DNA of 64,000 bases, taken from contig NZ_KB899241.1 in the NCBI RefSeq assembly GCF_000378125.1, forward strand, positions 719,652 to 783,651, given 5' to 3'. This document shows, one piece after another, positions 1-64,000 of the stretch. The position numbers were made by a program, and so were the translations under genes. The DNA comes from Rudaea cellulosilytica DSM 22992. Its GTDB lineage: Bacteria > Pseudomonadota > Gammaproteobacteria > Xanthomonadales > Rhodanobacteraceae. Positions within the stretch are counted from its first letter, which is position 1. The number at the start of each line of letters is the position of its first letter. Under the pieces are notes generated by a model, which did no database searches, was not told the DNA's origin, and was given only the letters and a program-made list of their open reading frames with translations.

Positions 1-2
1 TC

Positions 3-1331
3 TTCCTCGCCTGGAGCGTGCTCCTGGTCGCGCTGATCAACTGGCAGATCAGCAGTTATCTTGAGCACATTGTCGACGACATCCTCGAACAACGCGTGGC
101 CTACCTTTCCGGCGTGGAGCGCGAGCAGCTGCCCGCAGCGCTGGCGATGACCGCGGCGACCGACCGGCGCGGGGTGATGAGTTTCGGCGTATTCGATGCG
201 GCCGGCCGCTACGTCGCCGGCAACATCGATCGACTCCCGCCGGAGCTGCCCGTGGACGGTGCGCTGCATCGGCTCGCCAATGGCATCGTGCGCATCGACG
301 GTGTGCACACCGGAGCCAGCCGCGGCGTCGCAGTGCGCATCGCCGACGGATCGAGCATCGTGCTCACGCGCACGACCGACGCAGCCGACCGGGTCGGCGC
401 GATCATCCGCAACGGTTTCATCTGGGCACTGTCCTTGACCCTGATTCCGGGCCTGCTCGGCGGCTTCCTGCTTGCGCGCGGCTCGCTCAAGCGCGTGCGC
501 GACATCGAGACCGCGGTCGCGCCGATCATGCGCGGCGACCTCGGCGTGCGCCTGCCGATCTCTGAGCGGCGCGACGAGGTCGACATGCTCGCGAACATCG
601 TCAACCGCATGCTCGATCGCCTCGAAACCCTGCTCGGCGAGGTCAAGGGCGTGTCCGACAGCATCGCCCACGACCTGCGCACTCCGCTGACGCGCCTGCG
701 CGCGCAGCTCTACCGTCTGCAGCGCGAGATTCCGCCCGACGACGCGCACGCGGCGACGATCGAGCGCTGCATCACCGACACCGACAACCTGCTCAATCGT
801 TTTCGCGCGCTGCTGCGCATCTCCGAACTCGAGGACCTGCAACGCCGTGCCGGCTTCGGCGAGGTCGACTTGCGCGAGAAGCTCGCGCGCGTGCACGAGC
901 TCTATTCGCCGCTGGCCGAGGACAAACGCATCGCCTTTGCACTCGAACTCCCGGCAATCCTGGCCGGCGTGCGCGCCGACGGCGGCCTGCTGTTCGAGGC
1001 GATTTCCAACCTCGTCGACAACGCGCTCAAGTTCACCCCCGACGGCGGCCGCGTCGTGCTGCGCGCAGTCGATGAAAAGATCGGGCCGCGCATCGACGTG
1101 ATCGACAGCGGTCCCGGCGTTCCCGCGGCCGAGCGCGATGCCGTGCTGCATCGTTTCTACCGGACCAAGACCTGTCGCAAGGAACACGAATGCGAAGCGC
1201 CCGGCTTCGGCCTCGGCCTGTCGATCGTCTCGGCCATCGTCAAGCTGCACGACTACCGCTTCGAGATCGCCGACGCCGAGGGTGGAACCGGTACACGCAT
1301 GACGATCTATTGCTCGTCTAACGCGGGCTGA
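3..1331 (+). CDS. Sensor histidine kinase, 5' end cut by the window
   Basis: Inner-membrane two-component sensor kinase. The reading frame is open from base 3, so the true start and first membrane helix lie outside. Visible, counting from the GTG at base 18: the end of TM1, a periplasmic sensor of about 110 residues, TM2 near 133-153, a HAMP linker (about 154-205), a HisKA box SIAHDLRTPL with the phosphorylated His near 218, an N box (NLVDNALKF), and ATP-lid glycine motifs DSGPGVP and GFGLGLSIV. No partner response regulator is in the window; it probably lies just upstream. The RND efflux genes start 195 bp downstream on the same strand, so this kinase could control them, which is inference only. 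Confidence 0.93.
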   Translation, partial: FLAWSVLLVALINWQISSYLEHIVDDILEQRVAYLSGVEREQLPAALAMTAATDRRGVMSFGVFDAAGRYVAGNIDRLPPELPVDGALHRLANGIVRIDGVHTGASRGVAVRIADGSSIVLTRTTDAADRVGAIIRNGFIWALSLTLIPGLLGGFLLARGSLKRVRDIETAVAPIMRGDLGVRLPISERRDEVDMLANIVNRMLDRLETLLGEVKGVSDSIAHDLRTPLTRLRAQLYRLQREIPPDDAHAATIERCITDTDNLLNRFRALLRISELEDLQRRAGFGEVDLREKLARVHELYSPLAEDKRIAFALELPAILAGVRADGGLLFEAISNLVDNALKFTPDGGRVVLRAVDEKIGPRIDVIDSGPGVPAAERDAVLHRFYRTKTCRKEHECEAPGFGLGLSIVSAIVKLHDYRFEIADAEGGTGTRMTIYCSSNAG

Positions 1332-1526
1332 GGGCGACGTCCGCGGCAGATGAAGAAAATTTCATCGATGTCGCCACGAGTAAAAGCCGTTACCGGCACT
1401 ACATTTTCGCGCATTGCGCAGGCCAGGGCCGTCGCTGCTTAAACAATTCTTCATATCCGCGACGATGAAAATTTGTGGCGTGGCAGCATAATTGCCTCGG
1501 CAAGTTTTTCGTCTCGCGGAATTTTC

Positions 1527-4500
1527 ATGCAAGGTCTCGTTCGCATCGCGCTCGCGCGCCCGTACACGTTCGTCGTATTGGCGCTGCTGATCCTCATCAT
1601 CGGCCCGCTCGCGGCGATGCGCACGCCGACCGATATTTTTCCGAACATCGACATCCCGGTGATCGGCGTGGCCTGGCAGTACACCGGCCTGCCGCCGGAC
1701 CAGATGGCCGGACGCATGACGACGCCGTTCGAGCGTGCGCTGACGACGACGGTGAACGACATCGAGCATATCGAAGCCAATTCGTTCACCGGATTCGGCA
1801 TCGTCAAGATCTACTTTCATCCCAATGTCAATATCGCCACGGCGAACGCACAGGTCACCGCGATCGCGCAGACGATGATCAAGAACATGCCACAGGGCGC
1901 GCAACCGCCGCTGATCGTGAACTACAGCGCCGCCACGGTGCCGATCATGCAACTCGCCCTGTCCGGCAAAGGGCTTACGGAGCAGAACCTCGCCGATATG
2001 GCGATGAACTCTCTGCGCACGCGCCTGGTCACCGTGCCGGGTTCGGCGATTCCGTACCCGTTCGGCGGCAAGGCGCGCCAAGTGCAGATCGATCTCGATG
2101 CCGCCGCGCTGCAGGCACGCGGCTTGACCGGCCAGGACGTCGCCAATGCCCTCGCCGCGCAGAACGTATTGACGCCGGTCGGCACGCAGAAGATCGGCAA
2201 CTTCGAATATGCGGTCAATCTCAACAACGCGCCGTCCGACTTGAAGGACCTGGCCGACCTGCCGATCAAGGAGGTCAACGGCGCAATGGTCTACGTGCGC
2301 GATGTGGCGAACGTGCGCGACGGCAACGCCGTGCAGACCAACATCGTCCACGTCGATGGCGGCCGGTCGGTATTGATGAGCGTGCTCAAGAGCGGCGCGA
2401 CGTCGACGCTGGCGATCGTCGATGGCATCAAGTCGATGCTCGAGGAGATCAAGCCCTCGCTGCCTGACGCGCTCGTCGTCAAGGCGATCGGCGATCAGTC
2501 GATCTTCGTGCGCAACGCGATCGGCGGCGTGATCAAGGAAGGCGTGATCGCGGCCGCGTTGACCAGCCTGATGATTCTGCTGTTCCTCGGTAGCTGGCGT
2601 TCGACCGTGATCGTCGCGATTTCGATTCCGCTGTCGGTCACCGGCGCGGTGATGATTCTTTCCGCGCTCGGCGAGACGCTCAACATCATGACGCTCGGCG
2701 GCCTCGCCCTCGCCGTCGGCATCCTCGTCGACGAGGCGACGGTGACGATCGAAAACATCAACTGGCACCTCGAACACGGCAAGGACGTGCGCACGGCGAT
2801 TCTCGACGGTGCGCAGCAGATCGTCGTGCCGGCCTTCGTCTCGATGCTGTGCATTTGCATCGTCTTCATCCCGATGTTCTTCCTGCAAGGCATCGCACGC
2901 TACCTGTTCGTGCCGATGGCCGAGGCGGTCATGGCCGCGATGGTCTGCTCGTTCCTGCTCTCGCGCACCCTCGTGCCGACCATGGCGAACTATCTCCTGC
3001 GCGCGCACGCCGCGCACACCGACGAACACGGCACCTCCCCGCCGCTGCCGCCGTCGCGCAATCCGCTGGTACGTTTCCAGCGCGGCTTCGAGGCACGATT
3101 CGAGCGCATGCGCGCCGGCTATCACGATCTTCTCGGGCTCGCCCTCGCGCAGCGCAAGCTCTTCGTCAGCGGCTTCCTCGCTGCGATCGTGGTCTCGTTC
3201 CTGCTCGTGCCGTTTCTCGGCCGCAACTTCTTTCCGTTCGTCGACGCCGGTCAGATTCTCATCCACGTCCGCGCACCAGTGGGTACGCGCGTGGAGGAAA
3301 CCGCTGCGCGTTTCGCCGACGCCGAACGCGCGATCCGCGAGATCATTCCGGCCAACGAAGTCGAGACGATCGCCGACAACCTCGGCGCGCCGTTCCTGTC
3401 CGCCATCAACACGATCTACAACAACACCGGCACGATCGGCGAACAGGACGGCGACATCCAGGTCTCGCTCGCCGAAGGCCATGCGCCGACCGCCGGCTAC
3501 ATGCGTCGCCTGCGCGAGGAACTGCCGCGGCGTTTCCCCGGCATGACTTTTTCGTTCCTGCCCGCCGACATCGTCAGCCAGATCCTCAACTTCGGCGCGC
3601 CCGCGCCGATCGACCTGCAGGTTCGCGGCAACAATCTCGCCGAGAATTTCACTTACGCGAACAAGCTGCTCGCGCAGATCAAACGCATCCCCGGCGTCGC
3701 TGACGCGCGCATCCAGCAGACCGGCAGCGCACCGGCGCTCAAGGTCGACGTCGACCGCACGCGTGCGCAGTACGCGGGCGTGACCACGAAAGACGTGACG
3801 AGCAGCCTCGTCGTCAACCTCGCCGGCTCGAGCCAGGTCGCGCCGACGTTCTGGCTCAATCCGGCCAACGGCGTCACCTATCCGATCGTGATGCAGACGC
3901 CGCAGTACAAGCTCGACTCGCTCGAAGCATTGCGCAACGTCTCGATCAACGCACCGGGCGGCGGTACCACCGTGCTCGGCGGCATCGCCGACATTAGCCG
4001 CACCCAGGTCAACGGCGTGTTCAGCGAGTACGACATCCGCCCGCTCGTGCAGATCTACGCGACCACGCAGGATCGCGACCTCGGTGGCGTCGCTGCCGAC
4101 ATCCAGAAGATTATCGACGCCAACGCGAAGGACCTGCCCAAGGGCGGAAACGTGGTCCTGCTCGGCCAGGTGAAGACGATGAACAGCGCATTCTCGGGCC
4201 TGCTATTCGGCCTCGTCGGCGCGATCGCGCTGATCTACTTCCTCATCGTGATCAACTTCCAGTCGTGGAGCGATCCGTTCGTCATCATCACCGCGCTGCC
4301 CGCGGCATTGGCCGGCATCGTCTGGATGCTGTTCGCCACACACACCACGCTATCCGTGCCTGCATTGACCGGCGCGATCATGTGCATGGGCGTGGCGACA
4401 GCGAACAGCGTGCTCGTGATTTCGTTCGCACGCGAAAAGCTCGATGAGCTCGGCGACGCCACCGCGGCCGCGCTCGAGGCCGGTTTCGTGCGCTTGCGCC

Positions 4501-4733
4501 CGGTGCTGATGACGGCACTCGCTATGGTCATCGGCATGCTGCCGATGGCGCTCGGCCTCGGCGAAGGTGGCGAGCAGAATGCACCGCTCGGTCGCGCCGT
4601 GATCGGCGGCCTCGTCTTCGCCACGATCGCCACGCTGTTCTTTGTCCCGGTCGTGTTCAGCATCATCCATCGGCGCCACGGCGACAAGCCGGCGCCGCAA
4701 GTTTCGTTCGGAGAGTCCCATGTCGCAGCCTGA
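1527..4733 (+). CDS. RND-family efflux permease (HAE1/AcrB-like)
   Basis: Proton-driven inner-membrane pump of 1068 residues, the normal RND length. I chose the ATG at 1527 (MQGLVRIALARPYTF) over the longer frame from 1473, because it gives the standard short cytoplasmic N-terminus before TM1. TM1, a large periplasmic domain, TM2-6, a second periplasmic domain and TM8-12 can all be followed. The TM4 pair reads VDEATVTIEN, Asp-Glu instead of AcrB's Asp-Asp. The TM10 segment reads GVATANSVL where AcrB has a Lys-Asn pair, so the relay lysine is absent. The adaptor gene overlaps the 3' end by 14 bp. No TolC-type gene is in the window. Confidence 0.95.
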   Translation: MQGLVRIALARPYTFVVLALLILIIGPLAAMRTPTDIFPNIDIPVIGVAWQYTGLPPDQMAGRMTTPFERALTTTVNDIEHIEANSFTGFGIVKIYFHPNVNIATANAQVTAIAQTMIKNMPQGAQPPLIVNYSAATVPIMQLALSGKGLTEQNLADMAMNSLRTRLVTVPGSAIPYPFGGKARQVQIDLDAAALQARGLTGQDVANALAAQNVLTPVGTQKIGNFEYAVNLNNAPSDLKDLADLPIKEVNGAMVYVRDVANVRDGNAVQTNIVHVDGGRSVLMSVLKSGATSTLAIVDGIKSMLEEIKPSLPDALVVKAIGDQSIFVRNAIGGVIKEGVIAAALTSLMILLFLGSWRSTVIVAISIPLSVTGAVMILSALGETLNIMTLGGLALAVGILVDEATVTIENINWHLEHGKDVRTAILDGAQQIVVPAFVSMLCICIVFIPMFFLQGIARYLFVPMAEAVMAAMVCSFLLSRTLVPTMANYLLRAHAAHTDEHGTSPPLPPSRNPLVRFQRGFEARFERMRAGYHDLLGLALAQRKLFVSGFLAAIVVSFLLVPFLGRNFFPFVDAGQILIHVRAPVGTRVEETAARFADAERAIREIIPANEVETIADNLGAPFLSAINTIYNNTGTIGEQDGDIQVSLAEGHAPTAGYMRRLREELPRRFPGMTFSFLPADIVSQILNFGAPAPIDLQVRGNNLAENFTYANKLLAQIKRIPGVADARIQQTGSAPALKVDVDRTRAQYAGVTTKDVTSSLVVNLAGSSQVAPTFWLNPANGVTYPIVMQTPQYKLDSLEALRNVSINAPGGGTTVLGGIADISRTQVNGVFSEYDIRPLVQIYATTQDRDLGGVAADIQKIIDANAKDLPKGGNVVLLGQVKTMNSAFSGLLFGLVGAIALIYFLIVINFQSWSDPFVIITALPAALAGIVWMLFATHTTLSVPALTGAIMCMGVATANSVLVISFAREKLDELGDATAAALEAGFVRLRPVLMTALAMVIGMLPMALGLGEGGEQNAPLGRAVIGGLVFATIATLFFVPVVFSIIHRRHGDKPAPQVSFGESHVAA

Positions 4734-5928
4734 CCCTGTTTCCCGCAAGCGCGGCTCATATCGCGGCCTGCGCCTGGCGGGCGTCGTCGCCGTCGTGATC
4801 GCCGTCGTGGTCGTCGCACACGGGCTCATCGTGCGCGCTGCGGAATCCTCGCGTCTGCGTGACTGGACCGATGCGCAGGCGCTGCCTACTGTCGCGGTCA
4901 ATCCCCCTGCGAACAGCGCGAATGCATCCGGCCTGGAACTGCCCGGCCGACTGGAGGCGTTCAAGCGCGCACCGATCTACGCGCGCGTGCCAGGCTACGT
5001 GAAGGACTGGAAATACGACATCGGCGCGAAGGTGAAGGCCGGCGACTTACTTGCAGAAGTCGAAACGCCCGATCTCGACCAGCAACTCGCGCAGGCGCGC
5101 GCCGACCTCGCCACCGCGCAGGCCAACGCGAACCTCTCGCGTATCACGGCGCAGCGCTGGCAGGCGCTCGGCAAGACCAGCCTCGTCGCCAAGCAGGATG
5201 TCGACGAGAAGACCGGCGATCTCGCCGCCAAACAGGCGGCCGCGAACTCGGCGCAGGCCAATGTCGCGCGTCTCGTCGCGATGAAAGGGTTCGCCCGCAT
5301 CACCGCACCGTTCGATGGCATCGTCACCGCGCGCAACACCGACATCGGCGCGCTGGTCAACGCCGGCAGTTCCGCCGGTTCGGAACTGTTCGTCGTGTCC
5401 GACACGCAACGCCTGCGCGTCAACCTCGCCGTGCCGCAGAACTATGCACCGAGCGTACCGCCCGGCACGAAGGCGACGCTGAGCGTGCCGGAATATCCGA
5501 ACAAGACGTACACGGCCGAAGTCGAAGCGTCTTCGCAGGCGATCAGCGCGGCGTCGGGCACGACGCAGATGCAATTGCTCGTCGACAATCCAGACGGCGA
5601 ACTGCTGCCCGGCGGCTACGCCAGCGTGCGCCTCGACCTCAAGGCCCACGCCAAGGTACTCAGCGTGCCGGCGAGCGCGCTGATCGTCAACGCGAATGGC
5701 CTCACCGTCGCCACCGTCGGCGCCGACGACAAGATCGTGGTCAAACCGGTGACGCTCGCACGCGATCTCGGCAAGACAGTCGAAATCTCCTCGGGTCTCG
5801 CTGCCGACGATCGCGTCGTCGAGAATCCGCCCGACGGCGTCGTCAGCGGCACGCAGGTGCGCATCGCCGGCGCGCAGCCCAAGGGGCAAGTCGCCGCGGC
5901 GGAAAAAGGCAAGAACTCGAAAGGCTGA
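4720..5928 (+). CDS. RND periplasmic adaptor (membrane fusion) subunit
   Basis: AcrA/HlyD-type adaptor of 402 residues linking the upstream RND permease to an outer-membrane channel. The ATG at 4720 lies inside the end of the permease gene, which indicates translational coupling. One N-terminal anchor helix (about 18-38) is followed by a biotinyl-lipoyl half (GRLEAFKRAPIYARVPGYV), an alpha hairpin rich in Ala/Gln (about 120-190), the second lipoyl half (GFARITAPFDGIV), a beta barrel, and a membrane-proximal domain ending in a Lys-rich tail. The gene order permease then adaptor is the reverse of acrAB. Confidence 0.93.
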   Translation: MSQPDPVSRKRGSYRGLRLAGVVAVVIAVVVVAHGLIVRAAESSRLRDWTDAQALPTVAVNPPANSANASGLELPGRLEAFKRAPIYARVPGYVKDWKYDIGAKVKAGDLLAEVETPDLDQQLAQARADLATAQANANLSRITAQRWQALGKTSLVAKQDVDEKTGDLAAKQAAANSAQANVARLVAMKGFARITAPFDGIVTARNTDIGALVNAGSSAGSELFVVSDTQRLRVNLAVPQNYAPSVPPGTKATLSVPEYPNKTYTAEVEASSQAISAASGTTQMQLLVDNPDGELLPGGYASVRLDLKAHAKVLSVPASALIVNANGLTVATVGADDKIVVKPVTLARDLGKTVEISSGLAADDRVVENPPDGVVSGTQVRIAGAQPKGQVAAAEKGKNSKG

Positions 5929-5986
5929 GGAACGCGGAATCCGGCGCTGCGCTTGACTGCGCGCGCCGCGTCACCATCTTGCTACG

Positions 5987-6988
5987 ATGACCGGCAAACG
6001 CGTTCCTTTTTCCGTCCTCGACCTCGCCCCGATCTGCGCCGGCTCAACTGCGGCGCAATCGCTGGCCAACACGCTCGACCTCGCGCAGCACGCCGAACGT
6101 TGGGGCTACCATCGCTACTGGCTCGCCGAGCACCACAACATGCCCGGCATTGCCAGCGCCGCGACCTCCGTCGTGATCGGCCACGTTGCCGCAGGCACGC
6201 GCACGATCCGCGTCGGCGCCGGCGGCATCATGCTGCCGAACCACGCACCGCTTGTCGTCGCCGAACAGTTCGGCACGCTCGCAACGCTGTATCCCGACCG
6301 CATCGATCTCGGCCTCGGCCGCGCGCCCGGCACCGATCAGCGCACGATGATCGCGCTGCGTCGCCACCTCGCCGGCGACGTCGATCGCTTCCCGCAGGAC
6401 GTGCTCGAGCTGCAGGCATATTTCGCCACGCCCGAATCCGGTGGCGCACCCGTGCGCGCGATTCCGGGCGAAGGCACGCTGGTGCCGATCTGGATCCTCG
6501 GCTCGAGCCTGTACGGCGCGCAACTCGCCGCCGCACTCGGCCTGCCGTTCGCGTTCGCCTCGCACTTCGCGCCGGCCGAACTGGACAACGCGCTCGCGCT
6601 TTACCGGCACCGATTCAAGCCGTCGGCAACGCTGGCGCAACCGCATGCGATGGCCGCACTCAATGTGTTCGCCGCCGACAGCGACGCCGAGGCGCGGCGC
6701 CTGTTCACGAGCCTGCAGCAGGCATTCCTCAACCTGCGCCGAGGCATGCCGGGACAGTTGCCCATGCCAGTCGACGACATCGGCGCGCTTACATCGCTGC
6801 CGGAGCGGACGATGCTCGAACACGCGCTGTCGTGCTCCATCGTCGGCGCCGCGGATACGGTGCGCAAAGGGGTCGCCGATTTCCTCGCGCGTACGCAGGC
6901 GGACGAACTCATTGTCACCGCGATGATCCACGATCACGCCGCGCGCCTGCGCTCGTTCGAAATTCTCGCCGAGATCGTCGCGGCATAA
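5987..6988 (+). CDS. LLM-class flavin-dependent oxidoreductase
   Basis: Cytoplasmic luciferase-like monooxygenase family protein, 333 residues, a typical single TIM barrel using reduced FMN. Family hallmarks include the N-terminal [10 protein letters not shown] strand, the [11 protein letters not shown] segment, [11 protein letters not shown], and the [20 protein letters not shown] block. These resemble the MsnO8-like subgroup of LLM proteins. The substrate cannot be deduced. It stands alone, 58 bp after the adaptor gene and 46 bp before a hemolysin III-like gene, all on the same strand. Confidence 0.9.
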
Positions 6989-7034
6989 TCGTCGTCGGCT
7001 ATTTTTCAAACGCGACGTGCGTTAAGGTCGCGCG

Positions 7035-7721
7035 ATGAATGCAACGATCGCCGCTACTCACACTGATCGCGAGGAAATCGCGAACACGTTGACCCATGGC
7101 CTCGGCATCGTGCTCGCCGTCGTCGGCACCGCCGTACTGCTGCTCGCCGCACAGGCGAGCGTCGTGCCGTATGCGCTGAGCGCCTGTACCGTATACGGCG
7201 CGACGATGATCGTGCTCTACCTCGCATCCACGCTGTACCACGGGGCCGGCATCCCGCACGCAACCGGTGCCGCACCACCGCGCCCGCGTCTGCGCGCATT
7301 CGACCATATCGCGATCTTCCTGCTGATCGCCGGCACCTACACGCCCTACGTGCTGATCACGCTGCGCGGCGCCTGGGGCTGGAGCCTGTTCGCGATCGTC
7401 TGGTCGCTCGCCGCGGTCGGCACGGTGTTCGAGCTGACCTCATTGCGTCATTATCGTGGCGCGATGGTCGCGCTCTACATCGGCATGGGCTGGGTCGGCC
7501 TCGTCGCGATCAACCCGCTGCTCGCCGCACTCGCGCCGACGGGCCTGTGGCTGCTGTTCGGCGGCGGCGTGGCCTACACGCTCGGCGTGGTGTTCTACAA
7601 GATGAAGTCGCTGCGCTACCACCACGCGATCTGGCATCTGTTCGTGCTCGCCGGCAGCGTGCTGCAGTATTTTTCGATCCTGCTCTACGTGATACCTGAT
7701 GTGATTCCGCCACGCGCATGA
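7035..7721 (+). CDS. Hemolysin III / PAQR-family membrane protein
   Basis: Seven-helix inner-membrane protein of 228 residues related to YqfA/hemolysin III and the PAQR superfamily. Conserved features are the N-terminal EEIANTLTHGLG segment, STLYHG after TM2, a central FDHIAIFLLIAGTYTPY block, and a C-terminal HHAIWHLFVLAGS. The histidines and the aspartate of these segments are the usual metal-site ligands in the superfamily. Despite the historical name, haemolytic activity is not implied; a hydrolase-like or membrane-homeostasis role is more likely. The stop overlaps the next start by 4 bp (ATGA), so the two are probably co-translated. Confidence 0.9.
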   Translation: MNATIAATHTDREEIANTLTHGLGIVLAVVGTAVLLLAAQASVVPYALSACTVYGATMIVLYLASTLYHGAGIPHATGAAPPRPRLRAFDHIAIFLLIAGTYTPYVLITLRGAWGWSLFAIVWSLAAVGTVFELTSLRHYRGAMVALYIGMGWVGLVAINPLLAALAPTGLWLLFGGGVAYTLGVVFYKMKSLRYHHAIWHLFVLAGSVLQYFSILLYVIPDVIPPRA

Positions 7722-8110
7722 GTGCGCTCGTCACTCATCGAGGCGGCTGTCATTGCGGCGCCGTGCGCTTCGAGGTCGACGCGCCCGCGCGCATCGCCGC
7801 GCTCGACTGCAATTGCTCGATCTGCCGCATGAGCGGCTACATCCATTTGATCGTACCGGCCACGCGCTTTCGCCTGCTTGCCGGCGCCGGCGCGCTGACC
7901 GAATACACATTCAACACCGGCACCGCGAAGCACCGCTTCTGCCGCATCTGCGGGATCAAGTCGTTCTATATCCCGCGCTCGCATCCTGACGGCGTCGACG
8001 TCAACGTGCATTGCCTCGATGCGGCGACGATCGAATCGGTCGACGTGCAGCCATTCGACGATGCCGATCGCGATGCGGCTACCGCGGCGATCGAGCACTT
8101 GTCACGCTGA
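7718..8110 (+). CDS. GFA-family (CENP-V/GFA) zinc-binding protein
   Basis: Small cytoplasmic protein of 130 residues with the fold named after glutathione-dependent formaldehyde-activating enzyme. Zinc-ligand cysteines are in GGCHCGAVRF near the start, in CNCSICRMSG (about 30-39), and in FCRICGIKSF. Many family members have no demonstrated formaldehyde activity, so the substrate is open. It overlaps the hemolysin III-like gene by 4 bp. Confidence 0.9.
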   Translation: MSALVTHRGGCHCGAVRFEVDAPARIAALDCNCSICRMSGYIHLIVPATRFRLLAGAGALTEYTFNTGTAKHRFCRICGIKSFYIPRSHPDGVDVNVHCLDAATIESVDVQPFDDADRDAATAAIEHLSR

Positions 8111-8139
8111 AGAGCATTTCCGCGTTAAAGATCGCTCGG

Positions 8140-8631
8140 TTAGCCGAACACGAATGCAAGTGCAAACACGCCGAGCATGGTGAAGCACAGCGCGATCTTC
8201 GCGAGCGTGCCGAACAACAGGCCGAGCCAGGTGCTGACGCCGACATGCGCCGCGCGGCCCAGCCGGCTGCCGACCAGCAACTCGCCCGCGACCGCGCCGA
8301 GGAACGGCCCAAAAATCAAACCCGGCAAAGCGAAGAACAGACCGACGATGGTGCCGATCATTGCTCCCCAGATCGCGTGTGGACTGGCACCGACGCGCTT
8401 CGCTCCGAGCAGGCCAGCGACGAAATCGATCGCCAGCGCGAGCAGCGACAACACTCCGAGTACGACCAGGGTGAACGTACCGACGTGCTGGAAGTGATCG
8501 GCCCAGGCCGCGAGCAGCATGCCGGCGAACACGAGCGGCACGCCGGGTAGCACGGGCACGACGGTGCCGGCGAGACCGACGAGGATCAAGACCGCACTAA
8601 GGACGAAATACAACGCCTGTTCGGTCGGCAT
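8140..8631 (-). CDS. DUF456-domain membrane protein
   Basis: Integral membrane protein of 163 residues. I chose the ATG at 8631 (MPTEQALYFVLSAV) over the longer frame because the extra 30 residues are Arg-rich and lie before TM1. Four to five hydrophobic segments rich in Gly and Ala fill the chain, with GTVVPVLPGVPLVFAG and GAMIGTIVGLFFALPG segments typical of DUF456. Function unknown. The converging GFA gene ends 29 bp away. Confidence 0.85.
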   Translation of the reverse strand: MPTEQALYFVLSAVLILVGLAGTVVPVLPGVPLVFAGMLLAAWADHFQHVGTFTLVVLGVLSLLALAIDFVAGLLGAKRVGASPHAIWGAMIGTIVGLFFALPGLIFGPFLGAVAGELLVGSRLGRAAHVGVSTWLGLLFGTLAKIALCFTMLGVFALAFVFG

Positions 8632-8641
8632 GCAGCGATGC

Positions 8642-9511
8642 TCAGCGCGAACCCGGCGAGCCCGGCGGAGGTACGGCGCTGTCCTTGTCGAACGCGTCGC
8701 GGTATTCCGGCTTGATCGCATCGACGAACAACTTCACCGGCACTTCGACCTGTTGCGCGCCGTCTGCGTCGACGGCCACCTGGCCCGGTGCGAAGATCAG
8801 GGTGATGCCGATTGCCTTGCCGTCGACGCCGTCGACGAGGAACGCGGCGAAGTTCTCGGCCTCGGGCTCGGTGCCCTTGTCGACCAGCACATGCATCGCC
8901 TTCATGCGCGCGGTGAGCTCGGCCTGCGGCAGATTCTGGTTGTACAGGCGCGCCTCGTATTCGGCGTAGAGGCGGCGTCGCGATTCGTCGCTGAAGGCCT
9001 TCAGCGCGGCCGTCGGGTCGAGGAACAGATCGCCGAGGGTGACGATACGGCCGCTGGGCAGATGCTGGTTGAAAGTCGCCCGCAATGGGGTTGGGGTACC
9101 GTCGCCGACATCGGCCTGACCCTGCGCGAGCGCGCTGGCGAAGGCGACGGTTTGCGTGGCGACGGTGAAGTCGAGATCGAGCTTGCCGGGCCGCTCGGCG
9201 CGCTCGGCTTCGGGTTTCAGCTTCTTGATGCGCGCGGCGAGTTCAGCCTGCTGCGCCTGCGTGTAGGCGTGCATCGCTGCTTCGAGCGGAGCGAGTTCGC
9301 TACGCATGGACGGATAGCGCGCGGCGACCTCGATGCCGTCGGCACCCGCGGCCTCGACCTTGTCGGTGATCCGCGGAATCGACGGCGAAGGCGGTGCAAC
9401 CGGCGCGGCAGGAGGCGGGGCTTCACCGCAAGCGGCGCAGGCGAGCGCGACAAGCACGGGCAACCAGCGCGGGCTTCGCGGCAGCGCGCGAAAGTTCGAG
9501 GTGAACGTCAT
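8642..9511 (-). CDS. DUF3298/RsiV-like exported lipoprotein candidate
   Basis: 289-residue envelope protein. The start at 9511 gives a basic n-region, a hydrophobic core and an ALACAAC cleavage region, so it is probably a lipoprotein, though neither Cys sits in a perfect lipobox. A Pro-rich linker follows. The mature part ends in a DUF3298-like domain (GRIVTLGDLFLDP, then a C-terminal AFGITLIF-like strand region). DUF3298 domains occur in RsiV, which binds lysozyme, but many are uncharacterised. It ends 10 bp upstream of the DUF456 gene on the same strand, suggesting an operon. Confidence 0.78.
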   Translation of the reverse strand: MTFTSNFRALPRSPRWLPVLVALACAACGEAPPPAAPVAPPSPSIPRITDKVEAAGADGIEVAARYPSMRSELAPLEAAMHAYTQAQQAELAARIKKLKPEAERAERPGKLDLDFTVATQTVAFASALAQGQADVGDGTPTPLRATFNQHLPSGRIVTLGDLFLDPTAALKAFSDESRRRLYAEYEARLYNQNLPQAELTARMKAMHVLVDKGTEPEAENFAAFLVDGVDGKAIGITLIFAPGQVAVDADGAQQVEVPVKLFVDAIKPEYRDAFDKDSAVPPPGSPGSR

Positions 9512-9582
9512 GGATGAGGAAAGTATACGAACGGCAAGGCAGTGTAGTCGTTGCCGCCGCGCCGTTCCAAGTGCCCGCAGCG

Positions 9583-9604
9583 AATTCCTTGAAGCGAAGG
9601 AATT
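9583..9604. terminator. 8-bp stem, 6-nt loop hairpin with T tract
   Basis: AATTCCTT and AAGGAATT pair across the loop GAAGCG and are followed on the plus strand by further T residues. It looks like a Rho-independent terminator, but no plus-strand gene precedes it. It lies between two divergent genes, so it may end an unannotated transcript or be a leader structure. Confidence 0.4.
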
Positions 9605-9736
9605 TTTAACGTCAAAGCAAGGTTTTAGGCCGCATGGCATCGGACGCGCGAGGCCTCACTGGCGATTTTTGGTCTTCTCATCGCCCGTTTTCAACGGCAG
9701 GATTGGACCAATGGTTCGTGCGCAAAGGAGCAAACG

Positions 9737-11209
9737 ATGAAAAACCAGCATGCATTGCTGCTCCTTCTGGCTTCAGTACTTGGCTTGCCAGTTGCGGTTG
9801 CAGCCGACACGCAAGCTCCCGAGGTGAAATGGCCCGACACGCAGGCAGCAAGATTGGCCAAAGGCTGGCTCGATGTTTGTCAAACGCCAACATTCGAACG
9901 GCAGAAAACCTGGACGGTGGCGAATGCGTCAGCCGAAGTCGTCAAGCAATTCGACTGGATCGCACGCAACCCCGTAGCGATGTGCGCCGGCAACGGCGGA
10001 TTTCGCGCCGTCGAAATCGACAAGTCCGAAGCGAAAGCGATCACGGTGCTGATGGTCGGACGCCAGTCCGGTCTTTGGCAACGGATGGAATTCGTCGCGG
10101 ACGACGCGGGCAAACTCGATCGCGTGGGTCTGTGGTTCGCCATGCCGCCGGAAGCCGCCTTGCCGAAAAACCTCGACGATGCGATGTTCGCCGCAGAAGT
10201 GAAGAAGTTTGCTGCGCAAGAAGCTCGACTCGGACTTTTCTCCGGCATCATCAGCGTTGCGCGCGGCACGCAGATCATCGCCCGCGCCAGCGGTGGCTAT
10301 GCGAATCGCGAGAAGAAAACCCCGATCACGGGCTCAACGCAATTCACCCTGGGCTCGATGGGCAAGATGTTCACCGCGGCAGCGATAGGCCAGCTTGTCG
10401 ATCAACACAAACTATCGTTCGACGACACGGTCGGAAAAATCTTTCCCGACTATCCGAACAAGACTGTGCGCGACAAGGTTGCCGTGCGTATGCTGCTCTC
10501 GCACACCGCCGGCATGGGCGACTTTCTCGGCAAGCGCACACCGGCGATGATGAAGAACGGCGTGAAGACCGCGACGGAAGTCTTGCCACTGTTCGACAAG
10601 GACGAACCGCAATTCGCGCCGGGCACGAGTTGGGCGTACAGCAATGCAGGTCTTGTGCTCGCCGGCGCTATCGTCGAGAAGGTATCGGGTGAAGATTATC
10701 CGGACTATCTGCGCAAGCATATTTTGGCCGTTGCGGGCATGTCGAACAGCGACCCCAACAATATTCCGCGCAAGCGCGCGCAGCTCGTAACGCCTTACAC
10801 CAAGATGAGTGAAAAAGGTCCGACAGCGGACTGGCACGAAGCCGAACCCGACGTCGGCATGCCCGCAGGCGGCGCGATTTCCACCGCCGACGATTTGATC
10901 CGTTTTGCCGATGCGTTGCGCAACGGAAAGCTTGTGAGTCCAGCGGTGTTCGCACAAATGACCCAACCCTACCGCGCCGGCGGAGACTATGGCCTGGCAA
11001 TGCAAATTGACGGTGTTTACGGCCGCACGGTCGTCGGTCACGGCGGCAACTATGCGGGGGTGAGCACGCGTTTGGGTCTCGTACTCGGCACGCCGTATAC
11101 CATCGTGGTTCTCGCCAACCAGGATCTGCTCTCCAACACAATCATAGCTTTGAATGTCGAAGCGATGACGGCGAAAAAGGCGAAGACGGAAGCCTCGGCC
11201 AAACCCTGA
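9737..11209 (+). CDS. Secreted class C beta-lactamase-like serine hydrolase
   Basis: 490-residue exported protein with a clear Sec signal (cleavage near AVAA, residue 23). A unique N-terminal region (about 25-150) precedes the beta-lactamase/DD-peptidase fold. The catalytic set is visible: S207-MGK (SxxK), Y301-SN (YxN) and H435-GG. The family includes AmpC, D-aminopeptidases, carboxylesterases and EstB-type enzymes; HGG instead of KTG is common in the esterase/peptidase members, so I would not call it a resistance beta-lactamase. An AAGGAG ribosome site sits 7 bp before the ATG. GC and codon bias look lower than in the neighbours, hinting at later acquisition. Confidence 0.88.
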   Translation: MKNQHALLLLLASVLGLPVAVAADTQAPEVKWPDTQAARLAKGWLDVCQTPTFERQKTWTVANASAEVVKQFDWIARNPVAMCAGNGGFRAVEIDKSEAKAITVLMVGRQSGLWQRMEFVADDAGKLDRVGLWFAMPPEAALPKNLDDAMFAAEVKKFAAQEARLGLFSGIISVARGTQIIARASGGYANREKKTPITGSTQFTLGSMGKMFTAAAIGQLVDQHKLSFDDTVGKIFPDYPNKTVRDKVAVRMLLSHTAGMGDFLGKRTPAMMKNGVKTATEVLPLFDKDEPQFAPGTSWAYSNAGLVLAGAIVEKVSGEDYPDYLRKHILAVAGMSNSDPNNIPRKRAQLVTPYTKMSEKGPTADWHEAEPDVGMPAGGAISTADDLIRFADALRNGKLVSPAVFAQMTQPYRAGGDYGLAMQIDGVYGRTVVGHGGNYAGVSTRLGLVLGTPYTIVVLANQDLLSNTIIALNVEAMTAKKAKTEASAKP

Positions 11210-11215
11210 CAGGTG

Positions 11216-12334
11216 CTAGTCCAGCCGCTTGCGCGTGCGCAGCACCGCGATCGTCAGCGTCACGACGCAGAATATGGCGAGCGCGGCCAGTTCCGGCCAC
11301 AGTTCGGCGAGGTGCGCGCCGCGCAGCATGATGCCGCGGATCAGGCGGATGAAATGCGTCATCGGGAAGATTTCCGCGAGCCACTGCGCCGGGCGTGGCA
11401 TGCCCGCGTACGGGAACATGAAGCCCGAGAGCAGGATTTGCGGCAGGAAGGTGAAGAAGGCGAGCTGCATCGACTGGAACTGGGTTTTCGCCAGCGTGGA
11501 AATGAATACGCCGAGCGACAGCGAAGCGACGATGAAGGCGAGCGCCGCGCCATAGACGTCGAGCAGCGAGCCGCGGATCGGCACATGGAAGATCGCAACG
11601 CCGAGCAGCAGCACGACAGTGACCTGGAGCAGGCCGATGCCGACGAACGGCAGCACTTTGCCGAGGGTGAGCTCGAACGGCGACACCGGTGTGGCGATGA
11701 GAAATTCGAGGTTGCCGCGCTCGCGCTCGCGCACGATCGCCATCGCGGTGAACAGCACCATCGTCATCGTCAGGATCACGCCGATCAGGCCGGGCACGGT
11801 GTTGACCGGTGCGAGTCGCGCTGGGTTGTAGAAGTTCACGATCTCGACGTTCTTCGTCGGTGTCGCCACGGCCGGATCGAGCAGTTTCTGCAGCGGCAGC
11901 AAGGCGAGCTGCGCCGCGGCCTGCTGCACGACCTGGTCGGAACCGTCGACGACGATCTGCAGCGGCGGCCGCGGCCACGGTTGGGTATCGGAGTTCTGTC
12001 CGGCGAGACGACGCTCGAAGTCGGGGGGGATCACGAGCGCGGCGCTGATCTTGCCGGCGCGGATCAAATCATCGAGTTCCTGAGGCGTCTTCAGCCGGTA
12101 GCGGAAATCCATCACGCCGGTCTGGGCCAGCGCGGCGACGACTTCGCGCGCGTGCGCCGTCTGCGCCTGGTCGAGTACGGCCGCGGGCAACTGGCGGATG
12201 TCGAGGTTGATCGCGTAGCCGAACAGCAGCAGCTGCATCGTCGGGATGCCGACGATCATCGCGAACGTGAGCCGGTCGCGGCGCAGCTGGCGCAGCTCCT
12301 TGAGCACGATCGAAAAGAGGCGGCGCAGGTTCAC
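11216..12334 (-). CDS. ABC-2 type transporter permease (YbhS/YbhR-like)
   Basis: 372-residue permease with the ABC-2 layout: one helix near 20-42 (LTFAMIVGIPTMQLLLFGYAI), a periplasmic domain of about 140 residues, then five helices. The conserved MVLFTAMAIVRERERGNLE coupling segment is present. Its ATG overlaps the stop of the ATPase gene upstream by 4 bp. With the ATPase, the lipoprotein adaptor and the TetR gene it forms a four-gene operon like E. coli cecR-ybhGFSR but with only one permease, so the pump is probably a homodimer. Confidence 0.92.
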   Translation of the reverse strand: MNLRRLFSIVLKELRQLRRDRLTFAMIVGIPTMQLLLFGYAINLDIRQLPAAVLDQAQTAHAREVVAALAQTGVMDFRYRLKTPQELDDLIRAGKISAALVIPPDFERRLAGQNSDTQPWPRPPLQIVVDGSDQVVQQAAAQLALLPLQKLLDPAVATPTKNVEIVNFYNPARLAPVNTVPGLIGVILTMTMVLFTAMAIVRERERGNLEFLIATPVSPFELTLGKVLPFVGIGLLQVTVVLLLGVAIFHVPIRGSLLDVYGAALAFIVASLSLGVFISTLAKTQFQSMQLAFFTFLPQILLSGFMFPYAGMPRPAQWLAEIFPMTHFIRLIRGIMLRGAHLAELWPELAALAIFCVVTLTIAVLRTRKRLD

Positions 12335-13290
12335 GTCACGGCCTCGCGCTTCGGCTTCTGCGTGGCGACGACGAAGACGTCTTCAAGGTTGGCCTCGACC
12401 GGCTCGATGCGTGCGTCGATACCTTGCTGGCGAAGTTTCGCCGCGATCGTCACGCGTGCGTCGCCGCCGTCGCGCACGAGCACGCGCAGGTGCGCGCCGA
12501 TCTGCGCCATCGACACGATCGTGGCGTCGCCCTCGAGCGCCTGCTGCGCGCGCCGCGGCACGTCGCATTCGACCAGCAGCGCCTGCCCCGGCAGCGCGGC
12601 GCAGAGTTCGCGCGGGCTGCCATCGGCGACGAGCCGACCGTGGTCGAGGATGGCAAGGCGATGGCAGCGCTCGGCCTCGTCCATGTAGTGGGTGGAGACG
12701 AGAATCGTCGTGCCGGCGTCGGCGAGCGCGAACAGCGAATCCCAGAACTCGCGCCGCGACTGCGGATCCACCGCCGAAGTCGGCTCGTCGAGCAGCAGCA
12801 GTTCGGGCTTGTGCAGCACCGCCGCGGCGAGCGCGAGACGCTGCTTCTGTCCGCCCGACATCGTGCCGGCGAGCTGGTCGCGTTGCTGCGTCAGCCAGTA
12901 AGTCTCAAGCAATTCCTCGATGCGCTTTCTTGCATCGCCACGCGAAAACTCGTGCACGGCGGCGACGAAGTCGAGGTTTTCGTAAACGGTGAGGTCGTCG
13001 TAGAGCGAGAATTTCTGCGTCATGTAGCCGATGCGCCGCTTGAGCACCTCGGCATCGCGCGGAATCGTGCAGTCGAGCACGCTGATGTCGCCGCTGGTCG
13101 GCAAGAGCAGGCCGCAGAGCATGCGGATCGTCGTCGACTTGCCCGAGCCGTTGGGCCCGAGGAAGCCGTATACCTGTGCGCGCGCGACGGTGAGATCGAC
13201 GTGATCGACCGCGACGAGCTCGCCGAATTTCTTCGTCAAGCCCCGTGCGACGATGGCGTTGCCGTTTCGCTCGGCGATGACAGCACTCAT
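12331..13290 (-). CDS. ABC transporter ATP-binding protein (drug-export type)
   Basis: 319-residue ATPase energising the adjacent permease. Walker A is GPNGSGKST (about 45-53), the signature is MSGGQKQRLALA, Walker B is LLLLDEPTS, and the H-loop is in VSTHYMDEAERC. A C-terminal extension of about 90 residues (ending near LEDVFVVAT) is typical of DrrA/YbhF-like exporters. E. coli YbhF has two ATPase cassettes; this protein has one. It starts 9 bp after the adaptor gene. Confidence 0.95.
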   Translation of the reverse strand: MSAVIAERNGNAIVARGLTKKFGELVAVDHVDLTVARAQVYGFLGPNGSGKSTTIRMLCGLLLPTSGDISVLDCTIPRDAEVLKRRIGYMTQKFSLYDDLTVYENLDFVAAVHEFSRGDARKRIEELLETYWLTQQRDQLAGTMSGGQKQRLALAAAVLHKPELLLLDEPTSAVDPQSRREFWDSLFALADAGTTILVSTHYMDEAERCHRLAILDHGRLVADGSPRELCAALPGQALLVECDVPRRAQQALEGDATIVSMAQIGAHLRVLVRDGGDARVTIAAKLRQQGIDARIEPVEANLEDVFVVATQKPKREAVT

Positions 13291-13299
13291 GGCGTTCGC

Positions 13300-14277
13300 T
13301 CAGTGCTTGGGGTCTGACGCGAGTGCCGCGCGGCAGGGAATTCCCGCCGGCAGATCCTTGGTCTTGTCCGATGCATCTAGCGCCAGTTCGGCGCGCCACG
13401 CGAGCCGACTCGCATCGTCGCCGCTCAATGCATAGTACGGCGTAAACGTCGGCTCGCTGGCGATGCGCAGCGCGGTCGCATCGAACGCTGCGGCAGCACC
13501 GTCGATGCTGACTTTGAAGCGCGCGCCTTGCTTGAGGCTCGTGCGCAGCGTCTCAGGCACGTAGACGCGCGCGTAGGGTGCGTCGCCGACGAGCAGGCTG
13601 ATCACGCTCGCGCCTTGAGCGGGCCGATCACCAAGCTTGTACGGCAGCGAATCGACCCGGCCCGCGCGCGTCGCGTGCACGCTGAGGCGCGACAACGTGA
13701 CCTGCAACTGCGCGAGTTGCGCCTGGGCCTGCGCGAGCGCGGCTTCGCCCTGATTGATGTCCTCGATGCGCGTGCCGTGCAGCAGTTCGTCGAGGTTCGC
13801 GCGTGCGGAGTTCACATCCGCATTGGCCTGGCGCAACGCCGCGTCGGCATTGTCGAGATCGGCCTGGCTGTTGAGCCCGCGTTTGCGGATCTCGGCTGCG
13901 CGATCGCGAGCGAGCTTTGCGTTGACCGCGGCCGCCTGCGCACGCGCAAGCGCTGCACGCGAAGCATCGATCGTTTCGATGCGCGCGCCGTGACGCAGCT
14001 CATCGAGTGCGGCAGTGAGGCGCGTGACGTCCGCCTGCGCCGCATCGACCTGCGCCTGGGTGCGGCGCGGATCGAGAACGAGCAACAGCTGGTCGGCGGC
14101 GACGTGATCGCCTTCCTTGACGAGAATCTGGGTGATCGGCTCGGACACCTCGGCGGGCATCGCGATGCGGTCCCATTCGAGCGTGCCGAGCAGCGTGCCG
14201 GGATCGTTTTCGCGCGCGCAGCCGGCAACGGAAAGCAAGGCGAGGGCGATGAATAGGCTAGCGCTTCGGTTTCGCAT
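13300..14277 (-). CDS. HlyD-family adaptor lipoprotein (YbhG-like)
   Basis: 325-residue membrane-fusion protein. The N-terminus has a hydrophobic core and a good lipobox, SVAGC, with Cys near 20, so it is probably lipid-anchored; E. coli YbhG is instead anchored through its signal/TM segment. A biotinyl-lipoyl segment (PITQILVKEGDHVAADQ) precedes long coiled-coil arms (about 75-190) with repeated ALDELRHGARIE/ANLDELLHGTRIE hairpin motifs, then the second lipoyl half and a beta barrel. The gene overlaps the tetR stop by 20 bp. Confidence 0.92.
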   Translation of the reverse strand: MRNRSASLFIALALLSVAGCARENDPGTLLGTLEWDRIAMPAEVSEPITQILVKEGDHVAADQLLLVLDPRRTQAQVDAAQADVTRLTAALDELRHGARIETIDASRAALARAQAAAVNAKLARDRAAEIRKRGLNSQADLDNADAALRQANADVNSARANLDELLHGTRIEDINQGEAALAQAQAQLAQLQVTLSRLSVHATRAGRVDSLPYKLGDRPAQGASVISLLVGDAPYARVYVPETLRTSLKQGARFKVSIDGAAAAFDATALRIASEPTFTPYYALSGDDASRLAWRAELALDASDKTKDLPAGIPCRAALASDPKH

Positions 14278-15082
14278 GGATCGGCTCCAGTACGCTGTCG
14301 ATGACGGTCAGGGTGTGCGCGATCAGCGCCTCGTCAATGCCGTCGTGAAAGGAGGGCTGCTGCGCGGCCATGGTCTTGGCCCAGCTGCGCATGGTCTGCG
14401 CCTTATCCGCGGCGACACCGTCGAGCATCGCCGCCGCCATGCCACGCCACACGGGCAGCGCGGCGAACGGAAACACGACGAGGCTGATCAGCGACAAGCC
14501 GAGCAGCAGCGGATGCAGGTCGCTGCGGATTTCGCCGCGGCGCTGTGCGGCGGTGATCTGGTACAGCGCTTTCGGCGCGATCGTCGCCATGAACTGCGCT
14601 TGCACCTGCGCGCGCAGCGCACCGCCCTCGCTGAGCACCTCGCGCGCCATCAGCCGCGGCATCCACGGATTGGCCGCGATATTGCGCATGTGCGTTTCGA
14701 GGAAGCGGCGCAGCGTGGCGCGCGGACTCGGCAAAGGCTCGCGCAGCGGCGCTACCGACACGGCGATGAACGGCGCGATGCGTTCGTCGAGCAGGGTCTG
14801 CACGAGCGTGTCCTTACTCGCGAAGTAATAGTGCAGCAACGCCGGCGTGACCTGCGCGCGGCGCGCAACTTCGCGCAGCGGCGTCGCCGCAATGCCGCGC
14901 TCGCCGAACAGCGCGACCGCGGCATCGAGCAGGCGTACGCGTTGGTCGAGGCCCGCTGCGGCGCTGGGCCGTCCGGGACCACGCGGCGCGGCAGCAACCG
15001 CTTTCGGCGTGCGCGGCCGCGTTGCCTTCGCGTTGCCAGCTGCCGCTGGCCGATTCGGTTTTGCGGATTTTCTGTCAGCCAT
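14258..15082 (-). CDS. TetR-family regulator of the ABC efflux operon (CecR-like)
   Basis: 274-residue one-component repressor. The ATG at 15082 follows a -10 box directly. A basic, Ala-rich tail of about 45 residues precedes the TetR helix-turn-helix (LLDAAVALFGERGIAATPLREVARRAQV...YYFASKDTLVQ), then an all-helical ligand domain ending near SVLEPIHAKPKR. It is the first gene of the operon with hlyD, ATPase and permease, mirroring E. coli cecR(ybiH)-ybhG-ybhF-ybhS-ybhR. A 7-4-7 palindrome sits inside its own promoter, so autorepression is expected. Inducer unknown. Confidence 0.9.
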   Translation of the reverse strand: MADRKSAKPNRPAAAGNAKATRPRTPKAVAAAPRGPGRPSAAAGLDQRVRLLDAAVALFGERGIAATPLREVARRAQVTPALLHYYFASKDTLVQTLLDERIAPFIAVSVAPLREPLPSPRATLRRFLETHMRNIAANPWMPRLMAREVLSEGGALRAQVQAQFMATIAPKALYQITAAQRRGEIRSDLHPLLLGLSLISLVVFPFAALPVWRGMAAAMLDGVAADKAQTMRSWAKTMAAQQPSFHDGIDEALIAHTLTVIDSVLEPIHAKPKR

Positions 15083-15089
15083 GGCAGAA

Positions 15090-15118
15090 ATAATAATTAA
15101 GCGATTAATTAATTTCAA
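15090..15118 (-). promoter_or_regulatory. Leaderless tetR promoter with embedded operator
   Basis: Read on the minus strand: -35 TTGAAA (15118-15113), a 17-bp spacer, -10 TATTAT (15095-15090), then only seven bases before the ATG at 15082. Transcription should therefore begin at or within a base or two of the start codon. The spacer holds a perfect palindrome TAATTAA-GCGA-TTAATTA (15094-15111), very AT-rich against the local background. Its placement between -35 and -10 is classic for TetR autorepression. Confidence 0.75.
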
Positions 15119-15156
15119 CCGCGACACCGGCGCCTGGGCGAAGCGCGACGGCCGCT

Positions 15157-16089
15157 TCAGCGGCGATCGGCCGCCCTGGCCTTGCGCCCCGTCTCCGGCA
15201 TCGCGGTGGACAGATAGGCGGCGACGAAGTCGACGAACGCGCGCACCTTGGCCGGCACGAAGCGCGCGCTCGGGTAGACGGCATAGACGTCGCGCGCCGC
15301 GGTCGACCAGCCCGGCAGCACGCGCTCGAGACTGCCGCGGCGCAGGTCGTCGGCGGCGAGCACCTCGGCGACGAGCAGGATGCCGACACCGCCGCGGCAG
15401 GCGGCGAGCAGCGCGAGCGCGTTGTTCGAGCGCAGCGGCCCGTCCGCATCGTGGCTGGCACGCGCATCGCCGCGCACGAGTTCCCAGCGCCCCGGCGGAA
15501 ACGTGCCGCCGACGTGGATGAGACATTCGTGCGCGGCGAGCTGCTGCGGCCGCCGCGGCCTGCCATGGCGCGCGAGGTAGTCGGGGCTGGCAACGAGCAC
15601 CTGCCGGTTCGGTGCGAGGCGCCGTGCGATCAGCTGCGAATCGGCGAGCTCACCGATGCGCAGGGCGAGATCGAAGCCTTCCTCGACCAGGTCGACGAAG
15701 CGGTTGGACAAATCCAGGTCGAGCCGCAGCTGCGGATGCGCGCCGAGGAAACGATCGAGCACGGGCGCGATATGGGTCAGGCCGAAGCCGCTCGGCAGGC
15801 TGACGCGCAGCGTACCGGTCAGCGTCGAGCCGAGGTCGCGCACCGCGGCATCGGCGCCGTCGAACTCGCCGAGCAGGGTCTCGCAGCGCTGGAAGTAGGT
15901 GCGCCCGGCCTCGGTCGGCGCGACGCTGCGCGTGGTCCGCTGCAGCAGGCGCACGCCGAGCCGCTTCTCGAGCGCAGCGACCGCGCGGCTGACCGCGGAG
16001 ACATGCCAGTCAAGTTCGCGCGCCGCAGCGGCAAAGCTGCGTCGGCGCGCGACCTCGACGAATGCCACGATTTCAGTGAAGCGATCCAT
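15157..16089 (-). CDS. LysR-family transcriptional regulator
   Basis: 310-residue LysR regulator. The N-terminal winged HTH (MDRFTEIVAFVEVARRRSFA...) fits the family, followed by a two-lobed effector domain (TLRVSLPSGFGLTHIAPVL, LDLSNRFVDLVEEGFDLALRIG). These sequences resemble the CrgA/DsdC-like group often adjacent to efflux or oxidoreductase genes. It is divergent from the DMT transporter gene; the 96-bp gap probably holds its binding site and both promoters. Confidence 0.93.
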   Translation of the reverse strand: MDRFTEIVAFVEVARRRSFAAAARELDWHVSAVSRAVAALEKRLGVRLLQRTTRSVAPTEAGRTYFQRCETLLGEFDGADAAVRDLGSTLTGTLRVSLPSGFGLTHIAPVLDRFLGAHPQLRLDLDLSNRFVDLVEEGFDLALRIGELADSQLIARRLAPNRQVLVASPDYLARHGRPRRPQQLAAHECLIHVGGTFPPGRWELVRGDARASHDADGPLRSNNALALLAACRGGVGILLVAEVLAADDLRRGSLERVLPGWSTAARDVYAVYPSARFVPAKVRAFVDFVAAYLSTAMPETGRKARAADRR

Positions 16090-16185
16090 TGTTGCTGATC
16101 TCGCAATAGTTCATTGCATTCCAGCCAGTTTATCGCAAATTGACCCGCGCCTATGCTGTGCGCAACGCTAGACTGGAGTGTCGTG

Positions 16186-17103
16186 ATGAAACTCGAAACG
16201 CCACCGCTGATTGTTCCATCCACGCCGCGACTGGCGCCGCCGGCCGCCGCGCTCGGTGCTGCTTTCGTACTGCTCTGGTGCACGGGCTACCCGGCGGCGA
16301 AGCTCGCACTCGCGCACGCGGCCCCTCTGACCCTGCTCGTGCTGCGCTTCGGCAGCGCCGCCATATTGCTCGCCCTGCTGGCGGTGTTCGCAGGCGTGTC
16401 GTGGCCGCGTGGCCGCACGGCGCTGCACAGCGTGGTGACCGGCGCGTTGTCGCTGGCGTTGCAGTTCGGCGCGCTGTACGTGGCCGTCGCGCTCGGCGTC
16501 AACGTCGGCATCGCCGCGCTCGTGATCGGCATGACCCCGATCGCGACCGCGCTGATCTCGCGTGCGCTCGGCGAAGCGCTGTCGTCGCGCCAATGGCTCG
16601 GTTTCGCATTCGGTGCCGCCGGCGTGGTGCTCGCGGTCGCCGATCGCATCGGCACGAACGACGCACCCTGGTTTGCCTACCTTCTGCTATTGCTCGGTCT
16701 CGCCGGCATCGGCGCGGGCACGGTGTACCAGAAGCGCTTCGCTGTCGACGTCGATCCGCGCGCGGGGCTCGCGATCCAGCAGGCCAGTGCGACCCTGCTG
16801 CTTCTGCCGTTCGCGTTGCACGAAGGTTTCCGCTTCGACGCCTCGCCGGCATTCTTAGGCAGCTTGGGCTGGCTCGTCGTGGTCAATTCGCTGGCCGCGT
16901 TCGCGCTGATGTTTGTGTTGCTGCGGCGTGGCGCGGCGAGCCGTGTCGCCGCGCTGTTCTTCCTCATGCCGCCGGTGACGGCGATCATGAACTATTTCGT
17001 GCTCGGCGACGCGCTGACCGTCGCCAAGATGGCCGGCTTCGCGTTAGCCACGTTCGGCGTCTGGCTGGCGACGCGCGAACCCGCTACGCTAGGCGCGTCC
17101 TGA
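16186..17103 (+). CDS. EamA/DMT-family transporter
   Basis: Ten-helix inner-membrane exporter, 305 residues, with two EamA repeats (about 15-145 and 155-290). I prefer the ATG at 16186 (MKLETPPL), which has a CTGGAG ribosome site at 16173-16178, over the ATG at 16153. Motifs include LLWCTGYPAAKLAL in helix 1 and GAGTVYQKRF at the start of the second half. Substrate unknown; metabolite or amino-acid export is usual. The divergent LysR gene is a plausible regulator. The 3' end overlaps the converging phzF-like gene by 20 bp. Confidence 0.9.
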   Translation: MKLETPPLIVPSTPRLAPPAAALGAAFVLLWCTGYPAAKLALAHAAPLTLLVLRFGSAAILLALLAVFAGVSWPRGRTALHSVVTGALSLALQFGALYVAVALGVNVGIAALVIGMTPIATALISRALGEALSSRQWLGFAFGAAGVVLAVADRIGTNDAPWFAYLLLLLGLAGIGAGTVYQKRFAVDVDPRAGLAIQQASATLLLLPFALHEGFRFDASPAFLGSLGWLVVVNSLAAFALMFVLLRRGAASRVAALFFLMPPVTAIMNYFVLGDALTVAKMAGFALATFGVWLATREPATLGAS

Positions 17104-17998
17104 GTACGCCGTCGATGATCGTATGCGAGCGGCCACCGACCCAGACGATCGCATCGCCATCGGCATGTGCATTGATACGCACGTCGATCGTCGCATCATG
17201 GCCCATCTCGCGCCCCTGGCTGACACGATAGCCGCGCGCCAGCGCGCCCAGCGGTTCGCGTTGCGCGATATAAGCCGCGATCAGGCCGTTGGCCGCGCCC
17301 GATGCCGGGTCCTCGACGATGCCGACACCGGCAGGAAACGCACGCACGACGACTTGATAGCCGTTCTTCGCATCTGCTGCGCGCGCGAACGCACATAGCC
17401 CAAGACTGTCGCCCGCGCGCGCGAGCGCAAGGATCGCCGCGTGATCGGGTTGCCACGCGCGCAACGAGGCTTCGTCGGCGAACTCGGCCACCCACCAGCG
17501 TCTGCCTCCCTCGACGAACGCCGGCGGCAACACGCCGAGCCGTGTCTCGCCAAGCACGACACGCAGCAGCGCATCGTCCGTGCCGCTGCGCAGCACACGC
17601 GCCGCCGGTGCCTGGACGTATAGCCGTCTGGACACCCCTTCGCCTTCGACCCGGATCGGCAACAGGCCGGCACCGCATTCCTGGATCAATCCGTCGTCGC
17701 GCGGCACGACGCGACCGATTTCGAGCGCGGCATGCGCACTGCCTATGGTCGGATGGCCTGCAAACGGGATCTCCTTGTTCGGCGTGAAGATGCGCAGCCG
17801 ATAGCTCGCGCGCGCATCGGTCGGCGCAAGCACGAAGGTCGTCTCGACGAGATTGGTCCATGCGGCGAAGCGTTGCATGTCGGCATCGCTCCACGCCTCC
17901 GCGCCGAAGACGACGCCGAGCGGATTGCCGCCGCCGGCGCGTTCGGCGAACACATCGATTTGCAGGTAACGCAGCGCGGTCGGATTGGGATCGTTCAT
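17084..17998 (-). CDS. PhzF-family isomerase/epimerase
   Basis: 304-residue protein with the diaminopimelate-epimerase-like double fold. Visible hallmarks are the GGGNPLGVV start, NLVETTFVL with the catalytic Glu near 52, FAGHPTIGSAHA, and EDPASGAAN near the second active-site loop. No other phenazine genes are near, so the true substrate is unknown; most such proteins are not involved in phenazine synthesis. It converges with the DMT transporter gene and overlaps it by 20 bp. Confidence 0.9.
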   Translation of the reverse strand: MNDPNPTALRYLQIDVFAERAGGGNPLGVVFGAEAWSDADMQRFAAWTNLVETTFVLAPTDARASYRLRIFTPNKEIPFAGHPTIGSAHAALEIGRVVPRDDGLIQECGAGLLPIRVEGEGVSRRLYVQAPAARVLRSGTDDALLRVVLGETRLGVLPPAFVEGGRRWWVAEFADEASLRAWQPDHAAILALARAGDSLGLCAFARAADAKNGYQVVVRAFPAGVGIVEDPASGAANGLIAAYIAQREPLGALARGYRVSQGREMGHDATIDVRINAHADGDAIVWVGGRSHTIIDGVLRTRLA

Positions 17999-18016
17999 GT
18001 CCTTCGATCAGTTTTC

Positions 18017-18176
18017 AGGGCGCCTCGAAAAACCATAGCGAGCGAAGAGCCGATCCTGGATAAGATCGGGCGCGTCGCCGCAGCGCAGGAACCGGAGTGT
18101 ACGTAGAAGTACATGAGGATTCCGCGCACCGCCGGCGCGCAAATTATCGAGCACAGTAGGCTTTTCGAGGCGTCCT
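18017..18176. mobile_element. 160-bp MITE/REP-like element with 18-bp terminal inverted repeats
   Basis: The ends AGGGCGCCTCGAAAAACC (18017-18034) and its inverted partner (18159-18176) match at 16 of 18 positions. The interior holds no gene but has smaller inverted repeats, such as TGTAC-GTAGAA-GTACA near 18098-18113 inside a GGAACC...GGATTCC arm. The right end reaches the stop codon of ubiA. The compact, gene-free structure suggests a miniature inverted-repeat element mobilised in trans, or a REP-like repeat. Only one copy is evident in this window. Confidence 0.5.
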
Positions 18177-19297
18177 CATTTCATTGCCAGCGACACGGCG
18201 ATGCCCACCCACAGCGCCATGCCGACCCAGTTGTTGTTGCGGAACGCCGTGAAACACGCATTGCGGTCGCGCCCGCGCATGATCCACATCTGCCAGGCGA
18301 ACAAGCCGGCGGCAATCGCGAGCGCGGCGAAGTACGGCCAGTGCAGGTGCCCGCGCTGCGCGACCAGCGCCATCGCGAGCAGGAACGTGGTCATGAGCAC
18401 GCCGATGATGGTCAGGTCGGCGTCGCCAAACAGGATCGCGGTCGACTTGGCGCCGACGCGAAGGTCGTCGTCGCGGTCGACCATCGCATACTCGGTGTCG
18501 TAGATCGTCGAGAACAGCACGTTGGCGAGGAACAGCAGCCAGCACAGCGGCGGCGTCGAATTCGTCACCGCGGCGAATGCCATCGGGATAGACCAGCCGA
18601 ACGCCGCGCCAAGATAGACCTGCGGCAGGTGCGTGTAGCGCTTGGTGAACGGATACGTCGCGGCGAGGAACGCGCCGACGAAGGAAAGCTCGATCGTGAG
18701 TTTGTTGGTGAACAGCACGAGCACGAAGGCAAGGACGAGCAAGACAAAAAATAAAATCAGCGCTTCGCGCGGGCCGACTTTGCCGGCCGCGATCGGCCGT
18801 TCGCGCGTGCGCTTTACCTCGGGATCGAGCTCGCGGTCGGCATAGTCGTTGATCACGCAGCCGGCCGAGCGCATCAGGAACACGCCCAGGGTGAAGATGA
18901 TCAGCGCCGACCATGGCGGAAAGTCGCCTGCGGCGAGCCACAGCGCCCACCAGGTCGGCCACAGCAGCAATGCCGCGCCGATCGGCTTGTGCATGCGTGC
19001 GAGCTTGGCGTATTCGGTCAAGCGCTCGACAACAGGCGATCCGTCCGCGCCTGGGTAAACCCGCTTCTCGACCTTGACCTTGCCCGGCGGACGCTTGACC
19101 GCACCGACCGGCGGCACTGAAATCTGCGGCCGCGCACTGAGGTCGGTGCGCCGCGGCTTCGCCGCAGGTGCCGCGGCCGCGGTCTTGGTCGCGCCGGCTT
19201 TTGCGACGGGCGCAGCGAGCGGCGGCGGATCCTGCAGTTCGGGATTCGCTCGCGTACGCGGGTGGCGAGGTTTTTGCGGCGGGGTTTGCGCTTCCAT
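18176..19297 (-). CDS. ubiA: 4-hydroxybenzoate polyprenyltransferase with N-terminal extension
   Basis: Membrane prenyltransferase that attaches the polyprenyl tail to 4-hydroxybenzoate in ubiquinone synthesis. Both Asp-rich motifs are intact: NDYADRELD (150-158) and DTEYAMVDRDDD (267-278). They bind the Mg-diphosphate. Eight or nine helices follow from about residue 104. At 373 residues it is about 80 longer than usual UbiA. The extra N-terminus (1-85) is rich in Pro, Ala, Lys and Arg and looks disordered. No other start fits better without cutting into the conserved YAKLARMHKPIG segment, although an internal start could be used. Confidence 0.9.
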   Translation of the reverse strand: MEAQTPPQKPRHPRTRANPELQDPPPLAAPVAKAGATKTAAAAPAAKPRRTDLSARPQISVPPVGAVKRPPGKVKVEKRVYPGADGSPVVERLTEYAKLARMHKPIGAALLLWPTWWALWLAAGDFPPWSALIIFTLGVFLMRSAGCVINDYADRELDPEVKRTRERPIAAGKVGPREALILFFVLLVLAFVLVLFTNKLTIELSFVGAFLAATYPFTKRYTHLPQVYLGAAFGWSIPMAFAAVTNSTPPLCWLLFLANVLFSTIYDTEYAMVDRDDDLRVGAKSTAILFGDADLTIIGVLMTTFLLAMALVAQRGHLHWPYFAALAIAAGLFAWQMWIMRGRDRNACFTAFRNNNWVGMALWVGIAVSLAMK

Positions 19298-19388
19298 TGC
19301 GGCTAGTTTACGTCAGCCTCGCCAAAGCTCGCACTCGTCATCGCAGCGGGCGTATGCTCGCGCGGGTCGCCCTACGAGATGCAAGACC

Positions 19389-21023
19389 ATGCTGCCCTCG
19401 CGCTACGTCCCTTTCGCCATCTGTCTGGTGTTGTTCGCGCTTTCGCTTGCGCTGCTCTGGGACGGCCTGATCTGGCGTTGGACCGCGGTGATCTTCGGCC
19501 TGTTGTCGCTGGTCGGCGTGCGCGACCTGCTGCAGACGCGGCACACGCTGCGGCGGAATTTTCCGATCACTTGCCACTTCCGCACGTTCTTCGAATTCTT
19601 CCGGCCGATGATGCGCCAGTATGTGGTCGAGTCCGATACGGAGGAAGTGCCGTTCTCGCATGCGCAGCGTTCGATCGTGTACCAGCGCGCGAAGAACGTC
19701 GAGGACAAGCGCCCGTTCGGCAGCGAACTGAACCTGTACGCGACGCAATACGAATGGATCAACCACTCGCTGGCGCCGGCGAAGATCGCCAGCCACGACT
19801 TCCGCATCACCATCGGCGGCCCTCAGTGCACGCAGCCGTACTCGGCCAGCGTGTTCAACATCTCGGCGATGAGCTTCGGCGCGCTTTCGGCGAACGCGAT
19901 CCGCGCGCTCAACGAGGGCGCCCGTCTTGGCGGCTTCTACCACGACACCGGCGAAGGCTCGATGTCGCGCTATCACCGCGAGATGGGCGGCGACATCTGC
20001 TGGGAAATCGGCTCGGGCTATTTCGGCTGTCGCAACGACGACGGCAGCTTCAGCATCGACAGGTTCGCCGGCAACGCGGTGAACCCGCAGGTGAAGCTGA
20101 TCGAGATCAAGCTCTCGCAGGGCGCCAAGCCGGGCCATGGCGGGGTGCTGCCGGGCGTGAAGGTCAGCCCGGAAATCGCCGAGGCGCGCGGTGTGCCGGT
20201 GGGCCAGGATTGTGTCTCGCCCGCTGCGCACTCGGCATTCTCGACGCCGCTCGGCCTGCTCCAATTCGTGGCGACGTTGCGTGAAAAGTCCGGCGGCAAG
20301 CCGACCGGCTTCAAGCTCGCGCTCGGCCATCCCTGGGAATGGTTCGGTATTGCCAAGGCGATGCAGGAGTCCGGCATCCTTCCCGACTTCATCGTCGTCG
20401 ACGGCGGCGAAGGCGGTACCGGCGCGGCACCGCTCGAGTTCACCGACCATGTCGGCGTGCCGCTGCGCGAGGCGCTGCTGTTGATCCACAACACGCTCGT
20501 CGGCCTCAACCTGCGCGACAAGATCAGCCTCGGCGCGAGCGGCAAGGTCATCACCGCGTTCGACCTCGCACGCACGCTCGCGCTCGGCGCCGACTGGTGC
20601 AACGCCGCGCGCGGCTTCATGTTCGCCCTCGGCTGCATCCAATCGCAGAACTGCCATACGGACCGCTGCCCGACTGGCGTTGCGACCCAGAACCCGGGCC
20701 GCTGGAAAAAACTCGACGTGCCCGACAAGGCCACGCGCGTGAAGAACTTCCACGACAACACGCTACACGCGCTCAAGGAGCTGCTCGCCGCGGCCGGCCT
20801 GACCCATCCAAGCCAACTCGGCCCCGAGCACATCATCCGCCGCGTGTCCTCGACCGAGGTGCGATCGCTCTCCGCGCTCTATCAGTACGTCGAGCCCGGC
20901 GCATTGTTGAACGGCGGCGTGCCCGCGCATGCCGTATTCCAGTCGTTCTGGCAGGATGCGCGCGCCGATGCGTTTGCCGCGCCGCAGGCGCTGCTCGATA
21001 TGCGCCAGACCAAGTCGCGCTGA
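19389..21023 (+). CDS. FMN-binding glutamate synthase-like protein, membrane-anchored
   Basis: 544-residue protein resembling the FMN-binding synthase domain of GltB, without the amidotransferase and other domains. The ATG at 19389 gives two hydrophobic N-terminal segments (about 7-45), so it is likely anchored to the inner membrane. Domain hallmarks are FNISAMSFGALSANAI, KPGHGGVLPG, VDGGEGGTGAAP for FMN phosphate binding, and a cysteine cluster CIQSQNCHTDRCPTG matching the 3Fe-4S loop. Stand-alone proteins of this type are widespread with no assigned reaction. Confidence 0.9.
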   Translation: MLPSRYVPFAICLVLFALSLALLWDGLIWRWTAVIFGLLSLVGVRDLLQTRHTLRRNFPITCHFRTFFEFFRPMMRQYVVESDTEEVPFSHAQRSIVYQRAKNVEDKRPFGSELNLYATQYEWINHSLAPAKIASHDFRITIGGPQCTQPYSASVFNISAMSFGALSANAIRALNEGARLGGFYHDTGEGSMSRYHREMGGDICWEIGSGYFGCRNDDGSFSIDRFAGNAVNPQVKLIEIKLSQGAKPGHGGVLPGVKVSPEIAEARGVPVGQDCVSPAAHSAFSTPLGLLQFVATLREKSGGKPTGFKLALGHPWEWFGIAKAMQESGILPDFIVVDGGEGGTGAAPLEFTDHVGVPLREALLLIHNTLVGLNLRDKISLGASGKVITAFDLARTLALGADWCNAARGFMFALGCIQSQNCHTDRCPTGVATQNPGRWKKLDVPDKATRVKNFHDNTLHALKELLAAAGLTHPSQLGPEHIIRRVSSTEVRSLSALYQYVEPGALLNGGVPAHAVFQSFWQDARADAFAAPQALLDMRQTKSR

Positions 21024-21029
21024 AGCGCG

Positions 21030-21776
21030 TTACGCCGCGGCAAACCGGCGCCTGCGCGCGGGCGTGCCGATCAGGTCGAGGAAGTTGTTGAACACGGCGT
21101 GCGCCCTACCCTGCATCGCTTCGATGCGGGCGAAGGTGTCGGCGCGGATCGAATCGGCGTTGCGGCCGAGGCCAGCAGCGATCAGTTCGTCGCGATAGTT
21201 CGGCAGGTTGAGCCAGCGTTCAATCAGCGGCTTGTCCATTTCGAGATGGAACTGGAAGCCGTAGGCATTGTCGCCGTGGCGGAACGCCTGGTTTTCGCAG
21301 GTGTCCGTACGCGCGAGATGCGCGACCCCTGCGGGCAGCGAAAACGTGTAGCCGTGCCACTGGAAAATCGGGGCGATGTCGCCGAGCGGCGCAAAGACGG
21401 GATCGCTGCGGCCCGCGGCAGTCGTCGCCAGATCGTACCAGCCGATTTCGCTGACGTGATGGCGCCGCACTTCGCCACCGAGCGCATGCGCGAGTAGTTG
21501 CGCGCCAAGGCAGATGCCGAGCACGGGCTTGCCCTGCGCCAGCGCCTCGCGGATCGCCGCGATCTCGGTTTGCAGATGCGGCCGCGCGTCGCGATCCTCG
21601 ACGTTCATCGGGCCGCCGAGCACGATCAGGCCCTTGTAGCGGTCGAGCCGCGGCTTGGCCTCGGGCTGGCGTTCGAAGTTGACGAACTTGACCCGATGCC
21701 CGCGCTGCCGGATCAGCGGGTCGAGCGTGCCGAGCGGTTCGGCGGCAACGTGCTGGAAAACCAGGATGCGGGACAT
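21030..21776 (-). CDS. Class I glutamine amidotransferase-like protein
   Basis: 248-residue cytoplasmic protein with one GATase domain. The nucleophile elbow is GICLGAQLLAHALGG with Cys near 89, and the His-Glu pair is in FQFHLE near 176-179. It resembles GMP synthase-like solo amidotransferases of the YfeJ/gamma-glutamyl type. It lies tail to tail with the glutamate-synthase-like gene, 6 bp apart. Substrate unknown. Confidence 0.9.
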   Translation of the reverse strand: MSRILVFQHVAAEPLGTLDPLIRQRGHRVKFVNFERQPEAKPRLDRYKGLIVLGGPMNVEDRDARPHLQTEIAAIREALAQGKPVLGICLGAQLLAHALGGEVRRHHVSEIGWYDLATTAAGRSDPVFAPLGDIAPIFQWHGYTFSLPAGVAHLARTDTCENQAFRHGDNAYGFQFHLEMDKPLIERWLNLPNYRDELIAAGLGRNADSIRADTFARIEAMQGRAHAVFNNFLDLIGTPARRRRFAAA

Positions 21777-21783
21777 GTCTGCA

Positions 21784-21813
21784 AAAAAACGGGCTCGCGA
21801 GAGCCCGTTTTTT
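21784..21813. terminator. Rho-independent terminator, 13-bp stem, bidirectional
   Basis: A-rich arm plus CGGGCTC pairs with GAGCCCG plus T-rich arm around a GCGA loop, giving a 13-bp perfect stem flanked by A and T tracts on both sides. It sits 24 bp after the stop of the DUF481 gene on the minus strand, so it ends that transcript before the amidotransferase gene. Confidence 0.9.
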
Positions 21814-21837
21814 ACTTGAATCGACCCACGCTGTCGA

Positions 21838-22662
21838 TCAGAAGCCGTAGACGAGGTTGGTCGTCAACAGCTGGTCGGTCTTGTGGGTGAAGCCAGAGAG
21901 CGCCGGAATATCCGTGTTGTGGCGGACCTGGTAGCCCGCCTTGAGCGCGAGCTTGTCACTCATCTTCACCTGCAGGCCGAGATCGTTCTGCAGATAGGTG
22001 TTGTTGCTGCCGGCTTCGACGAGGAGCGTGTCGACCAGCGAGGTCGACTCGTTGAAGTTGTGCTTGTAGTTGACGAGGCCGCGCGCGACCACGTAGCTGT
22101 CCGAATCGGCCTTGAGGTAGACCGGCGGCGTGAGGCTGTAGTCATACGCACCCTTCGGCTGCTGCACCTTGTAACCCGGGCCGATTTCGGCGGACAACTC
22201 GTCCGACGCGTTCTTCAGGAACTGATAACCGTAGCCGAGCGATGCGGTGTACTGATACTGATACGGCGAGAACGCATCGTGCTCGTAGCGCAGCGCGCCG
22301 ACGATGTAGCTGCGATCGTCGAACTTGTAGCCGGCCGAAGTGCCGGCCGCGTAGCGGTTCGCGGTCAGGTCGTACTTGGTCGTGTTCTGGATCACGGGAT
22401 TGCCCGCGCTGTCGGTGCCGATCGTCGTCGAGGTGACGCTCGCCTTGTTGCGCTGGGCCTCGAGGAAAAAGTCGTACTTCCACAGATCGTCTTCCTTCTT
22501 CAGCGTCAGCTTGGCATTGACGTTCTCCGACTTGGCGTTGCCGTTAGCGAGCGCAAGACCGGCTTCGCCGCTGCCGTGCCAGTTGCCGTCGTTCTCATCC
22601 GCCGCGTGGGCAGCGAAGGGAAGAGCTAGCGCCAGCGCGCAGGCGAGAATGGTCTTATTCAT
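21838..22662 (-). CDS. DUF481 YdiY-like outer-membrane protein
   Basis: 274-residue outer-membrane beta-barrel. The ATG at 22662 has a strong AAGGAG site, and a clean Sec signal ends at AAHA near 20. The mature protein has alternating beta strands (WKYDFFLEAQRNK, YAAGTSAGYKFDDRSYIVG, LALKAGYQVRHN) and ends in a terminal Phe (LVYGF), the usual BAM-recognition end. DUF481 proteins include salt-induced YdiY; function is not established. An AT-rich promoter region lies upstream and a strong terminator follows. Confidence 0.88.
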   Translation of the reverse strand: MNKTILACALALALPFAAHAADENDGNWHGSGEAGLALANGNAKSENVNAKLTLKKEDDLWKYDFFLEAQRNKASVTSTTIGTDSAGNPVIQNTTKYDLTANRYAAGTSAGYKFDDRSYIVGALRYEHDAFSPYQYQYTASLGYGYQFLKNASDELSAEIGPGYKVQQPKGAYDYSLTPPVYLKADSDSYVVARGLVNYKHNFNESTSLVDTLLVEAGSNNTYLQNDLGLQVKMSDKLALKAGYQVRHNTDIPALSGFTHKTDQLLTTNLVYGF

Positions 22663-22749
22663 GTGGATCTCCTTGTTACGTGAGCGGTTTCGATAAAGGG
22701 CGCGCATTATGTCCCACGATGTCGGCTTCGAACCCGCGTCAGCTTCCGT

Positions 22750-22832
22750 TCATTCAGGTATACATCAGAAAAAAGTTAATTTGTATTTTTTTGGATAAAT
22801 ATACAATTTGTATTTGTATCCTTTTCTCGCGA
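22750..22832. promoter_or_regulatory. AT-rich divergent promoter region with direct repeats
   Basis: Between the DUF481 gene and the WYL regulator the sequence becomes very AT-rich against a high-GC background. AATTTGTATTT occurs twice (22778-22788 and 22805-22815), 27 bp apart, with a partial inverted copy (ATACAAAT-like) between. This suggests a regulator or nucleoid-protein site controlling one or both divergent genes. I could not assign a confident -35/-10 pair. Confidence 0.5.
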
Positions 22833-22951
22833 ATAGTTCATAGGCTGCCGGCCACACCAAGACTGGGAGGATGACCGCAGCAATGCGCCTGCGCCAGAGC
22901 GGATTCCGCGGCGCCACACCAGGAATTCGCGAGTTCGCGTACCATAGCTGC

Positions 22952-23938
22952 ATGGACCGCTACGAACGCATTCTGACCCTGCACCGTATCCTCAAGTCGG
23001 CGCGCCGGCCGGTACCGCTGTCGCGCCTGCTCGACGAGCTCGAATGTTCGCGCGCGACGGCGTACCGCGACATTGCCTTCCTGCGCGACGCGCTCGGCGC
23101 GCCGATCGAGAGCGACGGCGAGAACGCCGCCTACAGCTACGCGGTCGAGGAAGGCGAGCGCTTCGAGTTGCCCGGCCTGTGGCTGACCAGCGAGGAACTG
23201 CAGGCCCTGCTTGCGCTCAACGAGCTGATCGGCCGCACCGGTCCGGGCGTGCTCTCCTCGGCACTCGCACCGTTCCGTTCGCGCATCGACAAGCTGTTGA
23301 CCAACCAGGCCGACGGCACCATGCGCAAGGCGCCGCTCGAGCGCATCCGCGTGATCGGCTACGGCACGCGCAAGGTCGACGAGGCGACGTTCCGCCATGT
23401 CGCCAGCGCCGTGCTCGAGCGCAAGCGGCTCCGCTTCAGCTATCGCGCGCGTTCGACCGATCAGGCGACCGCGCGCTCGGTCTCGCCGCAGCGCCTCACC
23501 CACTACCGCGACAACTGGTACCTCGACGCCTGGGACGAAAGCCGCGACGGCCTGCGCAGTTTCGCCGTCGACCGCATCAAGGACGCGCAGGTGCTCGATG
23601 CGCCGGCAATCGATCGCGACGAAGAGGAACTCAACAAGCACCTCGCCTCGAGCTACGGCATCTTCTCCGGTGCGCCGAAGAACTGGGCGACCGTGCGTTT
23701 CTCCGCGCATGCCGCGCGCTGGGTTGCCGACGAGCACTGGCATTCGCAGCAGCAGGGAACCTGGCTCAAGGACGGCCGCTACGAGTTGAAATTGCCGTAC
23801 AGCAATTCGAAAGAACTGCTGATGGACGTGCTCAAGTACGGCCCCGACGCGGAAGTGATCGCGCCGCTGAGCTTGCGCGAGGAAATGAAGATCCTGCTGC
23901 AGCTGACGATCGGCGGCTATGCGGGAGCGCCTGCGTGA
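22952..23938 (+). CDS. WYL-domain transcriptional regulator (YafY type)
   Basis: 328-residue DNA-binding regulator. The start at 22952 (MDRYERILTLHRIL) begins directly with the HTH-11 domain. The HTH (RPVPLSRLLDELECSRATAYRDIAFLRDALG) is at about 16-50, the WYL domain in the middle (RLRFSYRARST, LTHYRDNWYLDAWDE), and a WCX-like C-terminal domain. WYL regulators sense nucleic acid or other ligands and often control defence or DNA-damage genes. The stop overlaps the GTG of the patatin gene by 4 bp. Confidence 0.9.
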   Translation: MDRYERILTLHRILKSARRPVPLSRLLDELECSRATAYRDIAFLRDALGAPIESDGENAAYSYAVEEGERFELPGLWLTSEELQALLALNELIGRTGPGVLSSALAPFRSRIDKLLTNQADGTMRKAPLERIRVIGYGTRKVDEATFRHVASAVLERKRLRFSYRARSTDQATARSVSPQRLTHYRDNWYLDAWDESRDGLRSFAVDRIKDAQVLDAPAIDRDEEELNKHLASSYGIFSGAPKNWATVRFSAHAARWVADEHWHSQQQGTWLKDGRYELKLPYSNSKELLMDVLKYGPDAEVIAPLSLREEMKILLQLTIGGYAGAPA

Positions 23939-24933
23939 ACGCCGCGCGCGCCGCACCGACCGTCTCGCTCGTGCTCGGTTCCGGCGGCGCGCGCGGCTAC
24001 GCGCACATCGGCGCGATCGAGGAGCTGCACGCGCAGGGCTACGACATCCGCAGCATCGCCGGCTGCTCGATGGGCGCGCTGGTCGGCGGCGTCTACGCGG
24101 CGGGCAAGCTCGACGAGTACCGCGACTGGTCGCGCACCTTGCAGCGTCTCGACGTGCTGCGCCTGCTCGACTGGACGCTGTCGGGCGGCGGCTTCATCAA
24201 GGGCGACCGCGTGATCGGCCAGATCAGGAACCTGATCGGCGAGGTGCGCATCGAGGAACTGCCGATCAGCTACACCGCGGTCGCGACCGATCTTTACGCA
24301 CAACGCGAGGTGTGGTTCTCGCGCGGGCCGCTGTTCGATGCGATCCGCGCCTCGATCTCGATCCCGACCGTGTTCCGCCCGCACCACTATGAAGGGCGCA
24401 CGCTCGTCGACGGCGGCCTGCTCAATCCGGTGCCGGTCACGCCGACCCTGCGCGACCTCACCGATTGCACGATCGCGGTCGACGTCAATGGTCCGGACGA
24501 AGATCCGACCGGCCGGCCGGTCATCGCGGCGGGCGATGCGACGTTCGGCGACATGGAGGAGGCGCTCGCGGCGAACGAGCACGTCGAGGCGACACCGGCG
24601 CCCGCCAACGAGACCGCTGGCGCGCTGACGACATCGCGGCGCAAGATCGCCAGCTTCATCGACGGCCTCATCGAAAAACGCGAAAAGCGACAAGCCGAGC
24701 GCGCCGCCGACCCGGGTGCGCTCGAGCTGTTCGCACGCACGCTCGACGTGGTCCAGCAGACGGTGACTCGCTACAAGCTCGCCGCGCAGCCACCCGACCT
24801 GATTGTGCGCGTGCCGCGCAATGTCTGTGCGTTCTACGAGTTCCATCGCGCCGACGAACTGATCGAACTCGGCCGCAAGTACACGCGCGAAGCACTCAGG
24901 CACTGGCAGGTGCCGGCGCGGCGCCGGTCTTGA
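23935..24933 (+). CDS. Patatin-like phospholipase (RssA-like)
   Basis: 332-residue lipid acyl hydrolase. I place the start at the GTG 23935, whose GTGA overlaps the WYL stop; this gives VNAARAAPTVSLVLGSGGARG, the normal patatin N-terminus. The catalytic dyad is visible: oxyanion loop GSGGARG (15-21), nucleophile GCSMG with Ser near 45, and DGG with Asp near 159. The C-terminal third is charged and helical, resembling RssA/YlbK relatives. Co-translation with a WYL regulator suggests regulated membrane-lipid hydrolysis. Confidence 0.9.
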   Translation: MNAARAAPTVSLVLGSGGARGYAHIGAIEELHAQGYDIRSIAGCSMGALVGGVYAAGKLDEYRDWSRTLQRLDVLRLLDWTLSGGGFIKGDRVIGQIRNLIGEVRIEELPISYTAVATDLYAQREVWFSRGPLFDAIRASISIPTVFRPHHYEGRTLVDGGLLNPVPVTPTLRDLTDCTIAVDVNGPDEDPTGRPVIAAGDATFGDMEEALAANEHVEATPAPANETAGALTTSRRKIASFIDGLIEKREKRQAERAADPGALELFARTLDVVQQTVTRYKLAAQPPDLIVRVPRNVCAFYEFHRADELIELGRKYTREALRHWQVPARRRS

Positions 24934-25065
24934 GAGCCGATCTGAGCCAACGATTTCTGAACGGTGTAGTACGATTCAGGTCAACGTTCATCTCCGCAGC
25001 GCATTATCGTTAGCAAACCCCGTCCGCACCGACAGGGTTCGTTCCGACCAAGAGGAGTGATCGAA

Positions 25066-25377
25066 ATGCGTATTCACACCACCATTCTTGCCACTGCCCT
25101 CGCCGCCGGCGCAGCGCTCGCGCTGGTGGCGCCCACCGCCGAGGCGCGTGTCTACGTCGACATCGCCGTCGCACCACCGCCGCCACGCGTCGTAGTCGCG
25201 CCGCCGCCGCGCGTCGGCTATGTCTGGGCACCCGGTTACTGGTACTGGAGCGGCCGCAGACATGTATGGCACGACGGCTACTGGATGCGCGAACGCCGCG
25301 GCTATCACTGGGTCGGTCCGGCGTGGGAACCGCGCGGTCCGCGTTGGCACTACGCGCCGGGCTACTGGGCACGCTGA
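25066..25377 (+). CDS. Small exported YXWGXW-repeat protein
   Basis: 103-residue protein. The ATG at 25066 has an AGAGGAG site 8 bp upstream. A Sec signal ends near AEAR (residue 28). The mature part has Pro-rich PPPPRVVVAPPPR and then aromatic-Gly repeats (GYVWAPGYWYWSGRRHVWHDGYW, shortened here in spirit by the unit GYWxWxG). Such YXWGXW proteins are common in proteobacterial envelopes and have no known activity. Confidence 0.85.
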   Translation: MRIHTTILATALAAGAALALVAPTAEARVYVDIAVAPPPPRVVVAPPPRVGYVWAPGYWYWSGRRHVWHDGYWMRERRGYHWVGPAWEPRGPRWHYAPGYWAR

Positions 25378-25449
25378 GCCGACCACAAACCGGTACAACC
25401 GTGTCGTCCGGACCCCGGCCCCCGCCGGGGCCTTGCACGCCGCAATAAA

Positions 25450-25477
25450 AACGGCCCGCTGGGGAGAGCGGGCCGTT
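25450..25477. terminator. 11-bp stem hairpin downstream of the YXWGXW gene
   Basis: AACGGCCCGCT pairs with AGCGGGCCGTT around a 6-nt loop. An A tract on the left becomes a T tract on the minus strand, so the polarity favours minus-strand termination. On the plus strand it lacks a good T run but may still end the short upstream gene. Confidence 0.5.
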
Positions 25478-25487
25478 AGGGGTCGCA

Positions 25488-25526
25488 ATGCAGAGGCCGG
25501 GGGTAGCGGCCTGGGGAGTCCTGCAT
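25488..25526. ncRNA. Candidate structured element, nested stems
   Basis: Outer stem ATGCAG (25488-25493) with CTGCAT (25521-25526) encloses inner stem AGGCCG (25494-25499) with CGGCCT (25507-25512) and a GGGGAGTC side strand. It follows immediately after another perfect hairpin. It could be a small RNA, an RNA leader or a REP-like repeat; nothing shows which. Confidence 0.3.
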
Positions 25527-25730
25527 CACGGGAGTGACGATAGCCCGGACAAGCTTACAAAAGCCTGACGACAGCGTAAGGGTTACGCGAATTCCTGAAA
25601 TTCCTTCGTCTTCCTACCGCGTTCGCGATTCCGTCACCCTCCAGCACATTGTCCAAGCGTCGGAAATGCCGAACCGGATGAGAGCTATTGCCGACGATCG
25701 CTCCGCTGCCGCTCATGCGAGAATGCGCGC

Positions 25731-26066
25731 ATGAAGAGCAACAAAAAACTGTTCAAGGTCACTTTCCTGAGCCAGGGCAAGGCTCTGGAGCTCTACGCAC
25801 ACCATGTCGCGTCGAGCGCGCTGTGGGGTTTCACCGAGGTCGGCGACATCGTCTTCGACCAGCAGCAGGAAGCCCTGGTGATCGACCCGACCGAGGAGCG
25901 CTTGCGCGAGGAATTCGGCAACACGCGCGTACTCCACCTGCCGATCCAGTGCATCGTGCGCGTGGAAGAGGTGCAGAAACGCGAGCCGCTGGTGATCCGC
26001 GATGCGGCCAGCGGCGAGAAAGTGGTGACGCCGTTTCCGATGACTACGCCGCTGCGCAAGCCATAA
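25731..26066 (+). CDS. DUF1820 family protein
   Basis: 111-residue cytoplasmic protein, close to the usual length. The sequence KKLFKVTFLSQGKALELYAHHV...LWGFTEVGDIVFD...LVIDPTEERLREEF is typical of DUF1820, a family of gammaproteobacteria with unknown function and an Sm-like/beta-barrel feel. It converges with msrA, 20 bp apart. Confidence 0.88.
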   Translation: MKSNKKLFKVTFLSQGKALELYAHHVASSALWGFTEVGDIVFDQQQEALVIDPTEERLREEFGNTRVLHLPIQCIVRVEEVQKREPLVIRDAASGEKVVTPFPMTTPLRKP

Positions 26067-26086
26067 GCGCAGCAGATGGCGATTGC

Positions 26087-26701
26087 CTACTTCAGGAAGT
26101 CGTGGAACTTCTTGCGGAACTTGGCCACCTTCGGTGCGACGACGAGCTGGCAGTACGGCTGTTCGCCGTGCAGTTTGAAGTATTCCTGATGGTAGTTCTC
26201 GGCCTTGTAGAACACCGTGAATGGCTTGACCTCGGTGACTATGGTCCCGTTCCACTCGTGGCTGTCGGCCGTTTCCTTGATCGCCTTCTCGATCGTCGCC
26301 TTCTGCGCATCGTTGCGGTAGAACGCGACCGAGCGGTACTGCGTGCCGACGTCGTTACCCTGGCGGTTAAGCGTGGTCGGATCGTGGATCGTGAAATACG
26401 CGCGCAGGATCGTGTCGAGCGTCACCACGTTCGGATCGAACGTGATCTGCACGACTTCCGCGTGACCGGTATTACCGTCGGACACCTGTGCATAGGTCGG
26501 ATTGGCGAGATGGCCGCCGGCATAGCCTGATTCGACCTTGCTGACGCCCTTGAGGCCCTCGAACACTGCTTCCAGACACCAAAAACAGCCGCCGCCTAGC
26601 GTGATCGTGTCGGTGGACGAGGATGTGGGCGCGGCATTCGCGCCGGCCGCGAGAACTGTCGACATGAGAAGCCCCAGAACGGTGAGGAATCGATAAAACA
26701 T
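26087..26701 (-). CDS. msrA: Exported peptide-methionine (S)-S-oxide reductase
   Basis: 204-residue MsrA repairing methionine-S-sulfoxide. The active site GGCFWCLEAVFEG and the conserved GYAGG, GHAEVVQITFDP, and QYRS segments are intact. A hydrophobic N-terminus ending ANAAP looks like a Sec signal, which places it in the periplasm; cytoplasmic MsrA lacks this. The ATG at 26701 is preferred; a GTG 12 bp upstream is possible and neither has a clear ribosome site. Confidence 0.92.
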   Translation of the reverse strand: MFYRFLTVLGLLMSTVLAAGANAAPTSSSTDTITLGGGCFWCLEAVFEGLKGVSKVESGYAGGHLANPTYAQVSDGNTGHAEVVQITFDPNVVTLDTILRAYFTIHDPTTLNRQGNDVGTQYRSVAFYRNDAQKATIEKAIKETADSHEWNGTIVTEVKPFTVFYKAENYHQEYFKLHGEQPYCQLVVAPKVAKFRKKFHDFLK

Positions 26702-26814
26702 AAGGAAATCCACTGATTCGGTCTGCCCAATAGACGCGGCGAGCGCGGCAAACCTTACAGCTGGGATTTTATGTTCTGCCGATATGGTGCCCGTTCGGAC
26801 TCAGCGCAAGCGTA

Positions 26815-26843
26815 GCCCGGACAGGCACAGGTCCTGTCCGGGC
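26815..26843. repeat. 11-bp perfect inverted repeat, REP/terminator-like
   Basis: GCCCGGACAGG and CCTGTCCGGGC pair across a 7-nt loop, 12 bp after the stop of the PNGase A-like gene on the minus strand. It lacks a T run. The GTAGCCCGGA lead-in is the kind of core seen in proteobacterial REP elements, so it may be a REP-type repeat serving as a 3' stabiliser or terminator. Confidence 0.5.
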
Positions 26844-26854
26844 ACAACGAACGA

Positions 26855-28648
26855 TCAAGGCAACAGTTTCACCGTGGCGCCCCAGGCATTGGAGACGAAC
26901 TTGGCGAACTGGTCATGCCAGCTGAGCTGGTTGTGGCCGCCCGGGCAACCGGCACCATCGGTGACGGCGGTCAGCAGGCGATCCTGCGCTTCGACCTTGC
27001 GGCTGTAGCAAGCGCCGAACGGATCGGCGTAGGTGTAGGTCTGCGAGGCGGTCGCCGGAGTGGTAACCAACGCGCCGCTAGCGTCGTAGTTGCGCGTGAC
27101 CGTGGTAACGACGTGGTTGTCGCGCGTCGCGGTCTTGATCGCATTGCCGCTCACGCCCGCATCGACCCGCTGCTGAAACTCCTGGTCGGCGAAGCTGTGC
27201 AGCGTCGCCGAACCATCGGCGGCCGTGATGTAGTCGTAGTCGAACGTCAACGGGTAGCTGCGCACTTCATGCAGCGTTTGCGTGCCGCCCTTGCCTTTGC
27301 CGTTGCCCTGCGTACGCGTGGTGAGCGTGTCGATATCGGTGCGCTGCACGGTGTCCTGCTGGTAGACGGTATTCGAGGTCGCCAGCTGCTGCACGCTCGA
27401 GAACGCGATCTTCGAATCGATCTGCGTGGTCACCGCGCCATGCGAGGTGTTCGCCGTGCCGGTGATCGTGTAGCTGCGGTTGGACGTCACCGAGACCGAA
27501 CCGGAAGCCGAGCCATCCGGCGCGCTGGTGACATTCTCGACAACGTTGACGACCGGCGTCGCGCTCAGCGTATTCGTCGTCACGCTGCCACTGACCGTGC
27601 TCGCGCCGGCATCCAGATACAGCAGCAGATTCGCCGCGGTGGCGAAATAGTTGGCCGCGTTGTAGACGCTGATCGCCACCGTGTGCGCGCTACCGTCGCC
27701 GAGCACGCCGACGAACGGCGTCAGGTCGAGGCGGTAAGGCTCAAACGAAAGCGTCTGCACGCCGGGAATCGGACGCCACAGGATCGGATCGGCGCCGCCC
27801 GTGTAGATCCACGGATATATCGGCGAAATACCGGCGGGCTGCCCGTCGATCGTCACCAGCGCTTCCTTGAACGCCGTGCTGCCGGTGTCCTGGAATAGCG
27901 GCGCGATGTCGTCCGGCAGGTCGAAGAACCAGAACTCGTCGGCGCTTTGGCTCTGCGTGAAGACGTCGAGGTAGGCGCGTTCGATGTTCTTCGGCAGCGC
28001 ACTGAATGCGGCCGAGAGCTGGTCGCTCGGCTGCGCGAGCGAGGCGATGCCGCCGTTCTGGTTCAGCGAGAGCACCTGGTCGGGCCGCTTGCCGTCGTTG
28101 CCGTCGCCGCCCGAATAGAAATACAACGTCGCCGTGCCGGTGATGATGCCGTCGTAGACCACGCCGTTGTACGTGCCGACGAAGTTGCCGAGCTCGGCGT
28201 AGCCGCTCTGCGCCTGCGCCAGCAGCGCGCTGTAGTCGGTCAGATCGCGCTCGACATGCCAGGACGTGGTGCCGCCACCCGGAATCGACGGTTCCTGCGT
28301 GGTGCCGAAATAAATGACGCTGTTGCCGAGCCAGATTCTCGCGGTGCGATCGTACTGGCGCGTGCCGGTGATGCTGAAGTCCACTGCGAGCACGACTTTT
28401 TCCCACGGCCCCGCGCAACCCGCGGCGGGCGTGTAGTCGAACGGCTTGTTGTTGAAATCGGCGAACTGCTGACCGGAGAACAGTGTGACCGTGCACGGTG
28501 TGGTCGGTGGCCGCGGAACGAGCGGATCGGCGGTGGCCACATTCCTCGATCCGACGGTCAAGGCCTGCGCTTGAGCCAAGGTCGGCCCGGCGAGTGACAC
28601 GATTAATGCGGCGGAAAGAAGAATCCGCGAACGAAATACAGAAAACAT
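26855..28648 (-). CDS. Secreted PNGase A-like protein (peptide-N4-asparagine amidase A family)
   Basis: 597-residue exported protein. I chose the ATG at 28648 (MFSVFRSRILLSAALIVSLAG), which gives a signal peptide cut near AQAQA. The N-terminal half matches the peptide-N4-(N-acetyl-beta-glucosaminyl) asparagine amidase A family: VVLAVDFSITGTRQYDR...WLGN, a central NIERAYLDVFTQSQSADEFWFFDLPDD, and LSFEPYRLDLTPFVG. The C-terminal half is Thr/Ser-rich beta. The family removes N-glycans in plants, fungi and some bacteria; activity here is inferred from fold only. A palindrome upstream may be an operator. Confidence 0.82.
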   Translation of the reverse strand: MFSVFRSRILLSAALIVSLAGPTLAQAQALTVGSRNVATADPLVPRPPTTPCTVTLFSGQQFADFNNKPFDYTPAAGCAGPWEKVVLAVDFSITGTRQYDRTARIWLGNSVIYFGTTQEPSIPGGGTTSWHVERDLTDYSALLAQAQSGYAELGNFVGTYNGVVYDGIITGTATLYFYSGGDGNDGKRPDQVLSLNQNGGIASLAQPSDQLSAAFSALPKNIERAYLDVFTQSQSADEFWFFDLPDDIAPLFQDTGSTAFKEALVTIDGQPAGISPIYPWIYTGGADPILWRPIPGVQTLSFEPYRLDLTPFVGVLGDGSAHTVAISVYNAANYFATAANLLLYLDAGASTVSGSVTTNTLSATPVVNVVENVTSAPDGSASGSVSVTSNRSYTITGTANTSHGAVTTQIDSKIAFSSVQQLATSNTVYQQDTVQRTDIDTLTTRTQGNGKGKGGTQTLHEVRSYPLTFDYDYITAADGSATLHSFADQEFQQRVDAGVSGNAIKTATRDNHVVTTVTRNYDASGALVTTPATASQTYTYADPFGACYSRKVEAQDRLLTAVTDGAGCPGGHNQLSWHDQFAKFVSNAWGATVKLLP

Positions 28649-28762
28649 GATGCCCCCACGGCGACGGTTTGCCCCTGCGCCAGAAGGTGTAGCAGATGGA
28701 ATCATAATTTTTCGTAAATTGGATCGATGCAAAGCAGCAAAAATGCGGCTTGCAGCGAGGCA

Positions 28763-28779
28763 ATGAAACAGCGTTTCAT
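28763..28779. promoter_or_regulatory. ATGAAAC-AGC-GTTTCAT palindrome
   Basis: A perfect 7-3-7 inverted repeat lies 115 bp upstream of the PNGase A-like start and just downstream of the thioredoxin gene. Its symmetry and position suggest a repressor or activator site for the amidase gene. No known consensus is assigned. Confidence 0.4.
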
Positions 28780-28874
28780 GGTCCAGGACGATTGCTGCGG
28801 TGTGCCAGTCGACGCGGCCGACAAGACGGTGTCGGGCAAATTCTGGCGCGAGAAATGCGGCGAACGGACGGCGA

Positions 28875-29198
28875 TTACAGCGCCCGTTCCACCATCTGCA
28901 CGAGCTGCGACTTCGACACAGCGCCGATCTGCGTCGCCGCGACCGCGCCGTTCTTGAACAGCATCAGCGTCGGTGCGGAGCGCACGCGCCAGGTCATCGC
29001 GGTGCGCTGATTCTGGTCAATATTGACCTTCACGACTTTGACCTTGCCGGCATAGTCATGTGCGACATCTTCAAGCATCGGCGCAATCATTTTGCATGGC
29101 GCGCACCACTCGCCCCAGAAGTCGACGAGCACCGGCGTGGCGGACTGCAGCACCTGGGCGGCAAAATCCGCATCGGTGGCATGGTTGACCGTGCTCAT
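28875..29198 (-). CDS. Thioredoxin with WCAPC active site
   Basis: 107-residue single-domain thioredoxin. The active site is WCAPC where E. coli TrxA has WCGPC; the cis-Pro loop (VRSAPTLMLF) and FWGEWCAPCKMIAPMLE context are normal. It starts 22 bp after the nrdJb stop on the same strand, so it probably serves as the reductant for the class II ribonucleotide reductase encoded upstream. Cytoplasmic, no signal peptide. Confidence 0.93.
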   Translation of the reverse strand: MSTVNHATDADFAAQVLQSATPVLVDFWGEWCAPCKMIAPMLEDVAHDYAGKVKVVKVNIDQNQRTAMTWRVRSAPTLMLFKNGAVAATQIGAVSKSQLVQMVERAL

Positions 29199-29220
29199 GA
29201 CAGTGCGCGGGCGCGACGGC

Positions 29221-30063
29221 TCAACCGCACTTCGAATAACCGCAGTTGAGGCATGTCGCGCAGCCGTCCATCAAGATAACGGCCTGCGTGTTGCACTTGT
29301 TGCACATCGTCGCGCCGGGCGGAAAGGCACTCGTCGCCGGCTCGGTGAATTCGACTTCGGAGGACTTGCGTGCGGATTCGCCGCCGACACCGGCCAGATC
29401 GGCGCTCAAGCCCTGCGCTGCGGGCTTGGTTTCGGCCTTCGCCGGCGCGGTTACGTCAGGCTTTTTTTTTGTGTCCTTGCCGGTCGCGCGTGCCTCGTAG
29501 GCGGCGCGCTTCTCGGCAATGAGGCGGCGCTGTTCGGGATCGAGTTCGGGATCGTGCAGCAGGCCGATCATCTTCAGGTGCTGCTCGACGATCGCACCGA
29601 GCTCGGCGACGATCGAAGGCATGTACACGCCGCCGGCCTTGAAGTAGCCGCCACGCGGATCGAACACGGCCTTCAGTTCGTCGACCAGGAAGGTGATGTC
29701 GCCGCCTTTGCGGAACACCGCCGACATGATGCGGGTCAGCGCGACGATCCACTGGAAGTGGTCCATGTTCTTCGAGTTGATGAAAATCTCGAACGGACGG
29801 CGCAGCTCGTGCTCGGTGTCCTGATTGAGCACGATGTCGTTGATCGTCACGTACAGCGCGTGCTCGAACAGCGGCGATTTGATCTTGTAGGTCGCGCCGA
29901 TCAGCGTGTCCGGACGCTCGACCTTCTCGTGCATCTGGATCACTTCGGCCTTGGGCGGCACTTCGATCGCATCGCGCGGATCGGGGCGAACGGTGGGAAT
30001 CGTGCCGTCGTCGGGCTTGCCGACGCTGTAGCCTTTTATTTTTTTCGAAATCTTGATTGCCAT
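29221..30063 (-). CDS. nrdJb: Class II ribonucleotide reductase C-terminal subunit (NrdJb/NrdZ-like)
   Basis: 280-residue protein corresponding to the C-terminal part of B12-dependent reductase, encoded separately as in Pseudomonas nrdJa/nrdJb. MAIKISKKIKGYSVGKPDD at the start (ATG 30063; a longer start at 30087 is possible), a TSCPEC1/YWWGQTD-free alpha-helical middle, a Lys/Ala linker (about 195-245), and a C-terminal CNKCNTQ...CATCLNCGYSKCG cluster that should shuttle disulfides to the active site. It precedes the thioredoxin gene by 22 bp. Confidence 0.88.
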   Translation of the reverse strand: MAIKISKKIKGYSVGKPDDGTIPTVRPDPRDAIEVPPKAEVIQMHEKVERPDTLIGATYKIKSPLFEHALYVTINDIVLNQDTEHELRRPFEIFINSKNMDHFQWIVALTRIMSAVFRKGGDITFLVDELKAVFDPRGGYFKAGGVYMPSIVAELGAIVEQHLKMIGLLHDPELDPEQRRLIAEKRAAYEARATGKDTKKKPDVTAPAKAETKPAAQGLSADLAGVGGESARKSSEVEFTEPATSAFPPGATMCNKCNTQAVILMDGCATCLNCGYSKCG

Positions 30064-30174
30064 GATGTCGTGTATTTGGGCGTTCATCGGTGAACGCGGA
30101 AATCGCGAGCAGCCCTCCATGGCTGCACTTTAGTCAACGACAGCAACGATGCAGAGCATCGCTGCTGCGGATGG

Positions 30175-30798
30175 TTATTTTTTCTTCGCAGCCTTCTTCG
30201 CCTTGGCGGCGACTTCGGCCTTGGACTTGCGCTTCACGTCCATGTTGTGCGCCCGCTTGTAGCTCTGGATGTCTTTGAAGTGACCTTTGGCATCGCGCAC
30301 CGCATAGAGCTTCTTGCCCTTGCTCGAATACAGCACCGTGCGGTGGGCCTTCTTCTTCGCGGCTTTCTTGACCGCCTTCTTGGCTACTTTCTTGGCTGCT
30401 TTCTTTGCGGCTTTCTTCGGCGCGGCTTTCTTCGCGACCTTCTTCGCCGCCTTCTTGGGAGCAGCCTTTTTGGCGGCCTTCTTTGCCGCTTTCTTGGCAG
30501 CCTTTTTCGGCGCCGCTTTCTTCGCAACCTTCTTCGCCGCCGCTTTGACCGTCTTCACCGCCGCTGCAGCTTTCTTCGCCACGGCCTTCTTCACCGCGGC
30601 AGCCTTCTTCACCACCGCGTTCTTCGCCGCGACCGCACTATTGCCTGCCGCCGCCGCAGTGTTGACCACAGCGGTCTTCACCTCGGCCACGACCGCGCCA
30701 GTGCGCTCGACGGCGGCCTGGCCGACTTCCTGCGCTTTCTCTACGACGGCTTCGACCGCATTGCTCGCGGCTTCGCCTATGGACTCAACGCTCTGCAT
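30175..30798 (-). CDS. Histone H1-like lysine/alanine-rich DNA-binding protein
   Basis: 207-residue protein. The first 45 residues are acidic-amphipathic (ESIGEAASNAVEAVVEKAQEVG). Residues of about 55-150 are KKAA/KKAAPKKAA repeats like bacterial H1/AlgP/HctB proteins, and the C-terminus (RTVLYSSKGKKLYAVRDAKGHFKDIQSYKRAH) is a distinct basic domain. It probably binds DNA nonspecifically. It lies between nrdJa and nrdJb on their strand. The encoding DNA is itself a run of near repeats, prone to slippage. Confidence 0.85.
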   Translation of the reverse strand: MQSVESIGEAASNAVEAVVEKAQEVGQAAVERTGAVVAEVKTAVVNTAAAAGNSAVAAKNAVVKKAAAVKKAVAKKAAAAVKTVKAAAKKVAKKAAPKKAAKKAAKKAAKKAAPKKAAKKVAKKAAPKKAAKKAAKKVAKKAVKKAAKKKAHRTVLYSSKGKKLYAVRDAKGHFKDIQSYKRAHNMDVKRKSKAEVAAKAKKAAKKK

Positions 30799-31020
30799 AA
30801 ATCCCTCCGGTTACGTAAGCACTAGACCCAAGTTTTTCACCGCAACAACGCCGAACGACAGGATCGGATTCGGTTCTGCGAATTTACCCTTTGCGCGGCG
30901 CGGTGCAAGTGCTTTTTTCGTACCGCTGGAAGACGCCCCGGAGTCAGCCGCAGCCATTCAAGGCACGTCGGCCAAACTCAGAACTTGCCGTGAGCCCTCA
31001 CCTCGGAGTCCGCTTCAACT

Positions 31021-33168
31021 TCAGAATTTGCCGTAGTAGCCCTCTTTAAGCGCATCGAACAGGTTGGCGGCGGTGTGCGTTTCGCCGTCGTATTCGATTT
31101 CCTCGTTGCCCTTGACCTCGACCACACTGCCGTCCTCGAGCTCGAAGCGATACAAGGTGTTTTCCAGGTCCGACTCCTTGACCAGCACCCCCTGGAACGC
31201 GGCCGGGTTGAAACGGAATGTGGTGCAACCCTTCAGGCCCTGCTTGTGCGCGTAACGGTAGATGTCCTTGAAATCCTCGTAGGGGTAGTCGGTCGGCACG
31301 TTCGCGGTCTTCGAGATCGACGAGTCGACCCACTTCTGCGCGGCGGCCTGGATATCGACGTGCTCGGTCGGGGAGACGTTGTCGGCAGCGATGAAGTAGT
31401 CCGGCAGCTTGGCCTCGACATCCTCGGTGAAGGGCATGGCCTTGGCATTGATCAGCTCGCGGTAGGCGAGCAGTTCGTAGCTGAACACTTCGACCTTTTC
31501 CTTGCTCTTCTTGCCCTCGCGAATCACGTTGCGGCTGTAGTGATGGGCGAAGCTCGGCTCGATGCCGTTCGAGGCGTTGTTCGCCAGCGACAGCGAGATC
31601 GTGCCGGTCGGCGCGATCGAGGAATGGTGGGTGAAGCGCGCGCCGATCTCGGCCAGCTCGTTGACCAGCTCGGGCGCGACTTCGGCCACGCGCTGCATAT
31701 AGCGGCTGTACTTGGCATGCAGCACGCGGCCCGCGATCTTGTCGCCGGCCTTGTAGCCGTCACGCGCCATTTCCGGGCGCTCGCGCAGCATCTTCGCGGT
31801 GACCTCGAATTCCTGCGTCATGATCGGCGCCGGACCCTTTTCCTTGGCCAGCGAGGCCGCGACTTCCCAGCCGGCAATCGCCATGTCGCGTGCGATCTGT
31901 TCGGTGAACTCGCACGACTCCGGCGAGCCATACTTCATCTTCAGCATCGTGATCGTCGAACCCAGGCCGAGGAAGCCCATGCCATGGCGGCGCTTCGACA
32001 TGATTTCGTTGCGCTGCTGTTCCAGCGGCAGGCCGTTGATCTCGACCACGTTGTCGAGCATGCGCGTGAACACGCGCACGACTTCCTTGTATTCGTCCCA
32101 GTCGAAACGCGCTTTCGGGCCGAACGGATCGCGCACGAACGTGGTGAGATTCACCGAGCCGAGCAGGCAGGAGCCGTACGGCGGCAGCGGCTGCTCGCCG
32201 CAGGGATTGGTCGCGCGGATGTTCTCGCACCACCAGTTGTTGTTCATCTCGTTGACACGGTCGATCAGGATGAAACCCGGCTCGGCGTAGTCGTACGTCG
32301 AGGTCATGATCATGTCCCACAGGTGCTTGGCACGGATGTGGCCATAGATCTTGCACGCGACGAGGCCATCCTCGCGCGTGACGTAGTTCTTCGTCGTCGG
32401 CCAGTCGCGCCAGATCACCTTGGCCGGATCGGCGAGGTCGATTTCGTCCCTTTCCTTGATGTTGACCGGGAACACGAGCGGCCAGTCGGCATCGTTCTCG
32501 ACTGCCTGCATGAAGCCATCGGTGATCAGCAGCGACAGGTTGAACTGGCGCAGGCGTCCGTCTTCGCGCTTGGCGCGGATGAAATCCTTGACGTCGGGAT
32601 GGCCGATCTCGAACGTGCCCATCTGTGCGCCGCGCCGGCCGCCCGCGCTGGACACGGTGAAGCACATCTTGTCGTAGATATCCATGAACGACATAGGGCC
32701 GGACGTGTACGCGCCCGCACCCGATACGTAGGCGCCGCGCGGGCGCAACGTCGAAAATTCGTAGCCGATGCCGCAGCCGGCCTTCAGAGTCAGGCCCGCT
32801 TCGTGGACTTTTTCGAGAATGCCGTCCATCGAGTCCTCGATCGTGCCCGAGACGGTGCAGTTGATCGTGGACGTGGCCGGCTTGTGCTCAAGCGCACCGG
32901 CGTTCGAGGTGACGCGCCCGGCCGGAATCGCGCCGCGGCGTAGCGCCCAGAGGAAGCGCTCGTACCAATATTTCTGTTTCTCCGGTGTCGCTTCCGGCTC
33001 GGCGAGAGCGCGCGCGACGCGCTGGTAGGTGTGGTCGATGCTCGCGTCGACCGCTTCGCCCTGCTTGGACTTCAGGCGGTATTTCTTGTCCCAGATGTCG
33101 TAAGAAGCCGGTTGCAGCGGGATCGTCGGCTCACCACGATCCAAGGCTTCAACACGTACGGTACTCAT
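31021..33168 (-). CDS. nrdJa: Adenosylcobalamin-dependent ribonucleotide reductase catalytic subunit (NrdJa)
   Basis: 715-residue class II reductase large part, making deoxynucleotides without oxygen dependence. The N-terminal YDIWDKKYRLK, active-site Cys in TSTINCTVSGTIEDSM, a long TIM-like core with AGCGIGYEFSTLRPRGA, NPCGEQPLPPYGSC and the SSIAPTGTISL loop are intact. The C-terminus lacks the redox Cys tail, which is encoded by nrdJb 958 bp downstream. No B12 riboswitch was recognised upstream; the leader holds two hairpins. Confidence 0.93.
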   Translation of the reverse strand: MSTVRVEALDRGEPTIPLQPASYDIWDKKYRLKSKQGEAVDASIDHTYQRVARALAEPEATPEKQKYWYERFLWALRRGAIPAGRVTSNAGALEHKPATSTINCTVSGTIEDSMDGILEKVHEAGLTLKAGCGIGYEFSTLRPRGAYVSGAGAYTSGPMSFMDIYDKMCFTVSSAGGRRGAQMGTFEIGHPDVKDFIRAKREDGRLRQFNLSLLITDGFMQAVENDADWPLVFPVNIKERDEIDLADPAKVIWRDWPTTKNYVTREDGLVACKIYGHIRAKHLWDMIMTSTYDYAEPGFILIDRVNEMNNNWWCENIRATNPCGEQPLPPYGSCLLGSVNLTTFVRDPFGPKARFDWDEYKEVVRVFTRMLDNVVEINGLPLEQQRNEIMSKRRHGMGFLGLGSTITMLKMKYGSPESCEFTEQIARDMAIAGWEVAASLAKEKGPAPIMTQEFEVTAKMLRERPEMARDGYKAGDKIAGRVLHAKYSRYMQRVAEVAPELVNELAEIGARFTHHSSIAPTGTISLSLANNASNGIEPSFAHHYSRNVIREGKKSKEKVEVFSYELLAYRELINAKAMPFTEDVEAKLPDYFIAADNVSPTEHVDIQAAAQKWVDSSISKTANVPTDYPYEDFKDIYRYAHKQGLKGCTTFRFNPAAFQGVLVKESDLENTLYRFELEDGSVVEVKGNEEIEYDGETHTAANLFDALKEGYYGKF

Positions 33169-33846
33169 GGTTGGATTCTCTCCCGGCTTGTTATGGTTGC
33201 GGCATCCTGCGCAGCGGCGACTGGTCCAAACTTATTGACTCCACCACCGCGCTTTCGTTGCCCGTTCTTGCGCATCTGCCCGGATTGCGTCCTTCCGGGA
33301 CTTTTCTGATGCGCTGAATCGGGGCCGTCCTTGGCCCTAAGAAACCCTGAACTCATTCAGGATTTCGGGGGAAAACTCCCCCTCTGGCGCCCTTTCCGGT
33401 CTTCCCGGCCTTGGCACTCCTGATTTGCTTTTTGAATTGTCGCGTCTGTTGCCCCGTCCAGCGCTCGGAGGCGCTGTCTTGCACTTTTGTTACCTTCGCC
33501 TCGAACCCAAGCTCTTGGGGATACTTTGTAGCAAAGTACACAAGATGTTGTGGCCGCGAGGCGAATGCAAACGTACGCCTCCAAAATTTGCTTGTCAAAG
33601 GATTTTTTTAGTTTCGACTAATCAATAACTTATAGCGCTCAATTGTGACAAAGCATGAAATCAATTCTTGCCGGCGCCGAAAACCGCGCCAGAATGCGGT
33701 TTCTGCCAACTGCTTGGCTGTTGAAACCGCGAACCGGCGGCCGAATTTGTGGTCTGTCAGCCGAACCCGCCGGCGAAAAATGCGAGCGGAATCGCTCGTT
33801 CGACATGCTTCGCGATCACGCACATTGCAAACCGATGAAGGAATCC
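33169..33846. other. 678-bp intergenic region between nrdJa and the DegQ gene
   Basis: Two hairpins occur in the nrdJa leader (minus strand): GGGCC/GGCCC (33322-33337) and CCTGAA-CTCA-TTCAGG (33346-33361). A minus frame 33353-33598 could encode 81 basic residues but has neutral third-position GC and a TTG start, so it is doubtful. Around 33590-33640 the sequence is AT-rich and probably holds promoters for both directions. The CDS-like frame reaching up from the DegQ gene to 33655 is not conserved-looking. Confidence 0.6.
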
Positions 33847-35253
33847 ATGCGCCAATTCTCACATTCCGACCGCCATACCTCGCGTCGGTCCAAAGCTCCC
33901 GCTTCCCTGTTCGCCCTGGCGCTCGCCGCGCTGTGCTGCATTCCGGTCAGCCGCGCCGCATTGCCGGTCGCGGTCGACGGCCAAGCGTTGCCGTCGCTGG
34001 CACCGATGCTCGAGCGCGTCGTGCCCGCCGTAGTCAACATCAATTCGAAAACGCACGTGCGGGTCAACAACCCGTTCATGAACGATCCGTTCTTCCGTCA
34101 GTTCTTCGGCATGCAGAACATGCCGCGCGAGCGCGTCGAGCAATCGCTGGGCTCGGGTGTGATCATCGACGCCGGCAAGGGTTACGTGTTGACCAATAAC
34201 CATGTGATCGACGGCGCCGATGACATTTCCGTGACCCTGCACGACGGCCGCACGCTCAAGGCCAAACTGATCGGCAACGATCCCGACACCGACGTCGCCG
34301 TGGTCCAGATTCCGGCCGACAACCTCGCCGCCTTGCCGCTCGCCGACTCGGGCAAGCTGCGTGTCGGCGATTTCGTCGTTGCGCTCGGCAACCCGTTCGG
34401 TGTCGGCCAGACCGCGACCTCGGGCATCGTCTCGGGACTCAACCGCTCCGGCCTGCATGGCCTGGGCATCCAGAACTTCATCCAGACCGACGCATCGATC
34501 AACCCCGGCAACTCGGGCGGTGCGCTGGTCAACCTGCGCGGCGAACTCGTCGGCATCAACTCGGCCATCTATTCGCCGTCGGGCGGCAATGTCGGCATCG
34601 GCTTCGCCATTCCATCCAACCTCGCCAGCAATGTGATGGGCCAGCTCATCGCCACCGGCAGCGTTCGCCACGGTTCGCTCGGTGCGCAGGCGCAAAGCCT
34701 CAATCCGGAGATTGCACGCGCACTCGGCATCAAGGAGGACCAGCAGGGTGCGGTGGTCACCGAGGTTCGCGAAGGCTCCCCCGCCGCGAACGCTGGCCTG
34801 CAGGAAGGCGACGTGATCATCGCCGCGAACGGCCGCGCGGTGCTGAACGAGGGCGATCTCTACAACGCCCAGGGTCTTGCCGAGATCGGATCGACGATCG
34901 ACCTGAAACTGCTGCGCGAGGGCAAACCGATCAGCGTGAGTGCACGCATCGAAGCCGAGAGCGTGGCGAAGAGCGACGGCGCCAAGCTCGATCCGCGCTT
35001 GGCCGGAGCGAGCCTTGCCGATCTCAACGACCGCGCGCGCGCCGACGGGCGTAGCGGCGTCAGCGTCACCGGCATCGTACCCGGCAGCCATGCCGCGCAA
35101 CTCGGACTCAAGGCTGGTGACGTCGTCTTCGGCGTCGGCAACCTGCGCATCAACACGCTCGCCGACCTGACCCAGTTGATGAAGCGCGGACTGCGCCGCG
35201 TTCAGCTTGTCGTCGCACGCGGCGGCGAGACCTTCGTCGTGACGCTGCAGTAA
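33847..35253 (+). CDS. DegQ/DegP-type periplasmic serine endoprotease
   Basis: 468-residue HtrA-family protease for envelope quality control. The ATG at 33847 has an AAGGA site 5 bp upstream; the upstream in-frame ATG 33835 is less likely. Signal peptide with cleavage near SRA (37). The triad is H119 (NNHVIDG), D149 (DTDVAVV) and S223 (NPGNSGGAL). Two PDZ domains follow (about 280-370 and 390-468). Three residues before the next frame its stop forms TAATG with a potential downstream start. Confidence 0.93.
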   Translation: MRQFSHSDRHTSRRSKAPASLFALALAALCCIPVSRAALPVAVDGQALPSLAPMLERVVPAVVNINSKTHVRVNNPFMNDPFFRQFFGMQNMPRERVEQSLGSGVIIDAGKGYVLTNNHVIDGADDISVTLHDGRTLKAKLIGNDPDTDVAVVQIPADNLAALPLADSGKLRVGDFVVALGNPFGVGQTATSGIVSGLNRSGLHGLGIQNFIQTDASINPGNSGGALVNLRGELVGINSAIYSPSGGNVGIGFAIPSNLASNVMGQLIATGSVRHGSLGAQAQSLNPEIARALGIKEDQQGAVVTEVREGSPAANAGLQEGDVIIAANGRAVLNEGDLYNAQGLAEIGSTIDLKLLREGKPISVSARIEAESVAKSDGAKLDPRLAGASLADLNDRARADGRSGVSVTGIVPGSHAAQLGLKAGDVVFGVGNLRINTLADLTQLMKRGLRRVQLVVARGGETFVVTLQ

Positions 35254-35318
35254 TGTCCCGTTCGCGCAACTTCGGCGATAATCGGCGTCTGTACCAGAAA
35301 CGATCGGGTTGCCGCAAA

Positions 35319-36458
35319 GTGAAAAACGCTAAAAATTATACTTTCTCCACGTTTGCTTTCGCCTTCGGCCTGGCCTGTGCGCTCGGCGCGGCCGTGCCGG
35401 CCGATGCCCAGGCACCCGCAGCTGCGGCCAAACCCGCGGCCGCCAAGCCTGCAGCGAAGAAGGCGGCGCCGGTTGCGGCCAAGGCCAAGCTGCCGCCGGG
35501 CATCGTCTGGCGCGGCGATCGCGCGACCGAGCGCGCGTTCGTCGCCGACCTGGCCAAGCAGTACGAGCTGTCCAAGCTCGGCAAGGTGACGATGCAGCCG
35601 TTCAGCACGATCTCCGGCATCGATGCGGTCAACGACGGCACAGCCGACGTCGCCGGCAGCGCCCGCCCGGCCATGCCGGGTCGTGCCGAGGAGACGAACC
35701 TGACCTTCTACCCGGTCGCTTGGGAAGCGATGGTGCCGATCACTTCGCCGAAGAATCCAGCCGACAGCGTCACTCTCAAGCAGCTTTACGACATCTACAG
35801 CGGCCAGCTGAAATCCTGGAAGGATCTCGGCGGCGCCGACGAGCCGATCAATCTCTACGCGATCGCTGCGCCGCTCGACGGCGTCGATTACGTGCTGCGC
35901 AAGTACATCTACAACAAGGGTGACCAGCCGGTGTGGGCCGGACGCCAGTACATGAACACGGCCAAGCTCGAGGAAGGCGTGACGATCGATCCGCACGGCC
36001 TCGGCTTCACCACACTGTCTTCGGTGTGGGGCAACAAGTCGATCAAGATCCTCAAGGTCGAAGGCATCGCGGCGAGCACGGCCACGGTCAAGGACGGCAG
36101 CTATCCGCTGTACGCACCGCTCTACCTGGCCGCGAAGAAGGACAGCAAGAACTTCGAAGCGACCGAGAAGTTCATCAACTACGCCAGCTCCGACGCAGGC
36201 AAGGCGATCATACGCAAGCACCAGCTCGTGCCGATCGACGACGCGCCCGCGCTGATGACCGAACTCGAAAAGAATTCGGCTTGGGTTTCCGAGCGTGTGG
36301 CAGGCCGCGGCGAGCCACGTCCGGTTTCCGCACCGATCGCGACAGCCGACTATCTCATTCGCACCCAACCCAATTCGGTCGAAGCACAGGAAGCCAAGGC
36401 GCGCGCCGCCGAAGTCATGGCACAGAAGAAGGCGGCGAAGGGCACGGACAAGCCTTGA
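35319..36458 (+). CDS. Exported PstS-like substrate-binding domain protein
   Basis: Periplasmic PBP-like protein (379 residues from the GTG at 35319; an ATG at 35253 overlapping the DegQ stop gives 401). I prefer 35319 because a promoter-like GATAATCGGCG lies 40 bp before it and the signal peptide then begins at once. The mature start is Ala/Lys-rich, then a phosphate-binding-like domain (STISGIDAVNDGTADVAGSARPA, a DGVDYVLRKYIYN segment). No pst transporter genes are adjacent, so it may act alone, as in some HtrA-linked systems. Ligand unknown. Confidence 0.75.
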   Translation: MKNAKNYTFSTFAFAFGLACALGAAVPADAQAPAAAAKPAAAKPAAKKAAPVAAKAKLPPGIVWRGDRATERAFVADLAKQYELSKLGKVTMQPFSTISGIDAVNDGTADVAGSARPAMPGRAEETNLTFYPVAWEAMVPITSPKNPADSVTLKQLYDIYSGQLKSWKDLGGADEPINLYAIAAPLDGVDYVLRKYIYNKGDQPVWAGRQYMNTAKLEEGVTIDPHGLGFTTLSSVWGNKSIKILKVEGIAASTATVKDGSYPLYAPLYLAAKKDSKNFEATEKFINYASSDAGKAIIRKHQLVPIDDAPALMTELEKNSAWVSERVAGRGEPRPVSAPIATADYLIRTQPNSVEAQEAKARAAEVMAQKKAAKGTDKP

Positions 36459-36476
36459 TCGTTCGGTGACGCGCCG

Positions 36477-37202
36477 ATGAACCCGTTGCGCATCCGCGCG
36501 ATCACATTCGATCTCGACGATACGCTGTGGCCGATCGCACCGGTCATGCTGCGCGCAGAACAACGCCTCGACAGCTGGCTGCGCGCGCACTGTCCGCGCA
36601 CCGCCACGGCTTACCCGCTGGAGGCGATGCGTGCGTTGCGCGACCGAGTTGCCGACGAGAACCCGCAACTCGCGCACGATTTCAGCGCGCAGCGGCGACT
36701 GTCCTTGCGACAAGCCTTGCTGCCGCACGGCTACCACGACGATCACGTCGACGCCGCCTTCGCCGCGTTCTATGCCGAACGCAATCGTGTGGAGCACTAC
36801 GCCGATACGCTGCCCGCGCTCGAACGCCTCGGCGCGCGCTATCCGCTCGCGGTGATCACCAACGGCAACGCCGACCTGCACGCGACCGGCGTCGCGGCAC
36901 ATTTTCGCTTCGCCCTGCATGCCGGCGCGTTCGGCGCGGCCAAGCCGGCCGCGGACATTTTCCATGCCGCCTGCGAGCGGTTCGGATTTGCGCCCGAAGA
37001 GGTGCTGCATGTCGGCGACGATCCCGAATTGGACGTGATCGGCGCGCATCGCGCAGGATTGCGCAGCGCGTGGCTGCAACGCGGCACGATCAGCTGGAGC
37101 AAAGCCTCGCGCCAGTCCGCCGTGCAGCCCGACTGGATCGTGCGCAGCCTGGCCAAGCTGACTGATCTGCTGGCGCCGCCAGCCCGCGTCAGCGCGCGCT
37201 GA
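36477..37202 (+). CDS. HAD-superfamily hydrolase (YigB-like)
   Basis: 241-residue phosphatase-like protein. All four HAD motifs are present: FDLDDTLWP (nucleophile Asp 12), VITNGNAD, the Lys in AAKPAADIF, and HVGDDPELDVIGA. The helical cap fits the C1 class. E. coli YigB, an FMN/pyrimidine phosphatase, is the nearest named relative I can suggest. Same strand, 18 bp after the binding-protein gene. Confidence 0.9.
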   Translation: MNPLRIRAITFDLDDTLWPIAPVMLRAEQRLDSWLRAHCPRTATAYPLEAMRALRDRVADENPQLAHDFSAQRRLSLRQALLPHGYHDDHVDAAFAAFYAERNRVEHYADTLPALERLGARYPLAVITNGNADLHATGVAAHFRFALHAGAFGAAKPAADIFHAACERFGFAPEEVLHVGDDPELDVIGAHRAGLRSAWLQRGTISWSKASRQSAVQPDWIVRSLAKLTDLLAPPARVSAR

Positions 37203-37215
37203 CTAGACCGCGCGG

Positions 37216-39390
37216 CTATTTCTTTTTTGCGCTGGCCGCCGCGCGCGGCAACTGGTCGAGCATGAATGCGTAGGCCTCGGCCGTTTCGCGCCAGTGCGTG
37301 TAGCGCCCGCTCTGGCCGCCGTGGCCGGCTTCCATGTTGACCTTGAACAGCAGCGGGTTCTGGTCGGTCTTCATCGCGCGCAGCTTGGCCACCCATTTCG
37401 CCGGCTCGTAGTACTGCACCTGCGAATCGTTGAGGCCGGTGCTGACGAACATCGCTGGGTAAGCCTGCGCCTTGACGTTGTCGTACGGCGAGTAGGCGAG
37501 CATGGTCTCGTAGAACTTCGTGTCCTGCGGATTGCCCCACTCGTCGAACTCATTCGTGGTCAGCGGGATCGATTCGTCGAGCATCGTGGTGACCGCGTCG
37601 ACGAACGGCACCTGGGTGAAGATGCCGCGGTAGTCCTGCGGCGCCATGTTCGCGACCGCGCCCATGAGCAGGCCGCCGGCGCTGCGGCCGAAGGCGAACA
37701 CCTTGTCCTTCGCCGCGATCTTCTGCGCAACGAGGTATTCGGTGCTGTCGATGAAGTCAGTGAAGGTGTTCATCTTCTTCAACAACTTGCCGTCCTCGTA
37801 CCAGCCGCGACCGAGTTCGCCGCCGCCGCGGATGTGCGCGAGCGCGACGACGAAACCGCGGTCGAGCAGCGAGACATAGGCTGGACTGAAGTGCGGATCG
37901 TACTGTGCGCCGTAGGCGCCGTAGCCGATCTGCAGCATCGGCGCGCTGCCGTCACGCTTGGTGTCCTTGCGATAGGCGAGCGAGACCGGAACCTTCGTGC
38001 CGTCGCGGGCGACGGCCCAGACGCGCTCGGTCGTGTAGTTCGCGCGCTCGTAGCCGATCACCGCCTCGCGCTTGCGCTCCTCGCGCTTACCGGTGCGCAT
38101 GTCGAGATCGTAGACCGTCTTCGGCGTGACCAGCGAGGCGACCTCGTAGCGCAAAACATCGGTGTCGACCTCGCGATTGTCGCCGATCACCATGGCGTAG
38201 TCGGCCTCGTCGGTCTCGACCAGCCGCGTCGCACCGTCGCGCCAGGGTTTGATGCGTACGCGCGCGAGGCCCTCGCTGTGCTCGCCGACAACGAGATAGT
38301 TGCGAAACAGCGCAATGCGATCGACCGTCGCATCGTTGCGCGCCGCCACGATCTCGCGCCAGCGTTTCTTGTCGCCGACCTGGGCATCGTCGACCTGCAT
38401 CACGCGATAGTTCTTCACCTGCCAGTTGGTGCGCACCACCCAGCGCCGGTCGATATGCTCGGCGTCGTACTTGAAATCGTGCTCGCGCGGCGCGAGCACC
38501 TTGAAGCGCGCCTTCGGTTGGCTCGCCGGGATGAAACGAACCTCGCTCGACAGCGTCGACTGCGAGGCGATCGCGATGAATTTGTCGTCACCCGTGCGCG
38601 CCACGTCGAGGTAGTAGCTGTGATCGCGCTCCTCGTAGACGACCGGATCGCGTTTCGGATCGGTGCCGAGCACATGCTTCTTCACACGCACGGTGAGCAG
38701 CGTGACCGGATCGTTCTCGACGTAGAACAAGGTGTGGTTGTCGTCGGCCCAGGCCACGGCGCCCGGCGTGTTCGCCAGCGCGTCGGGCAGCAGCTTGCCG
38801 CTGGCGAGATCCTTGATGCGGATCGTGAACTGCTGACGGCCAGCCGTGTCTTCGGCATAGGCGATCAGCTTTTCGTTCGGGCTGATCTCGTATTGGCCGA
38901 TCTGGAAGAAATCATGCCCCTTCGCCAGCGCAGGGCCATCGAGCAACACTTCCTCGCGCGCATCGGGATTGCCGCAGCGGCGCGCATAGACCGCGTATTC
39001 CGCGGCTTGCGCATAGCGCGTCTGATACCAGCAGTGGCGGTATTTCGCCGGCGCACTCGCATCGTCCGGGGCAAGGCGCGCGGTGATCTCCTTGTACAGC
39101 GCTTCCTGCTGTGCCTGCGTGTGCGCGGTCATTTGCGCGTAGTAGGCATTCTCCGCCTTGAGGTAGTTGAGCACCTCGGGCCGGGTGCGCGTGTCGTCGC
39201 GCAGCCAGTAGTAGTTGTCGATGCGCGTGCCGCCCGGCGCGGACACGGGATACGCATGCACCGCGGCGACCGGTGGCTGCGGCGCCGGCGCGGCCGGCTC
39301 GCGCGACTGCATCGCGCAGCCGACGAGGACGAGGCCGGCCAGCACGGGCACGATCGAAATGCGAATCTTGCGGGAGGTGATCGCTGACAT
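37216..39390 (-). CDS. S9-family prolyl oligopeptidase-like lipoprotein
   Basis: 724-residue peptidase with an N-terminal lipobox LVGC (Cys about 25), a seven-bladed beta-propeller (about 70-430) and an alpha/beta-hydrolase domain. The triad is S570 in GRSAGG, D655 in GLNDSQV and H690 in AGHGGQ. It resembles oligopeptidase B but is exported and lipid-anchored, so it likely cleaves peptides in the periplasm or at the outer membrane. Confidence 0.9.
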   Translation of the reverse strand: MSAITSRKIRISIVPVLAGLVLVGCAMQSREPAAPAPQPPVAAVHAYPVSAPGGTRIDNYYWLRDDTRTRPEVLNYLKAENAYYAQMTAHTQAQQEALYKEITARLAPDDASAPAKYRHCWYQTRYAQAAEYAVYARRCGNPDAREEVLLDGPALAKGHDFFQIGQYEISPNEKLIAYAEDTAGRQQFTIRIKDLASGKLLPDALANTPGAVAWADDNHTLFYVENDPVTLLTVRVKKHVLGTDPKRDPVVYEERDHSYYLDVARTGDDKFIAIASQSTLSSEVRFIPASQPKARFKVLAPREHDFKYDAEHIDRRWVVRTNWQVKNYRVMQVDDAQVGDKKRWREIVAARNDATVDRIALFRNYLVVGEHSEGLARVRIKPWRDGATRLVETDEADYAMVIGDNREVDTDVLRYEVASLVTPKTVYDLDMRTGKREERKREAVIGYERANYTTERVWAVARDGTKVPVSLAYRKDTKRDGSAPMLQIGYGAYGAQYDPHFSPAYVSLLDRGFVVALAHIRGGGELGRGWYEDGKLLKKMNTFTDFIDSTEYLVAQKIAAKDKVFAFGRSAGGLLMGAVANMAPQDYRGIFTQVPFVDAVTTMLDESIPLTTNEFDEWGNPQDTKFYETMLAYSPYDNVKAQAYPAMFVSTGLNDSQVQYYEPAKWVAKLRAMKTDQNPLLFKVNMEAGHGGQSGRYTHWRETAEAYAFMLDQLPRAAASAKKK

Positions 39391-39529
39391 GGACGGCCCA
39401 TCGAATTCACGGCGAAGCGGCGATGGTAGACAGGCCGGCGCCGCGAAACAATCCGGCCGGCGCCGCGCTAACGCAAACCAAACATTCGCTCGCTAGAATC
39501 GGCGGCCTTTGATCGTTACGGGGTAACCC

Positions 39530-40159
39530 ATGTCGTCGAATCCCACCCAGCGCGGCATGCCGCCGCTGCCACTGCTGATCTTCTCCTCGCGTTGGTTGCA
39601 GCTGCCGCTGTACCTCGGCCTGATCGTGGCGCAGGGCGTCTATGTCGTGCTCTTCGTCAAGGAGCTCTGGCACCTGATCGTCGGCGCGGTGAATTTTGGC
39701 GAGCAGGAAATCATGCTGATCGTGCTCGGCCTGATCGACGTGGTTATGATCTCCAACCTGCTGATCATGGTCATCGTCGGTGGCTATGAAACCTTCGTTT
39801 CGCGCTTGCGCCTGGAAGACCATCCGGACCAACCCGAGTGGCTCAGCCACGTCAACGCCTCGGTGCTCAAGGTCAAGCTGGCGATGGCGATCATCGGCAT
39901 CTCCTCGATCCACCTGCTCAAGACCTTCATCGCCGCCGGCGCGATCGGTGCGGGCGGCCTGCCGTTCTGTACGCCCGAGGAATTCATGCTGATCAAGGAC
40001 ACCGCGGTCGCCGCACCCCGCTGCACCACGCTCACCCCGACCGGCGTGATGTGGCAGACGATCATCCACTGCGTCTTCATCCTCTCCGCGATCGGCATCG
40101 CCTACACCGACAAGATCATGAACGGCTTGGCCGCGCGCAAGACGGCGGAAGCGCACTGA
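39530..40159 (+). CDS. YqhA/UPF0114 (TIGR00645) membrane protein
   Basis: 209-residue inner-membrane protein with four hydrophobic segments and the conserved [14 protein letters not shown] and [16 protein letters not shown] blocks of TIGR00645. Function unknown; YqhA is annotated only by homology. It precedes the converging GNAT gene. Confidence 0.9.
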
Positions 40160-40234
40160 GCGGAAACCGCGCCGCGCCGGCGCACGTCCGCGGCGTTCTG
40201 AAGCAAATGCGGAGCGGCAAGCAACGCCTGTCGC

Positions 40235-40708
40235 TCATGCTTTGTCCGTGAGCCGCTTCTCGTAGCGCCACGCGTCCGCGCCATCCTCGTAGAAACCGGG
40301 CTTCTCGCCGAAGCGCTGGAAGCCGAGGCGTTCGTACAGCGCGATCGCGGCCGCGTTGTCCTTGCGCACCTCCAAGCGCAGGCGCGCGCAAGCGCGATCC
40401 CGCGCCGTCGCCTCGACTGCGGCCAGCAATGACTTGGCCACACCGCGGCCGCGTGCGCGCTCCGCAACCGCGATCGAGTAAAGCCGTGCAATATCGCTGC
40501 CGGCACGATAGAACACGACGGCCTTGCCGAGCAGCCCGCCGGCATCGACGGCGGCGAGCACGGTCGCACTGGTGCTGTGCAGGTGCTGGCGGTATTGTCG
40601 CGGCGACAGGTGATCGGTCGTGAATGCGGCGCGCTCGAGTGCGATCAGCGCATCGAGATCGTCGACCATGGCACTACGAATCGAAAAATCGGGGGGCGCG
40701 GGGAGCAT
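40235..40708 (-). CDS. GNAT-family N-acetyltransferase
   Basis: 157-residue acetyltransferase with the acetyl-CoA loop (AERARGRGVAKSLLAAVE) and C-terminal KDNAAAIALYERLGFQRFGEKPGFYEDGADAW, near RimI-like protein N-acetylases. Cytoplasmic. It faces away from the RimK-like ligase gene; GNAT enzymes are often encoded near such ATP-grasp ligases, so a joint modification step is possible. Confidence 0.88.
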   Translation of the reverse strand: MLPAPPDFSIRSAMVDDLDALIALERAAFTTDHLSPRQYRQHLHSTSATVLAAVDAGGLLGKAVVFYRAGSDIARLYSIAVAERARGRGVAKSLLAAVEATARDRACARLRLEVRKDNAAAIALYERLGFQRFGEKPGFYEDGADAWRYEKRLTDKA

Positions 40709-41010
40709 GCCGCCAGCCTAAGCTACCGATGCCGGACCCGGCAACGGCGTACAGCGATGAATTCGGCGTAAACGATCCGCAATTCCAAATCTTGGTCGGA
40801 TGGAAGGGCGTCGCACTTGTGTCAAACTGCGCGCCTTCCCACCACGGCGCGCCCCGCCATGTCCGAACCTCCGAGTGCATTTCCAGCGGACTTCCTGCCC
40901 GCTCTCAAACGGCAGCCTAGGCCGCGCTTTTCGATATTCTCAGCGGGCTTCCTTGCCTGCTGTAGAGCGGCCGTCGGGGCACACTTTCCAATTTTACTTG
41001 CTAACCACGC
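40709..41010. other. Intergenic region upstream of the RimK-like gene
   Basis: 302 bp between divergent GNAT and RimK-like genes. No coding frame, repeat or convincing promoter could be assigned by eye; the last 40 bp before the ATG are AT-enriched. Confidence 0.5.
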
Positions 41011-42495
41011 ATGAGCCGCCTCGTCATCGTCGTGGAAAAGGCCTCGGACTGGGGCTCGTACTATCCTTCCGACAACGTCGTCGCAGCGCAGGACTATCTC
41101 AAGGAACCGATCGCAGCCGACGACGAGCGCGTGCAGGTGATCAACCTCTGCCGCAGCTACAAATATCTGGGCATCGGCTATTACGTCTCGCTGCTCGCCG
41201 AGGCGCGCGGGCACAAGGTGATTCCGTCGGTGCGCACGATCAACGATCTGCGCAAGCGCGCGCTGTATGGCCTCGACATCGAGGATCTGAACCAGAAGCT
41301 GATCAAATTCCTGCCCGAGGGCGGACGCGACGCGACCGACTTCGGCGTGCTCGTCTATTTCGGCGAGACCAGCTACGCGGCGCTATCCGATCTCGCGCGC
41401 CAGGTGTTCGACACGTTCCCGTGCCCGATCCTGCGCCTCGAGTTCGAGCGCGAGAAGGTCTGGCAGATCGCCGCGATCAAGCCGGCCGGTCTGCATACGC
41501 TGACCGACCAGCAGGAAGACTCGTTCGCCGCCGCGCTCGACAAGTTCTCCAAGAAGCTCTGGCGCAAGCCGCGCGCGCGCAAGGCCTATCGCTACGACAT
41601 CGCGATGCTCGCCGATCCGAACGAGGCGATGCCGCCGTCGAACAAGCGCGCGCTGAAGTCGTTCATCGAGGCCGGCAAGGAAATCGGCATCGAGGTCGAG
41701 ATCATCGGCAAGAACGACTACTCGCGCCTGGCCGAGTACGACGGCTTGTTCATCCGCGAGACCACCGCGATCGACAACCACACCTACCGCTTCGCCAACA
41801 AGGCGGAGAAGGAAGGTATGGTCGTGATCGATGATCCCGGCTCGATCCTCAAGTGCACGAACAAGATTTACCTGCACGACCTGCTCAAGTCGCGCAAGCT
41901 GGCCACGCCGAAGACCGAAATCCTCTATCGCGACGACGCGAAAAAGCTCGCCGAACTGCCCGACCTGCTCGGATTTCCGATCGTGTTGAAGATTCCCGAC
42001 GGGTCTTTTTCGCGCGGCATCGTCAAGGTGGAGACGGTCGAGCAACTGAAGAAGGCCGCCGACGACCTGTTCCAGCACACCGCGCTCGTGCTCGCCCAGG
42101 AATTCATGTTCACCGAATATGACTGGCGCATCGGCGTGCTCGATGGCCAGGCGCTGTACGCCTGCCAGTACTTCATGTCGCGCGGGCATTGGCAGATCTA
42201 CAACCACGGCGCCAATGCGACGCAAAAGTCGGGGGGCTTCAAGACCCTGCCCGTGCGCGACGCGCCGAGCGAAGTGGTCAAGCTCGCACTCAAGGCCACG
42301 TCGTCGATCGGAGACGGCCTCTACGGCGTCGACCTCAAGCAGAACGGCGAGCGCATCGTCGTCATCGAAGTCAACGACAACCCTTCGATCGATGCCGGCG
42401 TCGAAGACGACTATCTCGGCGAGGACCTCTATCGCCGCATCATGGAAGAATTCCTGCGCCGGCTCGAGCGCAAGCGCCTTGGCATCACCGACTGA
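41011..42495 (+). CDS. RimK-like ATP-grasp ligase with RLAN N-terminal domain
   Basis: 494-residue carboxylate-amine ligase. The N-terminal part (about 1-160) is the RimK-like ATP-grasp N-domain (RLAN) with VINLCRSYKYLGIGYYVSLLAEARGHKV. The ATP-grasp core follows (LIRETTAIDNHTYRFANKAEKEGMVVIDDP, IVLKIPDGSFSRGIVKV, and the metal-binding VIEVNDNPSIDAG near 455). It likely adds an amino acid such as glutamate to a peptide or protein; target unknown. Confidence 0.9.
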   Translation: MSRLVIVVEKASDWGSYYPSDNVVAAQDYLKEPIAADDERVQVINLCRSYKYLGIGYYVSLLAEARGHKVIPSVRTINDLRKRALYGLDIEDLNQKLIKFLPEGGRDATDFGVLVYFGETSYAALSDLARQVFDTFPCPILRLEFEREKVWQIAAIKPAGLHTLTDQQEDSFAAALDKFSKKLWRKPRARKAYRYDIAMLADPNEAMPPSNKRALKSFIEAGKEIGIEVEIIGKNDYSRLAEYDGLFIRETTAIDNHTYRFANKAEKEGMVVIDDPGSILKCTNKIYLHDLLKSRKLATPKTEILYRDDAKKLAELPDLLGFPIVLKIPDGSFSRGIVKVETVEQLKKAADDLFQHTALVLAQEFMFTEYDWRIGVLDGQALYACQYFMSRGHWQIYNHGANATQKSGGFKTLPVRDAPSEVVKLALKATSSIGDGLYGVDLKQNGERIVVIEVNDNPSIDAGVEDDYLGEDLYRRIMEEFLRRLERKRLGITD

Positions 42496-42984
42496 TCGAG
42501 CCGCGATCGGCAAACTAGCTACGGCTGTAGGGACGTCACTCTCTATCTTGGACGCGGCAACTTCCTTTTTGGGGCGCGCAAAGCGCAAGCATGAACGTCC
42601 GCTCTCGGCCAGAGCCGGTCAGTTGGCCACTCAAGTTCAGTGTCGAAATGCGGTCGTTCGTCACGGCACGAGGCAAATGGGGCATTATTCGCCGCAGCCG
42701 TGGTAGTAGCGCGGCCTCGTTCCATGGATCCAGATTTGTGCCATGGCCTGATGATTAGTCAATCAGGTTCGTGACATTCAGCTCGGCGCCCGGGACGCGT
42801 CATCCGACCACCACCCGCGCCATGGAATGGGGGGACATTGCGGCGTATGATCTTTGAACCACGGCGGAGCGAGTCGTCACCTTCTAAGTTCCGCCCAAGC
42901 TGACTATTCGAGCGACCACATCGATGTGACCGCGACGCGAGATAAGTAAAGTAACAACACAACGAGTCGGCAAAGGAGTTTCAA
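42496..42984. other. 489-bp low-GC gap before the molybdenum hydroxylase operon
   Basis: Two short minus frames (60 and 67 residues) occur but resemble nothing and lack ribosome sites. The GC is visibly lower than in the flanking core genes. The last 25 bp hold an AAAGGAG ribosome site for the 2Fe-2S gene. It probably contains the operon promoter and marks the left edge of an accessory block. Confidence 0.5.
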
Positions 42985-43455
42985 ATGTCGCAACGACAGT
43001 TGAAGATCAACGGCGAAGACAAGACAGTCGACGTTCCGGACAACATGCCCCTCTTATGGGTGTTGCGCGATGTGCTCGGCATGACCGGCACCAAATACGG
43101 CTGCGGCATCGCTCAATGCGGTGCTTGCACCGTACATCTCGACGGACGCGCCATCCGCTCCTGTCAGATGCCAGTTAGCGCCGTTGGGAGCCGCGCGATC
43201 ACGACGATCGAAGGCATTGGCAAAACTCCGACCGGTGCAAGGATTCAGAAGGCATGGCTCGACGAGGAAGTCGTGCAGTGCGGTTATTGCCAGAGTGGGC
43301 AGATCATGTCGGCGAGCGCACTGCTCGCCACAACGCCAAAGCCCGATGACGCCGACATCAATGCTGCGATGGCTGGCAACATCTGCCGTTGCGGGACCTA
43401 TGTGCGTATCCGCGCCGCGATCAAACGCGCGGCCGAAGGGGAGCAGCCGACATGA
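42985..43455 (+). CDS. 2Fe-2S subunit of a molybdenum hydroxylase (IorA/CoxS-like)
   Basis: 156-residue electron-transfer subunit. The plant-type cluster uses C40, C45, C48 and C60 ([15 protein letters not shown]...C) and the second, helical cluster uses CGYC and CRC near the C-terminus ([18 protein letters not shown]). It lacks a signal and is presumably exported as a complex with the Tat-tagged large subunit, whose ATG overlaps its stop (ATGA). An AAAGGAG site precedes the ATG. Confidence 0.95.
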
Positions 43456-45647
43456 ACGCGACGTTCAAGGACTCAATCGCCGAACCTTCGCGGCGCGCTT
43501 TCATTAAAGGCGGAGTGGCGGGCGGATTTCTGCTCGCCTTCCACGTGCCCGTGTTCGGCGGTATCAACGAGCCGAATCAGCCAGCCGACGATACGAACGG
43601 CAAGTTCGCACCGAATGCTTTCATCCGCATCGACAAAGCCGGCAAGACCACTCTGGTCATGCCGCAGGTCGAAATGGGGCAAGGCGTCTACACATCGGTC
43701 GCGATGATTCTCGCCGAGGAACTCGACGCCGACTATTCGCAAGTCACGCTCGAGCATGCGCCGCCGAATGACAAGGCATACGGCAACCCGACATTCGGCA
43801 TCCAGGTGACGGGCAACTCGAATTCGATTCGCGCGTTCTGGAAGCCGCTACGCACCGCCGGCGCCAGCGCCCGCGCGATGCTGATCCAGGCGGCAGCGAA
43901 ACAGTGGAAGGTAGATCCCTCGGGCTGCGCCGCGAGTGACGGCAAGGTTACGCACGGCGCGAGCAATCGCACGCTCTCGTACGCCGCGCTGGCGGATGCC
44001 GCATCGAAAGAGACACCGCCGAAAGACCCGCCGCTCAAGGACCCGAAGCAGTTCAAGTTGATCGGCAAGCCGCAGAAGCGGTTCGACACGCCGAGCAAGG
44101 TGGACGGTTCGGCGGTGTACGGTATCGACGCGATGTTACCCGGAATGAAGTTCGCGACAATCATGGCTTCGCCGGTGTTCGGCGGCAAAGTGAGCAAGGT
44201 TGACGACACCGCAGCGAAGCAGATTCCGGGCATGCAACTGGTGATCGCGCTCGACGACATGGTAGCGGTGATCGGCGATCATTTCTGGGCTGCGAAGTCC
44301 GGGCTCGATGCGCTCAAGATCACATGGGATCACGGCCCGAATGCTACCGTGAGCAATGACGCGATCTGGAAGCACCTGCGCGATGAGAGTGCGAAAGATG
44401 GCGTCATCGCCAAGTCAGTAGGTGACGTGAAGAAAGCGTTCGAGTCGGGCGAGAAATTTCACGCCGTTTACGAACTGCCGTTCCTCGCGCACGCGACGAT
44501 GGAGCCGATGAACTGCACCGTGCAGCTCAAGCCGGACGGCGGTTGTGAGATCTGGTTAGGCACGCAGGTGATATCGCGAGTGCAGCAGACTGTCGCAAAG
44601 CTGCTCGGCGTGTCCGACGACAAGGTCATCGTGCACAATCATTTAATCGGCGGCGGCTTCGGCCGTCGCCTCGAACCAGATATGGCGCTCAAGGCCGTGC
44701 GCGTGGCGCAGCGTCTGAACGGCGAACCGGTAAAGGTGGTCTGGTCGCGCGAGGAGGACATGCGGCAGGATGTCTATCGTCCCGTCTATCGCGACGAGAT
44801 TTCCGCGACAGTGAGCGACGGCAAGATCGCCGGCTGGAGATACAAGATTTCCGGCTCATCGGTCATCGCGCGCTGGCTTCCACCGGCGTTTCAGAAGGGC
44901 ATCGACATCGACTCCATAGATTGCGCGGTCGATCAGCCCTACGATTTTCCGAATTTGGAAGTGCAATACATGCGTGTCGAGCCGCCGGCGGTGCCGACCG
45001 GTTTCTGGCGCGGCGTCGGTCCGAACAACAATGTGTTCGCTATCGAATGCTTTATCGACGAGGTGGCGAAGAAACTCAACAAGGATCCGATCGCGTTCCG
45101 CAAGAGCATGCTCGACAAAGGCCCGCGTTTCAAAGCCGTGCTCGATCTGGTCGCGCAGAAATCCGCCTGGGGCCAGCCACTCGGCAAACGCGTCGGACGC
45201 GGCGTATGCCTGCAGCCGGCTTTCGGCAGCTTCATCGCCACGGTGATCGAAGCAGAAGTCGATGAGCAGGGCGAGGTGTTGTTGCGCAAGGTCAACTGCG
45301 CTGTGGACGCGGGGATCGTCGTCAATCCAGATACCGTCGTCGCGCAGTTGCAGGGGGGCATCATTTTCGGATTGACAGCGGCGCTGTACGGCGAAGTCAC
45401 CATCGACGGCGGCCGCGTGCAGCAATCCAATTTTCACAATTATCGAATGCTGCGCATCGATCAGATTCCATCGATCGACGTGCATATCGTACATAGCGGC
45501 GAGGCACCCGGTGGCATCGGTGAGACGGGTGCGACGGCTGGGCCGCCGGCGCTGCGCAATGCGATTTTCGCGGCCACCGGTATTCCCTTGCGACGATTGC
45601 CGATCGACCTCGACGTGCTCGCCGGGAGGAAGCAACCATGGGTATGA
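43452..45647 (+). CDS. Molybdenum hydroxylase large subunit, Tat-exported (IorB-like)
   Basis: 731-residue molybdopterin-binding catalytic subunit of the isoquinoline 1-oxidoreductase/aldehyde dehydrogenase group. The N-terminus carries a Tat motif SRRAFIK (R14-R15) and hydrophobic stretch. Cofactor-binding segments include [31 protein letters not shown] and [15 protein letters not shown] near the end, the last near the catalytic Glu. The cytochrome gene overlaps its end by 10 bp, so electrons probably flow to cytochrome c. Substrate could be an aromatic aldehyde or N-heterocycle. Confidence 0.92.
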
Positions 45648-46993
45648 CGCAGCGTGGCCGCGTTTTGCGCGTTCTCCTCATCGTCGTCGCAGTGCTGTTG
45701 GTGGCCGGTACAGCCTTTGCGATCTATTTACGCGGGCCGGGTCCGACCGATTTTGCAGGTGGTCAGAAGGTCGCACTGGCCGAGTATAAGGATACAAATC
45801 CGACATCGATTCCGGCATCGAAGAAAAGCGCCGATCCGATTCAGCGTGGCAAGTACCTAGCGGAAGCAGCCGACTGCCTGGTCTGCCACACCACACCCGA
45901 CGGTCAGCAATACGCGGGCGGCTTTGCGTTCACGCTGCCGTTTGGAACGATCTACTCGACCAACATCACACCCGACAAGGAAACCGGCATTGGCAACTAC
46001 ACCGATCAGGATTTCCTCGCCGCCGTGCATCGCGGCGTGCGCAAGGATGGTGCATGGATGTATCCGGCGATGCCGTTTACGTCGTACACGTATATGACCG
46101 ACGAAGACGCGCTCGCGATCAAGGCCTACCTCTTCAGTCTCACGCCCGTGCGTGCGCCGGCACGCGCGAACACACTCACGTTCCCATTCAACCAGCGCTG
46201 GGCGATCGGCCTGTGGTCGGCGGTTTTCAACCCGAACAAGCGCTTTCAGCCGGATAGTTCGAAATCGGCGGAGTGGAATCGCGGCGCATATCTATCCGAA
46301 GCGCTTGCGCACTGTGGTGAATGCCACACGCCGCGGAACATCGGATTCGCACTAAACAATCGAAAGAAGTTCGGTGGCGGGAATGCCGGCGGCTGGCTTG
46401 CCTACAACATCAGCGCCGACAAAGGCAGCGGCATCGGCAATTGGAGCGACGACGACGTCGCCGCCTATATCGGTCATGGTCACGCAAACAATCACGGCAG
46501 TGCGTCGGGCCCGATGGGCGAGGCGGTGTCGGAGAGTTTGAGTCGCCTAGAGCCCGAGGACCTCAGGGCGATTGTTGCCTACGTGCGCAGCGTACCGGCC
46601 ACGAGTTCCGACCTGCCTGCGCAGCTTGCACCACCCGCCCCGCGTTCGCACAGGGAGGGTTTCGCGGCGAACGCACGCGGCAAGCAGGTGTTCGAAGGTG
46701 CCTGCATGAGCTGCCACAACTGGGATGGCGTGGCTGATATCTCGCCCTATGCAACGCTCACGGGCTCGCGCGCGGTCAACGACCCGAGCGGCATCAACGT
46801 GGCGCAAATCGTGATCACCGGATCGGCGTCATGGAGCGAGAACGGTTCGCTGAACATGCCCGCGTTTGGCCAGACGTATTCGAACGAGGAAATCGCCGAG
46901 GTTGCGAATTACGTTACGGCGCGCTTTGGCACCCAGGGATCGTCGCTCACCGAACGGGATGTGGCGAGCTTGCGCCGTCAGTCAGCACAGTAG
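45638..46993 (+). CDS. Membrane-anchored three-heme cytochrome c
   Basis: 451-residue electron acceptor of the molybdenum hydroxylase. An N-terminal anchor helix (about 10-30) is followed by three cytochrome c domains with CLVCH (80-84), CGECH (226-230) and CMSCH (356-360), and Met ligands such as in YPAMPFTSY. Such triheme proteins occur with membrane-bound alcohol/aldehyde dehydrogenases and IorAB-type enzymes. It overlaps the large-subunit gene by 10 bp. Confidence 0.93.
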   Translation: MGMTQRGRVLRVLLIVVAVLLVAGTAFAIYLRGPGPTDFAGGQKVALAEYKDTNPTSIPASKKSADPIQRGKYLAEAADCLVCHTTPDGQQYAGGFAFTLPFGTIYSTNITPDKETGIGNYTDQDFLAAVHRGVRKDGAWMYPAMPFTSYTYMTDEDALAIKAYLFSLTPVRAPARANTLTFPFNQRWAIGLWSAVFNPNKRFQPDSSKSAEWNRGAYLSEALAHCGECHTPRNIGFALNNRKKFGGGNAGGWLAYNISADKGSGIGNWSDDDVAAYIGHGHANNHGSASGPMGEAVSESLSRLEPEDLRAIVAYVRSVPATSSDLPAQLAPPAPRSHREGFAANARGKQVFEGACMSCHNWDGVADISPYATLTGSRAVNDPSGINVAQIVITGSASWSENGSLNMPAFGQTYSNEEIAEVANYVTARFGTQGSSLTERDVASLRRQSAQ

Positions 46994-47316
46994 ATAAGAG
47001 CCGTTCGCGGACCGAGTTAAGTCCGGTGGCGCCTGTATTGCGGACCAATCGAGGCCATTGGAGGCAAGATTGAAGCCGCTTCGAATCAGCGATTGAAACG
47101 GCCTCTGGTACTGCAGCCGCACTGCAGTCAAACGCGTGCTCGCCGGCGCTCGCGACGCTTTCGCTGCGAGCAGCACCCTTATCCCGCAATCGTCTGTTGC
47201 GAAGATTCTATTTGGCCTTTGTTGACTACTCCCATCGGCGAAGAGTCCCAGGGTCCAGACCAACACGTGCTATTGCCATCGAATTGCGTGAACTGGAGGT
47301 AGGCAGCTTGGAATAA
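46994..47316. other. 323-bp intergenic region after the cytochrome gene
   Basis: No convincing coding frame. Several degenerate inverted repeats but no canonical terminator with T tract were seen. The GC is lower than core genes. It separates the hydroxylase operon from the converging TetR gene. Confidence 0.5.
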
Positions 47317-47931
47317 TTAGGGCACCTCTACGCCTTCGAGCAGCGTCGCCAGTGCCGCTTCGACAGGTGCATTGCCGACTTTCTCAGGCAATAGCAGGCC
47401 ATCGATTGTCAAAAACGTCAGGCCATGTACTAGTGACCAGCACGCCGCTGCCAGCCCTGGCGCGGGCTTTCGCCGAAATACACCTTCTCGCTGCCCACGC
47501 TGGAGTACCTCCAACAGCACGCCCATCGCATTCAAAGCTCGGTCGCCTGCATGCACTCCCACGATCCGACTCGTTTCGGCACTGAACATCAATCTGTACA
47601 GCGCCGGATGATCGGCGCCGAACTGAATGTAGGCGACGGCCGCGCTCAGCAACGCCTTGCGTACCGAGCGCGGATGGGCGGCGACGGCCGCGCCCAGCAC
47701 CTCACGTAATTGATCGAAGCCGCGCATCGCCAGTTCGGCCAGCAGACTCGCTCGATCCGGGAAGTGCTTGTAGGGCGCGGCGTGGCTTACGCCCGCACGG
47801 CGCGCAACTTCCCGTAAGGTGAATTGCCAGCCCTGATCCTCCGCCAACATCGCCTGGGCGGTTTCGAGAATGACTCGTCGAAGATCACCGTGATGGTAGG
47901 CCGCTCGGCCCTGAACGCTCTTTTCTTGCAT
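47317..47931 (-). CDS. TetR-family regulator of the adjacent aldehyde dehydrogenase
   Basis: 204-residue repressor. The HTH is near 20-65 (ILETAQAMLAEDQGWQFTLREVARRAGVSHAAPYKHFPDRASLLAEL) and the C-terminal half resembles the WHG-type TetR ligand domain. It is divergent from the aldehyde dehydrogenase gene; a 14-bp imperfect palindrome overlaps that promoter. Effector probably an aldehyde, by inference. Confidence 0.9.
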   Translation of the reverse strand: MQEKSVQGRAAYHHGDLRRVILETAQAMLAEDQGWQFTLREVARRAGVSHAAPYKHFPDRASLLAELAMRGFDQLREVLGAAVAAHPRSVRKALLSAAVAYIQFGADHPALYRLMFSAETSRIVGVHAGDRALNAMGVLLEVLQRGQREGVFRRKPAPGLAAACWSLVHGLTFLTIDGLLLPEKVGNAPVEAALATLLEGVEVP

Positions 47932-47968
47932 AGATGAACGAAGCCCTTGGGGAGATTTTGAGTGGATG

Positions 47969-48019
47969 TTGACACAAGAAACATTGGGGTGTAAATTCCC
48001 CTTCGATGTTTCTGCTGTC
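47969..48019 (+). promoter_or_regulatory. Sigma-70 promoter and TetR operator of the aldehyde dehydrogenase gene
   Basis: -35 TTGACA (47969-47974), a 17-bp spacer and -10 TAAATT (47992-47997) form a near-consensus promoter; the start would be near 48004, with an AAGGA ribosome site at 48028. GACACAAGAAACAT (47971-47984) and ATGTTTCTGCTGTC (48006-48019) are inverted repeats matching at 12 of 14 positions, centred on the -10. Bound TetR would block transcription. Confidence 0.75.
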
Positions 48020-48039
48020 TACTTTATAAGGACCGAACC

Positions 48040-49461
48040 ATGAACGCACTCACCTCCTTTGTGGTGTCCCCACTGACCGATCGCCTGACGCGCCAGCGGC
48101 AGGCGTTTCTCACCGAAGGCGCGCCCTCGCTTCAGCAGCGACGCGCAAATCTGTCCAAACTCAAGCGCTCAATCGTCGCTCGCAAGGCCGAGATCGAGGC
48201 CGCCCTGAAGGCTGACTTCGGTCATCGCTCAACCCACGAGACCGCCATCATGGAAATGATGACGGTCGTGCAAGGCATCAATTATCTCAACCATAACCTG
48301 CGCCGTTGGATGCGTCCGACTCGGCGGCATGTCGCCATGCATTTTCAGCCGGCTCGCAGCTACATCGTCTACCAGCCCCTGGGCGTGATCGGCATCATGG
48401 CACCGTGGAACTATCCGTTGGCGCTGGCATTGATGCCTCTGGCGACCGCGCTGGCGGCCGGCAACCGCGCGATGATCAAGCCGTCCGAGTTCACGCCAGC
48501 GACCAGTGCGTTGCTGCAAATCATCCTGGCTGAGCTGTTCGCCCCCGAGCAGGTGGCCGTGATTCAGGGCGAAGCGGCCGTCGGCGCAGAGTTTGCGGCC
48601 TTGCCGTTCGACCATCTTGTATTCACCGGCAGCACACCCATCGGCCGCGCGGTGATGAAAGCAGCGGCCGAGAACCTCGTGCCGGTGACGCTGGAGTTGG
48701 GCGGTAAATCGCCGGTCGTCATCGAACGGGGCCATGGCGCTGCGTCCGCCGCAAGCATTGCCTACGGAAAATTGGCGAACGCCGGACAGACCTGCGTCGC
48801 ACCGGATTACGTGTTGCTACATGAGAGCGATGCCGAGCCGTTCCTCGCCGCGTTCGATGTCGCAGCTAAGCGGCTCTATCCCAACGGCCCGCTCAGTGAC
48901 GACTACACGTCTATCGTCAACCAGCGTCACTACCAGCGACTCGTGGCGCTGCTCGATGATGCCCGTGTCAATGGCGCGCGGATCATTGAAATGGGCCACC
49001 GTCCGCAGGACGCAGGCACGCGTCCTCACACCCTCGCGCCCACGGTCGTCCTCGGCGTCACTGACGACATGCGAATCATGCAGGAGGAAATCTTCGGCCC
49101 GCTATTGCCCGTGCGAACGTACGCCAATATCGATCAGGCCATCGGCTACATCAATGCCCATCCACGTCCGCTCGCGCTCTACTACTTCGGTCCCACTGGG
49201 CGCAGCCGCGACAAGGTCTTGACCCAGACGACCTCCGGTAACGTCACTATCAACAACACGATAATGCACTACGCTCAAGATGATCTACCTTTTGGCGGTG
49301 TGGGGCCGAGTGGCATGGGTGCCTACCATGGCGTCGAAGGCTTCCGTGCGCTCAGCCACGCCAAGGGCGTGCTCATCCAAAGTCGGCGCAATCTCGGCAA
49401 CCTGCTGCAGCCACCGTTCGGCTGGATGGCTAATCTGATTTTAAAAACCATGCTGCGGTAG
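48040..49461 (+). CDS. Coniferyl-aldehyde-type dehydrogenase (CalB-like)
   Basis: 473-residue NAD(P)-dependent aldehyde dehydrogenase. E219 (LELGGKSP) and the nucleophile C252 (NAGQTCVAPDY) are intact, as is the MAPWNYPLALALMPLATALAAGN cofactor segment. Its shorter N-terminus and the hydrophobic tail (LQPPFGWMANLILKTMLR) match the coniferyl aldehyde/fatty-aldehyde (AlkH-like) branch. The TetR regulator and the nearby molybdenum hydroxylase suggest handling of aromatic or long-chain aldehydes. Confidence 0.92.
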   Translation: MNALTSFVVSPLTDRLTRQRQAFLTEGAPSLQQRRANLSKLKRSIVARKAEIEAALKADFGHRSTHETAIMEMMTVVQGINYLNHNLRRWMRPTRRHVAMHFQPARSYIVYQPLGVIGIMAPWNYPLALALMPLATALAAGNRAMIKPSEFTPATSALLQIILAELFAPEQVAVIQGEAAVGAEFAALPFDHLVFTGSTPIGRAVMKAAAENLVPVTLELGGKSPVVIERGHGAASAASIAYGKLANAGQTCVAPDYVLLHESDAEPFLAAFDVAAKRLYPNGPLSDDYTSIVNQRHYQRLVALLDDARVNGARIIEMGHRPQDAGTRPHTLAPTVVLGVTDDMRIMQEEIFGPLLPVRTYANIDQAIGYINAHPRPLALYYFGPTGRSRDKVLTQTTSGNVTINNTIMHYAQDDLPFGGVGPSGMGAYHGVEGFRALSHAKGVLIQSRRNLGNLLQPPFGWMANLILKTMLR

Positions 49462-49548
49462 CCATCGAATTCTCGGATGAAGACATCATCGGATGTACTC
49501 CCGTGGCACTCCGTGCCGAAATCTACTTAGCCTCAAGGAGGCAACACT

Positions 49549-49923
49549 ATGCTCACCCAAACAAAAGTCTCATTCGGAATTGCAAAGTTGACCGGCATAT
49601 TGCTAGCCGGCGTATTTTTCTCCGCGCCAGTCCTCGCCGAGGATACTGATTCGACCGAGACCGCTCGGTGCATGCTCTGCAGCAGCGCCAAGTGTTCGTC
49701 CACAGCGTCGGGGGCCATCAGCGGCGATCTCTCGAAGGTTCGTGACTCCTCTGCGAGTTCACCGGATCCTATGGTCGTAGTCCAACGGATGATCCTCGGG
49801 ACCGCGGCCAGCTCGCGTTCTCGCGTTGTACATGTGGCCACTCGCGCTGACGAAAGCTATCGCGCGCGTTCTTGGGATCCGATGCTGATAGCCCGCAAGA
49901 TGATCCTGGGCGACTCCCGCTGA
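49549..49923 (+). CDS. Unrecognised exported small protein with DPM-MILG repeats
   Basis: 124 residues after a clean signal peptide (cut near VLA, residue 30) and an AAGGAGG ribosome site. I do not recognise it. The mature protein has a short Cys cluster (C41, C44, C49) and two copies of a 12-residue motif, DPMVVVQRMILG (73-84) and DPMLIARKMILG (110-121), separated by a Ser/Arg-rich stretch. The repeats may bind a ligand or each other. It follows the aldehyde dehydrogenase gene by 87 bp. GC is well below the core genes. Confidence 0.7.
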   Translation: MLTQTKVSFGIAKLTGILLAGVFFSAPVLAEDTDSTETARCMLCSSAKCSSTASGAISGDLSKVRDSSASSPDPMVVVQRMILGTAASSRSRVVHVATRADESYRARSWDPMLIARKMILGDSR

Positions 49924-50386
49924 CTTAAGCACCCATGCGACTCTTAAGCAGGGAGCGGTCGATCGTTCGCCGAATACGTGTTCTACGCTGCAATCCTCGA
50001 CAACACCGACCTGTCGATTGCCTCGCCAATGCTGAGCTGCCTCTATATCTTTGAAGAACTGAGGAAAGGTTGCCCTGATTGAAGTATTCCAGGTTGAATG
50101 TGCTCGGGTGGCCGGACCAGGTGGTCACGACGCCGGACCATTCAGCCAAAATGTCCGGTATACGCAGACGGCGCACTGGGGGTCCACAATTGGCCAATAT
50201 TTATCACAAAGAAACTGCCTCTCTAGTTTTCACACAGCCTCGGTCGAAAGCAGACGTGCAGTATTTTGAGGTGGCCATGGGTGGAGTATGTTGGGTGACC
50301 GTCTGGGGTTTGCCGGGAAATCGATCGGCACGGGCCTGATTGCGCGGCGGTTTCCTCGCTGCGGAGGTATCCCTCGGCAATGCCCA
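49924..50386. other. Degenerate stretch before the pseudogene
   Basis: 463 bp with no intact gene. Several direct copies of TGGTCCGG (minus strand) occur around 50110-50150 within a minus frame of 90 residues that I cannot match to a family. It may be the remnant of an insertion sequence or of the same decayed locus as the methyltransferase fragment downstream. Confidence 0.4.
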
Positions 50387-50801
50387 ATGGTAAAGAAGAT
50401 CCCGATGTACGACCAATCCAAGCCATCCGGATTGATCCAGTTCGCACGAGTCGATGCGTGCTCCGCCATCATCGACGTCTACCCAGGCGACGGCTTTGGA
50501 CCAGACTCTTCTCTGGTCTGCAGCTTCGTGCCGGCCGAAGTCGCCACCCAACCAGCGGATGTCCTGTGGTTGCAACCGTTCTACCACGATTTCCACAACG
50601 CGCTGATCCAGGCCGGGGGCGCGAGCGACGCCCAGTCGCTGCATCGGATTGAGCCTGGTCCGTTCGCGAGGGGGTAGAGGCGGGGGGCTTCGTATTGGAA
50701 GCGGAGAGCACCATGCTCGCGAACACGGACGATCTACATGGATCAAGGTGTTCGATCCCTCGATCAAGGGCGAGACCGATCACTTTGCCTTCTGTTTTTA
50801 G
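50387..50801 (+). pseudogene. Decayed COG4798-type SAM methyltransferase
   Basis: The frame from 50387 encodes FARVDACSAIIDVYPGDG (motif I region), FVPAEVATQPADVLWLQPFYHDFHN and LHRIEPG. After that the reading frame shifts: continuation near 50672 reads VEAGGFVLEAESTMLAN and, after a further shift, IKVFDPSIKGETDHFAF then a stop. Together these are the normal ends of a COG4798 predicted methyltransferase, but with two frame breaks and a deleted middle (the usual length is about 250-290 residues). So the gene is broken. Confidence 0.75.
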
Positions 50802-50910
50802 AAGCCGGTGAGTTGAGCGCCGGCGTTATTCCAGCTTTGTGCTCAATCTGAGGTCATCAGTCGGCCGCATAGCTGTCGTTCGCGAGCGGCAGCTTCGGGT
50901 CGGAAGCGGA

Positions 50911-53469
50911 TCAGAAGCTGTAACGCACCCCACCCCAGATCAACCGCGGCGCACCCGGCGCAAAAAACGTCGTGCGTGGGACGGGATAGTTTCCGTCGCC
51001 CGGCGCGTTCGCCACGGCGGGAAACGGGCGCGCGACGAAGTGGCCGTCGGCATCGAAGCCCTGTGCGCCGAGCTGCGCTGCGGTGGCGTATTTGCGATTG
51101 AGCAAATTGTCGATCTGGGCGAAGAAGGTCAGCTTCGGCGTGGGTTTGTAGTTGAGACCGAAATCGAACACGCCGTAGCCGGCGGTCTTGCCGGGGCCGA
51201 GATAGTAGGTGCCGTCGGGCTGGTGCGCGTTGTTCTCGTTGCCGCGCGCGTACGCACCGTCCGTCGCGCGGAAGTCGAGGTTCAACGACAGCGTCTCGCC
51301 GAAGTCGTAGCCGACGAAAGCCTTGAAGGTCTGCTTCGGCACGAGCGGCAGGCGGTCGCCGGGCGTGACTGTGATCGTACCGCCACCAAGCCCGCGGAAT
51401 GCGGGATCTTCGAGCGCTAAACTGTTCGTGCTGTTGCCGTCGCCGGGAAACAGCCCGCTCGCCTCGTAGGTCGCATTGATCCAGGAATAATTCGCGCCGA
51501 AGCTCAGCGCATCGACGCGACTGTCGAAGCTGAGATCGATGCCTTCGCGCCGCGTCTTCGGGAAATTCTGGAAGAAGCCGGCGCCGGTCGCATCGGGCGC
51601 GGCGACGAAGAGGATGTCGTTCTTGTTCTCGGCGCGATACACGCTTGCGTTCCAGTGCGTGGCATCGCCGAGCGTGCCGCGCAGTCCTGCCTCGAGCGTG
51701 CGCGTGACGACCTGCTTGAGCGGCGGATCGCCGGCCATCGCGTTCGGCAGGCGGCAGGGATTCTCCTCGTTCGCGCAGCCGAGTTCGATCGCCGACGGCG
51801 CGCGGTTGCCTTCGTTGTAGCCGACGTAGGCGTTGAAGTTCGCGTTCGGCGTCCAGGTCAGGCCGACCGCTGGATTGAAGCGCTGGTAGACATCGTGGCC
51901 GTTGAGCGAGTCGATGCCGCCTTCGGGATTGAGCAGGTCGCGCGTCGTTGTGGACTCGCGGTTGTAGCGGCCGGAAACGACCACGGCCCACGTCTCTGCG
52001 AAGCTCAGCGTGTCGGTGAAGAATGCGCTCCAGGTGTGCGCGCGGCTTTTCAGGTTCACGCGCGAGTCGAACGCGTTTTCAGAGTCCTGCGTGCCGTCGA
52101 CGTAGGCGCCGGGGCCGTCGACGAGCACGACGTTGCGCTCCGGCGTGAGATAACCGAAGCGCGCGGACTGGGTGTAGCCGATGCGGTTCGCGTCGTAGGC
52201 GGCACCGACGATGAAGTCGTTGTGCTTGCCGCCGAAATCCTCGCTCCAGTTCAGCTGCAGGCCGAAGCCGAAGTTCTTCTGCCGTGCCTGCGTGAGCGTG
52301 TCGAGGCCGTTGCACTTCTCGTTCGGCTCGGAGTTGAGCAGGATGTTCGCGATGCAGCGCCATTGTGGATACGGCGTATTCGCTGCATTCGCGCCGCTGG
52401 TCGGAAAACCGCTGTAACCGGCCGCGAGCAGGGCTGCCTGTTCCGCTGCGCTCGGCTGGTAGACCGACTCGCCGATCGCATCGTCGTTGATGTCGCCGTT
52501 GTGCGTATGCGTGTCGATCTTGCGCAAGTAGACGTTGCCGGCCAGCGACAGCGCGTCGCTGAAGCGATGGTGGCCTTCGAGATTGAGATAGTGCGATTCG
52601 TTCTGCGTGCGGTCGGGCGTATACGAGCTGGCATAGTCGCGCGCCATCAAGTGCATCTCCTGCAGGCCGTTGCCGGTGAGCAGATCCTTGACGTAGGCGT
52701 AGCTCAGGTCGAGGTCGTCATCGTCGCCGTGCCAACCGACCTTGCCGAACAACTGGCCCTGGTCGCTCGGCGAATGTTCGCGCCAACCGCCATCGGTGAA
52801 ATAGTGGGCATTGAGGTACCAGTCGAACGCGCCTTCGGCGCCGCCGGTCTGCAAGTCGGCGCTGCCGCGCGCGTGCGCGCCGTAGCTCATCTCCACGGTC
52901 GTGCCGGGATCGCTGCGACCGCTCTTGGTTTCGATCGACAGCGCGCCGCCGAGCGTGTTGAGACCGAACAGCGGATTCGATCCCGGCATCAGCGTGATGC
53001 CTTCGATCGCGTTGCGCGGGATCAGGTCCCAACTGACCACGTCGCCGAACGGCTGGTTGAGGCGCACGCCGTCCATGTACACCGACAGGCCTTGCGGCGT
53101 GCCGAGCAGAGGCGAGGCCGTGTAGCCGCGAAAATTCACGTCGGGCTGCAGCGGATTGCCGGCGACCTCGTTGAACGTGAGGCCGGCGAACTTGCGGTTG
53201 AGGAATTCGGTCAGGTCGTTCGCATTGCTTTCGCGCAGCTCGTCCGCCGAGGCGGTCTGGACGGGTGCGGCGATCTTGTCGAGCGATTCGCCGCCGCCGT
53301 TGAGCGGCGTCACTTCGATGGTGTCGAATTTGACGACTGGCGGTTTCGTGGCCGCATCGCTGTCGGCGTTGCTGTCATCGCTGGCGACGACGTTGCCGAT
53401 CACGGCCAGCAGCGTCGTGGCCAACACGGCGCGCGGCAACCGGCGCTTCGCAGGAATCGTATGCCTCAT
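50911..53469 (-). CDS. TonB-dependent outer-membrane receptor, substrate unknown
   Basis: 852-residue receptor: signal peptide, TonB-box region FDTIEVTPL, plug domain (about 60-180) with YMDGVRLNQPFGDVVSW and GSNPLFGLNTLGGALSIETKSG, then a 22-strand barrel ending in Phe (GVRYSF). It follows the YncD-like receptor gene by 165 bp on the same strand. Its position in a lanthanide-type quinoprotein locus makes metal or metallophore uptake an attractive guess, but nothing in the sequence proves it. Confidence 0.9.
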   Translation of the reverse strand: MRHTIPAKRRLPRAVLATTLLAVIGNVVASDDSNADSDAATKPPVVKFDTIEVTPLNGGGESLDKIAAPVQTASADELRESNANDLTEFLNRKFAGLTFNEVAGNPLQPDVNFRGYTASPLLGTPQGLSVYMDGVRLNQPFGDVVSWDLIPRNAIEGITLMPGSNPLFGLNTLGGALSIETKSGRSDPGTTVEMSYGAHARGSADLQTGGAEGAFDWYLNAHYFTDGGWREHSPSDQGQLFGKVGWHGDDDDLDLSYAYVKDLLTGNGLQEMHLMARDYASSYTPDRTQNESHYLNLEGHHRFSDALSLAGNVYLRKIDTHTHNGDINDDAIGESVYQPSAAEQAALLAAGYSGFPTSGANAANTPYPQWRCIANILLNSEPNEKCNGLDTLTQARQKNFGFGLQLNWSEDFGGKHNDFIVGAAYDANRIGYTQSARFGYLTPERNVVLVDGPGAYVDGTQDSENAFDSRVNLKSRAHTWSAFFTDTLSFAETWAVVVSGRYNRESTTTRDLLNPEGGIDSLNGHDVYQRFNPAVGLTWTPNANFNAYVGYNEGNRAPSAIELGCANEENPCRLPNAMAGDPPLKQVVTRTLEAGLRGTLGDATHWNASVYRAENKNDILFVAAPDATGAGFFQNFPKTRREGIDLSFDSRVDALSFGANYSWINATYEASGLFPGDGNSTNSLALEDPAFRGLGGGTITVTPGDRLPLVPKQTFKAFVGYDFGETLSLNLDFRATDGAYARGNENNAHQPDGTYYLGPGKTAGYGVFDFGLNYKPTPKLTFFAQIDNLLNRKYATAAQLGAQGFDADGHFVARPFPAVANAPGDGNYPVPRTTFFAPGAPRLIWGGVRYSF

Positions 53470-53608
53470 TCAACTAATCCGATGTATTCCGGTCACGATG
53501 GTTCCTCGATGCGGCGCCAATCGCGATCGCGGAGGTCTAGTCGCTTGCGCAGCGAAACCCTGGCGAGTCTGCCAGCGCACCGCCGGAAAAATTCCCGACG
53601 TGCACAAG

Positions 53609-53626
53609 TGTGTCGTCATTGACACA
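53609..53626. promoter_or_regulatory. TGTGTC-GTCATT-GACACA palindrome
   Basis: A perfect 6-6-6 inverted repeat lies 8 bp past the stop of the YncD-like gene and 140 bp upstream of the second receptor. It may be an operator for the downstream receptor or part of a transcript end. Confidence 0.35.
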
Positions 53627-53634
53627 GCCGCAGA

Positions 53635-55785
53635 TCAGCGCTTCCACGTGACGTGCACGCCGGCGAATACGGAGCATCCCGGCGCCGGCTCGAAGTAGCG
53701 ACCGTTGCTCTCGTTGACGATGACCGATCCGGCGTAATTCTTGTCGAACAGGTTCTGCACGCGCAGGAAGGTGGAAACGGTCGTCGACGCGGTCTCGAAC
53801 ACATAACCGGTACCGAGCGACAGCGTGCCGTAGCCCGGCGCATATTGGGTGTTGAGGTCGTTGACCGGCGTCGCGCTCGCGGCGTTCGCCTCGATCGTCG
53901 CGTTCCAGCCAAGTGCCTCGCCCCAGCGCAGCGCGGCGTAGAGGTTCGAGCGCGGCACGCCCGGGATGCGTGCGCCCGCGGCGACGGGTGTGTTCGGTTT
54001 CGTGCAGGTCGACGCGGCCGGGCAGGTGAGGAACGGCGAGAGGAATTTCGCGTCGAGATACGTGTAGGCCAGTTGCGCATGCCAGCGCGCCGCGAGCGGC
54101 AGGTCGAGCTTGAACTCCGCGCCGCGCCGGCGCGCGCGGTCGACGTTCTGGTAGGTCGTGCGGCCGCCGCTCGACGTGGCCACGGCGATCTCGTTGCGCG
54201 TGTCTGCGTTGAACACGGCGACATCGAATTCGCCGCCGCTCTCAAAGTGCCACTTCGAGCCGACTTCGCCATTGCGGCTGCGCGCAGGCACGAGGCCGAA
54301 GTTGATGCCGGCGCTGCCGTCGGGTCGATAGCCGAGTTCGTTGAACGTCGGCGTCTCGAAGCCGCGCCCGTACGAGGCGTAGAGATGCCACTGCTCGTTG
54401 GCGCGGTAGAGCAGGCCCGCGACCGGTGTCGTCGCCGAATAGTCCGCGCGGCCGCTGTCGTTGCCATTGCCCGGCACGATGTAGTTGTCGTCGGCGGAGA
54501 ATTTCACTTCGCTGTGGCGCAGGCCGGCGCTGGCAAGCCAGTTGTCGGCGAAGCTCCATGTCGCCTGTGCGTACTCATCGAAGTTGGAAACGAGATTCTG
54601 CTCGTCGCGGCGCAACGCGCCTTTCACGCCGAGCGTGCTGCCGAGATAGTTGTTGTAGCCTTGGCGATGCTGGTCCTGGCGATCGTAGCTGACGCCAACC
54701 GCGAGATCGAACGGCCGCTCGGCCAGGACACTGTTGTACGTCCAGCGCGCGTCGCCGCCGCCGTAGTCGCCGCCGAGTTCGATTACGCCGCCCGGACTCG
54801 TCGCCGCTTTCTGCGTCGCCACCGGGATCGACTGGAATTGCTCGACGTCGCGGTGGCCGAGGTAGCCGAGCACGCGCAGGCTTTGCGTGTCGCTCAACGG
54901 CTGCTCGTAGATCGCACCACCCTGCTGCTGGTGCACGCTCTTGCGCGTGTCGAACAGCGCAGCACTTGCCACCGCCTGGCGCGGGTCGGTTTCGAACTGC
55001 GCGCGCGTCAGACCGAGCGCATCGTCGGCGTTCGGCAGCGCGACCGTGTTCGCGAGCAGGGTGAGCTTGCGTCCCGCGCCGAGGTCGAACGTGAACTTGG
55101 CGTTGCCATTGCTGCGTTCGGCGTAGCCGTGGCCGCGGTAGCCGTCGGTGTGAAACTGCGACAGGTCCACGTTGTAGCCGACGATGCCTTCACGCCCGCG
55201 CGCATTCGCGCCGAGGCGCAGCGTGCCGTAGCTGCCGCCGGTCGCATCGAAACGCCATTCGGGACGATCGCTGCCGTCGGCGGTGAAGATCTGAATCACG
55301 CCGCCGGATGAGTTTCCGTACAGCGCCGAGAACGGTCCGCGCAGCACCTCGATGCGTTCGGCCGCGCCGAGCGGGAAGTTCGAGACTTGGCCCTGGCCGT
55401 CGGGCATCGTTGCCGGAATGCCGTCGACGTAGAGGTGCACACCGCGCACGCCGAAGGTCGAGCGCGCACCGAAGCCGCGGATCGAGATCTGTTCGTCTTG
55501 CGCATAGTTCTGTCGATCGCGTGTGAGTAGTCCCGGAACGCCTTGCAGGAATTCGGACGGATTGACGCCGAGCGAGTCGCCCGGCGCAACCTTGACCGAG
55601 TCGATCGCGCCGGGCACATCGAACGCGGAATGCTCGCTGCGCGTCGCCGTAACGACGATGTCGGGCAGGACCGGCTTGGGCTGCGCATCCGTTGCGTCCG
55701 CATCGGCCGCATGCGCGACGCGGAGCGGACCGAGCGCGATGCAAATGGGCAGTGCGGCGACGAGAAATGGAAAAGGCTTCAGCAC
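53635..55785 (-). CDS. pqqU: TonB-dependent PQQ receptor (YncD/PqqU-like)
   Basis: 716-residue outer-membrane receptor. The plug contains RQNYAQDEQISIRGFGAR, GVRGVHLYVDGIPATMPDG and LRGPFSALYGNSSGGV; the barrel has NYIVPGNGNDSG, YGRGFETPTFNEL and ends with SVIVNESNGRYFEPAPG and a terminal Arg. These blocks match, nearly word for word, what I know of E. coli YncD, the receptor that imports pyrroloquinoline quinone (renamed PqqU). Its place next to a PQQ-dependent dehydrogenase fits that role. The TonB-box region is LPDIVVTAT. Confidence 0.88.
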   Translation of the reverse strand: MLKPFPFLVAALPICIALGPLRVAHAADADATDAQPKPVLPDIVVTATRSEHSAFDVPGAIDSVKVAPGDSLGVNPSEFLQGVPGLLTRDRQNYAQDEQISIRGFGARSTFGVRGVHLYVDGIPATMPDGQGQVSNFPLGAAERIEVLRGPFSALYGNSSGGVIQIFTADGSDRPEWRFDATGGSYGTLRLGANARGREGIVGYNVDLSQFHTDGYRGHGYAERSNGNAKFTFDLGAGRKLTLLANTVALPNADDALGLTRAQFETDPRQAVASAALFDTRKSVHQQQGGAIYEQPLSDTQSLRVLGYLGHRDVEQFQSIPVATQKAATSPGGVIELGGDYGGGDARWTYNSVLAERPFDLAVGVSYDRQDQHRQGYNNYLGSTLGVKGALRRDEQNLVSNFDEYAQATWSFADNWLASAGLRHSEVKFSADDNYIVPGNGNDSGRADYSATTPVAGLLYRANEQWHLYASYGRGFETPTFNELGYRPDGSAGINFGLVPARSRNGEVGSKWHFESGGEFDVAVFNADTRNEIAVATSSGGRTTYQNVDRARRRGAEFKLDLPLAARWHAQLAYTYLDAKFLSPFLTCPAASTCTKPNTPVAAGARIPGVPRSNLYAALRWGEALGWNATIEANAASATPVNDLNTQYAPGYGTLSLGTGYVFETASTTVSTFLRVQNLFDKNYAGSVIVNESNGRYFEPAPGCSVFAGVHVTWKR

Positions 55786-55907
55786 AAATATCCCCGGGGC
55801 GTTGGCGCTATGACGCGCCTTCGCAACGAATGGTATCGGTCGCGTCGCGATTCGCGTCTAGTGATTTTCTTGATTTTTCGATTTCGAGCGGTGCGGCGGA
55901 ATTCGCC

Positions 55908-56294
55908 TCAATCGACTTTTCCTTGCGCGCGCAGGGCATCGAACTCCGCATCGCTGAACAACCGCGAGCGCACGAGGAAACGCACGCCGCGGCCGTTCTC
56001 GAGCGAGAACATGCCGCCTTGGCCGGCCACGACGTCGATAATCAATTGGGTGTGCTTCCAATATTCGAACTGCGGTTTGCTGATGTAGAACGGCAGGCCG
56101 CCGATGTCGCCGAGGCGCACGTCGCTGTCATCGCCGACGAGGAACTCACTGCGCGGATAACACATCGGCGAGGACCCGTCGCAGCAGCCGCCCGACTGGT
56201 GGAACAGCAAGTCAGTACCATATTCGGCACACAATTCGCCGATCAGCGCGACTGCCGCCGGTGTCGCCGTCACTTGCAGCGGTAGCTCGGCCAT
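55908..56294 (-). CDS. DUF779 protein
   Basis: 128-residue small protein with FHQSGGCCDGSSPMCYP, the conserved Cys motif of DUF779, and EYWKHTQLIIDVVAGQGGMFSLE. DUF779 genes usually lie beside acetaldehyde/aldehyde dehydrogenase genes (AdhB-associated). No signal peptide. It follows the fused binding/cytochrome gene by 70 bp. A metal- or redox-linked accessory role is likely but unproven. Confidence 0.9.
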   Translation of the reverse strand: MAELPLQVTATPAAVALIGELCAEYGTDLLFHQSGGCCDGSSPMCYPRSEFLVGDDSDVRLGDIGGLPFYISKPQFEYWKHTQLIIDVVAGQGGMFSLENGRGVRFLVRSRLFSDAEFDALRAQGKVD

Positions 56295-56364
56295 GATTGC
56301 CTCCTCGTTGCGGCGGAAGCGCGCCGACCCATGCGGCCGGCGCGCCGTCGGGCCGTTGCCGTTC

Positions 56365-57618
56365 CTATTCGCCGTAGTAGCGGATCGGAACGCGCGATTT
56401 GATCGCCTCGTCGTAGCTCAACTCTTTGCTTCCGGACGGATAGCCGTTCTGCTTGAGCAGGTACGCCATGATGTCGACGTTCTGCTCGTCGGTGAGGCTG
56501 CCCGGTTTCTGTGCCGGCATCAGCTTGGCGACGAAGCGGAAGATCTCGTCGACGTGGAAGTCGTAGCTCGGGTCGGCAAAATCCTTGCCCTTCAACGCCG
56601 GGCCAGGGTAGCCGCCACGCTGTCCGTCCAGCAGCGGGCCGTGGCACATGCTGCAGTTCTGGAAGTAGGCTGTCGTGCCCTTGGCCGCCTGTTCCTCGGT
56701 ATACAGCGCCGGTGGTTTTGCCTTCGCGCTCTTCGACCTAGCGACTTTCGCCGCGGCCTTCGGTTTCTCGTCGCCGCAGCGCTGCGCCGTCGCGGGAGGT
56801 CGCAGTCCGAGCGTGTGTCGCGCGATCGAAGCCTGCGGCGTGCGCGCCGTGGCGGCCAGATACGGCTTGACCAGGGCGTCGAGCTTCACTCCGCGCAGCG
56901 CGTCAAGTCCCTTCGCGAAAACCGCGGCGGCATCCTTCGACGCTGGCGCGTACAACGCGACGAGATTCCACTGCATGTGCGCTCCGGGCAGAAGTTGCGA
57001 ACGCAGGCCGGCAGCGTGATGCTCATTCTCATAGGCTTGCAGGAACGACAGCCAGGTCAGCCCGGCCGCGATCTTGCCCCTGGCCACGTCGGCGAGCATG
57101 TCGGCATCGTTGCGGTAGACGTGCATGACGATGTTCGGGTGGCTGCTGAACAGCATGCCCGCCCAGGTGTCGAGCTGGGCGATGCCGACTTCGCTGCCCT
57201 GACGCAGTTCGGCCAGCGACTTCGTCGGCGCTTTGCTGCGCTGGACCATGACGAAGCCGGTGCCGGCATAAGCTGGCGTCGCCTCGACGCGTGGTGGCAA
57301 GTGCGGATCGTTGACGTCGACCGGAAAGCCCATGATGAGCGCGCACTCGTTTTCGGCGAGACGGGCGAACTTGGCGATCGGGAAGCCGTCGTCTTCTTCC
57401 TTGCCGTGGCCGACGAACGCGACCGGTTCCATCGCATAGCCTTGCGTCGCCAGCGCTTCGCGCGCGATGCGCGTGTCGGTCGCCGAGGTCGGGTTGGCCG
57501 AATCGATGCACACCTTGATCGTCGTTGCCGCGTCGGCGCGGTGCGTGAGCACCGCGCCGAGCGCGAACGTTGCGGCGATCGCGAGACGCGCCGCGGTTCT
57601 GTCAGAGCGAGAAGACAT
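56365..57618 (-). CDS. Fusion of XoxJ/PedG-like binding protein and cytochrome c
   Basis: 417-residue exported protein. The ATG at 57618 overlaps the dehydrogenase gene by 17 bp. Signal cut near ADA (30). Residues 33-265 are a periplasmic-binding-like domain as in quinoprotein-associated XoxJ/MoxJ/PedG (IKVCIDSANP, GFPVDVND, SEVGIAQLDTWAG). A Lys/Ala linker (285-303) leads to a cytochrome c domain with CSMCH (322-326) and probable axial Met 367 (LMPAQKPGSL). In characterised methylotrophs these two functions are separate proteins (XoxJ and XoxG). This one should both contact and drain electrons from the PQQ dehydrogenase. Confidence 0.88.
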   Translation of the reverse strand: MSSRSDRTAARLAIAATFALGAVLTHRADAATTIKVCIDSANPTSATDTRIAREALATQGYAMEPVAFVGHGKEEDDGFPIAKFARLAENECALIMGFPVDVNDPHLPPRVEATPAYAGTGFVMVQRSKAPTKSLAELRQGSEVGIAQLDTWAGMLFSSHPNIVMHVYRNDADMLADVARGKIAAGLTWLSFLQAYENEHHAAGLRSQLLPGAHMQWNLVALYAPASKDAAAVFAKGLDALRGVKLDALVKPYLAATARTPQASIARHTLGLRPPATAQRCGDEKPKAAAKVARSKSAKAKPPALYTEEQAAKGTTAYFQNCSMCHGPLLDGQRGGYPGPALKGKDFADPSYDFHVDEIFRFVAKLMPAQKPGSLTDEQNVDIMAYLLKQNGYPSGSKELSYDEAIKSRVPIRYYGE

Positions 57619-59317
57619 ACAGGTGTCCGCCCTTCGGGATCGCCTTGACCGCCGGGTCGTTGGCCATCTGGCCGCCCCAGATCGGGCTCGCGCCACCCCA
57701 GCCGGCCCAGACGGCGATGTACTGCTTGCCACCGACTTTGTAGGTCGTCGGCACGCCGATGATGCCCGAGGTGAGCTGGTCGCTCTTCCACAGCACCTTG
57801 CCGGTCTTCGAGTCAAAGGCATGCAGATAACCATCCGAACTGCCGCTGATCACGAGGCCGCCGCCGGTCGCGAGCATCGGTCCGTTCCATGGCAATGCCG
57901 TGTCGAACTTCCACACCTGCTTGCCGGTGTTAAGGTCGAGTGCCTGCACGGTGCCCCAGTTGTTGTTCGCCGGGTCGTGCTTGACCTCGAAACTGGCATC
58001 GAGGAACGCGAGGCCGGCTTTGTATGCGACCGGTTCGCTGCCCTTGATGTCCATACAGGCGTTGAGCGTCGGGATGAACACCAGATGCTGGGTCGGATCG
58101 ATCGCGGTCGGCCACCAGTTCTTGCCGCCAAGGAAGCTCGGGCAGGCGAAGACCTGCTTGTCGACAGTTGGACGCAGGTCGGCGGCTGTCTGGTTCACGC
58201 CGTCCTTCAAGCCGGTCACGGTGTTGGTGTGGACGAACGGCTCGGCATAGATCGGCTTTCCGGTCGTGCGATCGAGCGCGTAGTAATAGCCGTTGCGATC
58301 GGCGTGGACCAAGGCTTTGTAATTCTTGCCCTCGTAGGTGATGTCGGTCAGGATCGGCTCGTTCGTGCCGTCATAGTCCCAGGTGTCGTTTTCGGTCCAC
58401 TGGTAGTACCACTTGATCTTGCCGGTCGCGGGGTTCAGCGCGAGGACCGAATCCGTGTACAGGTTCTTGCCCGGACGCAGTGTCGCCAGCCACGGGCCCG
58501 GGTTGCCGACGGTCCAGAACAGCGTGTCGGTCTCGGTGTCGTACGAGCCCGGCAGCCACGGATTGCCGCCGCCGGTCTGGTACGCGCCCTTCGGCCACGT
58601 ATCGCCGCCCGGCTCGCCCGGCGCGGCAGTCGTGTGCGTCTGCCAGAGGATCTTGCCGGTCTTGGCATCGAGCGCCGAGATGAAGCCGCGTGCGCCGTAC
58701 TCGCCGCCGCCGGTGCCGACGATGACCTTGCCCTTGACGATGAGCGGTGCCGACGTCATGAAATAGCCGACGCCAGGATCCCACAGCTTGGTGCTCCACT
58801 TCTCCTTGCCGGTCTTCGCGTCGAGCGCGATGACGTGATTGTCGAGCGTCTCGAGGTAGACATTGTTCTCGTACAGCGCCGCGCCGCGGTTGACGACATC
58901 GCAGCACACGGTCTTCAGCGCCTTCTCGTTGATCTTGGCAACGTACTTCCACAACTCCTTGCCGGTCGCCGCGTCGAACGCGACGACGTGATCCATCGGC
59001 GTCGTTACGATCATGACGTCGCCGTTGACCAGTGGGGCACCTTCGTGGCCCTGAGTCAGGTCGCTCTTGTAATCCCAGGCGACCTTGAGCTTGCTGACGT
59101 TGGTTGCATTGATTTCGCCGTGCGGCGAGTAGCCCGACGCCGTGTAGTCGTGCCGGTACATCAGCCAGCCGTCGTCCTTGGCCGCGTTGACGAGACGTGC
59201 GTCGGTCACGGCCTGGTAGTCCGCGGCCAGCGCCTGTGTGCTTCCTGTGCCGAGCACGGTGAAGCCGAGTGCGCATGCGCTGAACAGTCGGTTCGCTTTG
59301 ATTCGATGGAAAGTCAT
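57602..59317 (-). CDS. PQQ-dependent alcohol dehydrogenase, lanthanide-type signature
   Basis: 571-residue periplasmic quinoprotein (signal cut near ALA, 31). The eight-blade propeller shows W-motif repeats (DAATGKELWKY, DAKTGKEKWST, DLNTGKQVWKF, DSKTGKVLWKS). The vicinal disulfide is C138-C139 (TVCCDV), E206 (GGGEYG) and N271 (GNPGPW) are the metal ligands, D314 is the catalytic base. Two residues on, D316 (WDYDG) supplies the extra carboxylate typical of lanthanide enzymes such as XoxF and PedH; calcium enzymes have Ala or Ser there. So a Ln-dependent alcohol dehydrogenase is predicted. Confidence 0.92.
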   Translation of the reverse strand: MTFHRIKANRLFSACALGFTVLGTGSTQALAADYQAVTDARLVNAAKDDGWLMYRHDYTASGYSPHGEINATNVSKLKVAWDYKSDLTQGHEGAPLVNGDVMIVTTPMDHVVAFDAATGKELWKYVAKINEKALKTVCCDVVNRGAALYENNVYLETLDNHVIALDAKTGKEKWSTKLWDPGVGYFMTSAPLIVKGKVIVGTGGGEYGARGFISALDAKTGKILWQTHTTAAPGEPGGDTWPKGAYQTGGGNPWLPGSYDTETDTLFWTVGNPGPWLATLRPGKNLYTDSVLALNPATGKIKWYYQWTENDTWDYDGTNEPILTDITYEGKNYKALVHADRNGYYYALDRTTGKPIYAEPFVHTNTVTGLKDGVNQTAADLRPTVDKQVFACPSFLGGKNWWPTAIDPTQHLVFIPTLNACMDIKGSEPVAYKAGLAFLDASFEVKHDPANNNWGTVQALDLNTGKQVWKFDTALPWNGPMLATGGGLVISGSSDGYLHAFDSKTGKVLWKSDQLTSGIIGVPTTYKVGGKQYIAVWAGWGGASPIWGGQMANDPAVKAIPKGGHLYVFSL

Positions 59318-59339
59318 GAGTTTTTCCTTGGTTCGATGA

Positions 59340-60527
59340 TCAGAAGAAAATGATTCCGCCGAGCGAGCCGCCGAACATCTTCGCGGTATTGCCCAGGTAG
59401 TCCTTCGAGCGCGTGTCGCCTATTTCGCCGGCGAGCGTGATGCTCTTGGTCAGGCCGTAGTAGAGGCCGGCGGTGACGTTGGTGTTCGACTTGAACGAGC
59501 CGTTGAGCGCGACGTTGGTCGCGTTGTCGTCCTTGTTGCGGCTCTCGCCGTAGTTGAGGCCGAACTTGAGCTTGTCGGTGACCTTGTAGGTGCCTTGGAT
59601 CAGATAGTTGCGACCCTTGACCGGTCCCTGGTCGCCATCGGTCAGAATGCCGATGCCCTTGCCTTCCTGATAATTGGCGAGGAAGCCGAACGGACCGTTG
59701 GCATACGACACGCCGATTTCGCCCGCCGTCTCGGCGAAGCCGCCGGTACCGGCGCCGGCGTCGGCGAAGTGCTGCATCTTCGCGCCGATCCAGGCCTTGA
59801 AGCCGTTGCCCGACCAGGCCAGTTGCGCCTGGTATTGCGGCCCTGCCTGCGAGGCGTACAAGCCGCTGTCGACCGGACTGACGAGAGCACCAGTGAAAGT
59901 GAAGCCACTGCCAAGCACGGGCGAGGTGTAGGTCATCTGGCCATAGGTGCCGAGGTAGGTGTAACCGGCACCGATGTGGCCGAGGGTGACGCGACCGCGT
60001 TGCGTCGCTTGCACCGGCGCACCGGCACCGAGCAAGGTCATGTCGCTCAAGATCGCATTCGCGCCGAACACGCCGTAGTCGCGGCCGATCTTGAGCGTGC
60101 CCGCTTCCGCCGTGCCGATCGTGAAGAACGCCTGGCGCACATCGACGGCGCTGTTCGCGGCGATGCCGGAATCGGTGGCCGCGTGCACCATGATGCCGAT
60201 CGTGCCGCCGATGTCGAGGCCATCCTGGCTGGTCTTGAACTTGGTGATGAGCCCGCTCGGCAGCAGGCCGTTGCCGATTGAGGTCTTGCTGCTTTCGCCG
60301 CTGCAGCCGAGCCCTCGCCCGGCGAGTGCCGGACCGCCGACCGCGTCGCCCGAGCAGCTCACCGTCGTCGCATAAGCATTGACGATGCCGCCGACGTCGA
60401 CGGTCCAGTCTCCCGACACGATCTCGACCGCGCCGGCTTGCCCCGCGGCCAACGCAGCAGCGATGGCCGCTGCCGTCAACAGTCGCTGCTGCGACCGTCT
60501 GGATTGCTTCAATGGAATTGCGTGCAC
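59340..60527 (-). CDS. Gram-negative porin
   Basis: 395-residue outer-membrane barrel. I choose the GTG at 60527 (VHAIPLKQSRRSQQ) because a GGGAGGA site lies 4 bp before it; an upstream TTG is possible. Signal cut near AGA (36). The barrel shows repeated amphipathic strands with VDVRQAFFTIGTAEAGTLKIGRDYGVF, the porin signature, and a terminal Phe (GIIFF). Two Cys near residue 59 and 74 may form a loop disulfide. Between the aldehyde and alcohol dehydrogenase genes, it probably admits the alcohol substrate. Confidence 0.87.
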   Translation of the reverse strand: MHAIPLKQSRRSQQRLLTAAAIAAALAAGQAGAVEIVSGDWTVDVGGIVNAYATTVSCSGDAVGGPALAGRGLGCSGESSKTSIGNGLLPSGLITKFKTSQDGLDIGGTIGIMVHAATDSGIAANSAVDVRQAFFTIGTAEAGTLKIGRDYGVFGANAILSDMTLLGAGAPVQATQRGRVTLGHIGAGYTYLGTYGQMTYTSPVLGSGFTFTGALVSPVDSGLYASQAGPQYQAQLAWSGNGFKAWIGAKMQHFADAGAGTGGFAETAGEIGVSYANGPFGFLANYQEGKGIGILTDGDQGPVKGRNYLIQGTYKVTDKLKFGLNYGESRNKDDNATNVALNGSFKSNTNVTAGLYYGLTKSITLAGEIGDTRSKDYLGNTAKMFGGSLGGIIFF

Positions 60528-60616
60528 GTTTCCTCCCAAACAGTGGTTGATGGAAAAACTACTTCGCGGCAGCCGCGCAGCGCCTCGTTGCCGTTACGCG
60601 GCCGCACACATCCCCA

Positions 60617-60636
60617 GCGCGGGCCGGAGCCCGCGC
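60617..60636. terminator. 8-bp GC stem, 4-nt loop hairpin between porin and ALDH genes
   Basis: GCGCGGGC pairs with GCCCGCGC around CGGA, 29 bp after the aldehyde dehydrogenase stop on the minus strand. No T run follows, so it may attenuate rather than stop transcription into the porin gene. Confidence 0.35.
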
Positions 60637-60664
60637 GTTCCTGCGTCTGCCTACGTGATGCGGA

Positions 60665-62185
<1,521 letters not shown>

Positions 62186-62222
62186 GACACTGAGGCTCCG
62201 GGTTGATGGGCGCCTACCTAGA

Positions 62223-62237
62223 GCACGCAGCGTGCCA
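62223..62237 (-). promoter_or_regulatory. Sigma-54 (-24/-12) promoter of the aldehyde dehydrogenase gene
   Basis: Minus strand: TGGCAC (62237-62232), five bases, GTGC (62226-62223), with T before and G after the -24 element: an excellent match to TGGCACG-N4-TTGC with one mismatch at the -12 box. Transcription would start about 62213, giving a 28-nt leader before the ATG at 62185. Confidence 0.85.
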
Positions 62238-62358
62238 ATCCGCTGTACTGCCGTGGTGCAACATCGTAAAAACACTTGCCCGCAAATGCCCACCTCAGTG
62301 CATTGCTGCGCTGCGCAATACCTGGCATTTGGTCTGTATTGCAATCGTTGAAAATTTG

Positions 62359-62407
62359 TGTCCAGACTTGAAACAGTTGCTCAAAACGACTGTCGCAAAA
62401 AGCGACA
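62359..62407. promoter_or_regulatory. Two TGT-N11-ACA upstream activator sites
   Basis: TGTCCAGACTTGAAACA (62359-62375) and TGTCGC-AAAAA-GCGACA (62391-62407), 32 bp apart centre to centre, about three helical turns. They are 120-170 bp upstream of the sigma-54 promoter, the distance expected for an enhancer-binding activator; the perfect palindrome also ends 11 bp before the activator ATG, so autoregulation is possible. Confidence 0.7.
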
Positions 62408-62418
62408 CCCGGCATTCC

Positions 62419-64000
62419 ATGACCGATTCCGCTCTGGACCGAATCCAAACCGCACGGCATCGCTTCTTCGATCAAGGCGATGCGCCGCGCGGACTCGTGC
62501 CTGCGTCGATCCTGCGCTCGTGGCAACGTTGCGCGGGGCTGGGTCTGTCGGAGAATGCGCGGCCTAACGTCGAGCCGCTGGCCGCCACCGCGCTGCGCGA
62601 GGTCTGCCAAAAATACGAAGAGCTGCGCCGCGTCAGCCTGCCCGAAGTGCGCGCGCTATATGCCGATGCGCATGCGACCGGCAGCATCGTCATCCTCACC
62701 GCGCCTGACGGCATGATCCTCGAGGCGCTTGGCAGCGCGAACTTTCTCGACAAGGCGGCACGCGTGTCGCTGCGCCCGGGTGTGCCGTGGAACGAAAACC
62801 ATACCGGCACGAACGCGATCGGCACGGCGATGATCGAAGGTCGCGCGATCGAAGTGCGCGGACCCGAACATTTCTTCGCGCCGCATCGCGTGCTCAGTTG
62901 TTCGGCGGTGCCGATCGTCGATCCGTTCGGCAAGATCGCCGGCGTGCTCGATCTCTCGGGCGAATCCTCGGTGCATCACACGCACGCGCTTGGCATGGTG
63001 CGCTTTGCCGTCGACCAGATCGAGCGGCGTCTGTTCAAACGTGACTTTCCCGGCTGCCGCGTGTTGCGTGTGCAGCGTGATGCCGGCCTGTTCGGCACGG
63101 CGCAGGAAGGCATCCTCGTGTTCGACGGCGAACGCCTCGTTGCGGCCAACCGGCATGGCCTGGGCATGCTCAACCTCGTCCGCGGCGACATCGGCCGCAG
63201 GGAATTCGGCGATCTGTTCGATGCCAAGGTCGAATCGCTGCAAAGCGAGGCGAACCTGCGCGACCATCTTAACAAGCCCATCTTCGTGCGCAGCGATGAG
63301 GCAGCGCCGCATCGGCCGGTAACGGTTTCGACATCGCCGCCCACAGCGGTCGCCGACCATCGCATCGGCAGCGAGCCCGTGTTCGGCGAGCAACTGACCT
63401 TCGAGCTCGATCGCGCGGAACGTGTGCTGCGCGCCGGCATGTCCGTGCTCCTGCTCGGCGAGACCGGCACCGGCAAGGAAGTATTCGCGCGCGAGCTGCA
63501 CCGCCGCCTCGGCAATCGCATGCCATTCGTCGCGGTCAACTGCGCGGGCTTGCCCGAGAGCCTGATCGAATCGGAATTGTTCGGCTACGACGAAGGTGCG
63601 TTCACCGGAGCGAAGCGCCAGGGGACGAAAGGCCTGTTGCGCGAGGCTGACGGCGGCGTGCTGTTCCTCGATGAGATCGGCGATATGCCGCTCGCTGCGC
63701 AGACGCGCCTGCTGCGCGTGCTGCAGGAGCGCGAGGTCACGCCGCTCGGCGGGGGCAAACCGGTCAAGGTCGATTTCACCGTCATCGCCGCGACCAACCG
63801 CAATCTCAATGTCGGCACGCTCGAGCAGTTCCGTTCGGACCTGTTCTTCCGCATCGCGCACTACACGGTGAATCTGCCCGCGCTGCGCGCATATCCCGAT
63901 CGCCGCGCGCTGATCGAAACGTTCTGGCGCCGTCTTGCGGCGGCGACGCCGATCGAAGCGAGCGCGCTTGACGTCCTCGCAGGCTACGACTGGCCCGGCA
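62419..64000 (+). CDS. Sigma-54-dependent activator (AcoR-like), 3' end cut by window
   Basis: 527 codons are visible; the gene runs off the end. The N-terminal region resembles the GAF-type AcoR sensor (SWQRCAGLGLS, NHTGTNAIGTAM). The AAA+ domain begins near 315 with Walker A GETGTGKE, the sigma-54-contacting loop GAFTGA, Walker B-type LFLDEIGDMP, and an Arg-finger region RSDLFFRIAH. The C-terminal HTH is outside. It is divergent from the aldehyde dehydrogenase gene and very probably activates it. The likely signal is an alcohol or aldehyde. Confidence 0.92.
   Translation, partial: MTDSALDRIQTARHRFFDQGDAPRGLVPASILRSWQRCAGLGLSENARPNVEPLAATALREVCQKYEELRRVSLPEVRALYADAHATGSIVILTAPDGMILEALGSANFLDKAARVSLRPGVPWNENHTGTNAIGTAMIEGRAIEVRGPEHFFAPHRVLSCSAVPIVDPFGKIAGVLDLSGESSVHHTHALGMVRFAVDQIERRLFKRDFPGCRVLRVQRDAGLFGTAQEGILVFDGERLVAANRHGLGMLNLVRGDIGRREFGDLFDAKVESLQSEANLRDHLNKPIFVRSDEAAPHRPVTVSTSPPTAVADHRIGSEPVFGEQLTFELDRAERVLRAGMSVLLLGETGTGKEVFARELHRRLGNRMPFVAVNCAGLPESLIESELFGYDEGAFTGAKRQGTKGLLREADGGVLFLDEIGDMPLAAQTRLLRVLQEREVTPLGGGKPVKVDFTVIAATNRNLNVGTLEQFRSDLFFRIAHYTVNLPALRAYPDRRALIETFWRRLAAATPIEASALDVLAGYDWPG

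Follow-up and report, generated by a model that had tools for sequence, protein, structure and literature searches.

The seven-gene block and its dehydrogenase

The window, a 64,000-nucleotide stretch of the Rudaea cellulosilytica DSM 22992 genome, holds a block of seven genes on one strand (62344-50911(-)) and, divergent from it, the gene of a sigma-54 activator. The features are listed below with the evidence for each.

62419..64000, plus strand, continuing to ~64260: divergent sigma-54 activator with a GAF domain (PF00158 194 bits, PF01590 41 bits)
60665..62344, minus strand: ExaC-type acetaldehyde dehydrogenase (NF050026 ExaC 958 bits, cut-off 900, match beginning at residue 65)
59340..60539, minus strand: porin-like outer membrane protein (no Pfam match; homologues near the same dehydrogenase)
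57602..59317, minus strand: PQQ alcohol dehydrogenase, lanthanide (D-x-D) type, motif WDYDGTNE, 571 aa (TIGR03075, 6zcw alignment, motif table)
56365..57618, minus strand: fusion of a MoxJ-like binding domain and a c-type cytochrome (TIGR03871/TIGR03872 via its family; Pfam cytochrome models)
55908..56294, minus strand: DUF779 protein (PF05610 143 bits)
53635..55785, minus strand: PqqU, predicted TonB-dependent receptor for PQQ, 716 aa (NCBIfam, PDB match, signature, tree)
50911..53469, minus strand: TBDR2, second TonB-dependent receptor, candidate LutH-like lanthanide receptor (TonB plug and barrel; association; kinship)

The block probably forms an operon. The porin-like gene ends 22 bases ahead of the dehydrogenase gene, and the fusion gene begins, with its ATG at 57618, inside the tail of the dehydrogenase gene. 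Intergenic stretches of 122 and 165 bases precede the PqqU and TBDR2 genes, respectively, and a promoter and terminator scan of the block gave results at chance level, so a single transcript is something that we infer rather than observe. The sigma-54 activator could possibly regulate the block. The listed start of the ExaC gene is an upstream TTG, and the likely true start is the ATG near 62185. Homologues of the porin-like protein (54-66%) adjoin the same dehydrogenase in several relatives.

The dehydrogenase matches TIGR03075 with 572 bits, above the cut-off of 480, in agreement with the sequence-only reading, which had placed the receptor gene beside one for a quinoprotein alcohol dehydrogenase. 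Its closest solved structure by sequence is the quinoprotein ethanol dehydrogenase 6zcw, which carries WDFDGVNE where the window enzyme has WDYDGTNE; the second aspartate of the D-x-D pair is present. Judged by its sequence, the enzyme belongs to the PQQ alcohol dehydrogenases and carries the D-x-D ligand pair found in lanthanide enzymes, and it would be expected to use a lanthanide.

The MoxJ-like identity of the fusion protein came only from an alignment of its family, of which all 12 aligned members match both TIGR03871 (best 2.3e-8) and TIGR03872 (best 4.8e-7). By itself, the window protein reaches only 0.03 and 0.01 with these two models, and the Pfam cytochrome models match it clearly. 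A single-sequence PDB search gained little. An AlphaFold model has a mean pLDDT of 72, and Foldseek matched it to amino-acid-type binding proteins, with XoxJ absent among the 50 best matches listed. Like the XoxG/XoxJ helpers of XoxF, the window fusion pairs a MoxJ-like domain with a c-type cytochrome for a PQQ enzyme, but here the two form a single protein with the J-like domain first, and the sequence is distant. In Methylacidiphilum, a MoxJ-like binding domain and a c-type cytochrome are likewise fused, as cytochrome cGJ, and serve a PQQ enzyme. Neither this binding-protein/cytochrome gene nor TBDR2 was mentioned in the sequence-only reading.

The PqqU receptor and PQQ synthesis

The product of 53635-55785(-) had been proposed to be a YncD/PqqU-like receptor, and both the tree and the binding-site residues support this. 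The coordinates given for it and for the dehydrogenase (57602-59317(-)) are exact, and the blocks GIPATMPDG and, at the C terminus, VNESNGRYFEPAPG are found in the ORF, both aligning to YncD. The top NCBIfam model is NF041535 PqqU (E 3e-209), with a score of 697 bits that does not reach the curated cut-off of 1200 bits; because that cut-off is passed by E. coli and by none of the 398 genomes of the order surveyed here, it seems tuned to E. coli-like members. The PDB match is YncD 6v81 (E 3e-166). By BLASTP, the protein is 42.4% identical to E. coli K-12 PqqU across 729 columns and scores merely ~50-57 bits against BtuB, CirA, and TBDR2. A receptor tree of 56 rows in all, its outgroup rows long, places it within a 24-row clade that contains E. 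coli PqqU (support 100/100), the placement that a YncD-like identity predicts. Ten of the 11 PQQ-contact residues tested are identical, and the remaining one is the permitted Y99F. At the three signature positions given by Munder et al. (2025; PMC12124388), Y/F/W99, R304, R365, the window protein has F, R, R, as does each of the 36 further full-length PqqU rows, pieces with <80% coverage having been excluded. We thus assign the product as PqqU (YncD), a predicted PQQ receptor.

Munder et al. (PMC12124388) propose that metal travels with PQQ in E274 forms of PqqU. Across the 37 full-length rows (window counted), position 274 is K in 35, R in 1, V in 1, and E in 0; E274-style metal co-transport by the window PqqU, which keeps K274, is therefore unlikely. 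Clade, contact residues, and K274 are shared with E. coli PqqU, the PQQ outer membrane receptor (PMC12124388). The setting differs: the K-12 gene has yncE and mcbR as neighbors, whereas the window gene shares its block with a PQQ dehydrogenase gene, and its genome additionally holds pqqABCDE.

The last point bears on the suggestion that the locus scavenges PQQ for an organism perhaps unable to make it. As that reading had observed, no pqqABCDE genes are among the window proteins examined. A search of the genome, however, found pqqB, C, D, and E plus pqqA on contig C3, separate from the window contig, ruling out PQQ auxotrophy of this organism. With its own synthesis, scavenging is not required for survival here. 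Scavenging without synthesis thus fails for this genome and fits its relatives. In 18 genomes of the order survey, PqqU and a PQQ alcohol dehydrogenase are encoded no more than ~10 kb apart, and pqqC is absent from 17 of these and present only here; where PqqU is located elsewhere in a dehydrogenase genome, pqqC occurs in 20/35 (Fisher p 2.6e-4, kinship ignored). According to Munder et al. 2025 (PMC12124388), 23% of PqqU bearers also have genes for PQQ synthesis. The closeness of PqqU does not differ significantly between lanthanide-type and other dehydrogenases (14/51 versus 4/38, p 0.06).

The dehydrogenase subfamily of the window occurs in 14/398 genomes; PqqU is close to it in 11 of these and TBDR2 in 8. 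Both receptors are encoded somewhere in all 14, and pqqC is missing from 13. This bacterium is the exception, carrying the genes for PQQ synthesis, and most relatives with the same layout have no pqqC.

The second receptor and lanthanide-type dehydrogenases

The order survey covered 398 genomes and yielded 89 dehydrogenase places, 43 with the full lanthanide-type motif and 46 others. A dehydrogenase fragment (L223) in which the motif is not covered was excluded, and a weak second copy in L185, outside the original locus list, was counted. A TBDR2-family receptor lies near 33 of the 43 full-motif places and near 0 of the 46 others; by genera, the association is 13/19 versus 0/19. The genomes are related, all belonging to one order, two genera account for 17 of the 43 full-motif places, and p values ignore kinship; because contig ends cut loci, "not near" may mean "not seen." The family is found in all 37 full-motif genomes, in one of them only at a relaxed threshold, which was used on 6 genomes. 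The association also appears from the receptor side: a PQQ alcohol dehydrogenase is encoded in 31/31 of the genomes searched among those reached through TBDR2 alone (31 of 32 loci), and their best copies have a fuller motif in 26/30 and D at the fourth place in 28. In 2 genomes, TBDR2 is present and a dehydrogenase match is absent. TBDR2-family receptors of three sub-clades adjoin the same dehydrogenase subfamily. A set of 74 loci gathered by exact peptide patterns is biased toward close kin.

Kinship provides a second indication. In Methylobacterium nodulans, a TBDR2-family member lies one gene away from lanmodulin; TBDR2 is 30% identical to it over 817 columns (E 3e-91) and shares with it a 29-row clade (support 100/100), and PqqU scores 43 bits against the same receptor. 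In another lanmodulin-bearing genome, a TBDR2 relative adjoins ABC and beta-propeller genes of a PQQ alcohol system. A TBDR2-family receptor was nearby at just one of the four lanmodulin places inspected. Scanning 347 genomes for lanmodulin yielded 2 matches, neither with TBDR2 kin within ~9.5 kb; one of the two genomes carries a TBDR2-family receptor elsewhere, and the family is absent at 1e-20 from the genome of the lanmodulin-like match G596. For the CM4 lanmodulin, no receptor is seen nearby, by annotation only, as the plasmid gene tables are incomplete. Neither lanmodulin nor lut-type ABC genes were found in the seven block genes and two flanking stretches scanned by family, and a PDB sequence search with TBDR2 gave no match at 1e-5. 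From the M. nodulans kinship and the enzyme association, we read TBDR2 as a candidate LutH-like lanthanide receptor.

TBDR2 is likened to LutH, the lanthanide TonB receptor of Methylorubrum extorquens (PMC7391723), by way of its similarity to the lanmodulin-linked M. nodulans receptor. It shares a tie to lanthanide-type PQQ enzymes with LutH and the LutH-like receptors of methane oxidizers (PMC12482762). In contrast to these, TBDR2 is encoded alongside pqqU and an ethanol-type enzyme. The ped cluster of Pseudomonas putida (PedH, PedI) shares with the block a lanthanide-type PQQ dehydrogenase and an ExaC-type aldehyde dehydrogenase; a 2026 review (PMC12997753) describes P. putida as having no LutH homologue and calls its outer membrane lanthanide route unresolved, whereas the window block encodes a candidate receptor alongside pqqU.

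Alternative readings and a proposed model

The cargo of TBDR2 could be something else, for example a chelate of iron, copper, or nickel in place of a lanthanide, with its dehydrogenase link reflecting heme iron demand or another shared need. The family is broad, TonB siderophore models match TBDR2 weakly and far under cut-off, and an Ideonella relative adjoins a gene annotated as a nickel transporter, ~5.5 kb from methanobactin-related genes. The other PQQ dehydrogenases need cytochromes too, however, and TBDR2 tracks the lanthanide type over these; with a relative one gene from lanmodulin, we regard a non-lanthanide cargo as unlikely. That the dehydrogenase runs on calcium, its D-x-D pair being no sign of lanthanide use here, seems very improbable: the lanthanide type is assigned from the motif, but the residues are those of 6zcw and of XoxF-type enzymes, in which the aspartates are conserved for lanthanide binding (PMC10875860), and the TBDR2 partner is seen only with the D-x-D type. 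We give slightly less weight still to a PqqU homologue that has switched substrate and imports another small anionic compound. An identity of just 42% to E. coli PqqU and a score below the equivalog cut-off leave room for such a change, yet the tested contact residues are retained and PQQ enzymes adjoin PqqU in 18 genomes.

A more serious contender, to which we assign somewhat less than even odds, is that PqqU in this organism solely recaptures its own leaked PQQ, or is a relic of an ancestor without pqq genes, these having been acquired later by transfer, with no foreign scavenging. The presence of pqqABCDE and the lack of pqqC elsewhere in the dehydrogenase subfamily both fit. PqqC of this genome is 75% identical to that of genome G031 and 69% to that of Burkholderia multivorans, compared with 42-45% to those of seven other loci of the order, which makes acquisition of pqq by transfer plausible. 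Munder et al. 2025 (PMC12124388) consider both the diffusive loss of PQQ and its recapture by producing cells. A high-affinity receptor would nonetheless import PQQ of any source, so a mixed role is possible.

We favor, with moderate confidence, a model in which one block brings together the dehydrogenase, its electron acceptor, the aldehyde dehydrogenase, and receptors for PQQ and for a lanthanide, the two receptors feeding the enzyme. Its observed basis comprises the families, residues, gene order, pqq genes, and TBDR2 association with lanthanide-type enzymes; PQQ uptake by PqqU and lanthanide uptake by TBDR2 are what we infer from these. The periplasmic lanthanide-type dehydrogenase would oxidize an alcohol and pass electrons to the MoxJ-like/cytochrome c fusion, and ExaC would oxidize the resulting aldehyde. 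PqqU would import metal-free PQQ from outside for the dehydrogenase, and the LutH-like TBDR2 would import the lanthanide, either free or as a chelate. Where relatives lack pqqC, their dehydrogenase would depend on scavenged PQQ; here, with pqq genes present, PqqU may top up the supply or recapture leaked PQQ.

Every component of the block is of a known kind, and we found no report in the literature of pqqU paired with a LutH-like receptor. We see about an even chance that this two-receptor block brings in the two parts of its enzyme's cofactor, PQQ and a lanthanide, with the metal entering separately from PQQ through a receptor drawn, across such blocks, from three or more sub-clades of a single family. 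Because K274 is kept in the block PqqUs, the metal would enter by a separate receptor rather than with PQQ, and the block thereby bears on the proposal that some PqqU forms carry metal along. It also offers a candidate lanthanide receptor family outside methylotrophs. Since most genomes of the order that carry such a block lack pqqC, these bacteria would need PQQ released by neighbors for their rare-earth alcohol metabolism, and, if the model is true, one dedicated gene set would import PQQ and rare earths as shared goods.

Gene block and dehydrogenase

The PQQ receptor and the PQQ alcohol dehydrogenase both belong to a block that lies beside a divergent activator gene, which bears out the sequence-only reading that the two are encoded together:

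62344-50911, minus strand: seven co-directional genes for an ExaC-type acetaldehyde dehydrogenase, a porin-like protein, the PQQ alcohol dehydrogenase, a MoxJ-like/cytochrome c fusion, a DUF779 protein, PqqU and a second TonB receptor (TBDR2)
start near 62419, divergent from the block: sigma-54 activator with a GAF domain

The start codon (ATG) of the fusion gene lies within the 3' end of the PQQ alcohol dehydrogenase gene, and 22 bases separate the end of the porin-like gene from the dehydrogenase start. Because the gaps upstream of PqqU (122 bases) and TBDR2 (165 bases) are larger, we consider a single transcript for all seven genes likely only. At 43389-46993 (plus strand), 4 kb away from the block, a gene for the large subunit of a molybdopterin-type aldehyde oxidoreductase is followed by one for a multi-heme cytochrome c, a pair predicted to be another periplasmic aldehyde-oxidising system; downstream of it are a TetR-like regulator, so labelled by eye, and an aldehyde dehydrogenase.

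The dehydrogenase passes TIGR03075, and its WDYDGTNE motif aligns with WDFDGVNE of 6zcw, which we take to be P. putida PedH. By motif, it is thus assigned to the lanthanide type. The genome encodes a second PQQ alcohol dehydrogenase of lanthanide type by motif (WDYDGINE; contig C1, locus L124, 8166-10283), which lies above the family cut-off, and a third, more distant one below it. Near the second we noted by eye a cytochrome-like gene, a binding protein-like gene with an ankyrin-like tail and a sigma-54-type regulator; neither PqqU nor TBDR2 was found in the stretch read around it.

PqqU and the source of PQQ

The window receptor shares 42% sequence identity with E. coli PqqU and groups with it at 100/100, in a clade separate from BtuB, CirA and TBDR2, so its placement in the YncD/PqqU clade holds. 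Ten of the 11 contact residues tested at the positions of Munder et al. 2025 are as in E. coli; the exception, Y99, is F, which that paper, in the part available, accepts at this position (PMC12124388). By identity, clade and contact residues, the receptor is a PqqU, with a score that falls below the NCBIfam equivalog cut-off, as it does in all 398 genomes of the order. The available text of the same paper suggests that E274 forms may carry metal together with PQQ (PMC12124388); residue 274 is K in the window, and none of 37 full-length PqqU rows read has E there.

It had been proposed that the organism perhaps cannot make PQQ. For this genome that is wrong: it has the genes for making PQQ, pqqABCDE, on contig C3 (locus L006, 8128-11199), with a 24-residue PqqA read just upstream of pqqB, C, D and E. 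These genes are Burkholderia-like, unlike most pqq-bearing loci of the order that were compared. PqqA is 83% identical to that of the order genome G031 and 75% to annotated PqqA of Burkholderia multivorans. Since PqqC shares 75% and 69% identity with its counterparts there, versus 42-45% with seven further loci from the order, transfer is a plausible origin. A two-component system, identified by eye, lies upstream on the opposite strand.

For the kin, the proposal fares better. Among 398 genomes of the order, PqqU occurs in 214, pqqC in 34 and PQQ alcohol dehydrogenases in 65; PqqU is accompanied by pqqC in 29 genomes and lacks it in 185. In 18 genomes, PqqU and a dehydrogenase are at most about 10 kb apart; among these, only the window genome has pqqC, as against 20 of 35 dehydrogenase genomes with PqqU elsewhere. 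The WDYDGTNE subfamily occurs in 14 genomes, all with both PqqU and a TBDR2-family receptor (nearby in 11 and 8, respectively); again pqqC is found in the window genome only. G267, the sole other surveyed genome of the genus, has PqqU and, at the thresholds used, no TBDR2, pqqC or TIGR03075 dehydrogenase, leaving its PqqU without an evident client of that family.

TBDR2 and lanthanide-type enzymes

TBDR2 is the less expected part of the block. Of the 89 dehydrogenase places surveyed in the order, 51 carry the key D (the second aspartate of the lanthanide-type motif) and 38 do not; TBDR2 is nearby at 33 and 0 of these, respectively. The full motif gives 33/43 versus 0/46, and counting by genus 13/19 versus 0/19. 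Each of the 37 genomes that encode a full-motif enzyme also has the receptor family (one only at a relaxed threshold), and three with a D-x-D-A variant lack it; two genomes have the receptor without any dehydrogenase match. Of the genomes identified solely through TBDR2, all 31 searched have a PQQ alcohol dehydrogenase gene, and 26 of the 30 best copies read show the motif. In 74 named loci, drawn by exact peptide patterns, the key D is present in 22 of the 23 dehydrogenases that adjoin the receptor. No such bias is seen for PqqU (near 14/51 D versus 4/38 non-D dehydrogenases; p 0.06, kinship ignored), in line with a receptor that would serve PQQ enzymes irrespective of their metal.

Kinship and gene order point to a lanthanide as the candidate substrate of TBDR2. 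The Methylobacterium nodulans genome has a member of the TBDR2 family followed by genes for a response regulator and for an EF-hand protein matching lanmodulin. This receptor matches TBDR2 along its full length (30%, E 3e-91), versus only 43 bits to PqqU, and sits inside a 29-row TBDR2 clade at 100/100. M. extorquens lutH and lanM have adjacent locus numbers in the text available to us (PMC7391723). In another lanmodulin-bearing genome, a family member adjoins an ABC-2 transporter gene and genes with matches to TIGR03863 and TIGR03866, all families whose names refer to the PQQ alcohol system. Several observations count against the lanthanide reading: one relative adjoins an annotated nickel transporter gene, a family receptor is nearby at only one of four lanmodulin places examined, and a search at 1e-20 found no such receptor in the lanmodulin-like genome G596.

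The sub-clade of the window TBDR2 also has Janthinobacterium, Caulobacter, Sphingomonas and Methylomonas members, and relatives' receptors beside the WDYDGTNE subfamily fall in two other sub-clades. Because one partner appears to have been recruited from different TBDR2 branches, this pattern argues for a working link between the receptor family and the enzyme subfamily. Two regulatory families, one of response regulators and one of histidine kinases, were each found in 30 of 80 TBDR2 loci (e.g. L047, L088; L202, 12312-12965; L275, 6045-8304), possibly as a metal-sensing system. In G031 (L275, 3810-10836), a TBDR2 relative adjoins a two-component pair and glutathione-dependent formaldehyde oxidation genes.

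Proposed working of the block

According to the portion of PMC12482762 available, LutH-like receptors are widespread among methane oxidisers. P. putida is said, in the accessible part of PMC12997753, to be without one, whereas the window block encodes a candidate. Munder et al. 2025 tested PqqU synteny with the pqq operon, and we found no passage on synteny with quinoproteins in the available part of that paper (PMC12124388). We found no report of PqqU encoded with a lanthanide receptor in the literature searched, which covered few subscription papers.

As a whole, the block probably works as follows. Protein families, key residues, gene order and the association of TBDR2 with lanthanide-type enzymes are observed directly, and uptake, metal use and co-transcription are inferred. 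The porin-like protein would perhaps let alcohol into the periplasm, where the dehydrogenase would oxidise it using PQQ and a lanthanide; the fused cytochrome would take the electrons, and ExaC would oxidise the aldehyde. PqqU would supply PQQ and TBDR2, as a LutH-like receptor, the metal. In the window genome, PqqU may top up or recapture home-made PQQ.
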